64,000 bases of DNA, from contig NZ_FNBZ01000002.1 in assembly GCF_900102525.1 (NCBI RefSeq), positions 496,001 through 560,000 of the forward strand. The letters are read 5' to 3'. Positions 1 to 64,000 of this stretch are shown piece by piece (position 1 is the stretch's first letter; the number at the start of each line of letters is the position of its first letter). Below the pieces are notes generated by a model. It was not told where the DNA came from. It saw only the letters and a list, made by a program, of their open reading frames with translations, and did no database searches. The DNA is from Allobosea robiniae (GTDB taxonomy: Bacteria > Pseudomonadota > Alphaproteobacteria > Rhizobiales > Beijerinckiaceae). The translations under genes were made by a program, and so were the position numbers.

Positions 1-1302
1 GGCTTCTCCGAGTTCCAGACGCCGATCCTGACGGCCTCCTCGCCGGAAGGCGCGCGCGACTTCCTGGTGCCGAGCCGCCTGCATGCCGGCAAGTTCTACG
101 CGCTGCCGCAGGCGCCGCAGCAGTACAAGCAGCTCCTGATGATGGCGGGTTTCGACCGCTACTTCCAGATCGCGCCCTGCTTCCGCGACGAGGACCCGCG
201 CGCCGACCGTCTGCCGGGCGAGTTCTACCAGCTCGACGTCGAGATGAGCTTCGTCGAGCAGGAGGACGTGTTCGCGACGATGGAGCCGGTCATCACCGGC
301 GTCTTCGAGGAGTTCGCCGAAGGCAAGACGGTCGCCCGCAACTGGCCGCGCATTCCCTATGCCGAGGCGATCGCCAAATACGGCTCCGACAAGCCGGACC
401 TGCGCAACCCGCTGATCATGCAGGACGTCTCCGAGCCTTTCCGCGGCTCTGGCTTCAAGGTCTTCGCGCGCATTCTCGAAGGCGAGAAGAACCGCGTCTG
501 GGCTATCCCTGGGCCCAAGGGTGGCTCGCGCGCCTTCTGCGACCGGATGAACTCCTGGGCGCAGGGCGAGGGACAGCCGGGCCTCGGCTACCTGATGGTC
601 AAGGAAGACGGCGAGGGCCAGGGGCCGATCGCCAACAATATCGGCCCGGAGCGCGTCGCCGCGATCATCAAGCAGATGGGGCTGAAGGGCGGCGATGCCT
701 GCTTCTTCGTCGCGGGCGACCCTGACAAGTTCTACAAGTTCGCCGGCAGCGCCCGTAACAAGGTCGGCCAGGATCTCGGGCTGATCGACGAGAACGCCTA
801 TGCCTTCGCCTGGATCGTCGACTTCCCGATGTTCGAGTACAACGAGGACGAGAAGAAGGTCGATTTCTCGCACAACCCCTTCTCGATGCCGCAGGGCGGC
901 CTGAAGGCGCTCAACGAGGAAGATCCGCTCTCGCTCAAGGCCTTCCAGTACGACATCGCCTGCAACGGCTTCGAACTCGCCTCCGGCGGCATCCGCAACC
1001 ATCGCCCCGAGGCGATGGTGAAGGCGTTCGAGATCGCCGGCTATGGCGAGGAGACGGTGATCGAGCGCTTCGGCGGCATGTATCGCGCCTTCCAGTACGG
1101 CGCGCCGCCGCATGGCGGCATGGCGGCCGGCGTCGACCGGATCATCATGCTGCTGGCTGGCGCCACGAACTTGCGCGAGGTCGCTCTGTTCCCGATGAAC
1201 CAGCAGGCCGTCGATCTCTTGATGGGCGCCCCGGCGGAAGCCTCGCCCAAGCAGCTGCGCGAGGCGCATCTGCGCGTCAATCCGCCCGAGAAGAACGGCT
1301 GA
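1..1302 (+). CDS. aspS: Aspartyl-tRNA synthetase, C-terminal part (5' end outside window)
   Basis: Class II aminoacyl-tRNA synthetase that charges tRNA-Asp (and often tRNA-Asn in alphaproteobacteria, where a GatCAB amidation route is common). The reading frame is open from base 1, so the gene is truncated by the window; 433 residues remain of about 590. Visible residues 61-79 form class II motif 2 (FRDED, then GEFYQLD). A bacterial GAD insertion follows, and motif 3 (GMAAGVDR) is near base 1120. The PGEF form of motif 2 is typical of alphaproteobacteria. It ends four bases before a small lipoprotein gene. Identity is secure; whether it is discriminating cannot be read from this fragment. Confidence 0.97.
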
Positions 1303-1306
1303 CCCC

Positions 1307-1675
1307 ATGCCTTCCCTGCCTGCCGGGCGAGCCCTCTCGCTCGCCTGCCTCCTGACGCCGCTGCTCGGCGCCTGCGTCGCCCATGGCGAGAGCAGCAGCG
1401 GGCGCGCTTCGGCGCTGGCGACGACGGTGTCGCGCGCCATCACCTGCAAGGCGGGCTCGCCGCAGCGCACGACGCTCGACCGCTTCCTCGCGGCTGAAAA
1501 AGCGCGCGGCGCCGACGATCAGCAGATCGCGGCGGCGCGTGCGGCCTATATCGGCGTCTCCGAGGCCGAGATGGTCAATCAGGGTGTGCGACCGCAGGCC
1601 TGCACGGCCGAAGAGCGGGCAGAACTCAAGGCACGGATGGGCCGCATCCGGGCCGGGGATTTCAACACGCTCTGA
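1307..1675 (+). CDS. Small lipoprotein, first of a tandem paralogous pair
   Basis: 122-residue predicted lipoprotein. The N-terminal hydrophobic stretch ends in the lipobox LLGAC (Cys23), so the mature protein should be lipid-anchored in the envelope. The mature part shares the pattern ATTVSRAxxC with the next gene (AATVSRAYDC) and has a second downstream Cys (QAC), suggesting one disulfide. It starts four bases after the aspS stop and ends eight bases before its paralogue, so the three are probably co-transcribed. No known domain is recognised and no function is assigned. Confidence 0.75.
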   Translation: MPSLPAGRALSLACLLTPLLGACVAHGESSSGRASALATTVSRAITCKAGSPQRTTLDRFLAAEKARGADDQQIAAARAAYIGVSEAEMVNQGVRPQACTAEERAELKARMGRIRAGDFNTL

Positions 1676-1683
1676 GCCCCGCA

Positions 1684-1992
1684 ATGCCGATGCCTTCGAT
1701 CCTGAAACCCGCCGCGGCGGCGGTTCTGCTTGCGGCGCTCGGCGCCTGTACGGTTGCCGGGCCGATGCCGGGCACGGTGGAGTATGCCGCCGCGACAGTC
1801 TCGCGCGCCTATGATTGCGGCCTGCGTGTCGATCGCCACCGCATCATCGCGCGGCTCGACGGACGGGATCGGCAACGCTTCATCGCGGCCAATGCCGGCT
1901 ACGCCGTGAAGTCCTACAAGGCGCCGCATCGCTGCGAGAGTGCCGAGCGCGAGCGGATCAAGAGCGAGATCGGTACGCTCGCCCGCCGCTGA
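1684..1992 (+). CDS. Small lipoprotein, second of a tandem paralogous pair
   Basis: 102-residue predicted lipoprotein with lipobox ALGAC (Cys22). After the lipobox comes AATVSRAYDC, matching ATTVSRAITC in the preceding gene, and then a second Cys (HRCES) and a charged, probably helical C-terminus. The two genes therefore look like a diverged duplication. An alternative start at the second Met (1690) is equally possible and does not alter the signal sequence. Function unknown. Confidence 0.72.
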   Translation: MPMPSILKPAAAAVLLAALGACTVAGPMPGTVEYAAATVSRAYDCGLRVDRHRIIARLDGRDRQRFIAANAGYAVKSYKAPHRCESAERERIKSEIGTLARR

Positions 1993-2034
1993 AATCGCTT
2001 GCTTCGAGCACCGCGACATGGCCACAAGGCCGCA

Positions 2035-2916
2035 ATGCCCGCCGCCGCCATCACCGCCATCGTCGTCAGCTATGACAGCGCCGAGGTCCTGCCCGCCTGC
2101 CTTGATGCGCTGGCCGGGGAGGGCGTGGGGGCTATCGTCGTCGACAATGCCAGCGGGGACGATAGCCGCGCGATCGCCGCGGCGAAGGGCGCGCGGGTGA
2201 TCGCGAATGCCCGCAACGAGGGCTATGGCCGGGCCAACAATATCGGCGTCGCGGCAGCCGAGACGCCCTATGTGCTGATCGTCAATCCAGATCTCGAACT
2301 CGGGCGCGGCGCCGCTACGGCGTTGCTGGCGGGGGCGGAGCGCTATCCCGATGCCGGGATGCTGGCGCCGCGTATCGTCGAGCCTTCGGGGCGCATCTTC
2401 CTGCAGCCGCGCTCGCTGCTCTCGCCACCGCATCTCAATCGCTCGGGCACGATGGCGATCCCGGAGGGCGATGCCTGCCTGCCTTTCCTCTCGGGCGCCT
2501 GCCTGCTGATCCGGCGCGATCTCTTCATCAAGCTCGGCGGCTTCGATCCGGCGATCTTCCTGTTCTATGAGGATGACGACCTGTGCCGGCGCATGCGCGA
2601 TGCCGGCCATGCCCTCGTCCATGTTCATGAAGCGGAGGCGCGGCATGGGCGGGGCCGTTCGACGACGCCGTCGCCGCAACGGCGCTTCAAGGCGCGCTGG
2701 CATCTCGCCTGGTCCGAGCATTACATCGCCCGGAAATACGGGCTGGCCGGGCCGCGGCCGATCCGCCTGCTGGAGAATATCGGCAAGGCTGCGGGCTACG
2801 GGCTGCTGCTCAGGCGCGAGAAGATGTTCGCGCATGCGGGCTCGGCTGCCGGCGCCCGCGCCTGGCGGCGCGGCGAGACGGCATTGGCGCATGAAGGGCT
2901 GAGGGAAATGCCATGA
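2035..2916 (+). CDS. Family 2 glycosyltransferase (rhamnosyltransferase-like)
   Basis: 293-residue GT-A glycosyltransferase of the WbbL/rhamnosyltransferase type, likely cytoplasmic and building a surface glycan. Visible motifs in order are ITAIVVSYDS at the N-terminus, VVDNASGDDS, NEGYGRANNIG (nucleotide-sugar loop), VNPDLEL (DxD-like metal site), the acceptor region LSGACLLIRRD, and FYEDDDLCRRM. The ATG at 2035 is preferred because the family begins right at this beta strand; a TTG at 1999 would add 12 unlikely residues. Its stop overlaps the next start in ATGA, so it is translationally coupled to the acyltransferase. The donor sugar cannot be determined. Confidence 0.9.
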   Translation: MPAAAITAIVVSYDSAEVLPACLDALAGEGVGAIVVDNASGDDSRAIAAAKGARVIANARNEGYGRANNIGVAAAETPYVLIVNPDLELGRGAATALLAGAERYPDAGMLAPRIVEPSGRIFLQPRSLLSPPHLNRSGTMAIPEGDACLPFLSGACLLIRRDLFIKLGGFDPAIFLFYEDDDLCRRMRDAGHALVHVHEAEARHGRGRSTTPSPQRRFKARWHLAWSEHYIARKYGLAGPRPIRLLENIGKAAGYGLLLRREKMFAHAGSAAGARAWRRGETALAHEGLREMP

Positions 2917-3959
2917 GCCGGCCCACGGTCGCAGAGGCGCTCGCCAACCCGCATAACAATTTCGGGCTGCTCCGGCTGGTGATGGCGCTTGCCGTTGTCG
3001 TGTCGCATGCCTTCAGCGTGACCGATGGGCGGGTGGAGCAGGAGCCCTGGTTCCAGACCACCGGGTTCACGCTGGGCGAGCACGCCGTCAACGGCTTCTT
3101 CGCGATCTCCGGCTTCCTGGTGACGATGAGCTTCGTGCGGCGCGGCTGGCGCGACTATGTCGTCGCGCGCTTCCTGCGAATCGCGCCGGGGCTGATCGCG
3201 GCGACCCTGGTCGTGGCGCTCGTGCTGGGCGGGCTGATGACGACGCTCGACCGATCCGCCTATTTCAGCGACCCGCGTTTGTGGCGCTTCATCACGGGCA
3301 CGCTGACCACCTTCAAAAGCGCGGCAGCCTTGCCGGGCGTCTTCGAGAGCAACCCGCTGCCTTTCCCGCTGGGAACGGTCTGGACGCTGAAATACGAGAC
3401 CTTGTGCTATCTCGGCGTGCTGGCTGCCGGTCTCGCCGGGCTTCTAGCCCGCCCGCGTCTCGCGCTGGCCGCAATGCTGGCGCTGACCCTCGCCGTCGTC
3501 CTGCGCGAGGTTATGGCGCCGCATGGGTCCAAAGGCACCGAGACGGCTTTGCGCCTGCCCCTGATCTTCCTCGCCGGTGGCGTCGTCTATCTTTATCGCG
3601 AGAAGGTGCCGCTTTCGCTGCCGCTGCTGGCTGTGGCTCTCTTGGCGTTGGTACCCCTGTCCTTCACGCCGCTCTACAAGGCGGCGCTCTATCTCGTCAC
3701 GGCCTGGGGCGTCCTCGTGCTGGCGCTGGCGCCGGCCCTGACGCGGCGCTCGATCGAGCCGCCGGCCGATCTCTCCTATGGCGTCTATCTTTATGGCTGG
3801 CCGGTGCAGCAGGCCCTGCACGCGCTCTACCCGTCGCTCGGCGCGGTGGCGCTGCTCTGGCCGTCGCTCGCGGTGACGGTCGTCGTCGCGGCGCTGTCCT
3901 GGTACCTGATCGAGAAGCCGGCGCTCGGGCTCAAGCGCCGGTTGATGGGCGCTTCCTGA
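2913..3959 (+). CDS. Acyltransferase 3 family membrane protein
   Basis: 348-residue polytopic inner-membrane protein of the acyltransferase 3 (OafA/YrhL) family, which O-acylates surface sugars. It opens with NNFGLLRLVMALAVVVSHAF, whose His is the conserved membrane-embedded residue, followed by GFFAISGFLV and about ten hydrophobic segments. The C-terminal LSYGVYLYGWPVQQ is also typical. It overlaps the glycosyltransferase by four bases, so the pair probably assembles and acylates the same glycan. It overlaps 29 bases tail-to-tail with the acetyltransferase on the other strand. The acyl donor and target are unknown. Confidence 0.9.
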   Translation: MSRPTVAEALANPHNNFGLLRLVMALAVVVSHAFSVTDGRVEQEPWFQTTGFTLGEHAVNGFFAISGFLVTMSFVRRGWRDYVVARFLRIAPGLIAATLVVALVLGGLMTTLDRSAYFSDPRLWRFITGTLTTFKSAAALPGVFESNPLPFPLGTVWTLKYETLCYLGVLAAGLAGLLARPRLALAAMLALTLAVVLREVMAPHGSKGTETALRLPLIFLAGGVVYLYREKVPLSLPLLAVALLALVPLSFTPLYKAALYLVTAWGVLVLALAPALTRRSIEPPADLSYGVYLYGWPVQQALHALYPSLGAVALLWPSLAVTVVVAALSWYLIEKPALGLKRRLMGAS

Positions 3960-4644
3960 GCGCTTCCAGCAGCTGGTCGATCCGCTCGGAGAGCAGAAGC
4001 GGGATCAGGCGTTCGATCTCGGCGCGGGGGCGGTTCCACCATGCGGTTTCGAGCAAAGCCGTGATCCGGGCCTCGTCGAAGCGCAACCTGACGACCCGTG
4101 CCGGGTTTCCGGCGACGATCGCATAGGGCGGCACGTCGCGTGTGACCACGGCGCGCGCCGCCACCACGGCGCCATGACCGATGGTGACGCCGGACATCAC
4201 CATGCATTGCGAGCCGAGCCAGACATCGTGGCCGATGACGACATCGCCGCGGGTCGTGTCATGGCCAGTTATCCCGGCAGCGGGAGGCCAGAGGCGAGGC
4301 AAAGCAGGGAAGGGGTAGGTCGTCGCCCAGTCGAGCCGGTGATTGCCGCCGAGCAGGATCTCGACGCCATCCGCGATCGAGCCGTAGCGCCCGATCACGA
4401 GCCGGGCGCCGCTTTCAGGGAAGCGCACCTTCGGACGACCATAGGTATAGGGGCAGATGGTGAATTGCCCCGGCCGCCGCGCGACGAGCTTCGCGAGGTG
4501 CAGCCGGGTCTGGTTGTCGGGGTTCAGCCGCTTGCGCAGCCAGCCGCGGGGAACCTGCGGCAGGCCTGCCCACCAGGCCTGAAGGCCTGACGGACGCCAG
4601 TCGCTGTCCTCGGGCGCGATCACACCCTGTTCTTCACTGCGCAT
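3931..4644 (-). CDS. CatB-related hexapeptide-repeat O-acetyltransferase
   Basis: 237-residue left-handed beta-helix acetyltransferase of the xenobiotic/CatB-VatD class. Visible are imperfect hexapeptides such as VIGRYGSIADGVEIL and VVIGHDVWLGSQCMVMSGVTI, the loop GGNHRLDW carrying the likely catalytic His, and the closing PPYAIVAGNPARVVR. Proteins of this class transfer acetyl from acetyl-CoA to hydroxyls of sugars or antibiotics. The neighbouring glycosyltransferase and acyltransferase favour a polysaccharide or sugar-nucleotide target over a drug. It overlaps the next minus-strand gene (4634-6469) by 11 bases and so probably shares its transcript. Confidence 0.85.
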   Translation of the reverse strand: MRSEEQGVIAPEDSDWRPSGLQAWWAGLPQVPRGWLRKRLNPDNQTRLHLAKLVARRPGQFTICPYTYGRPKVRFPESGARLVIGRYGSIADGVEILLGGNHRLDWATTYPFPALPRLWPPAAGITGHDTTRGDVVIGHDVWLGSQCMVMSGVTIGHGAVVAARAVVTRDVPPYAIVAGNPARVVRLRFDEARITALLETAWWNRPRAEIERLIPLLLSERIDQLLEALRKRPSTGA

Positions 4645-6469
4645 CGGCCTTGAGATCGATCTTCTCGAAGATCTCCGTCGGCTCCGTCATGGTGATGACG
4701 TCCGCAAGGCCCAGCCCCGTCGCCGACTTGGCGTTGGCGGAGACCGTCAGGGTGCCGGGCTTGGCGACGAAGCGGGAGGCGGCGCCTGCCACGGCCTTGG
4801 CTCCGTCGGAGGGGCCGAGAATGGCGGCCAGCCCGAGGCTCGCGACCATCGTGAATTGCTGGCGGACGTCCTCGACCTTGCGCTTGGACTTGCGCGCCTC
4901 GTTCTCGATGAGTTTCTCGACCAGCCCGAAATTCTGCAGCTTGACCTGCAGGTTGCGGGCGGTGGCGCCGAGCGCGGCCACCTGGGCGAGGGCGAGGTCG
5001 CTGGCGAACAGGTCCTTGGTGACGTTGCCGAGCGTGCCGGAGGCCTCGATCTGGGCAAGGCCGGCGCTGCCGAAGGAGAGCGTGCGGATGGCGATCTCGT
5101 TCTTCGCGGCTTCCCAGGCGAGATCAAGCTTGGCCGACAGGTCGAGCGAGCGGATACCCATCGCGATCATGTCCTTGGCCGCCGGGTTGCCGGTCGCCTC
5201 GGAGACCGGAGTGACGAGTTTGTCGATCGTCAGCGCGAGGCTGGTCGGGATGCCGTTGAGCTGCTCGCCCGCCTTGATCTCGAAGGTGCCGAGCGAGATC
5301 TTGACCGGCTCCTTGCCGGTGATGATCGCCGGTGCGTCGATCGAGATGCCGGCGAGGCGCACCGTGCCGAGCGTCGGGATGAAGCGGCGGAAATCGATCT
5401 CGTCCATCGGCTTGTCCGGTTCGGCCAGCGCCGCCCGCAACTCGCGGATGACGGAGCCGAAGGCGAAGCCGGAATAGGCGATCGAATCGATGCCGCCCTT
5501 GGCTTCGCCCGAGCGGAACTGGAAGCCTTCCATGGCGAAGCCGGATTTCGCCGGGGTGTTCTCGCCGAAGGCCATGCGGGCGATCCGCATGTCGACCGCG
5601 TCGACCTTGGCGCTGGCCTTCGGCGGCGGGCTCACGGTCATGACGAGATCGCGGGCCTCGCCGCTGCCGTATTCGAACATGTCGAAGAGCGCGAGCATCG
5701 AAAGGCCGAGCTGCCGTTCGGCCTCGGTCTTGGCCGGCGGCTTGTCGGCGTCGGTCTCCTTGTCGTCCTGCTTGCGCTCGACTTCCTCGCTCGCCTTGGC
5801 CAGTCGCGAGACCACGTCGAGGAGCGGCTCGGGGCCGACCCTGGCGGCAAAGCCGCGCGCCGTCGTCTTGCCGAGCGACATCTTGCCGGCCTTGCCCATG
5901 TCCAGGTTGTAGCCGTCCTGCTCGAAATTCCCGATGACCGGAAGCATCGCCTCGCTGGCGCCGGGCGCGGCCTTCTCGGTCAGCACGCGCGTGATCTGGC
6001 GCAGGTCAAAGGCGTCGAAGGCGGTGCGCTTCAATTCGCCCTTCATCGGGCCCGTGGCAGCGCCGTCGGCGGTGATGCTGGCGCTCGCCGATTCGCCATG
6101 GCCGATCTTGCCCTCGCGGATATCGGTCAGGCGGATGTCGCGATAGACCGTGGTCTGCTTCTGGTCGCCGACCGTCTGTTCCAGCGACAGTTCGGGCGCG
6201 CTGATTTCGGCGGCGTTCAGGCGTGCAGCCCTGGCCGAAGCGGATTCGCTGGCGGAGGCGCCGGTGAACAGCGCCAGGAAGGCGTCCTTTTCCAGCGTCG
6301 AGCCCTTGATCGCGATCTTCGGCGCGTTGATCACGAGCTTGCCGAGGTCGATCCTGACATTGTCGAGCTGGAAATCGGCGGCCCAGGCGGAGGAGGCGAA
6401 GGACATCAGGACAGCCACCAGGGCCGTGCCGGCAAGGTGCGTCGTCCGACGAGGGCGCGCAACGATCAT
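4634..6469 (-). CDS. Exported protein of unknown function, 611 aa
   Basis: The ATG at 6469 is chosen because AGGAG lies just upstream and the product begins with a clear signal peptide (hydrophobic core, cleavage after SSAWA near residue 31). The mature protein is rich in alternating beta-like segments, for example FQLDNVRIDLGKLVI, MRIARMAFGE and IRTLSFGSAGLAQIEASGTL. A charged, Lys/Asp-rich stretch lies near the middle (KQDDKETDADKPPAK). The pattern resembles periplasmic AsmA/DUF945-like proteins, but no signature is firm enough to name a family. It is the upstream partner of the CatB-like acetyltransferase. Function unknown. Confidence 0.82.
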   Translation of the reverse strand: MIVARPRRTTHLAGTALVAVLMSFASSAWAADFQLDNVRIDLGKLVINAPKIAIKGSTLEKDAFLALFTGASASESASARAARLNAAEISAPELSLEQTVGDQKQTTVYRDIRLTDIREGKIGHGESASASITADGAATGPMKGELKRTAFDAFDLRQITRVLTEKAAPGASEAMLPVIGNFEQDGYNLDMGKAGKMSLGKTTARGFAARVGPEPLLDVVSRLAKASEEVERKQDDKETDADKPPAKTEAERQLGLSMLALFDMFEYGSGEARDLVMTVSPPPKASAKVDAVDMRIARMAFGENTPAKSGFAMEGFQFRSGEAKGGIDSIAYSGFAFGSVIRELRAALAEPDKPMDEIDFRRFIPTLGTVRLAGISIDAPAIITGKEPVKISLGTFEIKAGEQLNGIPTSLALTIDKLVTPVSEATGNPAAKDMIAMGIRSLDLSAKLDLAWEAAKNEIAIRTLSFGSAGLAQIEASGTLGNVTKDLFASDLALAQVAALGATARNLQVKLQNFGLVEKLIENEARKSKRKVEDVRQQFTMVASLGLAAILGPSDGAKAVAGAASRFVAKPGTLTVSANAKSATGLGLADVITMTEPTEIFEKIDLKADAQ

Positions 6470-6673
6470 GGATATCTCCTGCTTCAATAGCCCGGCGAAA
6501 CTGCCGCAAGCGGATGACGAAAGAAAGCCGTCAGGGGACGCCGCGTGGCATCCCGCATTCATATGATGACGAAAGGCTTGACCGAAAGGCGGCGAAGGCG
6601 GCCATCTGCCGAAGATTTGCCATCGGCCCCTTCTAGAGCGCAAGGGGTCATGGCCGCCACGGAGCCCAAAGCG

Positions 6674-7156
6674 ATGCATGCCCTCAGAAACGCTCTCGCC
6701 GCCTTCGCGCTGGCGCTGGTCGCATTGGCACCGGCCGGACTGCAAGCGCAGGGCCAGCCGGCTGCTGCCGGGGGAGCGGGCCTCGAATCGCTCGTCATCG
6801 TCAGCGGCGGCACGCGCCATGCCTTCCAGGTCGAGGTCATGCGCACGCCGGACCAGCGGGCCAAGGGCCTGATGTTCCGCAATTACATGCCGACTGACCG
6901 CGGCATGCTGTTCGATTTCGCAGTGAGCGAGCCGGTGGCGATGTGGATGCAGAACACCTACATCTCGCTCGACATGCTGTTCATCCGGGCCGACGGCACG
7001 ATCGCGCGCATCGCCGAGCGCACCGAGCCGCTCTCGACGCGGACGATTCCCTCGGGCGAGCCGGTGCTCTCCGTGTTGGAGATCAATGGCGGCGTCAGCA
7101 AGCAGCTCGGCATCAAGGCCGGCGACAAGGTCGAGCACGTGCTGTTCAAGCGTTGA
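6674..7156 (+). CDS. DUF192 family exported protein
   Basis: 160-residue secreted protein carrying one DUF192 domain. The start at 6674 gives a signal peptide ending in GLQAQ; upstream in-frame starts would add an Arg-rich tail and are rejected. Domain hallmarks are RTPDQRAKGLMFR, MLFDF, the VAMWMQNTYISLDMLFI core and the closing VLEINGGV...LGIKAGDKV. DUF192 proteins are small beta-barrel-like extracytoplasmic proteins with no settled activity. It lies divergently from the 611-residue exported gene and 107 bases before tRNA-Pro. Confidence 0.9.
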   Translation: MHALRNALAAFALALVALAPAGLQAQGQPAAAGGAGLESLVIVSGGTRHAFQVEVMRTPDQRAKGLMFRNYMPTDRGMLFDFAVSEPVAMWMQNTYISLDMLFIRADGTIARIAERTEPLSTRTIPSGEPVLSVLEINGGVSKQLGIKAGDKVEHVLFKR

Positions 7157-7262
7157 GGGTGCCGGCGGCTGCGTCGCTGCACAAGCTGATGCCGCATGAT
7201 TGGCTTTCGCTTGCGGGTTGCGCCTGTGGCATGATAGCGAACCGCAACGTTTCGAGTGCCGT

Positions 7263-7339
7263 CGGGGTATAGCGCAGCCCGGTAGCGCATCTGCTTTGGG
7301 AGCAGAGGGTCCCAGGTTCGAATCCTGGTGCCCCGACCA
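7263..7339 (+). tRNA. tRNA-Pro (anticodon TGG)
   Basis: 77-nt cloverleaf with encoded CCA. The acceptor stem CGGGGTA pairs with TGCCCCG. The anticodon stem TCTGC/GCAGA closes loop TTTGGGA (anticodon TGG), and the T arm CCAGG-TTCGAAT-CCTGG is perfect. The discriminator base is A. Assigned by eye from the fold. Confidence 0.96.
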
Positions 7340-7404
7340 CTGGAAACGTCATGCGGCAGCCCGATGTCGGGCTGCAGGGATTTTGGTGACGGCAGAGCGC
7401 TTTC

Positions 7405-7710
7405 ATGACCGCACGCATCTATCGCCCGGCCCGCACGGCCATGCAGTCCGGCACGGCCAAGACCGAGCGCTGGCTGCTCGAATACGAGCCGGAGGCGCCG
7501 CGCCAGATCGAGCCTCTGATGGGCTGGACCTCGTCGTCGGACATGAAGAGCCAGCTCAAGCTCTGGTTCGACAGCGAAGCCGAGGCCGTCGCCTATGCCA
7601 CGCGCAACGGCATCGCCTATCGCGTCGAGCAGCCGAACGAGGCCAAGCGCCGTTCACTGTCCTATTCCGATAATTTCAAATTCTCGCGCGTCGGTCAGTG
7701 GACGCATTGA
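7405..7710 (+). CDS. ETC complex I accessory subunit (NDUFS4-like)
   Basis: 101-residue protein of the ETC complex I subunit conserved-region family, the alphaproteobacterial counterpart of the mitochondrial 18-kDa AQDQ subunit NDUFS4. It is a peripheral-arm accessory subunit of NADH:quinone oxidoreductase that helps stabilise the NADH-dehydrogenase module. Features are ARIYRPARTAMQSG at the N-terminus, MGWTSSSDM in the centre, aromatic LWFDSEAEAVAYA, and C-terminal YSDNFKFSRVGQWTH. In this group the gene is normally unlinked to the main nuo operon, as here. It sits between two tRNA genes. Confidence 0.93.
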   Translation: MTARIYRPARTAMQSGTAKTERWLLEYEPEAPRQIEPLMGWTSSSDMKSQLKLWFDSEAEAVAYATRNGIAYRVEQPNEAKRRSLSYSDNFKFSRVGQWTH

Positions 7711-7741
7711 AGCCGACAGGCGAGGGGACATCCTCGCTTTC

Positions 7742-7818
7742 GGGCCCGTAGCTCAGATGGATAGAGCAGCAGCCTTCTAAGCTGCTGGTCGCTGGTTCGA
7801 ATCCAGCCGGGCTCGCCA
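7742..7818 (+). tRNA. tRNA-Arg (anticodon TCT)
   Basis: 77-nt cloverleaf with encoded CCA. The acceptor GGGCCCG pairs with CGGGCTC (one G-T). The anticodon stem GCAGC/GCTGC closes CTTCTAA (anticodon TCT), and the T arm is GCTGG-TTCGAAT-CCAGC. It lies 31 bases after the NDUFS4-like gene and is followed by a 12-bp hairpin. Confidence 0.96.
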
Positions 7819-8139
7819 TTTTATTCAGAAATCCCAGATGCTTGCGCGTTCTGGCATCTGGGATTGCTACCGACATGCCAGGTCGGGGTAGCGCCGGGTA
7901 GCGCTCATCTGCTGGCTTCTTCGGACTGCTGATCCTCCCATTCGAAGACCGCGCCGGCTGACAGCGAGCGCGTCTCCGCCGCCGGCAGAGTCTCGCCGTG
8001 TCGTCAGTTTGAAGGATGCCCGACGCCGTTAGCGGTTCCTATCCTGCTTGGCGAGACGACACAGAACCACTGCCACCCGTGCATGTCGACATCCGGGTTT
8101 CGCAGAAGAGGATGTGCGGTTCGGGGAAGGCGAAAAGCG
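7819..8139. other. Gene-free interval after tRNA-Arg
   Basis: 321 bases without a convincing gene. It holds the 7830-7865 hairpin. At 7882-7911 there is a degenerate copy of the 5' part of tRNA-Pro (CGGGGTA..GCGC..CGGGTAGCGC.CATCTG). Codon-position bias is absent in all frames read. Confidence 0.6.
7830..7865 (+). terminator. 12-bp hairpin after tRNA-Arg, probable terminator
   Basis: AATCCCAGATGC and GCATCTGGGATT form a perfect 12-bp stem with a 12-nt loop, beginning 12 bases after the tRNA 3' end. There is no downstream U-run on this strand, so it may act as a weak terminator or a 3' processing barrier. Confidence 0.45.
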
Positions 8140-8997
8140 ATGCTTCAAACGACCTTCATGCCGGCGATCCAAGGTTATCATTTCAGCAACAGCGACATAA
8201 AATGGGAGCTGCATCCCGGCGGGCCGCACGGAGAGAATCTGTGCGGCGGGATGGTCTACAGCGCGCTCGATCATCATTACGCCCGGAAACCCATCCCGAA
8301 GGATTCCGATCCTCCGCCGGTTCGTACGCCGCTCAACGCACACATCTATTCGCGCCAGGTAAGCGCCCATGCGTACACGGTGCCCCGCCTGATGCGCAGC
8401 ACGATCTTTTTCATGTTCCATCAGTTGTATGTCGACAGCGTCGCCAGCGAATACGATTTGATCCGCCGCTCGATCGCCGCCAACCGGCCGGTTCCTCTTT
8501 TCCTGATCAAGCTCGGCGCATTCACAGGCCACCATGTCCTGGTCAGCGCCTGCCAAAGCTCGCCATCGCCGGGCGGGCCGATCCTCAAGCTCTACGACCC
8601 CAATAACGAGAACACCACGACCTTCATCTACGCGCATCCGACAACGAAGCGCTTCACGATCAGCGCATTGAACGCAACCGACTATCAGATCCGCGGGTTC
8701 TTCGTGGACCGGAACTACAGCTTCAAGCCGCCGCCGGACTTCCCCAAGCCGGCGCCGCCTCCCGGCCCTGCGCCCACGCCGCCACCAGGCCCGCGGCCGC
8801 CGCCCAGCCCGCCGCCTTTGCCAGGTCCGGTATCGAGGACGCACACGGTACAGCGAGGCGAAAACCTCAGCATGATATCCCAGAAATATTATGGGACGCA
8901 GTCGAAATGGTCGGTGATCTACGCCGCAAACAGGGCGGTCATCGGCAACAATCCGAACCTCATCAAGCCGGGGCAGGTGCTGACGATCCCACCCTGA
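8140..8997 (+). CDS. LysM-domain protein with cysteine-peptidase-like N-terminal region
   Basis: 285 residues in three parts. Residues 1-195 are a globular region with Cys35 in HGENLCGGMVYSALDHHY, a GHHVLVSA segment (His131) and LYDPNNE (Asp153). The order and spacing of Cys, His-in-strand and Asp resemble papain-like/C39 folds. Residues 197-230 are an almost pure Pro/Gly/Ala linker. Residues 233-285 are a complete LysM (THTVQRGENLSMISQKYYG through NPNLIKPGQVLTIPP). No signal peptide is visible, so export, if any, would need a dedicated system. The ATG at 8140 is preceded by a purine-rich GGGGAAGGCGAAAAG. The LysM is certain; the peptidase assignment is inference. Confidence 0.82.
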   Translation: MLQTTFMPAIQGYHFSNSDIKWELHPGGPHGENLCGGMVYSALDHHYARKPIPKDSDPPPVRTPLNAHIYSRQVSAHAYTVPRLMRSTIFFMFHQLYVDSVASEYDLIRRSIAANRPVPLFLIKLGAFTGHHVLVSACQSSPSPGGPILKLYDPNNENTTTFIYAHPTTKRFTISALNATDYQIRGFFVDRNYSFKPPPDFPKPAPPPGPAPTPPPGPRPPPSPPPLPGPVSRTHTVQRGENLSMISQKYYGTQSKWSVIYAANRAVIGNNPNLIKPGQVLTIPP

Positions 8998-9044
8998 TCG
9001 TGGCCTTGCCGCGGCAGTCCGCTCCGAGCCGCTTGACCTGAAAC

Positions 9045-9269
9045 GTGTCGCAGCTCTGCACCGGTCCGGACTGGAAGCCGCTGGTGAACCATTTCATGCG
9101 CTGCGACGAGGAGCGCCGTTCGGCGCTCGCGTGCCAGCTGCTCGCCGCGACAATTCCGGTCGCTGGCGAGCATGGCCCGGGCAACTATCCCGGGGTCGTG
9201 ATCAACCTGTGTGGCTACCACCGGCGGCAGGGGACGCCGCCGCAGCCAAAGGACGACGCCGGCGGCTGA
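9045..9269 (+). CDS. Possible small Cys-containing protein (doubtful)
   Basis: A GTG-started frame of 74 codons with high G/C at third positions and five Cys residues (QLCTG, MRCDE, ALACQ, NLCGYH). It lies 47 bases after the LysM gene on the same strand. A stop (9039-9041) just upstream fixes the frame limit. There is no good ribosome site, and the last 55 bases overlap the convergent Gly/Tyr-rich gene. It could be a real small protein, a remnant, or chance. No family recognised. Confidence 0.3.
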   Translation: MSQLCTGPDWKPLVNHFMRCDEERRSALACQLLAATIPVAGEHGPGNYPGVVINLCGYHRRQGTPPQPKDDAGG

Positions 9270-9574
9270 AGCCGCACTCCACCGCCATAGCGCGGGCCGT
9301 TGCCATAGCCTCGGTTGTACCCGCCGCGACCATAGCCATAGCCATAGCCTCCACCGCCGCGGCCATAGCCGCCACCGCGGTAATGCCGCTGCCGGGCCGT
9401 GTTCTGCTGAATGATCATCAGACGTTCGCGTTTCGCAGCCGTCATCGAGAATTCGACGGGTGCGTTGTCGAGGCGCTGCGCGACACCAGAGGGTAAGGCT
9501 TCGCCTGCTTGAGCCGAGGCCACGATTGCAGCTAGGCCGATCCCCAGGAGGGCAGAGGTTACACCGCGATGCAT
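9215..9574 (-). CDS. Small secreted Gly/Tyr/Arg-rich protein
   Basis: 119 residues. The ATG at 9574 follows AAGGAG with good spacing and begins a signal peptide ending in ASAQAGEA. The mature N-terminal part contains a short helical segment (FSMTAAKRERLMIIQQN). The rest is low-complexity GGYGRGGGGYGYGYGRGG, ending with a Cys pair (FGCGGVPC). Such small Gly-rich exported proteins are common in Hyphomicrobiales, but their role is not established. Confidence 0.75.
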   Translation of the reverse strand: MHRGVTSALLGIGLAAIVASAQAGEALPSGVAQRLDNAPVEFSMTAAKRERLMIIQQNTARQRHYRGGGYGRGGGGYGYGYGRGGYNRGYGNGPRYGGGVRLQPPASSFGCGGVPCRRW

Positions 9575-9717
9575 GGCATTCTCCTTTTGCTTCAACGACA
9601 GAAGCACGCGGAAGCATAACGCAGGCTGAACGGAATTGTTCTCCTGCGTCGTCCATTCCCTTCGCGTCCATCCGACGGAACAGGCGACCTTCACCCCGGT
9701 TATAGGAGCGGGGGCCG

Positions 9718-9990
9718 ATGCGGAGTACAGCCATGTTGCGGTTCGTCGCCATCACCGCCCTCGCGGCGGCTCTTTCGTCCCCGGCCCTCGCGGAGCCCGG
9801 TTTCGTCAAGACGGTGAGCCTGGCCCCGCTCGGCTCCTCGTATGGGGTCGCTCCGAAGGCGGCGTGCGAACTGCCCGTCGATCTGTCGGCCCTTACAGCC
9901 CCGGTCGCGCCGGCAACGAGTCAGGCCATGACCTTGTCGCCGCGGATGATTCAGGCAATTCGAATCGGCGAAGACTCGTCCGACGATTGA
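9718..9990 (+). CDS. Small exported hypothetical protein
   Basis: 90 residues with an N-terminal signal peptide (MLRFVAITALAAALSSPALA). The mature part is short with one Cys (KAACELPVD) and ends in acidic EDSSDD. AGGAG lies about nine bases before the ATG at 9718; a second ATG at 9733, with GGAG seven bases upstream, would give a cleaner signal peptide. No domain recognised. Confidence 0.65.
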   Translation: MRSTAMLRFVAITALAAALSSPALAEPGFVKTVSLAPLGSSYGVAPKAACELPVDLSALTAPVAPATSQAMTLSPRMIQAIRIGEDSSDD

Positions 9991-10143
9991 CGGCCTGCGT
10001 CGGCATTGCTGCCTCGCCATGCTTGCCGACCCTTCCCCGGCAGCGTAAACCCGCGCGGCCTCGCCTTGATCGCGCCCGAAAGGCCCGCCATCGGGCGGGA
10101 ATCGACTTTCAGGACAGGTGCGGCCGGGCAGCCGCGGGGATGG

Positions 10144-11841
10144 ATGATGTTTTCGCTCACGCCAGCGATCGACCGGGTCAGGGATGCGGCCTCCGGCAGC
10201 CATCTGCGCGCCTGCATCTTCCTCCTGCTCCTGTCGCTCGCCGCCTTCCTGCCGGGCTTCAGCACGCTCCAGCCGCTCGATCGTGACGAACCGCGCTTCG
10301 CGCAGGCGAGCAAGCAGATGCTCGAAACCGGCGATTTCGTCGATATCCGCTTCCAGGATGAGGCGCGCCACAAGAAGCCGGTCGGGATCTACTGGCTGCA
10401 GAGCGCGGCGGTGCGGGCGGGCGAGGCGGTCGGCATCCCCGAGGCGCGCACGCAGATCTGGCTCTATCGCATTCCCTCGCTGATCGGCGCGACCGCAACG
10501 GTGCTGCTGACCTATTGGGCGCTGCTGGCCTTCCTTTCGCCGCCACTCGCCCTGCTCGGCGGCGCCTTGATGGCGGCTGCGGTACTGCTCGGCGTCGAGG
10601 CGCGGATCGCCAAGACGGATGCGCTGCTGGCGGCCTGCGCCGTCGCGACGATGGGCGCGCTGGCGCGGACCTGGCTCGACTGGACGCGCTCGCTCGCCTT
10701 CGTGCCGGATCGGCGCAACTGGCTGGTGTTCTGGGGCGCGACCGCGCTCGGCCTGCTGATCAAGGGGCCGATCGTGCCGATGGTCTGGGGCCTCGCCATT
10801 CTCGTTCTCAGCGCGAGCCAGCGATCCTTCCGCTGGCTGAAGCCGCTGCGCTTCGGCCCTGGCCTGCTGCTTTGTCTCGTCGTCGCCTTGCCCTGGTTCG
10901 TCGCCATCATGGTCAAGACTGGCGGCAGTTTCTTCGCCGAGAGCGTGGGGCAGGACATGCTTGGCAAGGTCGCCGAGGGGCAGGAGAAGCATTGGGGGCC
11001 GCCTGGGCTCTACCTGCTGTTCTTCTTTGCGACCTATTGGCCGGCGGCGGCTTTCGCAGCGATGGCGGTGCCCTTCGCCTGGGTCCGGCGCAAGGAGCCG
11101 CAGATCCTGTTCCTGCTCGCCTGGATCGTGCCGTCCTGGCTGGTCTTCGAGGCGGTGCCGACGAAGCTGCCGCATTACGTGCTGCCGCTCTATCCGGCGA
11201 TCACCGCGCTGCTGCTGCTGGCCGTGCTGAACGGGGGAATCGACCGCCATCGACGCGGCGCCGTGCTGACCGCCTGCCTCGTTGTGATCGTGCCGCTGGC
11301 GCTGATGGCGACGATCCTGTTCGGCAACTGGACGCTCGACCGGGCGGTGCCGTGGCTGGCATTGCCGTTCTTCGCGCTCGTCCTGCTCTGCGCCGGCAGC
11401 GTCGTCGCGGCCTTCCGGCGGCTCGATTTCGAAGGCGCGCTCTGGCGCTGCGTGCTCGCGAGCCTGCTGCTGACGATCGCGGTCTATCCCTTCGCCATCG
11501 AGAGCCTGCGCTCGCTGAAGCTGTCGCCACGTCTGGCGGAGACGCTCAAGGCTGCCGGCTGCGCCGATCCGGCCGTGGTAACGCTGGGCTATCGCGAGCC
11601 CAGCCTCGTCTTCCTGACCGGGACGAAGCTCGCGATGGCTGCAAGCGGCGCGGACGCGGCGGCCTTCCTGAATCAGCCCGGCTGCCGCGTCGCCTTCGTC
11701 GAAAGCCGCTTCGCCGACGATTTCAAGGCGGCCCTGGCGAGCCAGCCGGCGAAGCCGCGGCTGGTGACCACGATCAACGGGTTCAACCTCAATGGGGGGC
11801 GCAAGCTTGAGATCGCCGTGTTCGCCCGTTCGCCCGGTTGA
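10144..11841 (+). CDS. ArnT/GT39-family integral-membrane glycosyltransferase
   Basis: 565-residue polytopic protein of the ArnT/PMT (GT-C fold) class, which moves a sugar from undecaprenyl phosphate to an acceptor on the periplasmic face. The first periplasmic loop carries the family motif LDRDEPRFAQAS, whose Asp-Glu is the expected catalytic site, and then DEARHKKPVGIYWLQ. About a dozen hydrophobic helices and a soluble C-terminal region follow. Tandem ATGs at 10144/10147 open the frame. The next two genes (a GT2 and a LAB_N protein) form the usual partner set for making and flipping the lipid-linked sugar. Lipid A modification is the likely role; the sugar is unknown. Confidence 0.9.
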   Translation: MMFSLTPAIDRVRDAASGSHLRACIFLLLLSLAAFLPGFSTLQPLDRDEPRFAQASKQMLETGDFVDIRFQDEARHKKPVGIYWLQSAAVRAGEAVGIPEARTQIWLYRIPSLIGATATVLLTYWALLAFLSPPLALLGGALMAAAVLLGVEARIAKTDALLAACAVATMGALARTWLDWTRSLAFVPDRRNWLVFWGATALGLLIKGPIVPMVWGLAILVLSASQRSFRWLKPLRFGPGLLLCLVVALPWFVAIMVKTGGSFFAESVGQDMLGKVAEGQEKHWGPPGLYLLFFFATYWPAAAFAAMAVPFAWVRRKEPQILFLLAWIVPSWLVFEAVPTKLPHYVLPLYPAITALLLLAVLNGGIDRHRRGAVLTACLVVIVPLALMATILFGNWTLDRAVPWLALPFFALVLLCAGSVVAAFRRLDFEGALWRCVLASLLLTIAVYPFAIESLRSLKLSPRLAETLKAAGCADPAVVTLGYREPSLVFLTGTKLAMAASGADAAAFLNQPGCRVAFVESRFADDFKAALASQPAKPRLVTTINGFNLNGGRKLEIAVFARSPG

Positions 11842-11920
11842 GGCACCCTTGCTCTCGAAGCTCTTGCCCTATTCGCCGCGCTGACGCAGTTTGCGGGCCG
11901 TTTTTCCGGATGATGCCCCT

Positions 11921-12664
11921 TTGACCGAAACCTCTTCCCATCCGCTGCTCAGCGTCGTCGTGCCGGTGCGCAACGAAGTCGGCAACATCGCGCCGCTCGT
12001 CGCCGATATCGAGAAGGCCTGCGCGGCGATCGGCGCCTTCGAGGTCGTCTATGTCAATGACGGCTCGACCGACGGCACGGCTGCGGCGCTGGCCGAGCTC
12101 GCCGCGACGCGACCCTGGCTGCGCGTCGTCACCCACGCCCAGTCCTGCGGCCAGAGCGCGGCGGTGCGCAGCGGCGTGCGCCATGCCCGTTCGGCCATCG
12201 TCGCGACGCTCGACGGCGACGGCCAGAACGATCCCGCCTTCCTGCCGGAAATGGTCGAGGCCTTGCAGAAGGGCGGGCTCCAGGCCGGGATGGTGCAGGG
12301 GCAGCGCGTCGGGCGCAAGGATACCGGCTTCAAGCGCTGGCAGTCGAAGGTCGCCAACGGCGTGCGCGTGCGGGTGCTGAAGGATGATACGCGCGACACC
12401 GGCTGCGGGCTGAAATGCTTCCGGCGCGAGGCCTATCTCGCCTTGCCGTATTTCGATGCGCTGCACCGCTTCATGCCGGCGCTGATGGCACGCGAGGGGC
12501 ACAAGGTCCTGCATGTCGACGTGCGGGACCGGCCGCGGCTGACCGGCGTCTCGAACTACGGTTTCTTCGACCGGCTCTGGGTCGGCATCCTCGACCTGGC
12601 CGGCGTGTGGTGGCTGATCCGCCGGCGCAAGCGCGTGCCGCAGATCGTCTCGGAGACGATGTGA
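11921..12664 (+). CDS. Polyprenyl-phosphate glycosyltransferase, GT2 (DPM1/ArnC-like)
   Basis: 247-residue GT2 enzyme with LLSVVVPVRNE at the N-terminus, VVYVNDGSTDGT, ATLDGDGQNDP (DxD metal site) and DTRDTGCGLKCF. It ends with a single hydrophobic segment, so it is membrane-associated. Relatives transfer a sugar from a nucleotide donor to undecaprenyl phosphate, the donor used by the upstream ArnT-like protein. The start is uncertain: there is no ATG, TTG at 11921 follows GGATGATG, and TTG at 11891 would add ten residues. The stop overlaps the next ATG by one base (TGATG). Confidence 0.9.
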   Translation: MTETSSHPLLSVVVPVRNEVGNIAPLVADIEKACAAIGAFEVVYVNDGSTDGTAAALAELAATRPWLRVVTHAQSCGQSAAVRSGVRHARSAIVATLDGDGQNDPAFLPEMVEALQKGGLQAGMVQGQRVGRKDTGFKRWQSKVANGVRVRVLKDDTRDTGCGLKCFRREAYLALPYFDALHRFMPALMAREGHKVLHVDVRDRPRLTGVSNYGFFDRLWVGILDLAGVWWLIRRRKRVPQIVSETM

Positions 12665-13008
12665 TGCTGATCGATCTGCAGCAGACCATCGGCCGCTATT
12701 TCCACGATGTGTTCGTCAATAATGTCGATTGGTGGGTCCTGCTCGGCGTGGTCGCGCAGGGGCTCTTCACCATGCGCTTCGTGGTGCAGTGGTGGGCGAG
12801 CGAGAAGGCCCAGCGCTCGGTCGTGCCGATGACCTTCTGGTGGTTCTCGATCGGCGGTGGCCTGCTGCTGCTGATGTATGCGCTCTATCGGCGCGACCCC
12901 GTCTTCATCCTCGGCCAGGGCTTCGGCGTCTTCGTCTATATCCGCAACCTGCAATTCGTCCTGCGCGCCCGGGCGCGCGGCGAGGATACGAATTCCGGGC
13001 CGGGTTAG
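12664..13008 (+). CDS. LAB_N (lipid A biosynthesis N-terminal) domain protein
   Basis: 114-residue membrane protein consisting of the domain found at the N-terminus of some LpxB proteins. Hallmarks are WWVLLGVVAQGLFTMRFVVQWW, SVVPMTFWWFSIGGGLLLLMY and FGVFVYIRNLQF, giving three membrane helices. Stand-alone copies travel with GT2 and ArnT-like genes in lipid A sugar-addition operons and are thought to help handle the lipid-linked sugar. It is coupled to the GT2 by a one-base overlap and converges on the 1148-residue flagellar-locus protein. Confidence 0.9.
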   Translation: MLIDLQQTIGRYFHDVFVNNVDWWVLLGVVAQGLFTMRFVVQWWASEKAQRSVVPMTFWWFSIGGGLLLLMYALYRRDPVFILGQGFGVFVYIRNLQFVLRARARGEDTNSGPG

Positions 13009-13017
13009 GCGGCCGCC

Positions 13018-16000
13018 TCAGCTCCGCGACGGTGCCGCCGGCTCGGCCGCCGCACCGTCGGCGGGCGAGGGCAGCTTGTCGGCTGCGGGCGGCTGCGGCT
13101 TGCGCATCGCGGCGGAGTAGGCCGGGTAGCGCTCGCGATAGGCCTTCAGGAATTCCGAAAGCGTGTCGGCATTGGCGGTGGCGCGCGCCATCTCGCGGAT
13201 GTCGGAGGCGCGCGTCCGGTCGGCCCCGGTGACGAAGGCGAAGGTCCTTGCATCGGCGCCCCGCGCCATCTTCGGGGCGAACTTGCTGCGAAGCCGGTCG
13301 AGCGACAGGCTCTCGCTCGCCATCACATAGGAGACGCCGGCCCGCATCACGTCGGCGCGCTCGCCGTCGCCGAGCGCGTCGTCGCCGCGCCAGCTTTCGC
13401 CGAGCAGGCGCTCATAAGCCTCGCCCGCCTCGCGCCAGCGGCGCCCGGTCCAGTAGATGTCGGCGCGCAGCCTGTCGATCTCGGGGCCGCGCTCGGCTTC
13501 CAGCATCTCGAGCGCCTGGTCGGTGCGCGAGAGATCGGAGAGCGCCTTGGCCTCAAGCAGCAGGCGCGCGCGCTTGACGTCGGCGGGCAGTTCGACGAGC
13601 CGGGTGGTGTTGAGCGCGCGGATCGCATCGGCCGGCTTGCCGTTCATCAGGTCGATCATGGCAAGCCGGGCCGCGACCGTGGAACGCGCCGCGCCGGTGA
13701 GACGCCGGTCCATCTGGTACTTCAGGATCTCCGAGGCCTGGTCGAGCAGGTCGAGCTCGACGAGGCGATCGGCGAGCAGGCGGGTGATCTCGTCGCCGCG
13801 CCGGCCGATCGGCAGGAATTCCTTGAAATCGTAGAACAGGGCGAGCGCCTCGATGCGCGGCAGCTTGCCGAGCCCGCTGCCGCTGAACAATTCGGCGAAG
13901 CGCTGGGCGGTCTCATCATGCATGCGCCGCGTCAGCGGATCATCGGTGAAGTTCTCGTTGGCGCGGCGCGCGACCATGAAGGCGTCGCGCCAGCGCTGCT
14001 GATCGGCATAGAGCCGGCCGAGCTCGGCCAAGGCCTCGATCTCCAGCCGGCCGCCGCGCCAGATGACGGAGACCGTCTCCAGCCGGGCGATGGCTTCCTC
14101 GGGCTTGATGTCGGTGCGCTTCTCGGTGTCCGCGAGCTTGACCGCGCGCAATTGCGCTTCCGCCGCGATCGGGCGGCTCCTCGCGTCGAAGAGCGGCTTG
14201 TAGCCGTTCATCGCCGCTTCCGGGCGGCCGCCGACATCGTCGAGCCGCGCCTGCAGCAGGGCGAGATGCTCCTGGTCGAAGCTGCCGCGCGGCATGTCGG
14301 CCAGCGCCTGGATCTGACGCTCGGCGACGCCGATATCCTGCTGGGTCAGAGCAGCGCGGGCCATCGCCTCGCGGAACTCGCCCTGGAGGTCGGCCGGGTA
14401 GTGGTCGAGCACGGCTTCGGCGCGGCGGAAGCCGACCAGGGCCTGGGCGTTGCGGTTCAGGCGCTGCTCGATCAGCGCCCGCCAAAGTCCCGTCTCGGCA
14501 TCGTCCTTGATCGGGCCGGCATCGAAGGCGGTCAATGCCTGCTGGTCCCGGTGCATCCCGGCGGCGATGACGCCCTTGAGGAAGAGCGCCTCGCGGTTGC
14601 CGCGCATGGAGGCATCGTCGGCCAGGAGGGCATTCAGCGGGCCGGCAGCCTCGGGCATCAGGCCGTTGGCGGCATAGAAGCGGGCGAGCGCCAGCCGGGC
14701 TTCGGATTTGCGGCTGCGCGAGGCATCGGTGACGTCGAGCAGCAGCGCACGGGCGCGGTCGCGCGGGTTGCCGATGCGCAGCTTGGCCCAGGCATCGCCG
14801 TCGAGCAGCGGCGCGGCGTCCTGTTTCCCGGCCGTCTCCTCGGCCTTCCCGCTGGGCTCACCGATATCGAGAGAGACGTTGAGCCCGCCATTGCGGCCGA
14901 CCCGGACCTGCTCGGTGCCGGCGCGGACGGCGACATCGTCGGCATGCGGCTGGATTGCCAATCCCTGCGCGGTCTGAAGCAGGCCGAATTCGACGAACTG
15001 ATAGGGTTTGGGCGTCAGCCTTGTCGGGCCTGTCGCGGTGGCGACGGCGACAGGCAGGCCGGCCGGGCCCGATTCGAGCCAGTGAATGCCGGTCAGGCCG
15101 GCGAGCGGCACGGCGACGATGGTCTGGCCGCGATCGTCCATGCTGCGCTGCGGCTCGACCGGAGCGGCGGGCCGGCCGGCATCCTCGCCGAGGTCGAGCG
15201 ACCAGGCCAGGCCGTTGTCGAAGATCCGCGTCAGCGGCTGGCCGGCAAGCTTGAGCCTGACCAGCGTGACCTTGCCCTCGCGGGTCACCGTGCTGTCCTC
15301 GATCAGCTTGGGCATCAGCCCGGCGAGCTTGGCGGGGTCGATGGTGTCGCGGGTGTCGAAGACCAGCGTCATCACGCCGGCATCGAGGAAGGCCGCGGCG
15401 CCGGTCGGCCGGGTGAAGCGGAAGTCGAGGCGCTTGCCCTCGACCGTAATCGCGACCGGGCCCGGCGGCACCTCGGGAGCGGCAGGAGTTGCGACAGCGG
15501 CTTGGGTGACAGGCTCTGCCGGCTTGACCAGGGGCGCGGTTGCCGCGGGCTTGGCGGGGGGCTCCGCTGCTGCCGGCGTTGTGCCTGGGGCGGGGGCCGG
15601 TGGGGGGGACGGCTTGCTCAGATCGGCGAGCGACAGCGCTTCCTGCTTTACCGGCCGGAGCAGGTCGACCACCAGCCCGGTCTCGTCGCTGAAGCTGCGG
15701 GCCTGCCAGTCCTTGGGCAGGGTCAGGGCCAGGCTCAGCGCCTCCTTGCCGGCATCCAGTCCGGCGAAGCCGATATCGGCCGGCAGGGCGCTGCGGATGG
15801 CACCGGCCTCGACATTCATCGGCCGGTCGAAGACCAGCTTCAGCGTTCCATCCGATAGGTCGCTGGTGAGCTTCGTCTCGGCCGGGGCCTTGAAGATCAG
15901 GCGCTCCAGCGTCGGGAGGCTCGCCACGCGCATCGTCAGCACCGCCGGAGGCGCGACCGGCTGGCGTGCGGCTTCCCTGGCGCGGGCCTCGGCGAGGCGC

Positions 16001-16464
16001 AGGCGCTCGGTGAGCTCGGCGATGGCTTCCGGCGGCGGGCCGGGCATAACGCCGGTCCAGGTCTGCGGCAGCAGATCGATGAAGGCCTTGTCGCCGGCCT
16101 CGATCAGATTGGCCTTGTAGGCTTGCGTCAGCGCGAAGCGCATGCCGCGCCCGTCGGGGTCGACGCGGGCAATGGAGATGTAATTGGGCAATTCGCGGGC
16201 GATGCGTGCGGCATCGACCTGGACCTGGCCGCCGAAGGCGACGATCAGCACGCCGCTGGAGACGCGGATGCGGGTCTGGATCGGCTCGTCGAAGGTGAGG
16301 GACAGGCGGCCGAAACCGGCCGGCATGGCCTCGCCGCGCAGTTTCGCGCCGGCCGCAAGGGCACGCGTATCCAGGCCGGCGGCGAGCGCGAGAGCGGCCA
16401 GCCCGATACCGAAGGCGAGGGAGCGCGACAGACGCAAACCGTGATACTCGACCCAACGCGACAC
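13018..16464 (-). CDS. 1148-aa exported protein with AMIN-like modules and TPR-like helices, flagellar locus
   Basis: Starts with a signal or anchor sequence (hydrophobic about 15-38). The first half contains three similar beta-rich segments, near residues 50-140 (GFGRLSLTFDEP...IDLLP), 185-275 (LKLVFDRP...VVDLL) and 340-425 (RLDFRFTRP...SLDLG). Each has the look of an AMIN-type module. A Pro/Ala-rich linker lies between the second and third. From about residue 545 on it is helical with TPR-like pairs (ARLALARFYAANG, LIEQRLNRNAQALVGFRRAE). It lies 96 bases after motE on the same strand and is probably the last gene of the fliL-fliM operon. A role in flagellar assembly or cell-wall interaction is inferred only. 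Confidence 0.85.
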   Translation of the reverse strand: MSRWVEYHGLRLSRSLAFGIGLAALALAAGLDTRALAAGAKLRGEAMPAGFGRLSLTFDEPIQTRIRVSSGVLIVAFGGQVQVDAARIARELPNYISIARVDPDGRGMRFALTQAYKANLIEAGDKAFIDLLPQTWTGVMPGPPPEAIAELTERLRLAEARAREAARQPVAPPAVLTMRVASLPTLERLIFKAPAETKLTSDLSDGTLKLVFDRPMNVEAGAIRSALPADIGFAGLDAGKEALSLALTLPKDWQARSFSDETGLVVDLLRPVKQEALSLADLSKPSPPPAPAPGTTPAAAEPPAKPAATAPLVKPAEPVTQAAVATPAAPEVPPGPVAITVEGKRLDFRFTRPTGAAAFLDAGVMTLVFDTRDTIDPAKLAGLMPKLIEDSTVTREGKVTLVRLKLAGQPLTRIFDNGLAWSLDLGEDAGRPAAPVEPQRSMDDRGQTIVAVPLAGLTGIHWLESGPAGLPVAVATATGPTRLTPKPYQFVEFGLLQTAQGLAIQPHADDVAVRAGTEQVRVGRNGGLNVSLDIGEPSGKAEETAGKQDAAPLLDGDAWAKLRIGNPRDRARALLLDVTDASRSRKSEARLALARFYAANGLMPEAAGPLNALLADDASMRGNREALFLKGVIAAGMHRDQQALTAFDAGPIKDDAETGLWRALIEQRLNRNAQALVGFRRAEAVLDHYPADLQGEFREAMARAALTQQDIGVAERQIQALADMPRGSFDQEHLALLQARLDDVGGRPEAAMNGYKPLFDARSRPIAAEAQLRAVKLADTEKRTDIKPEEAIARLETVSVIWRGGRLEIEALAELGRLYADQQRWRDAFMVARRANENFTDDPLTRRMHDETAQRFAELFSGSGLGKLPRIEALALFYDFKEFLPIGRRGDEITRLLADRLVELDLLDQASEILKYQMDRRLTGAARSTVAARLAMIDLMNGKPADAIRALNTTRLVELPADVKRARLLLEAKALSDLSRTDQALEMLEAERGPEIDRLRADIYWTGRRWREAGEAYERLLGESWRGDDALGDGERADVMRAGVSYVMASESLSLDRLRSKFAPKMARGADARTFAFVTGADRTRASDIREMARATANADTLSEFLKAYRERYPAYSAAMRKPQPPAADKLPSPADGAAAEPAAPSRS

Positions 16465-16560
16465 TGGGCCTTGCCACGCCCTGAGACGTGGCGGCCCTCC
16501 GGCACGCTAGCGCGTCAACCATAATGGCGTCTTAACGGAATGGGCGCGGACAGACCGTTT

Positions 16561-17400
16561 TCAGCGCTGCGGCGCGGGGGCGATCGCCGGGAGCTCGTTG
16601 CCGGGCAGGGGGGCTTCGTTCGCCACGCGCTCGATGCCGGCGCCGCGCCCGCCCGTCGCGAGCGCGACGGTCAGCTTCTCGGCGCGGTCGGGCGACATCG
16701 CCGCCATCACCTCGGACATCTTGCGCGGGTTCATCTGCTGGACCACCGGCACGAGCACGTCGAGGCCGAGACGGTCGAAGACACGGGCGGCGTCCTTCGG
16801 CTTCATCGCTTCGTACATGATGACGAGGTTCTTGATCGCCTTGGTTTCGTCGGCAGAGGCCTTTGCCGCCGGGCTGACCTTCTCTTCGAGGGTCTTGAGG
16901 TCGCCGACGCGTCCGTCGAGCTTCTTCTCGGCGGAGTTCAGCAGGCGCTCACGCATCTCGAGCTCGCGCATCCGGCCTTCCAGCTCCTCGCGCCGTTCGC
17001 CGAGGCGCTCCAGGAGAGCCTTCTCGGCCGGCGATACCGGCTGGACCGAGCCGTTCATGATGCCGGCCTTGTTGTTGGGGTTGGCGGCGCGTGCGGCTTC
17101 GGCCTTGGCCTCGGTTTCCTTCTTCTCCTGCTCCTTCTTCGAATCGGGAGCAGGCACGGAGCCGGTCGTCTCGGGATCGAAGACGTCGGGCGCATGGGCC
17201 CGCGCGATGATCTTGGCGAGACCCCAGATCTTGGGATCGTTCATGGCCCCGTCCTTGACCGTGGGGGCTTGTGCCATGAGCGGCAGATCGGCCGGAATGT
17301 GGCCGGGGGCGGGCTCCGCCGTCCAGGCAAGCAGCTTCAGCGCCAGGAGACCCATGGCGCCGAGAATCACTGCCGGCAGGAGGCGGGGCCGTTCGATCAC
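16561..17400 (-). CDS. motE: MotE family flagellar motor chaperone
   Basis: 279 residues: one N-terminal membrane helix (LLPAVILGAMGLLALKLLAW), a low-complexity charged stretch, and a coiled coil (LLERLGERREELEGRMRELEMRERLLN). It ends with an MgtE-N-like helical domain (MYEAMKPKDAARVFDRLG...MNPRKMSEVMAAM). In rhizobia MotE is a periplasmic chaperone for MotC, part of the stator system. It overlaps the upstream DUF6468 gene in ATGA, so the two are coupled. MotA, MotB and MotC are not in the window. Confidence 0.85.
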   Translation of the reverse strand: MIERPRLLPAVILGAMGLLALKLLAWTAEPAPGHIPADLPLMAQAPTVKDGAMNDPKIWGLAKIIARAHAPDVFDPETTGSVPAPDSKKEQEKKETEAKAEAARAANPNNKAGIMNGSVQPVSPAEKALLERLGERREELEGRMRELEMRERLLNSAEKKLDGRVGDLKTLEEKVSPAAKASADETKAIKNLVIMYEAMKPKDAARVFDRLGLDVLVPVVQQMNPRKMSEVMAAMSPDRAEKLTVALATGGRGAGIERVANEAPLPGNELPAIAPAPQR

Positions 17401-17852
17401 GCAGCCTGTTCCTCGAGGCGGCGGGCGGCGCGGGCGCGGATGGCGGCGGCGGACTGGGCCGCGCTCTCAAGGCGGGAGACCGGTGCGGGAGCGGCGGGCG
17501 CCTCGACCGGGACCTCCTTGGCGCCGACGAGGGTCGCGGCGCTGACGATCTGGCCGATGCGCTCCATCACCGCCTGGCCGGCTTCGACCTGGGCGGCGAG
17601 ATCGGCGGCGTAGCGCTCGGCCGTGCGCAGGCGCTCTTCCAGCGTCCGGTCGCAATCGCCCAGCGTCGACTTGAGGCCGGCGATGGCGCGCTCGGCATTG
17701 TCCGTCGCGGTGATCAGTGCGCCGACGGTCTGGCGCATGCCGGCCTCGTCCGCCTTCAGGCGCTCGATGCGCCTGGTCAGGATGAAGCAGGTGACGATGG
17801 TGGCGACGAGGAGGCTGGCGACAAGCACGTCGGCAATGAGATTGATCGTCAT
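17397..17852 (-). CDS. DUF6468 flagellar-operon membrane protein
   Basis: 151 residues: one N-terminal membrane helix (IADVLVASLLVATIVTCFIL) followed by a long coiled coil (RRIERLKADEAGMRQTVGALI onward) and an Ala/Arg-rich tail. This architecture and the position between fliM and motE are characteristic of the DUF6468 family in alphaproteobacteria. It starts nine bases after fliM and overlaps motE by four bases. Its molecular role is unknown; an accessory role around the motor or basal body is inferred from context. Confidence 0.82.
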   Translation of the reverse strand: MTINLIADVLVASLLVATIVTCFILTRRIERLKADEAGMRQTVGALITATDNAERAIAGLKSTLGDCDRTLEERLRTAERYAADLAAQVEAGQAVMERIGQIVSAATLVGAKEVPVEAPAAPAPVSRLESAAQSAAAIRARAARRLEEQAA

Positions 17853-17861
17853 GTGTCCTCT

Positions 17862-18989
17862 TCAGGTCGTGGCGCCGAGATGGCTGGCGAGGCTGTCGAA
17901 AGCGGCGATGGTGGTCTTGGAGCGGCGCAAGGGGCTGACGACCTGGACGGCGATCTTGCCGTCGACCCGGCCGATGCGGCCTTCGGTGACGATGAAATCG
18001 CCGCAGCGCAGCGAGACGGTGGCATCCGGGCGGGCGTCGAACATCAGGGTATCGCCGATTTCGAGCTTCATGACGCGCTTGAGCGGCATCCGGGTCTCGT
18101 GCAGCACGCAGGTGACGTCGACATCGGCCTGCCAGACCTCGGTCGCGAGATGGTTCTCCCAGGTCGGATCGCGGCCCAGCTTCTCGCCCATGAAGCTTTC
18201 GAGCAGCAATTCGCGGATCGGCTCGATCGTGGCGTAGGGCAGGACGATGTGCAGCGCGCCGCCGCGGCCTTCCATGTCGAACTTGAGCTCGACGCGGATC
18301 GCGGCATTGGCCGGGCGGGAGATCGAGACGAAGCGCGGATTGGATTCGACGCGGTCGACGTTGAAGCGCACCGGCGAGAGCGGCTTGAAGGCGGCCTCGG
18401 CATCGCCCAGCACCAGTTCGATGACGCGGCGGATCATGCGGATTTCGATGGAGGTGAAGGGGCGGCCGTCGATGCGCGGTGCCGGCTGGCCGCGCTTGCC
18501 GCCGAACATCGCGTCGAGGACCGAGTAGATCAGCGACGATTCGATGGTGATCAGGCCGAAATTGTCCCATTCCTCGGCCTTGAACACCGAGAGCAGCGCC
18601 GGCTGCGAGATCGAGTTGACATAGTCGCCGAAGCGCACCGAGCGGATGCTCTCCAGCGTGACCTCGACATTGTCCGTGAAGAAGTTGCGCAGGCTGGTCG
18701 AGAGCAGGCGCACCAGACGCTCGAAGATGATCTCGAGCATCGGCAGGCGCTCATAGGCGACCGAGCCGGAATCGACGATCGCCTGGATGCCGTTGCGGCC
18801 GTCCTTCTCGTCGCCGCTGGAGAAACCGAGCATCGTGTCGATTTCGTCCTGCGACATCAGGCGATCGGTACCGCCTTCCTGTTCGCCGTCGTCCTCCACC
18901 ATGTCGGGCATGGCGGTCCAGCCGGCCGCCATCCCTTCCGGGGTCAGCGGCTCGTCGCTCGGTACGGAGGTGTCGCGTTCGGTGCTCAT
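17862..18989 (-). CDS. fliM: Flagellar motor switch protein FliM
   Basis: 375 residues. FliM is the C-ring switch component that binds CheY-P and links FliG to FliN. The CheY-binding peptide LMSQDEIDTML is at residues 44-54 rather than at the extreme N-terminus, so there is an extra acidic leader of about 42 residues. The CheC-like middle domain (RSVRFGDYVNSISQPALLSVF, VLDAMFGG) and the C-terminal surface-presentation domain (DVTCVLHETRMPLKRVMKLEIGD) are complete. It lies 39 bases after fliL and nine before DUF6468, in one minus-strand operon. Confidence 0.96.
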   Translation of the reverse strand: MSTERDTSVPSDEPLTPEGMAAGWTAMPDMVEDDGEQEGGTDRLMSQDEIDTMLGFSSGDEKDGRNGIQAIVDSGSVAYERLPMLEIIFERLVRLLSTSLRNFFTDNVEVTLESIRSVRFGDYVNSISQPALLSVFKAEEWDNFGLITIESSLIYSVLDAMFGGKRGQPAPRIDGRPFTSIEIRMIRRVIELVLGDAEAAFKPLSPVRFNVDRVESNPRFVSISRPANAAIRVELKFDMEGRGGALHIVLPYATIEPIRELLLESFMGEKLGRDPTWENHLATEVWQADVDVTCVLHETRMPLKRVMKLEIGDTLMFDARPDATVSLRCGDFIVTEGRIGRVDGKIAVQVVSPLRRSKTTIAAFDSLASHLGATT

Positions 18990-19028
18990 CGTTCCGCCGT
19001 CATCTCGGTGCGGTCAGCCGGTTGCGGC

Positions 19029-19529
19029 TCACTGGACCAGCAGTTCCTTGAACAGCACGGCGTCGACCTTGGCCGGATAGACGGTCAGGTTGACGCGACG
19101 CAGAAGCTCTTCCTTGAGGCGGTACATGCCGGCCGAGCCTTCGAGATCGGACGGACGCAATTCGCGCATGAAGACCTGGAAGGCGTCCTCGACGCGCGGC
19201 AGCAGCGGCTTGACCTGGTCGGCCGCCTTCGCATCGGCGATCTCCAGCACGACCTTGATCTTCATGATCGGCTGGCGGTCCTGCTGGCCGCCATTGGACA
19301 TACCGATCATCATGTCCTTCATGTCCAGGAAGGCGATGGGATTCTTGGCCTTCGCCGCGGCTTCGGCGGCTGCGATCTGTTCGGGCGAGGGCTTCTTCAG
19401 GAAGAACCAGCCACCACCGCCGGCCGCCGCCAGCAGCACGACGCCGATGATCATGAAGAGCTTCTTCCTGCTCTTCGGCGCCTCATCACCGGAGGCGCCT
19501 TCCTCTTCCGTCTTGGCTTTCTTCGCCAT
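19029..19529 (-). CDS. fliL: Flagellar basal body-associated protein FliL
   Basis: 166 residues: a short Lys/Glu-rich cytoplasmic tail, one membrane helix (LFMIIGVVLLAAAGGGGWFFL) and a periplasmic FliL domain ending PAKVDAVLFKELLVQ. FliL encircles or stabilises the stator near the basal body. The ATG at 19529 (MAKKAKTEEE) is preferred; a GTG at 19580 would add 17 residues. It is the first gene of the minus-strand arm and is divergent from flgF across 284 bases carrying the sigma-54-type promoter. Confidence 0.93.
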   Translation of the reverse strand: MAKKAKTEEEGASGDEAPKSRKKLFMIIGVVLLAAAGGGGWFFLKKPSPEQIAAAEAAAKAKNPIAFLDMKDMMIGMSNGGQQDRQPIMKIKVVLEIADAKAADQVKPLLPRVEDAFQVFMRELRPSDLEGSAGMYRLKEELLRRVNLTVYPAKVDAVLFKELLVQ

Positions 19530-19613
19530 CTCGTCACGCGCCCCGGCAGCCGGGCCGCGTTCTGCCGCCCGTTCGGTCACCTTCGTCCGTTACGGTTAAC
19601 GCGTCGTTAAGGG

Positions 19614-19628
19614 CGGCAGAATTTGCCG
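19614..19628. promoter_or_regulatory. Inverted repeat CGGCA-N5-TGCCG between fliL and flgF
   Basis: CGGCA gaatt TGCCG lies about 130 bases before the expected flgF transcription start. FlbD-type activators of alphaproteobacterial class III flagellar promoters use GGCA/TGCC-like sites about 100 bases upstream, so this could be an activator site serving one or both divergent arms. Assignment is tentative. Confidence 0.35.
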
Positions 19629-19699
19629 GGCTGTTCTTGCCGCTTCAGCAGCATGTGCCGGGCCGTGACGGGAGGGGGCATCCGCTCTGTATTCAATGA

Positions 19700-19712
19700 T
19701 ATCAATATCTTG
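19700..19712 (+). promoter_or_regulatory. IHF consensus site upstream of flgF
   Basis: TATCAATATCTTG matches the IHF consensus WATCAANNNNTTR at every specified position. Its centre is about 48 bases before the predicted sigma-54 start, the distance at which IHF usually bends DNA to bring a bound activator to the polymerase. Confidence 0.55.
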
Positions 19713-19728
19713 CCTGGATTAACCATGT

Positions 19729-19743
19729 TGGCACGCCGCTTGC
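19729..19743 (+). promoter_or_regulatory. Sigma-54 (RpoN) type promoter for flgFGAH
   Basis: TGGCACG-CCGC-TTGC matches the -24/-12 consensus, with the invariant GG (19730-19731) and GC (19742-19743) ten bases apart. Transcription would start near 19754, giving a leader of about 60 bases before flgF. The IHF-type site upstream supports it. Confidence 0.72.
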
Positions 19744-19813
19744 CGGTACTGGGCCGTGGCGACTGCGCTGGGGAGCGTCGAGGTTGCCGCGGGACATGAT
19801 CGGGAGATAAGCC

Positions 19814-20557
19814 GTGGAGAACGCGCTTCTCATCGGCCTGTCGCGTCAGGTGGCTCTGGCGCGCGAGCTGGACGTCATCGCCAACAACGTGGCGAATGTC
19901 GGCACCAATGGATTCAAGGCGCGCAGCGCGCGCTTCACCGAATTCCTCATGCCTGTCGCGAAGGCCGACGCCTTCAAGCCGGCCGACCGGCCGCTGTCCT
20001 ATGTCATCGACAAGGGCACGCCGCTCGACCTGTCGCAGGGCATGGTGGAGCTCACCGGCAATCCGCTCGACGTCGCTCTGAAGGGCGACAACTATCTCGT
20101 CGTGCAGACGCCGAACGGCGAACGCTATACCCGCGCCGGCTCCCTGAGCCTCGACCGGCAGGGCCGGCTCGTCACCCAGACCGGCCTGCCGGTGATGGGC
20201 GAGGCCGGGCCGATCGTCTTCGGCTCCAGCGAACATTCCATGCGCATCGCCGCCGACGGCACCGTCAGCAGCGACCAGGGCACGCGCGGCAAGCTGCGGC
20301 AGGTGCGCTTCGCCGATCCGGCGGCGCTGGCGAGCGAAGGCACCAACCTGTTCTCCTCGGCCACGCCGCCCCAGGCGGCGGGCATCGAGGCGCGGCTGGA
20401 GCCGGGCGCGATCGAGCGCTCCAACGTCAAGGCCGTGGTCGAATTGACCCGCCTGATGGAGGTGCAGCGCAACTACCAGAGCGTCGCCAACATGATGAGC
20501 AAATCCGATGAGCTGCGCAGCCGGGCGATCTCGCGCCTGGCGGACCAGCAGGCCTGA
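19814..20557 (+). CDS. flgF: Flagellar proximal rod protein FlgF
   Basis: 247 residues. The N-terminal rod motif is LARELDVIANNVANVGTNGFKA, the middle contains LVVQTPNGERYTRAGSLSLD, and the C-terminal helix is SNVKAVVELTRLMEVQRNYQS. All are characteristic of flagellar rod/hook proteins. FlgF forms part of the periplasmic rod and is exported by the flagellar type III system without a Sec signal. The start is GTG at 19814 behind GGGAGATAAGCC. First gene of the flgF-flgG-flgA-flgH operon. Confidence 0.95.
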   Translation: MENALLIGLSRQVALARELDVIANNVANVGTNGFKARSARFTEFLMPVAKADAFKPADRPLSYVIDKGTPLDLSQGMVELTGNPLDVALKGDNYLVVQTPNGERYTRAGSLSLDRQGRLVTQTGLPVMGEAGPIVFGSSEHSMRIAADGTVSSDQGTRGKLRQVRFADPAALASEGTNLFSSATPPQAAGIEARLEPGAIERSNVKAVVELTRLMEVQRNYQSVANMMSKSDELRSRAISRLADQQA

Positions 20558-20572
20558 TAGGGAGCGAGCACC

Positions 20573-21364
20573 ATGCGCGCCATGCAGACAGCCGCGACCG
20601 GCATGATGGCCCAGGAGATGAACGTCCAGGTCATCTCCAACAATATCGCCAACGTCCGGACCACCGGTTACAAGCGCCAGCAGGTTCATTTTCAGGACCT
20701 GCTCTACGAGAATTTCCGGCGCGCCGGCTCGGCCACCTCGGACCAGAACACCCAGGCTCCGGCCGGCACTTTCATCGGTTCCGGCGTCAAGACGGTCTCG
20801 ACCGGCCGCGTCATGACGCAGGGCAATATCAGCCCGACGGAGAAGCCCTACGACGTCGCCATCCGCGGCGAGGGCTTCTTCCGCATCCGCATGCCCGATG
20901 GCCGCACCACCTATAGCCGCGACGGTTCCTTCGACCTCGACGCGCAGGGCCAGCTCGTCACCCGCGACGGCTACCAGGTCGAGCCCGGCATCACCGTGCC
21001 GAACAATGCCTCCAGCGTCAGCATCAACGCGCAGGGCATCGTCGAGGCGATGGTGCCGGGGCAGACCGCCCCGCAGCAGCTTGGCCAGATCCAGCTCGTG
21101 CGCTTCGTCAACAAGGTCGGCCTCGAGTCGATCGGCGACAACCTCTATATCGAGACCGCGGCGTCGGGCCAGCCGATCGACGGCTTCGGCGGCGGCGAGG
21201 GCTTCGGCACGCTGCAGCAGAACTACCTCGAGGAAGGCAACGTCCAGGCGGTCACCGAGCTGTCCTCGCTGATCGCCGCGCAGCGCGCCTACGAGATGAA
21301 TTCCAAGGTCATCACCGCCGCCGACCAGATGATGTCGGCGACGACGCAGATGTTCCGCGGCTAA
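20573..21364 (+). CDS. flgG: Flagellar distal rod protein FlgG
   Basis: 263 residues, near the usual 260-262. N-terminal rod motif (MNVQVISNNIANVRTTGYKR), central GEGFFRIRMPDGRTTYSRDG and C-terminal NVQAVTELSSLIAAQRAYEMN identify FlgG, which forms the distal rod crossing the P and L rings. GGGAGCGAGCACC precedes the ATG. It lies 15 bases after flgF and 14 before flgA. Confidence 0.97.
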   Translation: MRAMQTAATGMMAQEMNVQVISNNIANVRTTGYKRQQVHFQDLLYENFRRAGSATSDQNTQAPAGTFIGSGVKTVSTGRVMTQGNISPTEKPYDVAIRGEGFFRIRMPDGRTTYSRDGSFDLDAQGQLVTRDGYQVEPGITVPNNASSVSINAQGIVEAMVPGQTAPQQLGQIQLVRFVNKVGLESIGDNLYIETAASGQPIDGFGGGEGFGTLQQNYLEEGNVQAVTELSSLIAAQRAYEMNSKVITAADQMMSATTQMFRG

Positions 21365-21378
21365 GGGGGGCGCGCATC

Positions 21379-22425
21379 ATGATCCGCCTCTCCCTGATCG
21401 CCCTGGCTCTCTCCGGCACCGCCGCTCTGGCCGCGCCGCAGCAGGCTCAGCCCGCCCCGGTCGCGGTCGCCTCCGCCGTTGCGGCTCCTGCGGCCGCAGC
21501 GCTGCCGTCCAGGCTGCAATTGCGCTCCGAGGTCAATCTCGGGCGCGATCTCGTCACCTTCGGCGATCTCATTCCCGGCCTTTCCGGCGAGGCTGCCGCG
21601 ACGGCGGCCTTCCGGGCGCCGGCGCTGGGCGAGACCGGCACGATCCAGGTCGCCCGCATCGTCGAGGCCGCCCGCGCGGCCGGCATCGTCCACGATGCCA
21701 GCGAGTTCCGGAGCCAGGGTTTCGCACAGGTGGTGGTGACGCGCTCCGCCCGTCGCATCACCGCCATGGACCTCGAAGCCGCCGTGAAGACCGGACTGCA
21801 GGAGCGCTTCGGCGTCGATGCCCGCATCTTCGCTCTGGCGATCGATGGCGGGGCACCGAGCATCGCCGTCGAGCCCGAGCTGACGGGCGACGTCGCCGTG
21901 GTCGAACTCTCCTTCGATGCCCGCTCGCGGCGCCTGCAGGCCCGGCTCGCGGTGCCCGGCAGCGCGGCGATGCGGCTGAAGCCGCTGCGCATCTCCGGCC
22001 AGCTCGTCGAAACCATGGAAGTCGTGGTGCCCAGGCGCCTGATCGCCCGTGGCGAGACGCTCGGCAAGGACGATGTGGTCATCGAACGCCGCCAGCGCGA
22101 GGGGCAGGGCGGAGAGGTCATCGGCGATATCCGCGCTGCCATCGACAAGGTCGCGCGCCGTGCCCTGCTCGCCGGCGTGCCGCTGCGCGCAAGCGACGTC
22201 CAGCGCGAGGAGATCGTCGGCAAGGGCGATCTCGTCACCATCGTCTACGAGACGCCGGGCCTGCTGCTCACGCTGCGCGGCCGGGCCAACGAGGCCGGCG
22301 CGATGGGCGATGTCATCTCCATCACCAATCCCCAGTCCAAGCGCGTGCTGCAGGGCAAGGTGAGCGGTCCCGGGCGGGTTTCCGTCCAGCCTTCCGCCGC
22401 CGGCCGCGTCGCCAGCGCTCAGTAA
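21379..22425 (+). CDS. flgA: Flagella basal body P-ring formation protein FlgA
   Basis: 348 residues. FlgA is the periplasmic chaperone for P-ring assembly by FlgI. There is a Sec signal peptide (LSLIALALSGTAALA). A SAF-type region lies in the C-terminal half (VVVPRRLIARGETLGKDDVVIE then RRALLAGVPLRASDV), and the closing FlgA segment is GDLVTIVYETPGLLLTLRG with VISITNPQSKRVLQGKV. It is longer than enterobacterial FlgA (about 220) because of an N-terminal extension common in alphaproteobacteria. flgI is absent from this operon. Confidence 0.94.
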   Translation: MIRLSLIALALSGTAALAAPQQAQPAPVAVASAVAAPAAAALPSRLQLRSEVNLGRDLVTFGDLIPGLSGEAAATAAFRAPALGETGTIQVARIVEAARAAGIVHDASEFRSQGFAQVVVTRSARRITAMDLEAAVKTGLQERFGVDARIFALAIDGGAPSIAVEPELTGDVAVVELSFDARSRRLQARLAVPGSAAMRLKPLRISGQLVETMEVVVPRRLIARGETLGKDDVVIERRQREGQGGEVIGDIRAAIDKVARRALLAGVPLRASDVQREEIVGKGDLVTIVYETPGLLLTLRGRANEAGAMGDVISITNPQSKRVLQGKVSGPGRVSVQPSAAGRVASAQ

Positions 22426-22443
22426 AGTTCCGTGGAAAGAGCC

Positions 22444-23196
22444 ATGTCCGCCAACCGCTTCGCCAAGTTCACCGGGCTCCTGCTGCTGACCGCCTCGCTC
22501 GGCGCCTGCGGCATCGGCGACCGCCTCGCCAATGTCGGCCAGGCGCCGACGCTGTCGCCGGTCGAGGACCCGACCGCCGCCAAGGGCTACAAGCCGGTTC
22601 AGATGCCGATGCCGGAGGTGTCGCACGCCTCCTATGCGCCGAACTCGCTCTGGCGCACCGGCTCGCGCGCCTTCTTCAAGGACCAGCGCGCCCGCAGGGT
22701 TGGCGACCTCGTCACCGTCAAGGTCAAGGTCACCGACAAGGCCCAGCTCAACAACACGACCAAGCGCAGCCGCAAGAACGGCGAGGATCTCGGCGCCGAG
22801 AACGCCTTCGGCTTCGAGAACAAGCTCGATGCCTTCCTGCCCAACGGCGCCAAGGCCTCCTCCCTGCTCAAGCTGGAATCCGACGGTTCCAGCGAGGGCG
22901 CGGGCTCGGTCAACCGCTCCGAGACGCTGGCGACCAATGTCGCGGCGGTCGTCACCCAGAACCTGCCCAATGGCAACCTGGTGATCGAGGGCAAGCAGGA
23001 GATCCGCGTCAATTTCGAGGTGCGCGAACTGATCGTCGCCGGCGTGATCCGGCCGGAGGACATCGAGTCCGACAACACCATCGATTCGACCAAGATCGCC
23101 CAGGCCCGTATCGCCTATGGCGGCCGCGGCCAGATCACTGATGTCCAGCAGCCGCGCTACGGCCAGCAGGTGATGGATATCCTGCTGCCCTTCTGA
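22444..23196 (+). CDS. flgH: Flagellar L-ring lipoprotein FlgH
   Basis: 250 residues. FlgH forms the outer-membrane L ring around the rod. The lipobox ASLGACG is close to the N-terminus. FlgH hallmarks include NSLWRTGSRAFFKDQRARRVGDLVTV, NLVIEGKQEIRVN, ELIVAGVIRPEDI and the closing GRGQITDVQQPR...VMDILLPF. The ATG at 22444 is preferred over an upstream GTG because GGAAAGAG precedes it. Last gene of the operon; a strong hairpin follows at 23343. Confidence 0.96.
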   Translation: MSANRFAKFTGLLLLTASLGACGIGDRLANVGQAPTLSPVEDPTAAKGYKPVQMPMPEVSHASYAPNSLWRTGSRAFFKDQRARRVGDLVTVKVKVTDKAQLNNTTKRSRKNGEDLGAENAFGFENKLDAFLPNGAKASSLLKLESDGSSEGAGSVNRSETLATNVAAVVTQNLPNGNLVIEGKQEIRVNFEVRELIVAGVIRPEDIESDNTIDSTKIAQARIAYGGRGQITDVQQPRYGQQVMDILLPF

Positions 23197-23503
23197 TCTT
23201 TCGACCCTTATCACCGAAATCCCGGACGGCGCGGAACGCTCCCCCTTGTCTCCGCGCCGGCCGGCCGGCGGTCTCTCCCGAGCCGCCACCCTCCCGGCTG
23301 CCTGCCACGCTCCCCAAGCTTTACAAAGGTCGGCGGCCAGAAGCCCCGCGTCCTCCCGACGCGGGGCTTTCCCATGTCAGTCAGAGGTAGCGCCCCCCGG
23401 TTCACGCGCACCGTCAGTGGCCGGCCGCGAGCGCCGCATCGCCCTCATGCCGCGAGGCCTGGCAAATTCATGCGGCGGAGCAACGACGCCGGGCGCGCGA
23501 GGG
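23197..23503. other. Gene-free interval after flgH
   Basis: 307 bases between flgH and the convergent small lipoprotein gene. The only structure seen is the flgH-operon terminator at 23343-23370; the remainder shows no coding pattern or repeat. Confidence 0.6.
23343..23370 (+). terminator. Rho-independent terminator of the flgFGAH operon
   Basis: GCCCCGCGTC / GACGCGGGGC, a perfect 10-bp stem with loop CTCCC followed by TTT, 147 bases after flgH. Confidence 0.75.
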
Positions 23504-23674
23504 CTATGCGGGCTTCTTCGAGCCGGCGCCTGGGAACGATGGTCCGGCCTGTTCCCGACTGCATTCGGTGAGGTCGCCATTCGAGGTCTTGTGCGTGTGG
23601 CAGCGCGCATCGTCGCGGGTGCAAGCCGACACCGTGAGCATCAGAAGCAGGCAGGCGGCCAGATTTCGCGACAT
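23504..23674 (-). CDS. Small lipoprotein, 56 aa
   Basis: Begins at 23674 behind CGGAGAACC and encodes a short lipoprotein signal, LLLMLTVSAC. The mature peptide is about 38 residues with two further Cys (DARCHTH, LTECSRE) and a Lys/Pro tail. No family is recognised. It lies 17 bases downstream of the GFA-family gene on the same strand, so the two may be co-transcribed. Confidence 0.6.
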   Translation of the reverse strand: MSRNLAACLLLMLTVSACTRDDARCHTHKTSNGDLTECSREQAGPSFPGAGSKKPA

Positions 23675-23690
23675 GATCGACGGTTCTCCG

Positions 23691-24083
23691 TTAGATCTCG
23701 GAGCGGTTTGCGGCGCCACGATCGCGCTCGTAACGCTTCTTCAGCGGGAAGGGCGGCAGCCAGGCTTCGCGGCGGATGGTCCAGAGCTCGTAGGTCGGCA
23801 TCAGCTGGTCCGGAGCGTCGAGCGATCCGAGGTTTACCTCGGTCTCGTCGCGGGAGCGCCCGAAGACCGGTGAGCCGCAGCGCGGGCAGAAGAACCGTCC
23901 GTCATAGTCGCGCGCTTCGCCCTCGATCGCTACCGCCTCCTGCGGGAATATCGCGGAGGCGTGAAAAAGGGCGCCGTGATGCTTGCGGCAGTCGAGGCAG
24001 TGGCAAATGCCGACCCGGTAAGGGCGCCCCGACGCCACGATCCGCAGATTGCCGCACCGGCATCCGCCTGTGAAACGGTCCAT
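23691..24083 (-). CDS. GFA/CENP-V family zinc protein
   Basis: 130 residues with the full Cys set of the GFA fold: GGCRCG near residue 8, CHCLDC around 28-32 and FFCPRCGSPVFG around 65-75. These bind structural and catalytic zinc ions. The family was named for glutathione-dependent formaldehyde-activating enzyme, but most members have no proven activity. No formaldehyde-oxidation genes are adjacent, so the substrate is not assigned. Confidence 0.88.
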   Translation of the reverse strand: MDRFTGGCRCGNLRIVASGRPYRVGICHCLDCRKHHGALFHASAIFPQEAVAIEGEARDYDGRFFCPRCGSPVFGRSRDETEVNLGSLDAPDQLMPTYELWTIRREAWLPPFPLKKRYERDRGAANRSEI

Positions 24084-24176
24084 GCTGCGCGTCCTCCTCG
24101 ATTGGCGGTTGTCGCCGCGAGGTTAGGGCAGGCCGCTTCCCGACGGAAACGGGCCGTCGACATAGGGGGCTTCATG

Positions 24177-24208
24177 CAAAAGGCCCCGCGCCTGTCGACG
24201 CGGGGCCT
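24177..24208 (-). terminator. Rho-independent terminator downstream of dksA
   Basis: AGGCCCCGCG / CGCGGGGCCT, a 10-bp stem with an 8-nt loop. Read on the minus strand it is followed by TTTT. It lies 30 bases after the dksA stop. Confidence 0.72.
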
Positions 24209-24238
24209 CTTGGACAAGTCGGGCAAGCCTGTCGCGGC

Positions 24239-24661
24239 TCAATCGTCGCGGAAGACGCGCTCGTTGCGCTCGTGGCGCTCCTGCGCCTCCAGCGAAAGCG
24301 TCGCGATCGGGCGGGCTTCCAGACGCTTCAGCGAGATCGGCTCGCCGGTCTCCTCGCAATAGCCGTAGGTCGCGTCATCGATTCGGGCGATGGCCGCGTC
24401 GATCTTGGCGATCAGCTTGCGCTGCCGGTCGCGGGCGCGCAGCTCGATGGCACGGTCTGTTTCGGAGGAGGCCCGGTCGGCGATGTCCGGGTGATTCTCG
24501 CTCTCTTTCTGCAAGGTCAGCAGGGTTTCCCTGGCTTCCCGCAGGATCTCGTCCTTCCAGGCGAGGAGCTTGCCGCGGAAATACTCGCGTTGACGGTCGT
24601 TCATGAACGGCTCGTCATCGCTCGGCTTGTAATCCGCCTCGAGGATGATCTGCTTCGACAT
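24239..24661 (-). CDS. dksA: RNA polymerase-binding transcription factor DksA (single-Cys zinc-finger form)
   Basis: 140 residues. DksA binds in the RNA polymerase secondary channel and, with ppGpp, adjusts promoter output. The coiled coil spans about residues 25-95 with the tip motif DIADRA (Asp59, Asp62, Ala64), matching the catalytic DxxDxA. The C-terminal globular region YGYCEETGEP...IATLSLEA keeps only Cys102. The other three zinc-ligand positions are Thr105, Ser123 and Ala126. This zinc-free form is known in alphaproteobacteria, where Cys can act as a redox sensor. The ATG at 24661 (MSKQI) is chosen over one ten codons upstream. Confidence 0.93.
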   Translation of the reverse strand: MSKQIILEADYKPSDDEPFMNDRQREYFRGKLLAWKDEILREARETLLTLQKESENHPDIADRASSETDRAIELRARDRQRKLIAKIDAAIARIDDATYGYCEETGEPISLKRLEARPIATLSLEAQERHERNERVFRDD

Positions 24662-24839
24662 GGGCGCTCTCTCAGTTGTCGGCTCACGCACCCATCGGCT
24701 GTGCCGCGGAAGGGGAGCCGATTTGGCGCCCTTATAGCGATCCGTTTCAACTGGAACAATCGCTTCCGACAGGACTTCAACGGCTTCGTGAAAACGCGCG
24801 ATCCGGCGCCCATTTTTGACGAAAACGGCGGAATTCGCG

Positions 24840-25862
24840 TCAATTCAGCTTGCGGATCGCCTCGGCGATGTCGGCTTCGACCAGTCGGGCGATCGGTTGC
24901 CGGTAATGACTATGGTCGAAGAACAGCTTCGGATCGCGTAATTCAGGCCTGTCGACCCGCCAATCGACCAGCGCCGTGCGCGGGCGGCGGGCCGCCAGGT
25001 CGGCGAAGGCCTTGCGGCAGGCCGCATCGGCTGCGGCATCGCGCGTGCCGGGCTTCGACAGGGCGGTGACATAGACCGGCGGGCGCAGGAGAATCAGCGC
25101 GGTCTCGGCCGGGGCCGCCTTCATCAGCTCTTCCAGACCCGTCGCGGCCGGGAAGGGGCCGTCGACATTGCCGCCGCCGGCCTCGATCGGCTTCTGCAAC
25201 CGGGCGATGATCTCCGGATTGGTTCCGTAACCCTGCACGCCGTAGCCCGATTCGTAGTCCCAGTAGCCGTCCGGGCGTGCACGCTCCGCCTTGCCCGACG
25301 TCAGGTAGCCGATTCGGCGGGGCAGTTCCTCCAGCAGGTCGAAGCGCATCAGCCCGCCGAGATAGTCGGGCAGGCTGCGGCTCAACAGCCAGAACGGGAA
25401 GGGCTTCTCGTTGGGCAGGGCCGGGTTCGCGGTGCACCAGTAATTGTCGATGCCGACCACGATTGCCTGCGGTGGCGCCGTGCGGTGGTGGCGCAGGAAC
25501 CAGTCGATCGTCGCGAAGGTCTCCCTGGGCTGGGTCGCCGGGGCGATCAGCGAGACAAAGGGGATACCGGTCTTCGCATGCAGCTCCTCCGGCGAGATCA
25601 GCTGGATATGCGAGTTGCCGAAGATGGCGCCGGTGAAGCGCGGGTCGCGCCCGCGGCTCGCCAGCGCCGTGCGCGGGCCCTGCGGGCGCACGCCTTCCCC
25701 GAGCTTCAGCGGCGAGCGGCCGGAATCATAGGGATCGATCAGGAAGGCGGCCGTCAGGAAGGCGACCGCGATCAGCACCGCTGCGCTGAGGAAGGCGCCG
25801 GTGAAGCCCGTCCACTTCACCGCCCGAGCGGCTTGCTCAGAACTGGAAGTAGATGAACTCAT
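24840..25862 (-). CDS. SGNH-like membrane-anchored protein paired with MBOAT
   Basis: 340 residues: one N-terminal membrane helix (residues 21-42) and a periplasmic domain. GNSH near residue 83 is in the position of the SGNH block I Ser, and FDHSHYR near the C-terminus is a DxxH block V. This is the AlgJ/AlgX/DltD-like arrangement in which a periplasmic esterase-fold protein receives an acyl group from an MBOAT partner. Its start overlaps the MBOAT gene by 26 bases, so they form one operon. The glycan acylated is unknown; no alginate genes are nearby. Confidence 0.82.
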   Translation of the reverse strand: MSSSTSSSEQAARAVKWTGFTGAFLSAAVLIAVAFLTAAFLIDPYDSGRSPLKLGEGVRPQGPRTALASRGRDPRFTGAIFGNSHIQLISPEELHAKTGIPFVSLIAPATQPRETFATIDWFLRHHRTAPPQAIVVGIDNYWCTANPALPNEKPFPFWLLSRSLPDYLGGLMRFDLLEELPRRIGYLTSGKAERARPDGYWDYESGYGVQGYGTNPEIIARLQKPIEAGGGNVDGPFPAATGLEELMKAAPAETALILLRPPVYVTALSKPGTRDAAADAACRKAFADLAARRPRTALVDWRVDRPELRDPKLFFDHSHYRQPIARLVEADIAEAIRKLN

Positions 25863-27210
25863 AATTGGCGTCTTCGCCGATCTTCAGCAGGATGATGACG
25901 AACAGGAGCCCGGCGAGGATCGCGAGCCAGCGGGCCGGCGGCAATTTATGGACGAGGTTCCAGGCGGTGGGGCCGATGATGGCGAAGGCGGCTGCCGGCA
26001 GCAAAGCCCGCCATTTGAAGCCGGTGCCGATCGGGCCGAGCCCGAACAGGCCCTTGTAGATCGCGAGCGCGGCCTCGAAATTCGTCGCCCGGAACAGCAC
26101 CCAGCAGAGCATCACGAACAGGAAGGTCAGGACCCAGCCGAGAGCAGCCGGCATCGGCAGGCCGGCGCGGCGCCAGAACAGGGCGACGATCAGCGCCAGT
26201 CCATGCGCCACGCCCCAGGCGACGAAGGTCAGGCCGGCGCCGTGCCAGAGCCCACCCAGCGCCATGGTCGCGAACAGCGCCCAGATCTGCGTCGGCAGGC
26301 CGCTGCGCGAGCCGCCGAGCGGGATGTAGAGGTAATCGCGCAGGAAGCGCGACAGAGTCATGTGCCAGCGGCGCCAGAAATCCTGGATCGAGAGCGAGCG
26401 ATAGGGCGCCTCGAAGTTCTGCGGGAGCACGATGCCGAAGAGCAGGGCGAGGCCCAGCGCCATGTCGGTGTAGCCGGAGAAGTCGAAATAGATCTGGAAG
26501 GTAAAGGCGAGCGTCGCCTGCCAGGCTTCCATCAGGCTGATGACCTTGCCGGCCGCCGCGGCCGCGAAGACCGGGTTGGCGTATTCGGCGAGGGGGTCGC
26601 CGATCAGCACCTTCTTGGCGAGGCCGGCGGTGAGCAGGAGCAGGCCGCGCGCGATCCGCTCGGCTGCGTCCGGGCGCTGATAGGGCCGCTCGTCGAGCTG
26701 GTGCATGATCTCGCGCCAGCGCACCAGGGGGCCGGCGAGCACCTGTGGGAAGAAGGCGATGTAGAGCGCGTAGCGGACGAGATCGTAGCGCGGCGCCTGC
26801 CCGCGCCGCAGATCCGTCAGGTACATGATGTGGTGGAAGGTGAAGAAGGAAATGCCGAGCGGCAGCGCGATATCGAATTTCGGCGCCGGCAATCCGGGAA
26901 TCATTCCAGCGAGATCGGCGAAGAAGTTGAAGTACTTGAACACCGCGAGGACCGCGAGGTTCAGGACGATCGCAAGCGTGATCAGCGCGCCGGACTTCGT
27001 CTTCTGGAAGGCCTCGGCGATCAGCCAGTTCAGCCCGATCGAGAGCACGAGCAGCGGCAGGAAGCGCCAGTCCCAATAGCCGTAGAAGGCGAAGGACAGC
27101 GCCACCAGCACCGGCAGGCGCCAGCGCGGCGCAAAGCGTTCCGCCGCCCAGTGGAGGGCGAGCGCCAGCGGCAGGAAGGCAAGCAGGAAGACGAAGGAGT
27201 TGAAAAGCAT
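25837..27210 (-). CDS. MBOAT family O-acyltransferase (AlgI-like)
   Basis: 457-residue polytopic protein. Family features are FNSFVFLLAFLPLALALHW at the N-terminus, PLGISFFTFHHIMYLTD, FFPQVLAGPLVRW, DFWRRWHMTLSRFLRDYLY and GLWHGAGLTFVAWG, whose His is the catalytic residue. AlgI-type MBOATs pass acyl groups across the inner membrane to a periplasmic transferase. The downstream overlapping SGNH-like gene is the natural partner. Divergent from the TetR gene across 173 bases. Confidence 0.93.
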   Translation of the reverse strand: MLFNSFVFLLAFLPLALALHWAAERFAPRWRLPVLVALSFAFYGYWDWRFLPLLVLSIGLNWLIAEAFQKTKSGALITLAIVLNLAVLAVFKYFNFFADLAGMIPGLPAPKFDIALPLGISFFTFHHIMYLTDLRRGQAPRYDLVRYALYIAFFPQVLAGPLVRWREIMHQLDERPYQRPDAAERIARGLLLLTAGLAKKVLIGDPLAEYANPVFAAAAAGKVISLMEAWQATLAFTFQIYFDFSGYTDMALGLALLFGIVLPQNFEAPYRSLSIQDFWRRWHMTLSRFLRDYLYIPLGGSRSGLPTQIWALFATMALGGLWHGAGLTFVAWGVAHGLALIVALFWRRAGLPMPAALGWVLTFLFVMLCWVLFRATNFEAALAIYKGLFGLGPIGTGFKWRALLPAAAFAIIGPTAWNLVHKLPPARWLAILAGLLFVIILLKIGEDANYEFIYFQF

Positions 27211-27327
27211 CGGGCGGGGAGCGGATCACAGGATGGGTGCCGCCTTAGACCATTATGGACGACGAGTCATGTCGGCGCTGGTGCGGCGCAGGAGGGCGGA
27301 AGAAGGCATAGGCGGCGGGCGCCTGTC

Positions 27328-27365
27328 CTCGCTATTTCAATCAATCGATTGATTGAAATAGCGAG
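27328..27365. promoter_or_regulatory. 38-bp perfect palindrome, probable operator of the TetR regulator
   Basis: The half site CTCGCTATTTCAATCAATC is followed directly by its exact reverse complement, centred between 27346 and 27347. It ends 18 bases before the TetR start, placing it over the promoter or leader. TetR proteins bind such dyads as dimers, so autoregulation of the regulator-exporter operon is likely; it could also affect the divergent MBOAT gene. Confidence 0.8.
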
Positions 27366-27383
27366 CGATGATATGGATGCGGT

Positions 27384-28046
27384 ATGAAAGCTATTTCCGA
27401 GAGCGATGCCGGGACACGCGAGGCGCTGATCCGGGCCGGGCTCGACCTGTTCGGGCGGCATGGATTCGAGGCGAGCTCGATCCGCCAGATCGCCCAGGCG
27501 GCCGGGGTCAACAGCGCCGGCATCGCCTATCATTTCGGTGGCAAGGACGGCTTGCGCCAGGCCTGTGCCGAGGCGATCGTCGCGACGATGAAGCAGCGGG
27601 TCTTCGGCGCCGCCGCGGCGATGCCGCCCCTCGACAGGCTCGCGCCGGAGGCGGCAGCCGAGCTGCTGTTCGGCATCGTCGGGCGTGTCACGGCCTTCGC
27701 GACGCAGGCGCAGGAAAGCGAGACGATCGCCCGCTTCGTCCTGCGTGAGATGATGGAGCCGACCCCGGCCTTCGAGACGCTCTACGAGGGGCTGGTCGGG
27801 CCGGTCCATGGCCATCTCTGCCGGCTCTGGGCGGCTGCGACCGGGATGGAGCCGGAGGGGGAGGCAACCAAGCTCGCGGTCTTCGCGACGATCGGGCAGG
27901 TGCTTTACTTCCGGCTGGCGCGGCCGGCCGTGATGCGGCGCATGGGCTGGAGCGCGATCAACACGGCTGAGAGCGAGGCGATCGCCGGCGTCATCCGCGC
28001 CAATCTCCGCGCCAGTATCGCCAGCATGCGGGAGAACAGGTCATGA
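27384..28046 (+). CDS. TetR family regulator (CecR/YbiH-like) of an ABC exporter
   Basis: 220 residues. The N-terminal TetR helix-turn-helix is SSIRQIAQAAGVNSAGIAYHF at about residues 30-50. The C-terminal ligand domain has LREMMEPTPAFETLYEGLV and GQVLYFRLARP, as in the CecR group. E. coli CecR controls ybhG and the ybhFSR exporter, and here the next genes are an HlyD protein, an ABC ATPase and a permease. The stop overlaps the HlyD start in ATGA, so regulator and target share one transcript. Autorepression through the 27328-27365 palindrome is inferred. Confidence 0.88.
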   Translation: MKAISESDAGTREALIRAGLDLFGRHGFEASSIRQIAQAAGVNSAGIAYHFGGKDGLRQACAEAIVATMKQRVFGAAAAMPPLDRLAPEAAAELLFGIVGRVTAFATQAQESETIARFVLREMMEPTPAFETLYEGLVGPVHGHLCRLWAAATGMEPEGEATKLAVFATIGQVLYFRLARPAVMRRMGWSAINTAESEAIAGVIRANLRASIASMRENRS

Positions 28047-29002
28047 TCCTCGGCTTCCTCTGTTCCTTCGGGCTGATCGCGGCGAGCTTTTCCGCCTGCG
28101 GCGGCGATACGGTCCGCATCGCCGGCTATGTCGAGGGCGAATATGTCCGGCTCGGGCCGATCGATACGGCCCGGATCGAGCGCATCGATGTCCGCCGGGG
28201 CGACCGCGTCGAGGCCGGCCAGGCCGTGGCGGGGCTCGAACGGACCGATGCCGAGAATGCCGTTGCCGAGGCCGAGGCGCGGCTGGTGCAGGCGCGGGCG
28301 CAGCTCGACAATCTGAAGAGCGGCAAGCGGCCGGAAGAGATCGCGGTGATCGAGGCGAGCCTCGCCTCCGCCAAGGCGCAGGAACGCGAAGCCGACCGGG
28401 CGCTCGACCGGCGGCAGGACCTGTTCCGTCGGGGCGTCTCCACCCAGGCCGATCTCGACCAGGCGGTGACGGCGCGCGACGTCGCCGGCGCGCGGGTCCG
28501 CGAGATCGGTGCCAATCTTGGCGTGGCGCGGCTGGCGGCAAGGCCTGACGAGATCAAGGCCAGCGAGAATCAGGTCGAGCAGGCGAAATCCGCACTGGCA
28601 CAGGCGCAGTGGAAGCTGTCGCAGCGCCAGCTCGTCGCGCCCGCGGCCGGGCGGATCAGCGACGTCCTGCGCCGGGTCGGCGAACTCGCCGGGCCGAGCG
28701 CGCCGGCGCTCCTGATGCTGCCGGACGGCGCCGCCAAGCTGATGCTCTATGTGCCGGAGATCAGAATCTCAGGCGTGACGACCGGCATGAAGCTCGATGT
28801 CCGCTGCGATGGCTGTGCGCCCGGCCTGACCGCCACCGTGACTTATGTCTCACCGGAGCCCGAATTCACGCCGCCGGTGATCTATTCGGCGCAGACGCGC
28901 CAGAAGCTGGTCTATCTGGTCGAGGCACGGCCGGATGGCGGGCCGCAATCGGCGCTTCAACCCGGCCAGATCGTCGACGTCACGCTCAGGGCGCAGCGGT
29001 GA
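28043..29002 (+). CDS. HlyD/YbhG-type membrane fusion protein
   Basis: 319 residues. There is an N-terminal export segment with a lipobox-like ASFSAC, a barrel half (VRIAGYVEGEYVRLGPIDTARIE), a long alpha-helical hairpin (residues about 70-185, repeated Ala/Glu/Gln heptads), the lipoyl return strand (QRQLVAPAAGRISDVLRRVGE) and a beta-barrel to the end. It links an inner-membrane exporter to the periplasm or outer membrane. Coupled on both sides: ATGA with the TetR gene and GTGA with the ATPase. Confidence 0.92.
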   Translation: MILGFLCSFGLIAASFSACGGDTVRIAGYVEGEYVRLGPIDTARIERIDVRRGDRVEAGQAVAGLERTDAENAVAEAEARLVQARAQLDNLKSGKRPEEIAVIEASLASAKAQEREADRALDRRQDLFRRGVSTQADLDQAVTARDVAGARVREIGANLGVARLAARPDEIKASENQVEQAKSALAQAQWKLSQRQLVAPAAGRISDVLRRVGELAGPSAPALLMLPDGAAKLMLYVPEIRISGVTTGMKLDVRCDGCAPGLTATVTYVSPEPEFTPPVIYSAQTRQKLVYLVEARPDGGPQSALQPGQIVDVTLRAQR

Positions 29003-29925
29003 GTGCCGCGCTCGCCATCGATGTCCGCGGCATGACCAAGCGCTTCGGCAAGCGCACGGTGGTCGACGATGTCGATCTCGCGGTCGCGACGGGCGAGATC
29101 GTCGGCTTCCTCGGCCCCAACGGCTCGGGCAAGACCACGACGATCCGGATGATCTGCGGCTTGCTCAGGCCCGATGCCGGGGAGGGCACCGTGCTCGGGC
29201 TCGATGTCCGCACCCAGAGCGCGGAGATCAAGCGCCAGGTCGGCTACATGACGCAGCGCTTTTCCTTCTACGAAGACCTGACCATCGCCGAGAACCTGAC
29301 CTTCGTCGCGCGGCTCTACGAGCTCGATCCCGTAGACGAGGCAGTGGCGAAGACGCTGGACGGGCTGGGCCTGACCTCGCGCAAGGACCAGCTTGCCGGC
29401 ACTCTCTCGGGCGGCTGGAAGCAGCGGCTGGCGCTGGCGGCCTGCATCATGCATCAGCCGAAGCTCTTACTGCTCGATGAGCCGACCGCCGGCGTCGATC
29501 CGAAGGCGCGGCGCGAGTTCTGGGACGAGATCCATCGGCTGGCCGGCGACGGTCTGACCGTGCTGGTCTCCACCCATTACATGGACGAGGCCGAGCGCTG
29601 CCACCGCATAGGCTACATCGCCTACGGCCGGATGCTGGCCACGGGGACCGTCGAGGAGGTCGTTCGCGGTTCGGGCCTCGTCACCTTCGTCGTCCATGGC
29701 GCACTGAAGCCCGCCCAGATCAGGTCGCTCGAGGCGACTGACGGCGTCGAGCAGGTCGCCCCCTTCGGCGCGACGCTGCATGTCGTCGGCACCGATCGAG
29801 GGAAGCTGGAAGCGGCGCTCGAGCCCCTGAAGCGCGAGGCCGGTATCAAGGTCGAGCCCGGCGAGACCAGCCTCGAGGACGTCTTCATCAAGTTCATGAC
29901 CGGCGCGCAGGAGCGGGCGGCATGA
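28999..29925 (+). CDS. ABC exporter ATP-binding protein (YbhF-like, single domain)
   Basis: 308 residues. Walker A GPNGSGKT at residues 39-46, signature LSGGWKQRLALA (Trp replaces the usual Gln, as in YbhF relatives) and Walker B LLLLDEPTAGVDP followed by the switch His in STHYMDEAE. The C-terminal tail of about 80 residues is typical of drug/ABC-2 ATPases. E. coli YbhF carries two such domains; this one has one. Starts with GTG at 28999 overlapping the HlyD stop, and overlaps the permease in ATGA. Likely expels toxic compounds; substrate unknown. Confidence 0.94.
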   Translation: MSAALAIDVRGMTKRFGKRTVVDDVDLAVATGEIVGFLGPNGSGKTTTIRMICGLLRPDAGEGTVLGLDVRTQSAEIKRQVGYMTQRFSFYEDLTIAENLTFVARLYELDPVDEAVAKTLDGLGLTSRKDQLAGTLSGGWKQRLALAACIMHQPKLLLLDEPTAGVDPKARREFWDEIHRLAGDGLTVLVSTHYMDEAERCHRIGYIAYGRMLATGTVEEVVRGSGLVTFVVHGALKPAQIRSLEATDGVEQVAPFGATLHVVGTDRGKLEAALEPLKREAGIKVEPGETSLEDVFIKFMTGAQERAA

Positions 29926-31064
29926 TTGCGCTGTTTTCCCCACGCCGGCTCGGCGCGATCCTGGCGAAGGAGTTCGTGCAGATGCGGCGCGACCGCATCA
30001 CCTTCGCGATGATGCTGGCGGTGCCGATCGTCCAGCTCCTGCTCTTCGGCTATGCGATCAACAACGACCCGCGGGGCCTGCCGGCGGCGGTCCTGGCGCT
30101 CGGGCAGGATCGTTATACCCGCGCCGTGGTCTCGGCGCTGGAGGTTTCGAACTATTATCGCTTCGGCGAGCGGCCGCAGAGCGCGGCCGAGGCCGAGAGC
30201 CTGATGGCGAAGGGCGAAATCTCCTTCCTCGTCACCATTCCCAGCGATTTCGGCACCCGCGTCGAGCGGGCGGACGAGCCGCGCATCCTGGTCGAGGCCG
30301 ATGCGACCGACCCGGCAGCGGCGAGCGGGGCTGTCTCGGCGCTCGGCACGATCGCGAGCCGGGCCCTGCTGCGGGCGCAGGGGCGCGAGCCGGTGACCGA
30401 TCCCGCAGGGGCCAGCGGTGACAGCCTCTCCTTCGTCGTGCACCGGCGCTACAACCCGGAGAACATCACCCAGTACAACATCGTGCCGGGCCTGCTCGGC
30501 GTCATCCTGCAGATGACCATGGTGATGATGACGGCGATGGCGCTGACCCGCGAGATCGAGCGCGGCACCATGGAGAACCTGCTCGCCATGCCGGCGACGG
30601 CCGGCGAGATCATGCTCGGCAAGGTGCTGCCCTATCTCGCCATCGGTGCGGTGCAGGTGGTGATCGTTCTCGGGGCGGCCAAGCTGCTCTTCGCCGTGCC
30701 CTTCCTCGGCGGGCTTGGGCTGCTGCTCACCTGCGTGCTGGTCTTCGTGCTGGCACTGGTGCTGCTCGGCTACACGATCTCGACGGTGGCGCGCACGCAG
30801 CTCCAGGCGATGCAGCTGACCTTCTTCTTCTTCCTGCCCTCGCTGATGCTGTCGGGCTTCATGTTCCCCTTCGCCGGCATGCCGGGCTGGGCGCAGGCGC
30901 TGGGCGAGCTCTTCCCGCTGACGCATTTCCTGCGGATCATCCGCGCGATCATGCTGAAGGGCGCAGGCTTGAGCGATATCGGCGACGAGGTGTTCTATCT
31001 CAGCCTGTTCGTGCCGGTCTATGCGGGGCTCGCGCTGATGCGATTCCGGAGCACGCTGGATTAG
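29922..31064 (+). CDS. ABC-2 type permease (YbhS/YbhR-like)
   Basis: 380 residues: an N-terminal membrane helix after RRLGAILAKEFVQMRRDR, a large periplasmic domain (about 50-180), then five helices. Typical ABC-2 segments are YNIVPGLLGVILQMTMVMMT, REIERGTMENLLAMPATAGE and PSLMLSGFMFPFAGMP. In E. coli two permeases (YbhS and YbhR) act together; here only one is present, so it probably homodimerises. Last gene of the TetR-HlyD-ATPase-permease operon. Confidence 0.93.
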   Translation: MIALFSPRRLGAILAKEFVQMRRDRITFAMMLAVPIVQLLLFGYAINNDPRGLPAAVLALGQDRYTRAVVSALEVSNYYRFGERPQSAAEAESLMAKGEISFLVTIPSDFGTRVERADEPRILVEADATDPAAASGAVSALGTIASRALLRAQGREPVTDPAGASGDSLSFVVHRRYNPENITQYNIVPGLLGVILQMTMVMMTAMALTREIERGTMENLLAMPATAGEIMLGKVLPYLAIGAVQVVIVLGAAKLLFAVPFLGGLGLLLTCVLVFVLALVLLGYTISTVARTQLQAMQLTFFFFLPSLMLSGFMFPFAGMPGWAQALGELFPLTHFLRIIRAIMLKGAGLSDIGDEVFYLSLFVPVYAGLALMRFRSTLD

Positions 31065-31095
31065 GGGACTGTCGTTTGTCGATCGCAATGTGCCC

Positions 31096-31230
31096 TTGTC
31101 ATTCCGGGGCGTGCCGAAGGCGCGAACCCGGAACCCACGACTGGGTGAGACATTTTTTATGCCGCCTTGTAAGCAGCTCACCCAGTCGTGGGTTCCGGGT
31201 TCTTCGCTGCGCGAAGCCCCGGAATGACAA
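31096..31230. repeat. 135-bp cloverleaf palindrome (repeat A)
   Basis: Outer stem TTGTCATTCCGGGGC (31096-31110) pairs perfectly with 31216-31230. A 26-bp perfect inner stem is formed by 31124-31149 and 31177-31202, around a 27-nt loop. The 13-nt segments between stems do not pair with each other, but each folds on itself: GTGCC-GAA-GGCGC on the left and TTCGC-TGC-GCGAA on the right. It lies between the exporter permease and convergent pccB and could also end both transcripts. Confidence 0.85.
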
Positions 31231-31243
31231 GTTTTAGTGGAAT

Positions 31244-32773
31244 TTACAGCGGAATGTTGTCGTGCTTCCGCCAGGGCCGCTCGACGTTCTTGGTCCTGAG
31301 CATCGCGAGGGCCCGCGCGATGCGGCGTCGCGTCGAATGCGGCATGATGACTTCGTCGATATAGCCGCGCTCGGCCGCGACGAAGGGCGACATGAAGCGG
31401 TCCTCGTATTCCTTGGTCTGGCGCGCGATGGTCTCGGCATCGCCGCCGCGGAAGATGATCTCGACCGCGCCCTTGGCGCCCATCACCGCGATCTGCGCGG
31501 TCGGCCAGGCATAGTTCACGTCGGCACCGATATGCTTCGACGCCATCACGTCATAGGCGCCGCCGAAGGCCTTGCGCGTGATGATCGTGACCAGCGGCAC
31601 GGTGCATTCGCTATAGGCGAAGAGCAGCTTGGCGCCGTGCTTGATCAGGCCGCCATATTCCTGCGCCGTGCCGGGCAGGAAGCCGGGAACGTCGACGAGC
31701 GAGACGATCGGGATCTCGAAGGCGTCGCAATAGCGCACGAAGCGCGCCGCCTTGCGCGAGGCGTCGGAATCGAGCACGCCGGCCAGCACCATCGGCTGGT
31801 TGGCGACGATGCCGACGGTGCGGCCCTCGATGCGGCCGAAGCCGGTGACGATGTTGCCGGCATAGGCGGCCTGGATCTCGAAGAAGTCGCCCTCGTCGAC
31901 CGTCTTCAGGATCAGCTCCTTGATGTCGTAGGGCTTGTTCGGGTTGTCGGGGACCAGCGTGTCGAGGCTCATGTCGACACGGTCGGGCACGTCGAATGAC
32001 GGCCATTCCGGCACGCCGGCCGTGTTGTTGGCGGGGAGGAAGTCGAGCAGGCGGCGCACCTGCAGCAGCGCCTCGACATCGTTCTCGAAGGAGCCGTCGG
32101 CGACCGAGGACTTGGAGGTATGGACCTTGGCACCGCCGAGCTCCTCCGAGGTCACGGTCTCGTTGGTGACGGTCTTCACCACCTCAGGGCCGGTGACAAA
32201 CATGTATGAGGTGTCGCGGACCATGAAGATGAAGTCGGTCATCGCGGGCGAGTAGACGTCGCCGCCGGCGCAGGGGCCCATGATCACGGAGATCTGCGGG
32301 ATCACGCCCGAAGCCTGGACGTTCCGCTTGAAGACCTCGCCATAGCCGCCGAGTGCCGCGACGCCCTCCTGGATGCGGGCGCCACCGGCATCGAACAGGC
32401 CGACGATGGGCGCGCGCATCTTCAGCGCCATGTCCTGGATCTTGATGATCTTCTGGGCGTGGGTCTCGGAGAGCGAGCCGCCGAAGACGGTGAAATCCTT
32501 GGAGAAGACGAAGACGGTGCGGCCATTGACCGTACCCCAGCCGGTGACGACGCCGTCGCCGGGGATCTTCTCGGCCTTGTCCATGCCGAAATCGACGGCG
32601 CGGTGCTGCACGAACATGTCGAACTCCTCGAAGGAGTCCTTGTCGAGCAGGAGCTCGACGCGCTCGCGCGCCGTCAGCTTGCCGCGCTTGTGCTGCGCCT
32701 CGATACGGCGCTCACCGCCACCCTTGCGGGCGCCCTCGCGCCGGGATTCGAGCTGTTCGAGAATATCCTTCAT
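31244..32773 (-). CDS. pccB: Propionyl-CoA carboxylase beta subunit
   Basis: 509 residues, the usual length for PccB. It carries the carboxyltransferase half-reaction that moves CO2 from biotin to propionyl-CoA, giving methylmalonyl-CoA. N- and C-terminal carboxyltransferase domains are complete, with [36 protein letters not shown] (oxyanion Gly pair), GFLPGTAQE and [10 protein letters not shown]. The alpha subunit (pccA) is not adjacent within the window. It converges on the exporter operon across repeat A. Confidence 0.94.
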
Positions 32774-32935
32774 GGCGGCAGGCTCCCGGCGGGCAAAACG
32801 CGTCTCAAAGCCGGCTTAAGCGGCGAAAGCGGATGAGTCCATGACGACGTTTGCGCAAGCCGGAACCGCAATCATGCGGAACGATGGAGGCTGGGCTATC
32901 GGAGCGAGGCTGGTGCGATCTGCCGTCGTCGCCGC

Positions 32936-33724
32936 CTACCCCTTCAGCAGCAGGAGCACCGCAGCGTCGAATTCACGGCGGCGGATGACGCGGCGCTCGG
33001 CCGCTTCCTCGTCCTGTCCCCAGATCCCGATCTGGTAGTCTTCGTCGAGATGGGCGGCATCCCAGACCGCGTCCGGATCGATCAGCCCGTTTGCCAGTGC
33101 GAGCATCAGGATGGCCGAGCCGGTCAGGGTCATGACGGTATGCGCGCCGGCGAGCGCGAGCGGGGCGGGGATTTTCCCGACCTGATGGGTCACGGCAGCG
33201 AGCGTGTCTTCCGGCTGCTGCGCGAAGACGATGCCTTCCGCCAAGAGGAAGCGGGCGCCGATCAGCGCCTCGATATCGCCGAGGATCGGCTGCCAGACCT
33301 GGTTCTGCCGTTCGACGAGCGCCTCGGGCTCTCCGGCGCGGTAGCAGAGCGCGTCGGAGCCGGCATAGCGGACGATTTCGGCGCGCACGGCCTCCTGCTG
33401 GTCCTCGACGCCGTCGAGTGCCGAGTTGACGAGCCGGGTCAGCGGCATCCGGGCGGGATCGATCCGTTCGCTTTGGGCCTGCCATTCGGCGGCAAGCGCT
33501 TCGGCGACCGGGCGCGAGCCGACGGCAAGCGGTTTGCGGGCCGGGGTCCGCGCCGTCTTGCCGTCGAGGGCGACATGGAAGAGGCCGTCGCGCTCCAGAA
33601 CGCCGGCCTCCTTGTAGAAGCGGGCGGGCAGGGGATTGCGCATGGCCTGCTGGGCCGCGGCGACGGGGTCCGGCTGGCTGGCGCCGGGGGAGCCGAAACG
33701 GGCGAGGAAATCGTCGGTGGACAT
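32936..33724 (-). CDS. ATP12 family F1-ATPase assembly chaperone
   Basis: 262 residues from ATG 33724 (MSTDDF). ATP12 chaperones bind the F1 alpha subunit before hexamer assembly; they occur in mitochondria and alphaproteobacteria. Landmarks are RFYKEAGV, the DGKTARTPARKPLAVGS core, EWQAQSERIDPARMPLTRLVN, YAGSDALCYRA and the C-terminal DEDYQIGIWGQDEEAAERR. It is not linked to atp genes, as is usual in this order. An in-frame ATG six codons upstream is possible. Confidence 0.92.
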   Translation of the reverse strand: MSTDDFLARFGSPGASQPDPVAAAQQAMRNPLPARFYKEAGVLERDGLFHVALDGKTARTPARKPLAVGSRPVAEALAAEWQAQSERIDPARMPLTRLVNSALDGVEDQQEAVRAEIVRYAGSDALCYRAGEPEALVERQNQVWQPILGDIEALIGARFLLAEGIVFAQQPEDTLAAVTHQVGKIPAPLALAGAHTVMTLTGSAILMLALANGLIDPDAVWDAAHLDEDYQIGIWGQDEEAAERRVIRRREFDAAVLLLLKG

Positions 33725-33766
33725 GGCCCCGCCATAGCGCATTCGCGCTCGGCAGGAAACGGTAGC

Positions 33767-35223
<1,457 letters not shown>

Positions 35224-35227
<4 letters not shown>

Positions 35228-35538
35228 CGGCTGCTCCCTGCGGCGCTTCCGGTGCAAAGCCGGGCAAAGGCGGCGTCGATGACGAGCCAGGCTCCGGCTC
35301 CGTAAAGGGATGAGACGAAGCCGTCGCGCTCGCCCATCGTGAAGGCGACGGCGGCGGCGGTATCGATCTGCAGGAGGCTGCCGCTGGCCTCGGTGACGGC
35401 TTGCGCGATATCGGCCGATGCGGTTCCAGCGGGGAAAAAGGCGGCGATCGGTCGTCCCGGCACCGGCCAGGCCGCAATCAGGAGCGCGGCGATCGCCATA
35501 GCGACACCGCAGACCAGGCCGAAGCCGATCTCGCGCAT
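35224..35538 (-). CDS. Small membrane protein coupled to chemoreceptor
   Basis: 104 residues with an N-terminal membrane helix or uncleaved signal ([18 protein letters not shown]), a short soluble middle ([20 protein letters not shown]) and a C-terminal hydrophobic segment ([19 protein letters not shown]). No family is recognised. Its stop overlaps the chemoreceptor start in ATGA, so they are translated together and may work as sensor and receptor. Confidence 0.7.
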
Positions 35539-35653
35539 AGGGACCCCCCGGTTGTCCGATCATAAAACGGAAACCTAGGCGGGCAGATTACGGAGGTCGG
35601 CTTTATGCTTGGTAAATTACTCCATTACGTTGCGGCATGTTTTCAGGATCGGC

Positions 35654-36652
35654 TCAATGCCCGAAACGATCCCGCCAGGCAGGCCTGGCGCCGGCGAAGG
35701 GCAGGGCCGTTGCCGCGTGGACGCCGCGCGCCGCGGCGCGAGCCAGCACATCGGCGGCCGTGGCGCAGAGCTCCGTCATCGCGAAAGCGTCCGAGGGTGC
35801 GCCGCTGTAACCCGTTGCGGCGGCGAAGACGATGTCGCCGTCCAACGGGGCATGGGCAGGGCGCAAGGCACGGGCGAGGCCATCATGCGCGGCGAGCGCG
35901 AGGCGCCGGGCCTGCGGCTTGGTCAGGACGGCGTCGGTCGCGACCAGCGCGATCGTGGTGTTCTGGCCGGTGCCGCCCTTGAAGCGCAAAGCGGTGTCGT
36001 CAGACGTGATCGCGGCAGGCCAACCGATGCCGCCGAACTCACCATCGCGCTCATAGGGCGCCGCCCAGAAATGGGGGCCGTCGCCGATCGTGGCCGTGCC
36101 GACGGCGTTGACCGCAACCAGTGCGCCGACGATCTGCCCTGTCGCGGCCCGCGCGCTCGCCGAGCCGAGACCGCCCTTGAGATTGGCGGTGGTCGCGCCG
36201 TAGCCGGCACCGGCGGTTCCGAGCGTGAATCTGGCGGACGCCGCGGCAGCAGCCTCGGCCCCGAGCCGGGCATAGGGCGTTTCGCCTTCGCCGCGGGCCC
36301 AGGGCTTGTCGCCGCCGTTCATCAGGTCGAACAGGATGGCCTGCGGGACGATCGGCACGCGGAAGGCGCCGACCGGAAAGCCGCGCCCCTCCTTCGCCAG
36401 CCAGCGCATCACGCCATCGGCGGCCCCGAGCCCCCAGGCCGAGCCGCCGGAGAGAACGATGGCGTCGACATGCTCGACGGTCATTTCCGGATCGAGCAGC
36501 GCGGTATCGCGGGTGCCGGGCGCGCCGCCGAGCACGGCGGCGGAGGCGATGGTCGGGCGCTCGAAGATCGCGGCGGTGACGCCCGTCCCTGCTGCAACGT
36601 CATGCGCATGGCCGACGAGCAGGCCGCGGACATCGGTGATGAGATTTTGCAT
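35654..36652 (-). CDS. P1 family (DmpA/NylC-like) N-terminal-nucleophile peptidase
   Basis: 332 residues. The family is made as a precursor that cleaves itself to free an N-terminal Ser or Thr. The likely site is Asn231-Thr232 in GGTGQNTTIALVATDA, matching the Asn-Thr type of 6-aminohexanoate oligomer hydrolase NylC rather than the Gly-Ser type of DmpA. Other blocks are LSGGSAWGLGAADGV and GYGATTANLKGGLG. Relatives cut amide or beta-peptide bonds; the natural substrate is unknown. Lone gene divergent from the Spy-like gene. Confidence 0.88.
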   Translation of the reverse strand: MQNLITDVRGLLVGHAHDVAAGTGVTAAIFERPTIASAAVLGGAPGTRDTALLDPEMTVEHVDAIVLSGGSAWGLGAADGVMRWLAKEGRGFPVGAFRVPIVPQAILFDLMNGGDKPWARGEGETPYARLGAEAAAAASARFTLGTAGAGYGATTANLKGGLGSASARAATGQIVGALVAVNAVGTATIGDGPHFWAAPYERDGEFGGIGWPAAITSDDTALRFKGGTGQNTTIALVATDAVLTKPQARRLALAAHDGLARALRPAHAPLDGDIVFAAATGYSGAPSDAFAMTELCATAADVLARAAARGVHAATALPFAGARPAWRDRFGH

Positions 36653-36825
36653 TGAAAACCCGATGGCGAACCGAATCGTGCCGAAGGCGTTGTCGCTACA
36701 TTACGATCTTTTCATCCGCTGGCCATTGCCGGGTCAGGCCGGCAGGATCAGGTTCACGCTATCGCCAATCGGCTTCGAGACCCGCTGCGCGACGCTTCGA
36801 CTGGACTGTTCCAAGGAGATTGCCC

Positions 36826-37467
36826 GTGAAACCCATTGCCCTCATCGCCGCATCGTCGATCGCGATGCTTGCCGGCAGCTTCGCGCTGGCGCAGCCGCAG
36901 CCGGTCCCGCCCGCGGGCGGCAGCGACCAGAAGCAGGAACGCAGCGAAAGCCGCGAACAGCGCCGCGACGAATGGCGCGAGCGCCGGGCCGAGCGCGCCA
37001 AGGAGCGGATGGAAGAGCGCTTGTCCAAGGTGCGCGCCGATCTCAAGCTCAGCCCGGAGCAGACGGCTCTCTTCGACAAGGTCGAGGGGCTGATCAAGCA
37101 GCGCAGCTCCGAGCGCGGCGAGCGCTGGCAAGCGATGCGCGAGCGGCGCGAGGCGCTGCGCCATGCCGATCTGATGGAGCGCCTCGACGCCACCACCAAC
37201 CGGCAGGGCGAGCGTGCAGCCCGCTCCAAGGAACTGGCCGATGCCGTGCGCCCGCTCTGGACGACGCTCAGCGACGAGCAGAAGACGGTGCTGCGCCGCT
37301 CGGTGCGCGAGGCCATGGCGGAAGGGCGCGAGCGCTTCCGCGAGATGCGCGGCTGGCGTGGTGGCTGGCATGACAACGACCGTGGCGACCGCTGGGAGCG
37401 CGGCGATCGTGGTGACCGCGACGGACGCAGGCACTGGCGGGATCGCGACGACCGGAACGACGACTGA
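36826..37467 (+). CDS. Spy/CpxP-like periplasmic protein with LTxxQ motif
   Basis: 213 residues from GTG 36826, chosen because AAGGAG lies seven bases upstream and a signal peptide follows at once (MLAGSFALAQPQ). The mature protein is very rich in Arg/Glu helices. LSPEQTALFDKVEGL and a second LSDEQKTVLRRSVREA are LTxxQ-type motifs of the Spy/CpxP family, whose members act as periplasmic chaperones or stress sensors. The C-terminus is a low-complexity Asp/Arg/Gly/Trp repeat (RGDRWERGDRGDRDG). Confidence 0.8.
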   Translation: MKPIALIAASSIAMLAGSFALAQPQPVPPAGGSDQKQERSESREQRRDEWRERRAERAKERMEERLSKVRADLKLSPEQTALFDKVEGLIKQRSSERGERWQAMRERREALRHADLMERLDATTNRQGERAARSKELADAVRPLWTTLSDEQKTVLRRSVREAMAEGRERFREMRGWRGGWHDNDRGDRWERGDRGDRDGRRHWRDRDDRNDD

Positions 37468-37504
37468 GCGCTGACGTCGGCCCATTCCCAACAGGTCCAT
37501 GACT

Positions 37505-37538
37505 GAAAAGAGCCGCACCCTGTCTGGGCGCGGCTCTT
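37505..37538 (-). terminator. Hairpin terminator between the Spy-like and PsiF genes
   Basis: AAGAGCCGC / GCGGCTCTT, a 9-bp stem. On the minus strand it is followed by a short T-run (CTTTTC), so it best serves the psiF-like gene, but it may act in both directions. Confidence 0.55.
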
Positions 37539-37564
37539 CGCGTCTGGCTCGCGGGCGCCCGGTC

Positions 37565-37807
37565 TCAGCCGCCGACCGCGTCCGAGACGCATTTCTTGGT
37601 GAAGCTGTTCTTGGCGGCGCCGGCCAGCTTCCTGTCGGCGGCCTGCTTGTCGCAGGCGGCGCCCGCATCCTTCTCGCATTTGGTCAGGAAGCTCGCCTTC
37701 GCCGCCCCGGCCAGCTTCTTGTCCGTGGCCTGCAGGTTGCAGCTTTGCGCCTGGGCGGCGCCGGCCATGCAGCACACAGCGAACGCGGTCAGCAGAAGTC
37801 TTTTCAT
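37565..37807 (-). CDS. PsiF-repeat secreted protein
   Basis: 80 residues: a signal peptide (LLLTAFAVCCMAGAAQAQ) and two PsiF repeats, each of the form Cys...KLAGAAKxSFxxKC (CNLQATDKKLAGAAKASF and CDKQAADRKLAGAAKNSF). In E. coli psiF is induced by phosphate starvation; its function is unknown. The two repeats almost fill the mature protein, and the four Cys probably form two disulfides. No pho box was identified upstream. Confidence 0.85.
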   Translation of the reverse strand: MKRLLLTAFAVCCMAGAAQAQSCNLQATDKKLAGAAKASFLTKCEKDAGAACDKQAADRKLAGAAKNSFTKKCVSDAVGG

Positions 37808-38008
37808 GCGAATCTCCTCTCCGGGGAGATGACGCTACGCTACCGTACGGCTGGGAGATATGGACAAGAGCGCTTTCCGCCCTGCTTTCGTCAAAATCCC
37901 TAACACACGGAATTCAAAAGGAATTCAGGCATTTACCATATCCATTCAGGTTGGATTCACGCCTCGCCGTTTACGCTTTGTCAGTGATTGCGATGCGAGA
38001 GGTGAGCC

Positions 38009-38161
38009 ATGAAGCAGACATGGTCATGTTGGGCGATGCGGGCCTTCATCGGCTCGGTCTTCATCGTCTGCCTGTTCGGGCCCTATGCGCTGTCGATCCT
38101 GATCGGCTGCCTGGGAGTGGGCTGCTATTTCTTCCGCAACGAAGTCGGCTCGCATCTCTGA
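38009..38161 (+). CDS. Small membrane protein, 50 aa
   Basis: ATG at 38009 behind GAGAGGTGAGCC opens 50 codons. The product starts MKQTWSCWAMRAFIG and has one long hydrophobic stretch (SVFIVCLFGPYALSILIGC) before a short polar tail (FFRNEVGSHL). It is Cys-rich for its size (four). It is preceded by an AT-richer 200-base interval that could hold its promoter. No family recognised. Confidence 0.5.
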   Translation: MKQTWSCWAMRAFIGSVFIVCLFGPYALSILIGCLGVGCYFFRNEVGSHL

Positions 38162-38229
38162 GCCGTTGCACGCCTGGTTCCATTCCCGGCCGAAACCGCT
38201 TTTCGTCGCCCAGCCGCGCGCGGCGCATT

Positions 38230-38514
38230 CTACCTGATCCGGCGCAGGTGACAGGTCTTCACCTTGCCGCCACGGCCATCCGAGCGCCAGACGCAGCCTG
38301 AACGGGCCGGGGCGCGATCATAGAGATAGATCTCCGCGCGCCGCTTACGATTGAAGCTTTGATTGGAAAAGTCGTGCCCGCCGACGCGGACATTGCGTCC
38401 GAAGCGGACTTCCGCCGACGCGCCTGATGATAGCGCTACGTTCCATCCCACCGCCATCGAGAGCAGGTACGCGGCGGTCGCCAAAGCGCCGAACGTCGCC
38501 TTCAAAACCCTCAT
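38230..38514 (-). CDS. Small exported protein, 94 aa
   Basis: ATG 38514 follows GGGAGAATGGC. An N-terminal signal peptide (LKATFGALATAAYLLSMAVG) precedes a basic mature domain with GGHDFSNQSFNRKRR, YLYDRAPARSGCVW and a second Cys in VKTCHLRR, probably one disulfide. No family is recognised. It lies upstream of nothing on its own strand and appears monocistronic. Confidence 0.65.
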   Translation of the reverse strand: MRVLKATFGALATAAYLLSMAVGWNVALSSGASAEVRFGRNVRVGGHDFSNQSFNRKRRAEIYLYDRAPARSGCVWRSDGRGGKVKTCHLRRIR

Positions 38515-38577
38515 GCCATTCTCCCGGTCGCGATCGGTGGGCGCATCATGCCGCCAAACCGGCGTATCGCCAGAACG

Positions 38578-38607
38578 AAAAAGGGGACGGCCCGAAGGCC
38601 GTCCCCT
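38578..38607 (-). terminator. Rho-independent terminator of rpsD
   Basis: AGGGGACGGCC / GGCCGTCCCCT, an 11-bp stem with loop CGAA. On the minus strand the stem is followed by a T-run (complement of 38578-38581), 44 bases after the rpsD stop. Confidence 0.82.
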
Positions 38608-38650
38608 GAATGTCGTCTGCGCCCCGAAAGGCCAAGGGCGTTGTCGCCGA

Positions 38651-39268
38651 TCAGCGCGAGTAGAACTCGATGACCAGGTTCGGCTCCATCTGCACCGCGT
38701 AGGGCACGTCCGACAGGGTCGGGGTGCGGGTGTAGGTGGCCGAGAACTTGGTGTGGTCGGCGTCGATGTAATCGGGCACGTCACGCTCGGCCAGCGCGGC
38801 CGACTCGATGACGATGGCGAGCTGCTTCGACGAATCCTTGACCGCGATCACGTCGCCCGGCTTCACCTGATAGGAGGCGATGTTGACGCGCTTGCCGTTC
38901 ACGGTGATGTGGCCGTGGTTGACGAACTGGCGGGCCGCGAAGACGGTCGGGACGAACTTGGCGCGGTAGATCACCGCGTCGAGACGACGCTCGAGCAGGC
39001 CGACGAGGTTCTCGCCCGAGTCGCCCTTCAGGCGGATCGCCTCGGCGTAGTAGCGGCGGAACTGCTTCTCGGAGATCGAGCCGTAATAACCCTTCAGCTT
39101 CTGCTTGGCGCGCAGCTGCGTGCCGAAGTCGGACGGCTTGCCCTTGCGGCGCTGGCCGTGCTGGCCGGGGCCGTATTCACGACGGTTGACCGGGGACTTC
39201 GGGCGGCCCCAGATGTTCTGACCGAGGCGGCGGTCAATCTTGTACTTCGCCTCATGGCGCTTCGACAT
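38651..39268 (-). CDS. rpsD: 30S ribosomal protein S4
   Basis: 205 residues, the standard length. It binds 16S rRNA early in 30S assembly and contributes to decoding accuracy. It begins [20 protein letters not shown] and includes the N-terminal S4 region, the S4 RNA-binding domain ([39 protein letters not shown]) and the C-terminal [10 protein letters not shown]. The N-terminal Cys zinc motif of some bacterial S4 proteins is absent. Monocistronic here, with its own terminator. Confidence 0.98.
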
Positions 39269-39464
39269 GTCGCGTGTCCTCTCAGGTTCGCGAGTTGAGG
39301 ACCGCGCCCTCCTGTCCCCTTGCGGGGCGACAGATCCAGCTTCCGAAGAAGAGCGGATCACGGGTGCGGAAAAAGCCACGCGGCCCCGTGAGGAGCCGCG
39401 CGACGAGAGGGCGTATGACGGAAAGCCGGCTTCGAGTCAATTCCGGACAGGCGGAAAGCCGCAA

Positions 39465-39704
39465 TCAGCGCCAGTAGCCATAGGGTCGATAATAATAATG
39501 GTGGCGCCGCGGACGGTGCTTGTACCAGCCATAGTGATGGCCGCGATTCCAGCCATGGTGGCGGCGTGGCCCGTGGCCGTAGAAGCCGTGATGCCCATGG
39601 CCTCCGCGCCAGCCATGGGGCTTCGCCTGCGCTTCCGTGCTTGTGCCGACGCCGGCGAAGGCGAGGCTGGCGGCAAGCGCCGACAGCAATAGCAGCTTTC
39701 TCAT
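39465..39704 (-). CDS. Small secreted His/Gly/Tyr-rich protein
   Basis: 79 residues behind AAGGAG. A signal peptide (LLLLSALAASLAFAGVG) precedes a mature domain of mostly His, Gly, Arg, Tyr and Trp (GWRGGHGHHGFYGHG, RRHHYYYRPYGYW). The composition could bind metal ions, but this is only inferred. It is similar in style, not in sequence, to the Gly/Tyr-rich protein at 9215-9574. Confidence 0.72.
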   Translation of the reverse strand: MRKLLLLSALAASLAFAGVGTSTEAQAKPHGWRGGHGHHGFYGHGPRRHHGWNRGHHYGWYKHRPRRHHYYYRPYGYWR

Positions 39705-39767
39705 GAGGCTGGCTCCTTCTGCGATGGTCGCCGGAACCCTAAACGCTTCGGGGTCGGGCTGGTTCCC

Positions 39768-40634
39768 TCAGTTCGCCAGGGGCATGGGTTCGACGACGAC
39801 CTGGGCTAGGCCGTAACCGGCCAGCGCGATCCGCAACGGGCCGGTCAGGCCGGAGCCGTTTGTGAAAACCGCGGTGGCGTCGTGGCAGGCAAGGGCGGGC
39901 TGACGGGCGCCGGACAGGAGATCGGCGACACGGCGCGCGATCGCCGGCGCCGGGTCGATCCACTCGACCGACCAGGGCGCGAGCCGCTTCATCCGCTCCA
40001 GCAGCAGGGGATAATGCGTGCAGGACAGGGTGACGACATCGGTGCGGCGGCCATCCTCCTCGATGAAGCAGGGGGCGATCTCGGCAGCAAGGATCGCGTC
40101 GTCGACGGCCTCGCCCTTCAGCGCCTGCTCGGCAAGACCGGCGAGCCGCGTCGCGCCGACGAGCGTGACGCGGTGACTGGCCGCATAGGTCTCGATCAGC
40201 TCGCGGGTGTAGTCGCGCGCCACGGTGCCGGGCGTGGCCAGTACCGAGATCATGCCGCTGCGGGTCGCGGCTGCGGCCGGCTTGATCGCGGGGACGGTTC
40301 CGACGAAGGGGATGGCGAAGCGTGCCCTGAGCGCCGGGAGCACCAGCGTCGAGGCCGTGTTGCAGGCGATGACCACGAGATCGGGATGGAAGCGCGCAAT
40401 GAGGCGCTCCATCACGGCGAGCACGCGGGTGACGAGTTCGCCCTCGCCCAGGCGGCCATAGGGAAAGCCGGCATCGTCGGCGGCGTAGACGATATGGGCG
40501 CCGGGGCAGGCCTGGGTGGTGCGCGCGAGCACGGTGAGGCCGCCGAGGCCGGAATCGAAGACGAGGATGGTGGGCCGGGGCCGGGGGATCGCGAAGGGGC
40601 GGTGGCCCGCGCCGGCGAGGAGATCGACTTGCAT
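39768..40634 (-). CDS. murI: Glutamate racemase
   Basis: 288 residues from ATG 40634. It makes D-glutamate for peptidoglycan. The two catalytic Cys are in VIACNTASTLV and VTLSCTHYPLLLERM, and the substrate loop is VFDSGLGGLTVL near the N-terminus. All racemase blocks are intact. A TTG seven codons upstream is also in frame but less likely. Lone minus-strand gene, 63 bases after the His-rich gene start and divergent from the MarR-GNAT gene. Confidence 0.95.
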   Translation of the reverse strand: MQVDLLAGAGHRPFAIPRPRPTILVFDSGLGGLTVLARTTQACPGAHIVYAADDAGFPYGRLGEGELVTRVLAVMERLIARFHPDLVVIACNTASTLVLPALRARFAIPFVGTVPAIKPAAAATRSGMISVLATPGTVARDYTRELIETYAASHRVTLVGATRLAGLAEQALKGEAVDDAILAAEIAPCFIEEDGRRTDVVTLSCTHYPLLLERMKRLAPWSVEWIDPAPAIARRVADLLSGARQPALACHDATAVFTNGSGLTGPLRIALAGYGLAQVVVEPMPLAN

Positions 40635-40717
40635 TGAGAGTGCCGCAAACGCCAAAGCGCGACTCCGCCAGAGACCGGTTAAGGGACGGTCAACGACGGG
40701 TTCAGCGGCTGTCTCGA

Positions 40718-40742
40718 ATTTAGTTGACTATGTCCACTAAAT
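40718..40742. promoter_or_regulatory. 25-bp near-perfect palindrome, probable MarR operator
   Basis: ATTTAGTTGAC-TAT-GTCCACTAAAT has ten of eleven arm pairs matched around a 3-nt centre. It lies 130 bases before the MarR-GNAT start and 84 after the murI start. MarR dimers bind such AT-rich dyads, so it may control the fusion gene and perhaps murI. Confidence 0.65.
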
Positions 40743-40871
40743 CGATTGGCATCTGGAGGAGTTCAGCAAAAGTGCGCAGCGGTTTTGCGCCCGGAACTGC
40801 GTCGAAACAAAAAGATAGAGCTTTGGAGGCGAACGGGTGCTCGCCGGAAATGCTCTAGCTGGAGGTGCGCC

Positions 40872-41810
40872 ATGGAAACCACCGAGACCGCCGTCGCCGC
40901 GATCCGCCGCTTCAACCGCTTCCATACCCGCTGGGTCGGGGCGCTCGGCGGGAGCCTGCACGGCTCGGGCCTCGCGCTCGCCGAGGCGCGCGTGCTTTAC
41001 GAGCTGGCGCAGCGCGACGACTGGCAGGCGGCCGAGATGGCCAAGTCGCTCGATCTCGATCCGGCCTATCTCTCACGCATCCTCAAGCGCTTTGCCGGGC
41101 AGGGCTGGCTCGAACGCAGCCGCTCGGTAGCCGATGGCCGGGCCTGGCGCCTGCGCCTGACGGCGAAGGGCAGGGCGGCCTTCCAGCCGCTCGACGAGGC
41201 TTCGAGCGCGCAGGCGGGGGCGATCCTGGGGCGGCTGGCACCGCTCGAGCAGGCGAGGCTTGTCGATGCGCTCGCCGATACCGAGCGGCTTCTCACCGGC
41301 GATGTTCGTGATCGTTCCGCGCCGGTTACCCGTGAGCATCGGGCCGGCGACATGGGGTGGGTCGTCGGCGCGCATGGCCGGCTCTATGCCGAGGACTACG
41401 GCTGGGATCTGAGTTTCGAGGCGCTCGTAGCGGAAATCGCCGCGAAGTTCCTGCGCGAGTTCAAGCCCGACCACGAGCGCTGCTTCATCGCCGAGCTCGA
41501 TGGCCAGCCCGTCGGTTCCGCCTTCGTCGTGCAGGAGGACGAGGCGACGGCCAAGCTCAGGCTCGTGATCGTCGAGAAGCGGGCACATGGGCTCGGGCTC
41601 GGCAAGCGACTGGTCCGCGAGGCCATCGGTTTCGCGCGCGCTGCCGGCTACGGGCGCATGGTGCTCTGGACCAACGACATCCTGCACGCGGCGCGCGGCA
41701 TCTATGTCGGCGAAGGCTTCAGGCTGGTGGCGGAGGAGAAGCACCACTCCTTCGGGCAGGATCTCGTCGGTCAGAACTGGGAACTGGCGCTTCGGCCGAG
41801 CGCGGCCTGA
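40872..41810 (+). CDS. MarR-type regulator fused to GNAT acetyltransferase
   Basis: 312 residues in two domains. Residues 1-150 are a MarR winged helix (LAEARVLYELAQRDDWQAAE, LDLDPAYLSRILKRFAGQGW, SVADGRAWRLRLTAKGRAAF). Residues 160-312 are a GNAT acetyltransferase with the acetyl-CoA loop KRAHGLGLGKRLVREAIGFA and GRMVLWTNDILHAARGIYVG. The strong GGAGGTGCGCC fixes the ATG at 40872. Such fusions are widespread, but their ligands and acetyl acceptors are largely unknown. The 40718-40742 palindrome is its likely operator. Confidence 0.92.
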   Translation: METTETAVAAIRRFNRFHTRWVGALGGSLHGSGLALAEARVLYELAQRDDWQAAEMAKSLDLDPAYLSRILKRFAGQGWLERSRSVADGRAWRLRLTAKGRAAFQPLDEASSAQAGAILGRLAPLEQARLVDALADTERLLTGDVRDRSAPVTREHRAGDMGWVVGAHGRLYAEDYGWDLSFEALVAEIAAKFLREFKPDHERCFIAELDGQPVGSAFVVQEDEATAKLRLVIVEKRAHGLGLGKRLVREAIGFARAAGYGRMVLWTNDILHAARGIYVGEGFRLVAEEKHHSFGQDLVGQNWELALRPSAA

Positions 41811-41816
41811 TACCCG

Positions 41817-43133
41817 TCAAGCCTTCAGGCGCGTCAGCGCCGCTGCCGCAGCGCGGCCGGCGAGCGTTGCGCCGCCGACCGTCATGGCGCCGCCTCCGGC
41901 CGTCGCCTCGCCGGCGATGAAGAGGCGGTTGCCGATCGGCTGGGCGAGGGCGTCGCGCGCCGCCTCGTGGCCGGGATCGCAGATCGAATAGGAGCCGCGG
42001 GCGAAGGGATCGGTCCACCAGGCCGGGAAGGAGACCGCCTTCACCGCCTTCCGGAAGTCCGAACCGACCATCTTCGCCAGCAGGTCGACGAGATGGGCGC
42101 GCGCCTCGTGGGTGCCGGCCTCGGAGAGCTTGCGGGCATAATCGCCGCCGCAATAGCCGATGACGATGTCCTGCCCGCCGGGGAACATGTCGAGGTTCAT
42201 CAGGCGTTCGGGCGCGGCCGCTTCGAGGAAGCTCGCGCCCGGCGCGATGCCGAAACGGTCACCCTCGACCTTCAGCGCGATCTTGGTCAGCGCGCCCATA
42301 TGCAGGCCGGCAAGGGCGTCGCGCGTCGCGGCCGGCAGCTCCGGGATGAAGCGGATCGTCCCGGCCTTCAGCACGCCGACCGGGACCGTGACGATGCAGG
42401 CATTGGCCCGCAGCGTGCCCGAACGCGTGGTGACGGTGACGCCCGGTCCGTCCCAGCGGACCGTCTCGACCTGCTCGTTCAGGCGGATGTCCAGCCCGGT
42501 GGCCGAGCGTGCGACGAGATTGCCGTAGCCGGAGGGGACGACGAGATCGTCTCCGGACCAGAGGCGCTGATAGTCGCGCGCGGAGATGCGGCTCGATTCC
42601 TCGCCGATGGAAAGCAGCAGGCCGGATGCCGCGACGGGCGCCAGCTCCGGGCCGAGATCTCCCAAGAGTTCGGCGATCGACATGTCGCGTTGCGTGAGAT
42701 CGATCGTTTCCAGCCGGCGGTCGATCTGGCCGAATGCGCTCCGGCGGCGATTGCGGTCGGAATCGGCCATCGGTTGGCCGTCGGCGAAGACCTTGAAGCC
42801 GCTGCCCCAGGATTCGGCAGGGGTGGCGATGCCGAGATCGCGGGCGATCTGGACCCAGGGGTTGCGCTCGGCCCAGTGGATGAACATCGCGCCCGCATCG
42901 TAGGCCGGACCGAGCGAGGCATCGGTGAAGGCGCGCCCTCCGACGCGGTCCCGCGCTTCGAGTACGACGGCCTGGCGCCCGGCGCCGCGCAGGGCCTGCG
43001 CCGCGGCGATGCCGGCCGCGCCGGCGCCGATCACGACGACGTCGGTATCAGACGCGGCTGCCGCCCGGCCGGCCATGGCGAAGCTCGTGGCCAAGGCGCC
43101 TGTTCCCGTCAACATCGTCCGGCGGTCGAGCAT
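41817..43133 (-). CDS. Flavin monoamine oxidase family FAD-dependent oxidoreductase
   Basis: 438 residues. The N-terminus is twin-arginine-like (LDRRTMLTGTGALATSFAMAG), suggesting export of the folded flavoprotein. The FAD dinucleotide fold is DVVVIGAGAAGIAAAQAL, followed by VLEARDRVGGRAF. The C-terminal flavin block LFIAGEATAGGGAMTVGGA is complete. The family oxidises amines or amino acids to aldehydes or imines with release of H2O2. It converges on the MarR-GNAT gene, six bases between stops. Substrate unknown. Confidence 0.88.
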   Translation of the reverse strand: MLDRRTMLTGTGALATSFAMAGRAAAASDTDVVVIGAGAAGIAAAQALRGAGRQAVVLEARDRVGGRAFTDASLGPAYDAGAMFIHWAERNPWVQIARDLGIATPAESWGSGFKVFADGQPMADSDRNRRRSAFGQIDRRLETIDLTQRDMSIAELLGDLGPELAPVAASGLLLSIGEESSRISARDYQRLWSGDDLVVPSGYGNLVARSATGLDIRLNEQVETVRWDGPGVTVTTRSGTLRANACIVTVPVGVLKAGTIRFIPELPAATRDALAGLHMGALTKIALKVEGDRFGIAPGASFLEAAAPERLMNLDMFPGGQDIVIGYCGGDYARKLSEAGTHEARAHLVDLLAKMVGSDFRKAVKAVSFPAWWTDPFARGSYSICDPGHEAARDALAQPIGNRLFIAGEATAGGGAMTVGGATLAGRAAAAALTRLKA

Positions 43134-43287
43134 CTGTAGCGTCCCTTGATGCTCCGCATGTTGGAGCCCTGCCGCTGCATTGCAACGGGAAGCTGGCGGG
43201 CGAGGGGCAGGATGCGATCACGAGATCGGGAGCCGGTGGGCCTCGGCTGCGGGCTTCAGCTTAGAATGATGCGATCAATTATTATTG

Positions 43288-43304
43288 TTTAGATGAATTC
43301 TACT
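43288..43304 (+). promoter_or_regulatory. Irr/ICE-like iron-control element
   Basis: TTTAGATGAATTCTACT matches 11 of the 14 specified positions of the rhizobial iron control element TTTAGAA-N3-TTCTAAA. It lies about 180 bases before the haem receptor start. Irr binds this element in Bradyrhizobium to control iron and haem genes. Confidence 0.45.
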
Positions 43305-43385
43305 ATTGTGTTCTTCCTGCATCGGAAGATGTCCTTCGTGTGGCAGGCAATTGACAGTCATCGAGTCGCTCAATATCCGAATATT

Positions 43386-43407
43386 GTCTTATCGGGGCAG
43401 ATAAGAC
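43386..43407. promoter_or_regulatory. Dyad GTCTTATC-N6-GATAAGAC before the TonB receptor
   Basis: A perfect 8-bp inverted repeat with a 6-base spacer, 75 bases before the receptor start. It may be an operator for an iron- or haem-responsive regulator, or a leader hairpin in the mRNA. Confidence 0.45.
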
Positions 43408-43482
43408 CTTGTTTGTATTAATTTAAAACTATTGAGGCGCGGCGGCTTTGACCCGCAGCGTTCAGAAGGACGGGTCAAGGCC

Positions 43483-45744
43483 ATGGGGATGCATTCCGGT
43501 ACATTGCGCGAAGGGGTCGCGCTCGGCAGCTTGATGGTGGTTCTGCTGGCATCGCCCGCCATCGCGCAGCAGCAGAGCCGGGCCCGCACCGCCCCCGTGG
43601 CGCAGAATGCGGACACGCCCGTCGTGCTCGACCAGATCAACGTCCAGGGCGAGGGGCAGCCGGGTGGTGTGCTGCTGGGCGGCCCGACGACGACGCGCAC
43701 GACGCGCGAGGAGCTTGACCGCCAGCAGATCCAGAGCATCGCGGATCTGTCGCAGCGGCTCGAGGCCGGCATCTCCTTCAACCGGGTGAACGGCTCGGTG
43801 AACATCCGTGGCCTGGACGGCGCGCGCGTGCTGACCACGGTCGACGGCATCCGTCAGCCCTTCATCCAGGACACCCGCATCGACCGCAGCATCGGCACGG
43901 CCTTCGATTTCGACTCGCTGTCGACGCTCGACCTCCTGCGCGGCGGCAGCGGCAGCAGCACGCTCGGCTCGGGCTCGCTCGGCGGCGCGCTGGCGGTGCG
44001 AACGCTTGATCCGGAAGACCTGATCCGCCCGGGCAAGACGGTCGGCGGTCTCGCGAAGACCGGGTTCGACACGACCGACAAGGCCTGGTTCGGCAGCGGC
44101 GCGGTGGCCGGCCGGTTCCACAATACCTGGGCGCTGTTGCAGGGGGGCTTCCGAAGAGGGCACGAGGTTGACAACCGCGGCTCGAATCCGACGATCGGCG
44201 CTGCACGCACCGAGCCGAACCCGGCCGATTTCAATCAGTACAGCTTCCTCGCCAAGCTGCATCAGTATGTGAACGAGGTGCATCGCTTCGGGCTGACCGG
44301 CGAGATCTTCAAGCGCGACGAGAAGATCCAGACGCGGACCAACGCGGTCTCGCTCACCGGAAACTATCGTCCCGGCGCGCACCAGACCCAGGAGGACGTG
44401 GAGCGCAAGCGCGTTTCGCTGACCTATGACTACAAGCAGCCCGGCGGCTTCATCGACGAGGCGCACGCCAATCTCTACTGGCAGGGCGTGAAGCGGAACT
44501 CGATCCTCAACGCCTATCGCTACACCAGCGTCGTCGGTCCCTTTGCCCGCAACAACGAGGTCGAGGAAAAGTCCTTCGGCTTCAACGGCCACCTGATCAA
44601 GAGCTTCATCACCGGCCCGGTCTCGCACAAGCTGACGCTCGGCACCGAACTGCGCGCATCGACGCTCGACCAGTATTCAGCCGGGCTGGACGGTTGCCGC
44701 CCGCCCTATGCGCCTTTCTCTGCCTGCAACAACCTGCATACCAACCAGTCCGACACGCCGCGCGTCGAGGGCAATATGGTGGCGTTCTACGCGCATCATG
44801 AGTTCGGCTTCCTCAACGACACGCTGCGCCTGACGCCGGGCGTCCGCTTCGACCGGTATGAGGAAAAGCCGAAGGCGACGGCGTCCTATCTCGGGAGCTC
44901 GTCCTATGCGGGAATGCCGGCCGCATCCAGCGACGACGCCTGGTCGCCGCGCGTCCGGCTGGAATACGACATCATCAAGAACGCGCCCTATCTGAAGGAC
45001 GTCACCCTGTTCGCACAGTGGTCGAAGGGCTTCCGGGCTCCGACCGCAAGCGAGCTCTATGCGAATTTCGGCGCGGTCGGCACCTATCTGCGCAGGGGCA
45101 ACCCTGACCTGCGCCCGGAAACCAGCAACGGCATCGATGTCGGGTTCCGCTTCGGCGACAAGGCGTTCGGCGGTTCGGTGACCTTCTTCCACACGAACTA
45201 CCGCAACTTCATCGAGACGGTGCAGATCGCGCCTCCGGGCGGGCTCTATCCGCAGGGTGGCATCCAGGGCCCGCAGAACGTGGCGCGGGTCGGGATTTCC
45301 GGCGTCGAGGCGAACATGCAATACGCTTTCGCGCCGAACTGGCTGGTGCGCGGCTCCTTCGCCTATACCGATGGCAAGAACAAGGTCACCGGCATCGGTC
45401 TCAACTCGATCCCGCCGGTGCAGGGCATCCTCGCCATCGCCTATGGCAACGAGAGCTGGGGCGGCGAGCTGTCGACCAAGCTGGCCGGTGCCCGCAAGAG
45501 CGTCGCCACGACGGGCTCGACGCAGGGCTTCCAGGCGCCGGGCTATGCGATCTTCAACGCCATGGCCTGGTGGCGGCCGATGCCGCAGATCGCAGACCTT
45601 GAATTGCAGGTCGGCGTCTACAATATCTTCGACAGGAAATATTGGGATGCCGTGACGGTGCCGACGGGCGTTCTGGCCCAGGCACGCGACTATTACAGCG
45701 AGCCGGGCCGTACCGTGAAGGCGACGCTGAAGTACCAATTCTGA
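43483..45744 (+). CDS. TonB-dependent haem/haemoglobin receptor
   Basis: 753-residue outer-membrane receptor of the haem/haemoglobin/lactoferrin group. In order it has a signal peptide ending SPAIAQQQ, a TonB-box-like VVLDQINVQGE, a plug domain with FNRVNGSVNIRGLDGARVLT and LLRGGSGSSTLGSGSLGGAL, and a beta-barrel ending in the canonical C-terminal Phe (TLKYQF). The ATG at 43483 is chosen; 43489 is an alternative. There are no hmu/bhu haem transport genes next to it, and a terminator follows at once, so it is a single-gene unit. Confidence 0.9.
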   Translation: MGMHSGTLREGVALGSLMVVLLASPAIAQQQSRARTAPVAQNADTPVVLDQINVQGEGQPGGVLLGGPTTTRTTREELDRQQIQSIADLSQRLEAGISFNRVNGSVNIRGLDGARVLTTVDGIRQPFIQDTRIDRSIGTAFDFDSLSTLDLLRGGSGSSTLGSGSLGGALAVRTLDPEDLIRPGKTVGGLAKTGFDTTDKAWFGSGAVAGRFHNTWALLQGGFRRGHEVDNRGSNPTIGAARTEPNPADFNQYSFLAKLHQYVNEVHRFGLTGEIFKRDEKIQTRTNAVSLTGNYRPGAHQTQEDVERKRVSLTYDYKQPGGFIDEAHANLYWQGVKRNSILNAYRYTSVVGPFARNNEVEEKSFGFNGHLIKSFITGPVSHKLTLGTELRASTLDQYSAGLDGCRPPYAPFSACNNLHTNQSDTPRVEGNMVAFYAHHEFGFLNDTLRLTPGVRFDRYEEKPKATASYLGSSSYAGMPAASSDDAWSPRVRLEYDIIKNAPYLKDVTLFAQWSKGFRAPTASELYANFGAVGTYLRRGNPDLRPETSNGIDVGFRFGDKAFGGSVTFFHTNYRNFIETVQIAPPGGLYPQGGIQGPQNVARVGISGVEANMQYAFAPNWLVRGSFAYTDGKNKVTGIGLNSIPPVQGILAIAYGNESWGGELSTKLAGARKSVATTGSTQGFQAPGYAIFNAMAWWRPMPQIADLELQVGVYNIFDRKYWDAVTVPTGVLAQARDYYSEPGRTVKATLKYQF

Positions 45745-45774
45745 CCGGGCGTTTCGAGACCCCCCGACCAGACC

Positions 45775-45802
45775 AGCCGGCCCTTCGGGGCCGGCTTTTT
45801 TT
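45775..45802 (+). terminator. Rho-independent terminator of the TonB receptor gene
   Basis: AGCCGGCCC-TTCG-GGGCCGGCT, a 9-bp stem with a stable TTCG tetraloop and a seven-T run, 30 bases after the stop codon. Confidence 0.93.
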
Positions 45803-46619
45803 ATTCTTCGGCCTCTCCGGCCTGCCTTGCCAGGAGACGTGCCTTCTTCGGCCCCTCGACCAGCGACTTGAAGACGCCACGCAGCGTCCGGGCCTCCTGC
45901 TCGGTCATGTCGAGCCGGTGCAGGACATCGCGCAGGTTGGCGGTCATCACCGGTTTCTTGCCGGGCGGGAAGAAGCCGCAGAGATCGAGCTCGGCTTCGA
46001 GATAATCGAACATCGACAGGATCATCTCGCGCTTGGCCGGCGGCGAGGGGTTGTTCTCGCGGAAGGGCGGCTCGCCATGGGTCGTCTTGAACCATTCATA
46101 GCCGTTGAGCAGCACGGCCTGGGCGAGGTTCAGCGAGGCGAAGGCGGGATTGACCGGGAAGGTCAGGATGGCGTCGGCGAGGCTGATCTCCTCGTTGGTC
46201 AGGCCGATGCGCTCGCGTCCGAACAGGATGCCGACGCGCTCGCCGGAGCCGATGCGCCCGGCGACCTCGGGCATCGCTTCCGCCGGGGTCAGCACGCGCT
46301 TCATCTGGCCGCGCTCGCGGGCGGTCGTCGCCAACACATGGTTGAGATCGGCGATGGCCTCGGCGGCGCTGTCGAAGAGCCGGGCATTCTCCAGGATATG
46401 GGTGGCTCCGGAGGCGGCTGCGGTTGCGCCCTTCTTGAGGCCGCCGCCGCTCGGCCAGCCGTCGCGCGGGGCGACGAGGCGCATCTCGGAGAGGCCGAAA
46501 TTCGCCATGGCGCGGGCGCACATGCCGATATTCTCGGCGAGCTGCGGCTCGACCAGGATGACGACGGGGGCGGGGGCCTGGACGGCCGGGCGGGTGCGGT
46601 CGGTGCCGGAACCGGTCAT
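45801..46619 (-). CDS. TrmJ-like SpoU/TrmH family RNA methyltransferase
   Basis: 272 residues. SPOUT-fold 2'-O-methyltransferase with the three knot motifs: PVVILVEPQLAENIGMCARAM, ERVGILFGRERIGLTNEE and FPVNPAFASLNLAQAVLL. A C-terminal helical extension (MILSMFDYLEAELDLCGFF, LRDVLHRLDMTEQEARTLRG) is typical of TrmJ, which methylates position 32 of tRNAs. The ATG at 46619 is preferred, since the start at 46691 would place 24 extra codons up to the edge of repeat B. Converges on the TonB receptor. Confidence 0.88.
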   Translation of the reverse strand: MTGSGTDRTRPAVQAPAPVVILVEPQLAENIGMCARAMANFGLSEMRLVAPRDGWPSGGGLKKGATAAASGATHILENARLFDSAAEAIADLNHVLATTARERGQMKRVLTPAEAMPEVAGRIGSGERVGILFGRERIGLTNEEISLADAILTFPVNPAFASLNLAQAVLLNGYEWFKTTHGEPPFRENNPSPPAKREMILSMFDYLEAELDLCGFFPPGKKPVMTANLRDVLHRLDMTEQEARTLRGVFKSLVEGPKKARLLARQAGEAEE

Positions 46620-46692
46620 GGAAATCAGGTCTTGTCTTTGCGATGAGGCTTGCATCACGTCCCGGACGGCCGGGGTGATGGACAAGCTCATA

Positions 46693-46784
46693 CGTCATGC
46701 TCGCCCTTGTGGCGAGCATCCACGTCTTGAACCCACGCCCGACAAGCCAAGACGTGGATGGTCGGGACAAGCCCGACCATGACG
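46693..46784. repeat. 92-bp cloverleaf palindrome (repeat B)
   Basis: Two 37-nt arms (46693-46729 and 46748-46784) are inverted copies matching at 31 of 37 positions. Outer stem CGTCATG/CATGACG; inner stem CATCCACGTCTTG/CAAGACGTGGATG with an 18-nt loop. All six mismatches fall in the middle of the arms, where each side forms its own hairpin: GCTCGCC-CTTGT-GGCGAGC and GGTCGGG-ACAAG-CCCGACC. It lies between the RNA methyltransferase and dipeptidase genes. Confidence 0.88.
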
Positions 46785-46797
46785 AGATGTGGAGCGG

Positions 46798-47937
46798 TCA
46801 GCCCGTAGCCTTCTCGACCGCGCGCAGCACGCGCAGCATGTTGCCGCTGGCGAGCTTGGTGAGATTCTCCTCCGACCAGCCGCGACGGATCAGCTCCGCG
46901 ATCACCGACGGGAAGGTCGTGGTGTCTTCGAGCCCGTCCGGATTGATCCAGCCGAAGAAGTCCGAGCCGATGCCGACATGGTCATGGCCGATGCGCTTGG
47001 CGAGGTATTCGACATGGTCGCAATACTCCGACAGCGTCGCCTTCGGGCGCGGGCCGGACTTGGCGGCGATCTCGGCCTCGACCTTGTCATGGTCCACGCC
47101 TTCGGGGCTCTTGCCGTACTGGTCCTTGGCCGGGCGGTGCCAGTCGCGGGAAGCCTGGCTGATGAAATCCGGCACGAAGGTCGCCATCACGACGCCGCCA
47201 TTGCCGGCGACGCGGTCGAGCACGTCGTCGGGGACGTTGCGCGGGTGGTCGCAGAGCGTGAAGGCGTTCGAATGCGACCAGACCAGCGGGGCGCTGGAAA
47301 CGTCGAGCGCGTCATGCATCACCTTCGGCGCGACATGGGCGAGGTCGATCAGCATGCCGAGCTTGTTCATCCGGCGCAGAACGTCCTTGCCGAAATCGGT
47401 GAGGCCGTTATGGCGCGGGGCGTCGGTGGCGGAATCGCACCAGTCGGTGGTGTCGTTGTGGCAGAGCGTCATCAGGCGCACGCCGAGATCGTAATAGGCG
47501 TCGAGCGCGTCGAGCTCGCCATCGACCGCCGAGCCGTTCTCGATGGTCATGAACAGGGCGATGCGACCCTCGGCCTTGGCGGCCTCGACATCCGCGGCGG
47601 AAAGGCCTGGACGGAAGGCGTCGGCGTGGCGCTTGAGGATGCCGCGCATCAATGCGATCTGGGCGAGCGCGAAGCCGGCGGGATTGGGCTGCTTCGGCGG
47701 GACATAGGCCGCGAAGAACTGCGCCGCCATCTTGCCGGCCTGCATGCGCGGGATGTCGGTGTCGCCCTCGGCATGGACCTTGTCGAGGCCGTAGGTGGCG
47801 ACGTCGCCCTTCGCCTTGCCATCCTTGCGGATGACGTAGGGCAGGTCGTTATGGCCGTCGATCAGCGGGACGCGGTCGAGCAGGGCGAGCGCGGCGGCGT
47901 AGGCATTGTCCTGGACGGGCGGTTTGGCGAGGGCCAT
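46798..47937 (-). CDS. Membrane dipeptidase-type hydrolase (peptidase family M19)
   Basis: 379 residues. Zinc dipeptidase of the renal dipeptidase family, a TIM-barrel with metal ligands in VPLIDGHNDLPY (HxD), FMTIENGSAVDG (bridging Glu), LIDLAHVA and VWSHSNAF. The C-terminal Asp is in HVGIGSDFFGW. The family cleaves dipeptides, including those with a C-terminal D-residue. No signal peptide is visible, so it is probably cytoplasmic. The D-amino-acid dehydrogenase gene upstream on the same strand suggests a joint role in using D-residue peptides. Confidence 0.92.
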   Translation of the reverse strand: MALAKPPVQDNAYAAALALLDRVPLIDGHNDLPYVIRKDGKAKGDVATYGLDKVHAEGDTDIPRMQAGKMAAQFFAAYVPPKQPNPAGFALAQIALMRGILKRHADAFRPGLSAADVEAAKAEGRIALFMTIENGSAVDGELDALDAYYDLGVRLMTLCHNDTTDWCDSATDAPRHNGLTDFGKDVLRRMNKLGMLIDLAHVAPKVMHDALDVSSAPLVWSHSNAFTLCDHPRNVPDDVLDRVAGNGGVVMATFVPDFISQASRDWHRPAKDQYGKSPEGVDHDKVEAEIAAKSGPRPKATLSEYCDHVEYLAKRIGHDHVGIGSDFFGWINPDGLEDTTTFPSVIAELIRRGWSEENLTKLASGNMLRVLRAVEKATG

Positions 47938-48040
47938 GGCAAGGTCTCGGTCGGGAATCGGGAGCCGGATCGTGGCAGGGAGTGCGGCGGACGGCGAGGG
48001 GGCAGGACGCAGGTCTGTTATCCCGCATGCGCTGCCATGG

Positions 48041-48175
48041 TGTCATCCCGCACGCGCTGCGGCACGCAGTGCTGCTGCGCAGATGCGGGATCGTGCGACG
48101 AGAGGGCGCCTTTTCCGGGTGGCGGTCCCGTGTCTGCGCAGCAGCGTTGCACGCTGCGGCGCGCACGGGATGACA
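48041..48175. repeat. 135-bp cloverleaf palindrome (repeat C)
   Basis: Two 50-nt arms (48041-48090, 48126-48175) are inverted copies matching at 40 of 50 positions, around a 35-nt loop. The outer stem TGTCATCCCG is perfect, and the inner block GCTGCTGCGC is perfect. The divergent middle folds locally on both sides: GCGCTGCG-GCA-CGCAGTGC on the left and GCAGCGT-TGC-ACGCTGC on the right. A partial extra left arm (TTATCCCGCATGCGCTGC) sits at 48018-48035. Lies between the dipeptidase and dadA-like genes. Confidence 0.85.
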
Positions 48176-48198
48176 GTGCTCTTCAGCGGGTGTGCGCC

Positions 48199-49449
48199 TC
48201 AGGCGAACCGCGCCGGCGCAAACGGAGCTGGGTCCACGAAAACCTTCTGGCCCGTCACCATTTCCGCGATCATGCGGCCGGTGACGGCAGCCAGCGTCAG
48301 GCCGTGATGGGCGTGGCCGAAGGAGAACCACAGGCCCTTGTGCTTCGGTGCCGGGCCGATGATCGGCATCATGTCCGGGGTGCAGGGGCGGCGGCCGAGC
48401 CAGGGCTCGGCATCGAGACGCTCACCGAGCGGGAACAGGGCCTTGGCGATCGGTTCGGCGCGGGCGAGCTGCACCGGCGTCTTCGGCGCATCGCGATCGG
48501 CGAACTCGGCGCCGGTGGTCAGGCGCACACCCTGCAGCATCGGGGCGAGGAAATAGCCGCGCTCGGTATCGAGCACCGGGTGGTTGAGCACGGCATTGCC
48601 CTGCGGCTTGTAATGCATGTGGTAGCCGCGCTTGACCGCGAGCGGCAGGCGGTAGCCGAGCTTGTTGCTGAGGACATCGGCCCAGGGGCCGAGCGCGACG
48701 ACGACATCCTTGGCCTCGGCTGTGGTGCCGTCGGCGAGGGTGACGGTCCAGCCGGCGCCGTTCTGCTGGAGCGTGCCGGCATCGCCGATGGCGAGCCTAC
48801 CGCCGAGCTTCTCGAACAGCGCGACATAGGCCTTCGACAGGCCGAGCGGATCGACGACGGTCGTCGGGTCGGTCCAGTGCAGGCCGCCGATCAGGCTGCC
48901 ATGGTCGAGATGCGGTTCCTCGGCCTTCAGGGTCGCCATGTCGAGCGCGCGATAGTTCAGGCCGAATTCGCGGTTCCAGCGGGCGGCCTCGGCGAGGCGG
49001 GTGTCGCGTTCCTTTTCGGTGCGGAATACCTTCATCCAGCCGTCGCGGCGCAGCAGGTTGGTGGCGCCGGCTTCCTGTGCGAGGGCGTCATGCTCGGTGA
49101 CGCAGTGCTCGATCAGCGTCGCGTATTTATGGGCGATCGCCTCGTGCTGCGAGGCGCGCGAATGCATCCAGTAGGAGAACAGGAACGGGGCGAGCTTCGG
49201 GATCGCGCTCCAATGGTAATGCGCGTCGATGGTGTTGTTCATCGCGTAGCGGATGAGCGCGCCGAAATCATGCGGGAAGCCGTAGGGATAGACGCCCTCG
49301 CGCTGGATCAGGCCGGCGTTGCCGTAGCTGGTTTCCTCGCCCGGAGCGCGGCGGTCGACCAGCAAGGTGGCGCGCCCGGCCTTCTGGAGATGAAGCGCGA
49401 CCGAAATGCCGACGACACCGGCGCCGAGAACGATCGTATCCACCTTCAT
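48199..49449 (-). CDS. D-amino acid dehydrogenase-like FAD oxidoreductase (DadA family)
   Basis: 416 residues. N-terminal FAD site VDTIVLGAGVVGISVALHL with LVDRRAPGEETSYGNAGLI, which is characteristic of DadA. The C-terminal flavin block is GLWFSFGHAHHGLTLAAVTG. The WLGRRPCTPDMMPIIGPAP segment is also family-typical. DadA oxidises D-amino acids to 2-oxo acids and passes electrons to the quinone pool at the membrane. No alanine racemase is adjacent, so the substrate may be a D-residue other than alanine. The region before the gene (49523-49571) carries phased TTGCG/CGCAA repeats. Confidence 0.9.
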   Translation of the reverse strand: MKVDTIVLGAGVVGISVALHLQKAGRATLLVDRRAPGEETSYGNAGLIQREGVYPYGFPHDFGALIRYAMNNTIDAHYHWSAIPKLAPFLFSYWMHSRASQHEAIAHKYATLIEHCVTEHDALAQEAGATNLLRRDGWMKVFRTEKERDTRLAEAARWNREFGLNYRALDMATLKAEEPHLDHGSLIGGLHWTDPTTVVDPLGLSKAYVALFEKLGGRLAIGDAGTLQQNGAGWTVTLADGTTAEAKDVVVALGPWADVLSNKLGYRLPLAVKRGYHMHYKPQGNAVLNHPVLDTERGYFLAPMLQGVRLTTGAEFADRDAPKTPVQLARAEPIAKALFPLGERLDAEPWLGRRPCTPDMMPIIGPAPKHKGLWFSFGHAHHGLTLAAVTGRMIAEMVTGQKVFVDPAPFAPARFA

Positions 49450-49522
49450 GACCTGCTCCTGCCAGCCCCTTTTCCCGCAAGGATAGCGGTTTGCACGGGC
49501 TTGTCAGCGTCACGACCGGATT

Positions 49523-49571
49523 TTGCGCGAAACAGCGCAATCTTTCGCAATTTCTGCGTCTGTTTTTGCGA
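49523..49571. promoter_or_regulatory. Phased GCGCAA/TTGCG motifs upstream of the dadA-like gene
   Basis: TTGCGC (49523), GCGCAA (49535), TCGCAA (49545), TCTGCG (49553) and TTTTTGCGA (49563) recur at close to helical-turn spacing. The first pair forms a dyad with a 6-base gap. It lies 74-122 bases before the dadA-like start. It could be a cooperative Lrp/AsnC-type operator; not proven. Confidence 0.4.
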
Positions 49572-49713
49572 TCGGTCCGTGATGTCTTATTTCTGGCTGT
49601 CCAGTGCGCAATTTTGTGCCGGCGCAGGACCGGGCTGCCTTCCCCGCAGGTGACGCTGGGCGCACCTTCAGCCAGTGTGCGTCTGTCTCGCGCGTGATTC
49701 CAGAGCCCAACCG

Positions 49714-50685
49714 ATGCATCCTGCCGCCTTCCTCGCTGCCGCGCTCGCGTGGCTTGGCCGTCACGGCACGCAAGGCTTCGCGCTCTCGATCTTCCTGGGT
49801 CTGGCACTGCCGCAATTCTCGGCGATGGCGCGGCCGGCGCTGCCGATCACGATCTTCTGCTTCACCACGGTCGTGTTCATGCGGCTCGACATGAGCGTGA
49901 CGCTCGGGCTGCTCCGGCGCCCGGCCAAGCTCGCTGCGAGCTGCCTCTGGCTGATCGCCGGGCCGGTGCTGCTGATCGGTGGAGCGCTCCTGCTGGTCGG
50001 GCGCGAAAATCTCGATCCCGGCATCGTGCTCGGGCTCGCGATCATGGGCGCGGCGCCGCCGATCATGTCCTCGCCGGCGGTCGCAATCCTCTACGGCTTC
50101 GAGCCGTCGCTGATCATCGCCAGCGTCATCCTGACCACGATCGTGAGCCCGATCGTCGCGCCGATCATGGTCGAACTGCTCGCCGGGGGGGCGGTCCCTC
50201 TCGATCGCTGGGCGCTGACGCTGCGCCTGCTGATCTTCATCGGCGGCGGCATGGCGGTGGCTACCGCGATCCGGATGTGGCTTGGGCTGGCGCGCGTCAA
50301 GGCGATGAAGGCCAATCTCGATGGCTTCGGCGTGCTGATGTATTTCATCTTCGCCATCGCCGCGATGGACGGCGTGACCAACGCTGCGCTCGACGATCCC
50401 AGGCTCGTGCTGTTCGTGCTTGGTTGCGTCTTCGCGGTTTCGGCCGCGGGCCTGATCTCGAGCTGGATTATTCTGCGGCGGCTGCCAGCCTCCGAGCGCT
50501 TCATGATCGGTTACGGCGCCGGGCAGCGGAACATGGGCCTTCTCGTCGCAGCGCTGGGGGCGGGCGTCTCGCCGAAGACCTTCCTCTATTTCGCTCTGGC
50601 ACAGTTCCCGATCTACCTGCTGCCCTGGCTGCTCGGCGGCATCGCGGCTCGTATCCGGCGCCGGGAGGCTGCTGACGGGCGCTGA
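49714..50685 (+). CDS. BASS/arsenite-permease-like ten-helix transporter
   Basis: 323 residues with about ten hydrophobic segments and a pseudo-two-fold pattern. Each half has a broken helix region: GLAIMGAAPPIMSSPAVAIL in the first half and FMIGYGAGQRNMGLLVAAL in the second. These resemble the crossing helices of the bile acid:sodium symporter/ACR3 superfamily. The ATG at 49714 is preferred over an upstream ATG at 49675, which would add a polar tail. Divergent from the dadA-like gene. The substrate is unknown. Confidence 0.8.
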   Translation: MHPAAFLAAALAWLGRHGTQGFALSIFLGLALPQFSAMARPALPITIFCFTTVVFMRLDMSVTLGLLRRPAKLAASCLWLIAGPVLLIGGALLLVGRENLDPGIVLGLAIMGAAPPIMSSPAVAILYGFEPSLIIASVILTTIVSPIVAPIMVELLAGGAVPLDRWALTLRLLIFIGGGMAVATAIRMWLGLARVKAMKANLDGFGVLMYFIFAIAAMDGVTNAALDDPRLVLFVLGCVFAVSAAGLISSWIILRRLPASERFMIGYGAGQRNMGLLVAALGAGVSPKTFLYFALAQFPIYLLPWLLGGIAARIRRREAADGR

Positions 50686-50729
50686 CGCAGGGGCTTGCGA
50701 GGCTTTCTCCGTCGCAGGAGAGCCGCGCC

Positions 50730-51413
50730 ATGATCACCCTCTATTCCGGGCCGCTGAGCCTGTTCTCACGCAAGGTCGAGATCGCGCTGACCGAGAAGGG
50801 CCTCGCCTTCCAGCGCATCGTGGTGCCGTTCAACCAGACGACCGGCTACGATCCCCGGCATCCCGAGGTCTTGGCGCTCAACCCGAAGCGGCAGGTGCCG
50901 GTGCTGACCGATTGCGGGCTCGTGCTCTACGATTCCACGGTGATCAACGAATATCTCGACGAGGCCTATCCCGAGCCGAAGCTGATGCCGGATTCACCCG
51001 TCGAGCGGGCGCGCTGCCGGCTCGACGAGCTCTATGGCGACGAGATCCTGTTCCAGGCCCTGAAGCCCTTGATGCATCGCACCGAGCCGCCCGCGCCGGA
51101 TCGCGATCGTCGGATCGCGCAGGAGGCCGACGCGCTGATCGCCGAGGAGGGGCTGCTGCGCCATTACGACGTGCTGGAGCAGAAGCTGGCGGGGCGTCCG
51201 TTCTTCGGTGGCCGGCTTTCCGTGGCCGATATCGCCCTGTTCATGAGCGTGCTCTTCATCCGCCGCCTCGGCGGGCCGTCGCTCGATGGCTATCCCGGGC
51301 TGGCCGAGTGGTATGCGCGCTTGAAGCTGCGTCCGGCTTTCGCGCAAGTTGTCGCCGAGATGGCGGAAGCGGATCGCAGGCTGTCCTTTCCGGTGAAACT
51401 GCGCTCCGCCTGA
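50730..51413 (+). CDS. Glutathione S-transferase family protein
   Basis: 227 residues. The N-terminal thioredoxin-fold domain starts ITLYSGPLSLFSRKVEIAL with the likely catalytic Ser, then NPKRQVPVLTDCGLVLYDST (cis-Pro and the glutathione Glu/Asp-Ser site). The C-terminal helical domain includes GGRLSVADIALFMSVLFI. AGGAGAGCCGCGCC precedes the ATG. Substrate unknown; it may detoxify electrophiles or act on aromatic compounds. Confidence 0.93.
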   Translation: MITLYSGPLSLFSRKVEIALTEKGLAFQRIVVPFNQTTGYDPRHPEVLALNPKRQVPVLTDCGLVLYDSTVINEYLDEAYPEPKLMPDSPVERARCRLDELYGDEILFQALKPLMHRTEPPAPDRDRRIAQEADALIAEEGLLRHYDVLEQKLAGRPFFGGRLSVADIALFMSVLFIRRLGGPSLDGYPGLAEWYARLKLRPAFAQVVAEMAEADRRLSFPVKLRSA

Positions 51414-51449
51414 TTGCGGCAGGCGGCTTGGGGCGTTAAACCCCCGGCC

Positions 51450-52133
51450 ATGACCAGCCCCATCCGCATCGCCCCCTCGATCCTCTCGGCCGATTTCGCC
51501 AAGCTCGGCGAGGAGGTGCGCGCGGTTGACGCTGCCGGTGCCGACTGGATCCATTGCGACGTGATGGACGGGCATTTCGTGCCGAACATCACCTTCGGCC
51601 CCGATGTGCTGAAGGCGATCCGCCCGCACAGCAAGAAGTTCTTCGACGTGCATCTGATGATCGCGCCCGTCGATCCCTATGTCGAAGCCTTCGCCAAGGC
51701 CGGCGCCGACCTGATCTCCTTCCATGTCGAGGCCGGTCCGCATCCGCACCGCACGATCCAGGCGATCAAGGCGCAAGGGAAACAGGCCGGCATCGTGCTG
51801 AATCCCGGTACGCCGGCGAGCGCGGCCGAAGCGCTGATCGGGGATGTCGACCTCATCCTGCTGATGACGGTCAATCCGGGCTTCGGCGGGCAGAGCTTCA
51901 TTCGTTCCGTGGTCGAGAAGGTCTCGCAGGTGAAGGCGCTGATCGGCGACCGGCCGATCGCCCTTGAGATCGATGGTGGGGTTACCCCTGAGACCGCGCC
52001 GCTCGTCGTCAAGGCCGGCGCCGATGCGCTGGTCGCGGGCTCGGCCGTGTTCAAGGGCGGGCCTTCGGCCTATGCCGGCAATATCGAAGCGATCCGCAAG
52101 GCGGCCGAGGCTGCACGCGGGTCGTGGGTTTGA
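51450..52133 (+). CDS. rpe: Ribulose-phosphate 3-epimerase
   Basis: 227 residues, standard length. TIM-barrel enzyme interconverting ribulose-5-phosphate and xylulose-5-phosphate. Visible blocks are [37 protein letters not shown] (metal-binding His and catalytic Asp), [22 protein letters not shown] and [15 protein letters not shown]. Starts at ATG 51450 and is followed 38 bases later by purB. Confidence 0.97.
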
Positions 52134-52171
52134 AGATCTGAAACGCTGACATCATCAGTGGAAGGCCAGAG

Positions 52172-53479
52172 ATGATCCCGCGCTATTCCCGCCCCGAGAT
52201 GGTCGCCATCTGGGAGCCGCAGACCCGCTTCCGCATCTGGTTCGAGATCGAGGCGCATGCGACCGACAAGCTCGCCGAGCTCGGCGTCGTGCCGAAGGAG
52301 GCCGCCGCGACGATCTGGGCCAAGGCCAAGGACGCCGTCTTCGACGTTGCACGCATCGACGAGATCGAGCGCGTCACCAAGCATGACGTCATCGCCTTCC
52401 TGACGCATCTGGCCGAGATCGTCGGGCCGGAGGCGCGCTTCGTTCACCAGGGCATGACCTCGTCGGACATTCTCGACACCACGCTCTCGGTCCAGCTCGC
52501 GCGCGCCACCGACATTCTGATCGCCGATGTCGACGCGCTGCTCGCCGCGATCCGCCGCCGCGCCTTCGAGCACAAGCTGACCCCGACCATCGGCCGCTCG
52601 CACGGCATCCATGCCGAGCCGGTGACCTTCGGACTGAAGCTGGCGCAGGCCTATGCCGAGTTCGATCGCTGCCGCGCCCGCCTCATTGCGGCCCGCGCCG
52701 AAATCGCGACCTGCGCGATTTCGGGCGCCGTCGGCACCTTCGCCAATATCGACCCGCAGGTCGAAGCCTATGTCGCCGAGAAGATGGGGCTCGCCGTCGA
52801 GCCGGTCTCGACCCAGGTGATCCCGCGCGACCGGCACGCGATGTATTTCGCGACGCTGGGCGTCGTCGCCTCCAGCGTGGAGCGCCTGGCGATCGAGATC
52901 CGGCATCTGCAGCGCACCGAGGTCTACGAAGCCGAAGAGTTTTTCTCGCCGGGCCAGAAGGGCTCCTCGGCGATGCCGCACAAGCGCAATCCGGTGCTCA
53001 CCGAGAACCTGACCGGGCTTGCCCGCCTCGTGCGCGGCATGGTCACGCCGGCGCTCGAGAACGTGGCGCTCTGGCACGAGCGCGACATCTCGCATTCTAG
53101 CGTCGAGCGCATGATCGGCCCGGATGCGACCGTGACGCTCGATTTCGCGCTGGCGCGGCTCACCGGCGTCGTCGACAAGCTGCTGGTCTACCCGCAGAAC
53201 ATGCGCAAGAACCTCGACAGGCTCGGCGGGCTGCACAATTCGCAGCGCGTGCTGCTGGCCCTGACGCAAGCCGGCGCCAGCCGCGAGGAGAGCTATTCCC
53301 TGGTCCAGCGCAACGCGATGCGGACCTGGGAGCACGGCGAGGACTTCCTCACCAACCTGATGGCCGACAAGGACGTCGCGGAAAAGCTCTCGGCCTCCGA
53401 GCTCAAGGCGATGTTCGACGAGGGCTATCACTTCAAGCATGTCGACACGATCTTCCGCCGGGTATTCGGCGAGGCGTGA
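52172..53479 (+). CDS. purB: Adenylosuccinate lyase
   Basis: 435 residues. Catalyses two steps of purine synthesis: release of fumarate from SAICAR and from adenylosuccinate. Fumarase/aspartase superfamily signatures are RFVHQGMTSSDILDTTLS, GRSHGIHAEPVTFG (general acid His) and the GSSAMPHKRNPVLTEN loop carrying the catalytic Ser. It begins MIPRYSRPEMVAIWEPQTRF, typical of the short PurB form. Probably read from the rpe promoter; the two are 38 bases apart. Confidence 0.97.
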   Translation: MIPRYSRPEMVAIWEPQTRFRIWFEIEAHATDKLAELGVVPKEAAATIWAKAKDAVFDVARIDEIERVTKHDVIAFLTHLAEIVGPEARFVHQGMTSSDILDTTLSVQLARATDILIADVDALLAAIRRRAFEHKLTPTIGRSHGIHAEPVTFGLKLAQAYAEFDRCRARLIAARAEIATCAISGAVGTFANIDPQVEAYVAEKMGLAVEPVSTQVIPRDRHAMYFATLGVVASSVERLAIEIRHLQRTEVYEAEEFFSPGQKGSSAMPHKRNPVLTENLTGLARLVRGMVTPALENVALWHERDISHSSVERMIGPDATVTLDFALARLTGVVDKLLVYPQNMRKNLDRLGGLHNSQRVLLALTQAGASREESYSLVQRNAMRTWEHGEDFLTNLMADKDVAEKLSASELKAMFDEGYHFKHVDTIFRRVFGEA

Positions 53480-53518
53480 CGCTCTGGACTTCGGCGTCGG
53501 CAGGTCTATCTAGGCCTG

Positions 53519-54097
53519 ATGAAATCCTCCGACGTCGATATCCTCATCGTGCCCGGCTGGTCGGGCTCCGGGCCCGACCATTGGCAGAGCCGCTGGGAAA
53601 CCCGCTTGAAGACCGCGCGCCGCGTCGAGCAGGCGGACTGGTACAAGCCCTCCCGCCATGTCTGGGCCGATGAGATCGTGAAAGCCGTGCGCAGCGCGAC
53701 GCGGCCCGTGGTGCTGGTCGGGCACTCGGCCGGTTGCAGCGCGATCGCATTCGCCGCCGAGCATCTCCATCCCGGTGAGGTCGCTGGCGCCTTCCTGGTC
53801 GCGCCGGCTTCCGAGCGGGCAAAGGGTGCGGTGCCCGGCATGGGACCGGATTTCATCGCGCATCGCCGCGAGAAGCTGCCGTTCCCCTCGGTGCTGATCG
53901 CCAGCGCAACCGATCCCTATTGCACGCCGGACGAGGCGCGGGCGCTGGCCGAAGCCTGGGGCTCGGAATTCGTCGAGGCCGGCGATAGCGGCCATCTCAA
54001 TAGCGAATCCGGGCACGGCCCCTGGCCGGACGGACTTCTGCGTTTCGCAGGGTTTCTCAAGAGCTTGAGCGTGGTTTCGCAGAAAGTGAATCAGTAG
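53519..54097 (+). CDS. RBBP9/YdeN-type serine hydrolase
   Basis: 192 residues, a compact alpha/beta hydrolase. The nucleophile is Ser70 in LVGHSAG, the acid Asp132 in SATDPY and the His159 in AGDSGHLNSESG. The N-terminal VDILIVPGWSGSGPDHWQ and DWYKPSRHVWADEI are hallmarks of the RBBP9/YdeN family. Members are esterase-like with unknown natural substrates. It lies 39 bases after purB and may be in the same transcript. Confidence 0.9.
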   Translation: MKSSDVDILIVPGWSGSGPDHWQSRWETRLKTARRVEQADWYKPSRHVWADEIVKAVRSATRPVVLVGHSAGCSAIAFAAEHLHPGEVAGAFLVAPASERAKGAVPGMGPDFIAHRREKLPFPSVLIASATDPYCTPDEARALAEAWGSEFVEAGDSGHLNSESGHGPWPDGLLRFAGFLKSLSVVSQKVNQ

Positions 54098-54180
54098 CCG
54101 ACCTGCGATTTCGCCGTCATCGCGGCTACCTGCCGGGACAACAGCCGGCGGACCGGTTCCGGCCATAGCGGGTCGCCAAC

Positions 54181-54213
54181 GAAAAGCCCGCCCCGGACGA
54201 TCCGGGGCGGGCT
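54181..54213 (-). terminator. Rho-independent terminator of the liv operon
   Basis: AGCCCGCCCCGG / CCGGGGCGGGCT, a 12-bp stem with loop ATCGT (minus strand) followed by TTTTC. 33 bases after the livJ stop. It may also stop plus-strand transcription from the hydrolase gene. Confidence 0.85.
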
Positions 54214-54246
54214 CTTTCGTTCAGGAGGCCGGATCAGCCGCCGAGA

Positions 54247-55371
54247 TCAATTCTCGACATAGGTGATCTTGCCGTCGGCCTGCTTCTTCCAGGTGTAGAC
54301 GGTGTAGTCCGGACGGGTGATGTCGCCCTTCTTGTCGAAGCCGATATCGCCGATCACCGTCTTGACCGGCTGGCCGCCATGCAGCGCGGCGGCGATCTTC
54401 TTCGGATCGACCGAGTTCGCGCGCTTGGCGCCTTCCGCCATGATCTGGACCGCAGCGTAGCTGTAGAGCGTGTAGGCTTCCGGCTTGAAGTTCTTGGACG
54501 CGAACTTCTTGATGACGGCGGCCGCCTCCGGGCGCTTCTGCGGGTCCGGCGGGAAGGTCATCAGCGTGCCTTCGACGCCGGGGCCGCCGATCGTGGCGAA
54601 CTCGTCGGTGGTAATGCCGTCGCCGGAGACGAGGATCGTCTTGAGGCCCTGGTCGCGCATCTGGCGCACGATCAGGCCGCCTTCGGTGTGCAGGCCACCC
54701 CAGTAGAGGTAGTCGGCACCGGAGGCCTTGATCTTCGAGACGAGGGCCGAGAAATCCTTCTCGCCGGCATTGATGCCTTCGTAGAGCACTTCCTTGACGC
54801 CGCCGGCGTTGAGGCCCTTCTTGGTCTCGTCGGCGAGGCCCTGGCCATAGGTCGTCTTGTCGTGGACGACGGCGATCTTCTTGTCCTTGAAGTTCTTCAG
54901 CAGATAGGCCGAGGCAACGCCGCCCTGCTGGTCGTCACGACCGCAGACACGGAAGGTGTTCCACAGGCCGCGCTCGGTGATCTTCGGGTTGGTGGCCGAA
55001 GGCGAGATCATCAGGATGCCGTTCTCGGCATAGACTTCGGACGCCGGCATGGTGACGCCGGAGTTGAAGTGGCCGACCACCCATTTCACGCCGTCGCCGA
55101 CGAACTTGTTGGCGACCGAGACGCCCTGCTTCGGATCGGAGACGTCGTCGCCGACGCTGACCGCGATCTTCTGGCCGAGGACGCCGCCGGCGGCGTTGAT
55201 GTCCTCGGCGGCCTGCTCGGCGCCGTTCTTGAGCTGCGCGCCGAATGCAGCATTCGGGCCGGTGATCGGACCGCCGACGCCGAGCTTGATCTGCGCGTTG
55301 GCCATGCCGGAGAAGGCGAGGACCGCGCCGAGTGCAATGCCGCCCAACAGCAGTTTCTTCATGTGATGCAA
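54247..55371 (-). CDS. livJ: Branched-chain amino acid ABC transporter, periplasmic binding protein
   Basis: 374 residues with a signal peptide (LLLGGIALGAVLAFSGMANA) and a type I periplasmic binding fold: IKLGVGGPITGPNAAFGAQ, the ligand-loop region LMISPSATNPKITERG, and KIAVVHDKTTYGQGLADETK. Binds Leu/Ile/Val or related amino acids. Last gene of the six-gene minus-strand liv operon. Start choice: AGGGGAG sits four bases before MHHMKK; initiation at the fourth codon (55362) is possible. Confidence 0.95.
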   Translation of the reverse strand: MHHMKKLLLGGIALGAVLAFSGMANAQIKLGVGGPITGPNAAFGAQLKNGAEQAAEDINAAGGVLGQKIAVSVGDDVSDPKQGVSVANKFVGDGVKWVVGHFNSGVTMPASEVYAENGILMISPSATNPKITERGLWNTFRVCGRDDQQGGVASAYLLKNFKDKKIAVVHDKTTYGQGLADETKKGLNAGGVKEVLYEGINAGEKDFSALVSKIKASGADYLYWGGLHTEGGLIVRQMRDQGLKTILVSGDGITTDEFATIGGPGVEGTLMTFPPDPQKRPEAAAVIKKFASKNFKPEAYTLYSYAAVQIMAEGAKRANSVDPKKIAAALHGGQPVKTVIGDIGFDKKGDITRPDYTVYTWKKQADGKITYVEN

Positions 55372-55492
55372 CTCCCCTGTATTGATTGATCAACGGGCTG
55401 GACGGGCCGCCCGTCTCGGCGCGTTCTGGCCATCGTGAGCCGCAGTCTTGCGCTTTTCCGATGGTCTGTCACGCGACAAGCTCGCAAAGTTT

Positions 55493-55867
55493 CTAGAGCA
55501 GTTCGGGCCGGATCACGGCGCCTGCGCGGGGCTTCCAGCCGAAGGGGCCGGCGGGCTCGAACAGCCAGTGATATTGCCGCGTCATCTGCTTGGCGCGGGT
55601 GTAGCGCCAGCCGGCATAGCCGAAGGCGACAAGCACGATCGTGTCGACGACGTAGTAGTGGACGGTCAGCAACGTCGCCTCGAACAGCGCAAAATGGATG
55701 AAGCGCACGAACAGGCCGAGGACCAGCATGTAGACGACGAGCTGCCAGTTCGGCCGCCAGGTCAGCGCGATGGCGCGGCCGGCCATCCAGGCGAGCCAGC
55801 CGCCCATGACGACGGTCACCAGCAGGAAGAGCCAGATCGTCGGTTCTTCGTAGAGGATGCCCTGCAT
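55493..55867 (-). CDS. DUF6867 membrane protein of the liv operon
   Basis: 124 residues with three or four membrane helices (WLFLLVTVVMGGWLAWMAG, LVVYMLVLGLFVRFIHFAL, YYVVDTIVLVAFGYAGW) and a conserved tail (MTRQYHWLFEPAGPFGWKPR). The size, Trp/Tyr-rich tail and place between livF and livJ match the DUF6867 family of Hyphomicrobiales. Its role in branched-chain amino acid uptake is not known; accessory or assembly function is inferred from position alone. Confidence 0.8.
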   Translation of the reverse strand: MQGILYEEPTIWLFLLVTVVMGGWLAWMAGRAIALTWRPNWQLVVYMLVLGLFVRFIHFALFEATLLTVHYYVVDTIVLVAFGYAGWRYTRAKQMTRQYHWLFEPAGPFGWKPRAGAVIRPELL

Positions 55868-55994
55868 CTCGTGCTCCCGGCTTCAGGCGGCTTTGGAAGC
55901 GGCTGACATCACCACAGCGATGACATGGGTGGCGTGCAGCCGTCTCTCATCAAAAAGTTGCAGCGGAGGAGAGGTGCTCCTCCGCCGTCTCATC

Positions 55995-56746
<752 letters not shown>

Positions 56747-56750
<4 letters not shown>

Positions 56751-57613
56751 GAGATGCCGACCTCCGCTTCGACCTCTTCGACCTCCTCGTCGTCGACGCC
56801 GAGATAGGCGGCGATGACTTTGGGATCGGCCTGTACTTCGGCCGGCGTGCCGTCGGCGATCTTGGTGCCGTAGTCGAGAACCACGACGTGGTCCGAGATT
56901 TCCATGACGACCGACATGTCGTGCTCGATCAGCAGCAGCGCCGTGCCCAGGTCCTTGCGGATCGAGAGCAGGAGATTGTTGAGGTCGAGGCTTTCGCGCG
57001 GGTTGAGGCCCGCGGCCGGCTCGTCGAGGCAGAGCAGGACCGGGTCCGTGCACATGGCCCGCGCGATCTCCAGCCGGCGCTGGTCGCCATAAGGCAGGTC
57101 GGCGGCGGGGTCGTCGGCGCGGTGGGTCAGGTTGATCTTGTCGAGCCAGAACTTGGCCTTTTCGATCGCCCGCTTCTCGCTGGCCTTGTAGCCGCCGATG
57201 CCGAGCACGCCGAGGAAGGTGAAGCCTGAGGCCAGCATCAGCGGGTTGTGCTGGGCGACGAGCAGGTTCTCCAGCACCGTCATGCCGCCGAACAGGCGGA
57301 TGTTCTGGAAGGTACGGGCGACCTTGGCCTTCCAGGAGATGCGGAAGTCCGGCATGCGCTCGAGCAGGTAGCTCGTACCGTCGTCATGGTTGAGCGAGAC
57401 CATGCCCTGCGTCGGCTTGTAGAAGCCGGTGATGCAGTTGAAGCAGGTGGTCTTGCCGGCACCATTAGGGCCGATCAGCGCGGTGATCTCGCCCTTGTGG
57501 GCCTGGAAGGAGAGGGCGTTGACGGCGGTGAGGCCGCCGAAGCGCATGGTGACCTGCTCGATCTCGAGCAGGGCGCGGCCCTGCGGCGTCGTCTGGGGAG
57601 CGATCATGGCCAT
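56747..57613 (-). CDS. livG: Branched-chain amino acid ABC transporter ATPase LivG
   Basis: 288 residues from ATG 57613. Walker A GPNGAGKTT, the LivG-specific insertion after FNCITGFYKP, signature region LPYGDQRRLEIARAM (LSYG-type rather than LSGG, as usual for LivG), Walker B VLLCLDEPAAGLNP and LLIEHDMSVVMEISD. An acidic C-terminal tail (DDEEVEEVEAEVG) is an addition relative to E. coli. It overlaps livM by one base and livF by four. Confidence 0.95.
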
Positions 57614-58998
57614 CAGCCGTGTCCCTCCTGCACCATATCGGCGGAGATCGCCTTCTTCTCCTTGAGGAAGGCGGTGGGCTCGCGGGTCGAGATCAGGCCG
57701 CGCGGCTTCCAGATCATGATCACCACCATGGCGAAGCCGAAGATCAGCATGCGGTACTTCGTCGGGTCGAAGTCGTTGCCGAAGATCTGCTTCATCCATT
57801 CGAGCTCGCGCAGGAGCTCGGTGCCGCCGATCATCGCGATCGCCGCGATGGCGCAGCCCCAGAGCGAGCCCATGCCGCCGAGCACGACGATGGCGAGGAT
57901 GACCGCCGATTCCATGAAGACGAAGGATTCAGGCGAGATGAAGCCCTGCCGCGCCGAGAAGAAGGCGCCGGCGAAGCCGCCGAACATGGCGCCGATCGAA
58001 AAGGCGGTGAGCTTGGTGTTGGTGGTGTTGATGCCGAGCGAACGGCAGGCGATCTCGTCCTCGCGCAGGGCCTCCCAGGCGCGCCCGACCGGCAGCCGCC
58101 GCAGGCGCAACGTGACGAAGGCGGTCAGCAGCGCCAGGCACAGGATGAGGTAATAGAGGAAGATCGTTCGGTAGAGCGGCGTGAACTCCAGACCGAAAAC
58201 GGCGGCGAAACCATCGTCCGCCGCCGTGAAGGGGATGCCGAAGAAGGTGGGGCGTGGAATGCCGGAAATGCCGGCATAGCCGTTCGAGAACTCGGTCCAG
58301 TTGATCAGGACGAGGCGGATGATCTCGCCGAAGGCCAGCGTCACGATGGCGAGATAGTCGCCGCGCAGGCGCAGGACGGGGAAGCCGAGCAGCATGCCCC
58401 AGAAGGCGGCGAGGATGCCGGCAAGCGGCAGCAGGAGCCAGAAGGACAGGCCGAAATTCTTGGCCAGCAGCGCGTAGGAATAGGCGCCGACGGCATAGAA
58501 GGCGACATAGCCGAGATCGAGCAGGCCGGCGAGGCCGACGACGATGTTCAGGCCCCAGCCGAGCATGACGTAGATCAGGATCTGGACGCCGAAATTGTCG
58601 ATCCATTTCAGCGCGCCGCCCCAGCCGGCGAGCCCGATCGCGATCGCCGGGAAGGTGGCGAGGAAGCCGAGCCCGAACAGCGAGAAGACGCGGGAGTGGC
58701 GCTGGAAGAAGGCGATGGTGCCGTGCGGCAGGATGCGCAACGCGGCCTTGCCTTCCTGCCGGCCCTGCTTGCGCAGCGCGACCAGGAAGCGGCCGACGAA
58801 GACGATGCCCACCGCCCAGGCGACGGCGTCCCAGCGCGGATCCAGGACCAGGACGTTGTCCATGTTCTGGCGCGTGCCCCAGGCGATGATCGGGATGCAG
58901 AGGCCGAGCGTCACGAAGGCGGCGAAGCCGGCCTCCTTGAAGGCCGCCTTCAGGTCGCGGCCGGGAGCGGCCGGGTTTGCGGTCGGATTGTTCGCCAT
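57613..58998 (-). CDS. livM: Branched-chain amino acid ABC transporter permease LivM
   Basis: 461 residues: an N-terminal extension with two helices (the DUF3382-like part found in long LivM proteins) and the permease core. Core blocks are [28 protein letters not shown] (in pieces), [20 protein letters not shown] and the coupling-helix region [20 protein letters not shown]. Ends [20 protein letters not shown] and [14 protein letters not shown]. Four bases after livH; one-base overlap with livG. Confidence 0.95.
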
Positions 58999-59002
58999 GG
59001 TC

Positions 59003-59926
59003 TCAGACCTTCTCGACTTCCGGGCGCCCGAGCAGGCCGGAGGGCATGAAGACCAGCACGATCGCCAGGATGGCGAAGGCGGCGACGTCCTTGTAGTCGA
59101 TGGTGAAATAGGCCGACCACATCACCTCGATCAGGCCGATCAGCAATCCGCCGATCACCGCGCCGGGCAGGGAACCGATGCCGCCGAGCACCGCCGCCGT
59201 GAAGGCCTTCACGCCGGGCACGAAGCCGTCGGCGAAGTTCACGACGCCGTAGAGCACGAGATACATCACACCGGCCACCGCTGCGAGCGCCGCGCCCATG
59301 ACGAAGGTGATCGAGATCGTGCGGTCGACGTCGATGCCGAGCAGCGCCGCCATCTTGCGATCCTGCTCGCAGGCGCGCTGGGCGCGGCCGAGCGGCGTCT
59401 TCTGCACGATGTACCAGAAGGCCGCGAGCAGCACCGCCGTCGTCAGGATGATGACGATCTGCTTGTAGGAGATCTGGACCGAATAGGTCGTGCTCTCGAT
59501 CAGCGTGATCGACTTGTTGAGCAGCGGCGGGATCGATTTGTTGCGCGGGCCCTGCACGACCTGCACGAAGTTCATCAGGAAGATCGACATGCCGATCGCC
59601 GAGATCAGCGGCGCCAGGCGGAAGGAGCCGCGCAAGGGCCGGTAGGCCACGCGCTCGATTGTCCAGTTCCACAGCGAGGTGACGAACATCGCCAGGCCGA
59701 GCACCACGACCAGCGCCAGCATGACCATGCCGGCGCCGGTGCCGACCACCGCCGTGATCAGCATGAAGAAGATCAGCGCGATGAAGGCGGAGAGCATGAA
59801 AATATCGCCGTGGGCGAAGTTCACCATGCCGATGATGCCGAAGACCATCGTATAGCCGATGGCGATGAGACCGTAGATCGATCCCAGTGTCAGCCCGTTG
59901 ATGAGCTGCTGCAGGAAGACTTCCAT
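59003..59926 (-). CDS. livH: Branched-chain amino acid ABC transporter permease LivH
   Basis: 307 residues. It begins [20 protein letters not shown], followed by [19 protein letters not shown], the typical LivH start. The coupling helix [20 protein letters not shown] and C-terminal [12 protein letters not shown] are present. First gene of the operon. ATG 59926 is chosen because the family starts here; no strong ribosome site is visible (only GAGGGG about 14 bases upstream). Confidence 0.95.
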
Positions 59927-60335
59927 TGAAAAACGCCGACCCCTCGAACCAGCTCCCGTTCTCGTCACCGGCATGACGCCGGCGCATGCGGGATGCGATT
60001 GCCGTGCAGAGCTACCAACGGCTCGTGCCGGGGACAATCGCTCCGCGCCAAATTTCTGTCAAAAGCAATTACGAACGACGTGCCCTGAAAATGTGCAGAA
60101 TTCTCTGCGGAGCAGCGGGTGTTATACGCATGATGATTGCGTTGCAGGCTATGAAAACTCGCTCCGATCGCATTTCCTGCCATCGCGACGGTGATGGTCT
60201 GCCATGCGCCTGAGTGCAGGTTATCCAAAAGACGAATACGAAAAGTCGATTGTCGGATCGGAAAAATGCATGGGAGGGCGCTGCGAAGCCGTGGGCTCGG
60301 CAGTGCTTCCGAGGCCGGTCATCGGGCGGCTGCCG
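59927..60335. other. Gene-free interval upstream of livH
   Basis: 409 bases between livH and the cupin gene, both on the minus strand. It is less GC-rich than its surroundings. It holds the possible liv promoter (60034-60062). No gene, repeat or riboswitch fold was recognised. Confidence 0.55.
60034..60062 (-). promoter_or_regulatory. Possible housekeeping promoter of the liv operon
   Basis: On the minus strand TTGACA (60062-60057) is followed after 17 bases by GATTGT (60039-60034). The -35 box is perfect and the -10 box weak. Transcription would start about 100 bases before livH. Confidence 0.35.
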
Positions 60336-60662
60336 TCACGGCAGCGAGAGTTCCTTGAGGGCGCCGGGCTGCTTCACCTCGATCTCGACGAAGGCGATTG
60401 GGTGGTCAGAGCCGTTCATGACGTCGTGACGGATGCCGGCCGGGCGCATATAGGCTTGGCCCTGCGCCAGCGGCACGTCGGAGACATCCGTTCCGTTATG
60501 GATACGCAGCGTTCCGGCGGTCAGCATGATGACGAAATAGGGCCAGCCATGCTCGTGCCAGCCGGTCACGGCGCCGGGCTCGAAATCCCAGCGGGTGATC
60601 CTGATCGTCTCTTCGTCCTGCTGGACAGTCGGCGTGGCGGGAATCGTGCAGGTGAAGGCCAT
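60336..60662 (-). CDS. Small cupin-domain protein
   Basis: 108 residues from ATG 60662, with GGAG six bases upstream. Single cupin barrel. Motif 1 is GAVTGWHEHGWPYFVIMLTAG (in parts) with the metal His pair HEH, and motif 2 is RPAGIRHDVMN with the third His. The metal site is intact, so it may be an enzyme (dioxygenase or isomerase) or a small-molecule binder. No neighbour indicates a substrate. Confidence 0.82.
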   Translation of the reverse strand: MAFTCTIPATPTVQQDEETIRITRWDFEPGAVTGWHEHGWPYFVIMLTAGTLRIHNGTDVSDVPLAQGQAYMRPAGIRHDVMNGSDHPIAFVEIEVKQPGALKELSLP

Positions 60663-60940
60663 CGGGATCTCCATGGGCGGAACGCCGACGGCCACAGTCC
60701 CGATCAGGCTCCGGCCCGGCCGCTGGCAGCCGACATCGCCCCAGCCTGATGGATCGCCATCACGATATCAAGTTGCAGCGGTGCGGCCGCTTGTGGCGCC
60801 CGGCCCGTTAACGGAAGGGTGCTATATCCGGTGGCGTATTGGAGTGAGCCGCCGGCTTCGCCCTGGCTGGCGCCGGCGGCCTCCAGTCTCTACATGGACT
60901 GCTGTTCCGCCGGATCCGGGACATCGAACCGATCGAGCCG

Positions 60941-61456
60941 ATGACGAAGACCGTTCACCCCCTGCCGCCTCTGGACCATCCGGACGCCCATGCGTTCCGC
61001 GATGCCATGGCGCGAGTCGCGAGCGCCGTGCATGTCGTGACCACCGACGGGCCGGGCGGGCGCATCGGGCTGACGGCGACGGCCGTTGCCTCCGTCTCCG
61101 ATTCGCCGCCGACGGTGCTGGTCTGCATCGCCCGCGGCAGCCGCACGCTGGCGGCGATCGAGGCGAGCGGGGTGTTCTGCGTCAACACCTTGCCGGAAAG
61201 CCTCGTCGATCTCGCGGAAATCTTCGCCAGCCGGCGCGGCATCGAGGGCGAGGCACGCTTCGATACGGCCCGCTGGGGCCGGCTTGTCACCGGGGCGCCT
61301 GTCCTGCTCGACGCGATCTCTGCCTTCGACTGCCGGCTGGTCACGACGCATGACGCCGCCAGCCATCGCATCGTGATCGGTGAGGTCGCCGGCCTCGGCG
61401 GGGCCGGGCGCGGGGCGGGGCTGATCTATCGGCACCGCCGTTTCAGCGCGGTGTAG
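60941..61456 (+). CDS. Flavin reductase-like domain protein
   Basis: 171 residues of the RutF/HpaC flavin reductase family, which use NAD(P)H to reduce FMN or FAD for a partner monooxygenase. Family blocks are FRDAMARVASAVHVVTTDG, GLTATAVASVSDSPPTVLVC, SGVFCVNTLPESLVDLAEIF and LDAISAFDCRLV. It converges on the aconitase X genes. No monooxygenase partner is visible in the window. Confidence 0.9.
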   Translation: MTKTVHPLPPLDHPDAHAFRDAMARVASAVHVVTTDGPGGRIGLTATAVASVSDSPPTVLVCIARGSRTLAAIEASGVFCVNTLPESLVDLAEIFASRRGIEGEARFDTARWGRLVTGAPVLLDAISAFDCRLVTTHDAASHRIVIGEVAGLGGAGRGAGLIYRHRRFSAV

Positions 61457-61472
61457 AGGGCAAACTCCAGCG

Positions 61473-61883
61473 TCAAGCGATGGTGATCAGACCCTCTGCC
61501 GAGATCGTGATCATGCGGTCGGCGAGCGGTCCTTGATCGGCGGCCGGCAGGCGGAAGGCCGGCGGCGTCGGCCAGCCCATCTCGCGGGCGACGACGAGGC
61601 CGAGCAGGAGGATGGCGTCCGGCGCATCCATCAGCAGGGCGGCCGGCGCCTTGCCGGCATGGACCAGTTCCAGCAGCACGGCGGAGGCCGAGGACGAGCC
61701 GATCGTGCCGGGCAGGGCGAGGATGCGGCCGGCGATATTCCGGCCACGCTCGGGATGGCGGGCATCGATGATCGCGCCGCTCGCAGGATCGACGCCGCCC
61801 CAGAAGCTGATCGGGGCGGTCAGGGCAAGGCAGCCGCCAGTGACGGCGTCGCCGGGCAGGAGGATCTCCGCTTTCAGCGCCAT
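61473..61883 (-). CDS. Aconitase X small (swivel, DUF126) subunit
   Basis: 136 residues of the AcnX swivel domain. The catalytic Ser region is LPGTIGSSSASAVLLEL, and SFWGGVDPASGAIID and MDAPDAILLLGLVV are conserved. It works with the large subunit encoded just upstream. The start at 61883 overlaps the large-subunit gene by 10 bases. Characterised bacterial AcnX pairs act as cis-3-hydroxy-L-proline dehydratases; related archaeal pairs act on mevalonate 5-phosphate. The former is more likely here but unproven. Confidence 0.88.
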   Translation of the reverse strand: MALKAEILLPGDAVTGGCLALTAPISFWGGVDPASGAIIDARHPERGRNIAGRILALPGTIGSSSASAVLLELVHAGKAPAALLMDAPDAILLLGLVVAREMGWPTPPAFRLPAADQGPLADRMITISAEGLITIA

Positions 61884-63133
61884 GCGCGGGCTTCCCTGAC
61901 GAGCCGGCCGGCCACCGCGCTCTCGACGCATTCGGAGAGCGAGCCATAGGTCACGGCGTAGCCGGTATTGCCCGGCGCGTAATGGGCGAATTTCCCGGAA
62001 TTGGTCATCAGAACGGCGCCCTCCAGCTCCGGCAGGATCGGGGTGACGACGACGCAGGTATCGACGACGAAGATCACGCCCGCCGCTTCCAGCGTTGCGC
62101 GCCGGCCCTGCTCTTCGAGCGGGCCGACGACGTGTCGGCCGGTATTGGCATAGAGCGGCACTGTCAGCTGGCGCCCGGCCATGAGGCGTTCGAGCGCATC
62201 GATCTCGACCAGCGAGAGATGCGGCGAGCCGATCGCGACGGCATCGATGCGCTCCGTCGGCCCGGCTGTCGAGAGGCGGGCGAGGGCGGTCGCGATGTCG
62301 GCAGGCGTCAGAGCGCTCGTCTCGCGCGGAGCGATGCCGCCCAACGCGGTCGCGGCATCCGGAGCCTCGGGCGTGACACCCGCGACATGGAACAATCCGA
62401 CGCCGCCCGCCGAGGCGGCGGCGGCACCGAGCGCCTTGAGGCGGTCCTCTGTCGTGCAGCCCTGCAGGCCGTCGATCACGGCGACGTCGCTGCCGGCGCG
62501 GCGGCCGAGGATCGTGCCGAGCACGGGATAGAACACGTCCGACGAACGTAATTCGCGGGAAAGGCCGCCGACATCGATCAGCAGAGTCGCGACCCGGTTC
62601 TCCGGGCGATGCAGGCCGTAATCCGGGGCACGGCCGCTGATCGCGCAGGCGATGTCGAGGAAGTCGCCATAGCGGTTGGTTCGAGCGCCGAGCACCGAAT
62701 TGCAGAACACCACGGCATTGGATTCGCCCCAGGCGACGTCGCTGCCCTGCGCCGGGCGGTGGCCGGCCTGGTAGGGCGCGCAGGTCCAGCTCGGCTCGCA
62801 GCCCATCGCCTCATAGGCCCGCATCATCCGCCGGGCCATGTCCCGCTCATGCGGCGGCAGACGGATTGCGGCGCAGCCGGCCGGGGCGAGCGAGCCGACA
62901 TTGAGGCTGGCGCGCACGCCGACGCGAGCGCCGCCTGAGACCAGCTTCTCCGCGAAAAGCGTGCCGGAATCGCCATGGTAGAGCGCCCCGTCGATATGGG
63001 CGGAGGCGATCGGGATCAGGCGCGGCGCGCCCATCAGGCGGGCGGCTTCGGCCACGATCCGCATCGCCATGGCCGCCCCTGCACCGGCAGAGCCGCTGGC
63101 GATCATGCGTTCGTCGGTGGTGAGTTCCAGCAT
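61874..63133 (-). CDS. Aconitase X catalytic (DUF521) subunit
   Basis: 419 residues from ATG 63133 behind GGGAGAACCG. AcnX large-subunit features include IPIASAHIDGALYHGDSGT, CEPSWTCAPYQAGHRP (Cys112, Cys118), WGESNAVVFCNSVLGARTNR (Cys144), VDTCVVVTPILP and MTNSGKFAHYAPG. Conserved Cys in this set hold the iron-sulfur cluster. A dehydratase role, probably on a hydroxyproline-type substrate, is inferred from the family. No proline-catabolism gene lies next to it. Confidence 0.9.
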   Translation of the reverse strand: MLELTTDERMIASGSAGAGAAMAMRIVAEAARLMGAPRLIPIASAHIDGALYHGDSGTLFAEKLVSGGARVGVRASLNVGSLAPAGCAAIRLPPHERDMARRMMRAYEAMGCEPSWTCAPYQAGHRPAQGSDVAWGESNAVVFCNSVLGARTNRYGDFLDIACAISGRAPDYGLHRPENRVATLLIDVGGLSRELRSSDVFYPVLGTILGRRAGSDVAVIDGLQGCTTEDRLKALGAAAASAGGVGLFHVAGVTPEAPDAATALGGIAPRETSALTPADIATALARLSTAGPTERIDAVAIGSPHLSLVEIDALERLMAGRQLTVPLYANTGRHVVGPLEEQGRRATLEAAGVIFVVDTCVVVTPILPELEGAVLMTNSGKFAHYAPGNTGYAVTYGSLSECVESAVAGRLVREARAWR

Positions 63134-63280
63134 CGGTTCTCCCGCGGCCTGCCGCTTTCCAGGCCGGGCGCCTCTTGTGCAGGCGGGGGCTTTGCGACCA
63201 TGGATAGGGAACTGGATAACCTTCGAACCGCGCCGGCCGCAATCGTCCGCGCTGCGGTCGTGCTGCTCGGGAGATGTGCC

Positions 63281-63733
63281 ATGGCGATGACGATGAACGG
63301 CGAGGCGACGCTGCCGGCCGCCAAGGACGTGGTCTGGGCCAAGCTGAACGATCCCGAGGTGCTCAAGGCCTGCATTCCCGGCTGCGAGCAATTGACCATG
63401 GACGACGCCACCCATCTCTCGGCCATCGTGAAGGTGAAGCTCGGGCCGGTGAAGGCGACCTTCAAGGGCAAGGTCGAGCTCAGCGAGCTCGATCCGCCGA
63501 ACGGCTATCGCATCTCCGGAGAAGGCGAGGGCGGCATTGCCGGCTTCGCCAAGGGCGGGGCGCGGGTCCATCTGAGCGATGCGGAAGGCGGCCAGACCCT
63601 GCTGCGCTACGAGGTCGAGGCCCAGGTCGGCGGCAAGCTGATGCAGCTCGGCTCCCGCCTGATCGATTCGGTCTCGAAGAAGCTCGCCGACGAGTTCTTC
63701 GCCAATTTCGCCAAGGCGGTCAGCGAGGGCTGA
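63281..63733 (+). CDS. CoxG-like SRPBCC family protein
   Basis: 150 residues from ATG 63281 behind CGGGAGATGTGCC. SRPBCC fold of the CO dehydrogenase subunit G group: MNGEATLPAAKDVVWAKLND, PEVLKACIPGCEQL, KVKLGPVKATFKGKVELSEL and the C-terminal SVSKKLADEFFANFAKAV. In carboxydotrophs CoxG helps dock CO dehydrogenase at the membrane; it lacks the extended C-terminal anchor here. No coxMSL-type genes are in the window, so it is an orphan copy. Confidence 0.9.
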   Translation: MAMTMNGEATLPAAKDVVWAKLNDPEVLKACIPGCEQLTMDDATHLSAIVKVKLGPVKATFKGKVELSELDPPNGYRISGEGEGGIAGFAKGGARVHLSDAEGGQTLLRYEVEAQVGGKLMQLGSRLIDSVSKKLADEFFANFAKAVSEG

Positions 63734-63739
63734 GCGCCC

Positions 63740-64000
63740 TCAGGACGCTTCGCGCAACGTGGCGAGTGCCTGGGTGACGGCGGCCTCGGCCGCCCCGACC
63801 TGAAGCGCGATATTGGCCGCGGCAGCGTTGGCCTGCTCCAACGCCTTCTGCGTCATGTCGAGGCTGCCATTGACGGCATTGGCGCTTTCGATCGCCTCGT
63901 CCGAGCTGTCGGCAACCAGCGCGGCGTCATGCGCGATCGTGGCGGTGACCTTGCTCTGCTGGGTGACGGCTTCCGAGATCGCCTCGGAATCGAGACGGAT
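63740..64000 (-). CDS. Chemoreceptor-like protein, C-terminal 86 residues (5' part outside window)
   Basis: The minus-strand frame is open to the window edge and ends at 63740. The visible part is an Ala/Ser/Asp-rich heptad helix (SEAISEAVTQQSKVTATIAH, SSDEAIESANAVNGSLD, ALEQANAAAANIALQVGAAE), the usual look of a methyl-accepting chemotaxis protein C-terminus. No tethering pentapeptide at the end (TLREAS). The signalling hairpin would lie beyond the window. Confidence 0.65.
   Translation of the reverse strand: MRLDSEAISEAVTQQSKVTATIAHDAALVADSSDEAIESANAVNGSLDMTQKALEQANAAAANIALQVGAAEAAVTQALATLREAS

Follow-up and report, generated by a model that had tools for sequence, protein, structure and literature searches.

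The palindrome at positions 46693-46784 of the window, the 64,000-nt stretch of DNA analyzed here, raises the question of why the arms of a long inverted repeat should differ only in their central parts. The two arms (46693-46729 and 46748-46784), 37 nt each with 18 nt between them, are complementary at 31 of 37 positions (84%). The six mismatches are all central (arm positions 8, 12, 13, 19, 20 and 24), and each arm forms a perfect local 7-bp hairpin, at 46699-46717 on the left and at 46760-46778 on the right. This description agrees with the initial annotation, which took the mismatches for a compensatory pattern and proposed that a cloverleaf was the selected shape. On the basis of its sequence, its fold and 36 further copies in the host genome, we identify the 92-nt element as a heterodimer, two unlike CGTC-tagged REP units joined head to head; it probably acts at gene ends, with each tagged hairpin as the working unit and the unlike halves kept. 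Repeats of this kind are already known and their heterodimer arrangement was described in 2013, in a survey whose available text leaves two questions: why unlike CGTC hairpins pair, and whether the repeats act (Di Nocera et al. 2013, PMC3733652).

Along the plus strand the element reads CGTCAT, GCTCGCC-CTTGT-GGCGAGC, ATCCACGTCTTG, an 18-nt spacer, the inner complement, GGTCGGG-ACAAG-CCCGACC and ATGACG. Each unit carries a CGTC tag at one end. The left tag (46693-46696, plus strand) is followed by the hairpin ATGCTCGCC CTTGT GGCGAGCAT (46697-46719, plus strand), and the right tag (46781-46784, minus strand; GACG on the plus strand) adjoins a hairpin that reads ATGGTCGGG CTTGT CCCGACCAT on the minus strand (46758-46780). 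Both hairpins have a 5-nt loop and a 9-bp stem that starts with AT, the local 7-bp stems becoming 9 bp when the flanking AT/AT is included in the unit. CCA follows both stems (46720-46722 on the left) and can here also pair in an inner inverted repeat, the left half of which (ATCCACGTCTTG; 46718-46729, plus strand) and the right half with its tail (46748-46759, minus strand; the complement of the left inner stretch) enclose the variable spacer (46730-46747). Folded as single-stranded DNA, the element reached -31.5 kcal/mol (z = -7.7); its 200 dinucleotide-shuffled versions averaged -13.2 (sd 2.4), and none of them folded as well. The predicted minimum-energy structure of the window copy was the four-helix form drawn in the initial annotation, and its longest arm-to-arm run was 13. 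Rfam covariance models at the gathering score identified two tRNAs in the whole window and gave no match at the element.

A BLAST search of the host genome (5.28 Mb, 21 contigs) revealed 37 distinct places matching 79 to 92 of the 92 nt. The count covers dimers, repeated head to head, and the 36 besides the window copy bear out the earlier prediction that further copies would be present. All 37 were included in alignment A1; shorter matches were left out (L038, half an element; L039 and L040, other tagged dimers). The asymmetry between left and right hairpins was common to nearly all of the copies, with exceptions such as L034 and L037, which carry other stems. The six arm mismatches are therefore an inherited family trait and not changes that arose within the window copy.

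Of 41 searched genomes, a match at E 1e-8 was found in 25, comprising 24 of 25 genomes of the same genus (host included) and 1 of 16 from other families of the order. A stem pair identical to that of the host was present in records titled Bosea sp. WAO, Bosea sp. Tri-44, uncultured Bosea and Boseaceae bacterium, and also in the record 'Rhizobiales bacterium 2SD'. A match was carried by 7 of 72,556 plasmid records, so the element is not plasmid-borne as a rule. A single scan of species genomes, using a pattern that fixed the tags and tails and left the hairpin interiors free, matched at least 120 stretches and gave at least 84 dimers in at least 80 named records. The dimers among the matches listed were nearly all alphaproteobacterial by title. 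One was titled Verrucomicrobiales MAG (L167), and represents either a dimer of the same layout outside the Alphaproteobacteria or a wrongly binned contig. Eight of the 80 records listed are titled Bosea or Boseaceae, and counts were repeated without the Bosea-titled and 2SD records. Within the genus, spacer polarity was nearly constant (exception L127), but across genera it exceeded shuffles only weakly (1.59 versus a shuffle mean of 0.96 and maximum of 1.85); the idea that all genera inherited one ancestral polar dimer was therefore rejected.

Other palindromes were observed in the window and in related genomes. A large tagged palindrome, GTCATTCCGGGGCG...CCCCGGAATGAC (31098-31228), has arms with unlike interiors, lies in a gap called convergent and resembles a heterodimer from a different tagged family. 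A third one, GTCATCCCGCACGC...GCACGGGATGAC (48042-48174), is tagged GTCAT/ATGAC and occupies a unidirectional gap, and a similar one is present at L108 near 6743. At the site of copy L019 in L277 (genome G045), a CCCCTCTCCCC...GGGGAGAAGG palindrome encloses a GTCATTGCGAGG...CTCGCAAT palindrome, with one family nested in another.

Covariation was analyzed helix by helix in alignment A2, which holds 85 distinct genus copies (from 88, with the low-scoring L064, L113 and L039 left out; L001 is the window copy) and understates diversity, many copies from other genomes having been fetched for their resemblance to the window copy. The lateral hairpins showed the covariation that had been predicted for them: of their 14 pairs, 8 had two-sided changes (17 cells), made up of 4 of the 7 inner pairs of the left hairpin and 4 of the 7 of the right. 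Changes on both sides were found in 0 of 6 pairs of the outer stem, which behaves as a conserved sequence tag without compensatory pairs. The inner stem had two-sided changes in 2 of 12 pairs, and one of these two columns was unpaired in 79 of 85 copies; this leaves one credible double change and makes covariation almost absent from the inner repeat. Covariation thus draws a real distinction between the side hairpins, which covary, and the outer stem, which does not. Five whole-structure measures all exceeded 500 shuffles and six slid versions, in tests of a kind that relatedness inflates.

Departure from the majority sequence over the 85 copies followed the same anatomy: 1.8% at the left tag and 2.7% at the right (majority 98.2% and 97.3%), and 2.2-3.5% in the hairpin stems. 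The loops departed by 2.8-7.3%, the inner arms by about 5% and the spacer by 31%. With G-T counted as a pair, all 6 interior pairs formed on both sides in 76 of the 84 dimers among the matches listed, and every one of the 84 had at least 5 of 6 on either side. A homogeneous long palindrome that simply decayed, a reading already rejected in the initial annotation, would not yield side-hairpin covariation together with intact interior pairs. The compensatory pattern survived in part: the side hairpins covary across the family, but the six mismatches of the window copy are not six compensatory events. No excess of G-U over A-C was detected on the transcribed strand (8 G-U versus 10 A-C in the 49 unidirectional copies of the 85, inner-stem counts being set aside for faulty register), and an RNA role therefore gains no support from this measure.

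Homodimers were absent from the sets examined. Among the matches listed there were 0 in 84 dimers, compared with 17.2 expected by random pairing and never fewer than 5 in 20,000 shuffles; when the Bosea-titled and 2SD records were removed, the matches listed still gave 0 in 74 (18.6 expected). Counted per distinct stem pair (22, among the matches listed), 1.4 homodimers were expected and zero arose in 20% of shuffles. The heterodimer rule thus rests partly on related copies, because zero homodimers is not unusual for 22 distinct stem pairs. A looser search of 767 kb (the window, 80 listed loci and five host stretches), an overlapping set, also gave 0 homodimers among 88 dimers. None of 61 genus genomes, several of which are assembled as one contig, contained the exact homodimer of the commonest right-hand unit, although the exact unit with its tail occurs in 43 of the 85 A2 copies and is thus common. 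Over the 169 dimers compared, the longest arm-to-arm run was 17 bp, a maximum that we rejected as separate evidence, since any single stem difference yields about that length.

These dimers also bear on the proposal that the cloverleaf itself is selected, as a shape made up of an outer stem, two side hairpins and an inner stem. It is the minimum-energy fold of the window copy, as noted above, and 72 of the 85 genus copies favor it over the arm-to-arm rod in stability. Among the matches listed, the cloverleaf was better with DNA parameters in 4 of 8 Bosea-titled dimers, in both 2SD dimers and in 12 of the 74 from the remaining records. For those 74 the rod was better in 62 with DNA parameters and in 70 with RNA parameters. 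Heterodimers are thus general and the cloverleaf is not, since the 74 heterodimers found elsewhere among the matches listed favor it in 12 cases only. Given also an outer stem without a single compensatory pair and an inner stem with almost none, selection for the cloverleaf was not borne out and we consider it highly unlikely; the simpler unit is two separate REP hairpins.

A nuclease-based reason for the heterodimers has been proposed, namely protection from SbcCD (Di Nocera et al., PMC3733652). Of the 16 genus genomes tested, none has an SbcD above the family cut-off and 10 have weak part-matches, which weakens the published reason here. The host encodes a 414-aa protein weakly like Mre11/SbcD, adjoining a 1154-aa protein without an NCBIfam match (L316:3135-7843). 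We take the two to be possibly a YhaO/YhaN-type pair. Because the host has this Mre11-like protein, protection of an SbcCD type is still conceivable.

The element lies between two genes that are both on the minus strand. The upstream gene (46798-47937, minus strand; 379 aa) ends 13 nt before the element and has no NCBIfam match; we assume that its product is peptidase-M19-like (membrane dipeptidase). The downstream gene (45801-46691, minus strand) encodes a TrmJ/YjtD-family RNA methyltransferase (TIGR00050, 168.6 bits against a cut-off of 167.15), with a start at 46619 according to the codon-usage caller and at 46691 according to the longest frame. Gene orientations were taken from this purpose-made caller, which was trained on the window and also applied to other records, and they placed the 37 host copies in 19 convergent, 16 unidirectional and 0 divergent gaps, with 2 unassigned. 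Host background gaps of 60-600 bp from six stretches, element-bearing gaps included, comprised 10 convergent, 35 unidirectional and 20 divergent (P = 1e-4 for the lack of divergent gaps among the 35 assigned copies). In 30 of 35 host copies, no more than 25 nt separate the element from the closest stop codon upstream (median 13).

The same pattern was observed beyond the host. The 85 aligned genus copies occupied 49 unidirectional, 30 convergent and 0 divergent gaps (6 unassigned). The 84 dimers among the matches listed for the named records occupied 36 unidirectional, 29 convergent and 1 divergent, with 18 not assigned (8 without a called neighbor, 6 with a far one and 4 within a predicted gene). 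A divergent context was therefore seen in 1 of 66 assignable dimers among the matches listed, compared with a background of 123 unidirectional, 34 convergent and 80 divergent gaps of 80-500 bp without a dimer. Copies thus sit behind stop codons and almost never between divergent genes. This location agrees with that given for the published CGTC families (PMC3733652), and the absence between divergent genes could arise from promoter purging alone. An intrinsic transcription terminator would suit a position behind stop codons, often between convergent genes, but the window element has no T-run and no terminator-like match, and at one other site a separate hairpin with an A-rich side, terminator-like by eye, lies beyond the element; a terminator function is extremely improbable.

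Four close relatives were examined at twelve of the 37 sites, namely the window site and eleven on stretches with two or three copies, and 41 of the 48 site-genome pairs were covered. The same kind of dimer was present at 17 of these 41 orthologous places, a different palindrome at 18 (some of them other CGTC-tagged dimers, read by eye) and none at 6. In the 17 dimer pairs, differences from the host affected 7 of 204 tag positions (adjoining AT included), 49 of 643 hairpin positions (loops included), 44 of 408 inner-arm positions and 103 of 307 spacer positions; 4-fold sites in the flanking genes differed at 1892 of 8692 (22%). Spacers were scored in 15 of the 17 pairs. Five of these pairs, of which four belong to the window site, had spacers closer than any of 66 paralog pairs, and their copies therefore most likely stem from one insertion.

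Within these five best-matched pairs, both CGTC tags were unchanged, and stems and tags together differed at 0 of 200 positions, compared with 6 of 50 in the loops and 433 of 2377 flanking 4-fold sites (18%). The inner arms differed at 14 of 120, which counts further against selection for the cloverleaf. For the window site, the comparison of 0 of 160 positions in stems and tags with 325 of 1822 4-fold sites gives P of about 1e-13 if the pairs are taken as independent, which they are not, the host genome being the reference for all five pairs. Stems and tags thus change slowly at orthologous sites, and we infer that selection rather than homogenization is the cause. In the remaining 10 of 15 pairs the spacers resembled each other no more than paralog spacers do, and similarity of the arms could therefore also be maintained by re-insertion or gene conversion.

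This last result leads to the alternative of selfish remnants, copies that spread by a lost or trans-acting transposase, were tolerated only where they inserted behind genes, and have similar arms because they replace or convert one another. Spacers that differ as much as paralogs can (10 of 15 scored pairs) fit such an origin, as do the orthologous places that by eye hold a different palindrome in the same gap (18 of 41) or none (6 of 41), the lack of a Y1 transposase in 27 of 31 genus genomes, and one site at which the left and right hairpin interiors are swapped between two species with the spacer orientation kept (L106:2625-2716 versus L115:911-1003). Against it, sites are common to species with about 22% 4-fold divergence, and the spacer at the window site shows common descent, yet the stems and tags there are unchanged; conversion that spares 18 nt between two arms would also be awkward. 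The few sites inspected for empty counterparts yielded none that was clean and showed a target duplication; two candidate empty sites (for the G042 element at L127, and for the L002 site in G012 and G018) involve several extra bases beside the element and are not precise. We therefore regard selfish remnants as a possible but somewhat unlikely explanation.

The gaps themselves were compared for other inverted repeats. A score of at least 11 was reached by 14 of 24 alternates and, among the remaining gaps of unidirectional or convergent type, by 7 of 28 (P = 0.02, at a threshold set post hoc); for a score of at least 12 the counts were 11 of 24 and 6 of 28, respectively. These figures are suggestive only of sites that are hot spots for other palindromes. 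At the trmJ gap in L080 and L081 (genomes G021 and G023), the apparent remains of a left CGTC unit precede an unrelated palindrome of the CCCTCTCC type, and one palindrome may have replaced another within the same gap. Copy turnover at fixed sites had also been considered as a candidate, and was weakened by the recomputed 4-fold divergence.

A further alternative is a mobile REP or REPIN whose movement depends on a RAYT (TnpA-REP) cutting at the CGTC tag. A tag plus hairpin resembles the GTAG REPs, which are cleaved by RAYT (as cited in Di Nocera et al., PMC3733652), and REPINs have been proposed to replicate as inverted doublets (PMC3116915). The initial annotation had raised an association with a RAYT-type transposase. 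None was identified in the host genome, which by the Y1 family PF01797 has no dedicated transposase for the element, and 4 of 31 genus genomes were positive. PF01797 was absent from the copy-rich genomes G003, G007, G014 and G021 (first-look candidates) and present in the copy-rich G008 and G020. The available text of the 2013 survey likewise reports no transposase gene flanked by CGTC units (PMC3733652). A resident RAYT-type enzyme as the mover is thus already largely refuted, and RAYT-driven mobility at the CGTC tag is very improbable.

We return to the preferred reading, a gene-end heterodimer of two CGTC-tagged units. Each REP unit would be an independent tag plus hairpin, and pairs of units would have settled in gaps just behind genes and been kept there, with the tags and hairpin stems constrained while the middle drifts. 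The tagged hairpin may be recognized in single-stranded DNA, or it may form the 3' end of a transcript from a flanking gene and there act as a brake or a protective end. The gene-end location speaks for the transcript role, as does the report of Bradyrhizobium palindromes in 3'-UTR transcripts (PMC5082802). A DNA role, with a single-strand hairpin read by gyrase or another protein, is equally possible. Pairs of unlike hairpins would be kept behind genes as two-way end elements, and two different hairpins would be retained because identical halves form a perfect stem of at least 32 bp, unstable as DNA or cut as duplex RNA. A bolder form of this proposal is that the dimers are two-way gene-end devices of Alphaproteobacteria and not junk, with selection on tags and hairpin stems site by site, a putative non-RAYT protein that reads the tag on the hairpin, a strict ban on identical halves, and other palindromes that may take their place behind a given gene. 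We put this forward tentatively and consider it unlikely in full.

The genus can be cultured, and the homodimer, orthologous-site and divergent-gap counts make both questions left in 2013 directly testable in it. What is new here is the count of covarying pairs for each helix, the finding that stems and tags are unchanged at orthologous sites, and the lack of homodimers in the sets examined. A search of the literature on Bosea REPs and CGTC-tagged repeats, judged by titles and abstract openings, gave no other paper on this element, and the genus is not named in the available text of the 2013 CGTC-REP account (PMC3733652).

Three known systems provide a comparison, each as characterized in the available text of its source. 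REPINs (Bertels and Rainey 2011, PMC3116915) share with the host element an inverted doublet, conserved ends, a variable spacer, an extragenic position and a length of roughly 80 nt. In contrast, REPINs have symmetrical ends in one long hairpin, GTAG-type REPs and a RAYT, whereas the host element has unlike ends that form no such hairpin, a CGTC tag in place of GTAG, and no RAYT in its genome. Br-REP1 and Br-REP2 of Bradyrhizobium (PMC5082802) are also alphaproteobacterial palindromic repeats, located in 3'-UTRs and seen in transcripts; their sequences differ (CCGGAATCTCGAGATTCCGG and an ATTCCGGG type), and the Br-REP1 element consists of three stem-loops. The closest match is to the CGTC-tagged REPs (Di Nocera et al. 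2013, PMC3733652), which are defined by a CGTC tag, an 8-9-bp stem beginning AT, a 4-5-nt loop and mostly a CCA tail, and which form mostly head-to-head dimers. Heterodimers prevail in two of the four families and homodimers in one, CGTC-1; homodimers are the sole form in two other species' families (PMC3733652). The stem and loop lengths of the host element fit family 3 or 4, an assignment made by lengths and not by consensus sequences (PMC3733652). The host element and the CGTC-REPs have in common the tag, a 9-bp stem with AT in positions one and two, a 5-nt loop, the CCA tail, head-to-head dimers with heterodimers common, structured spacers, a position behind genes and no dedicated transposase. 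The host family differs in that nearly all of its copies are one fixed pair of unlike hairpins, to which an inner inverted repeat has been added.
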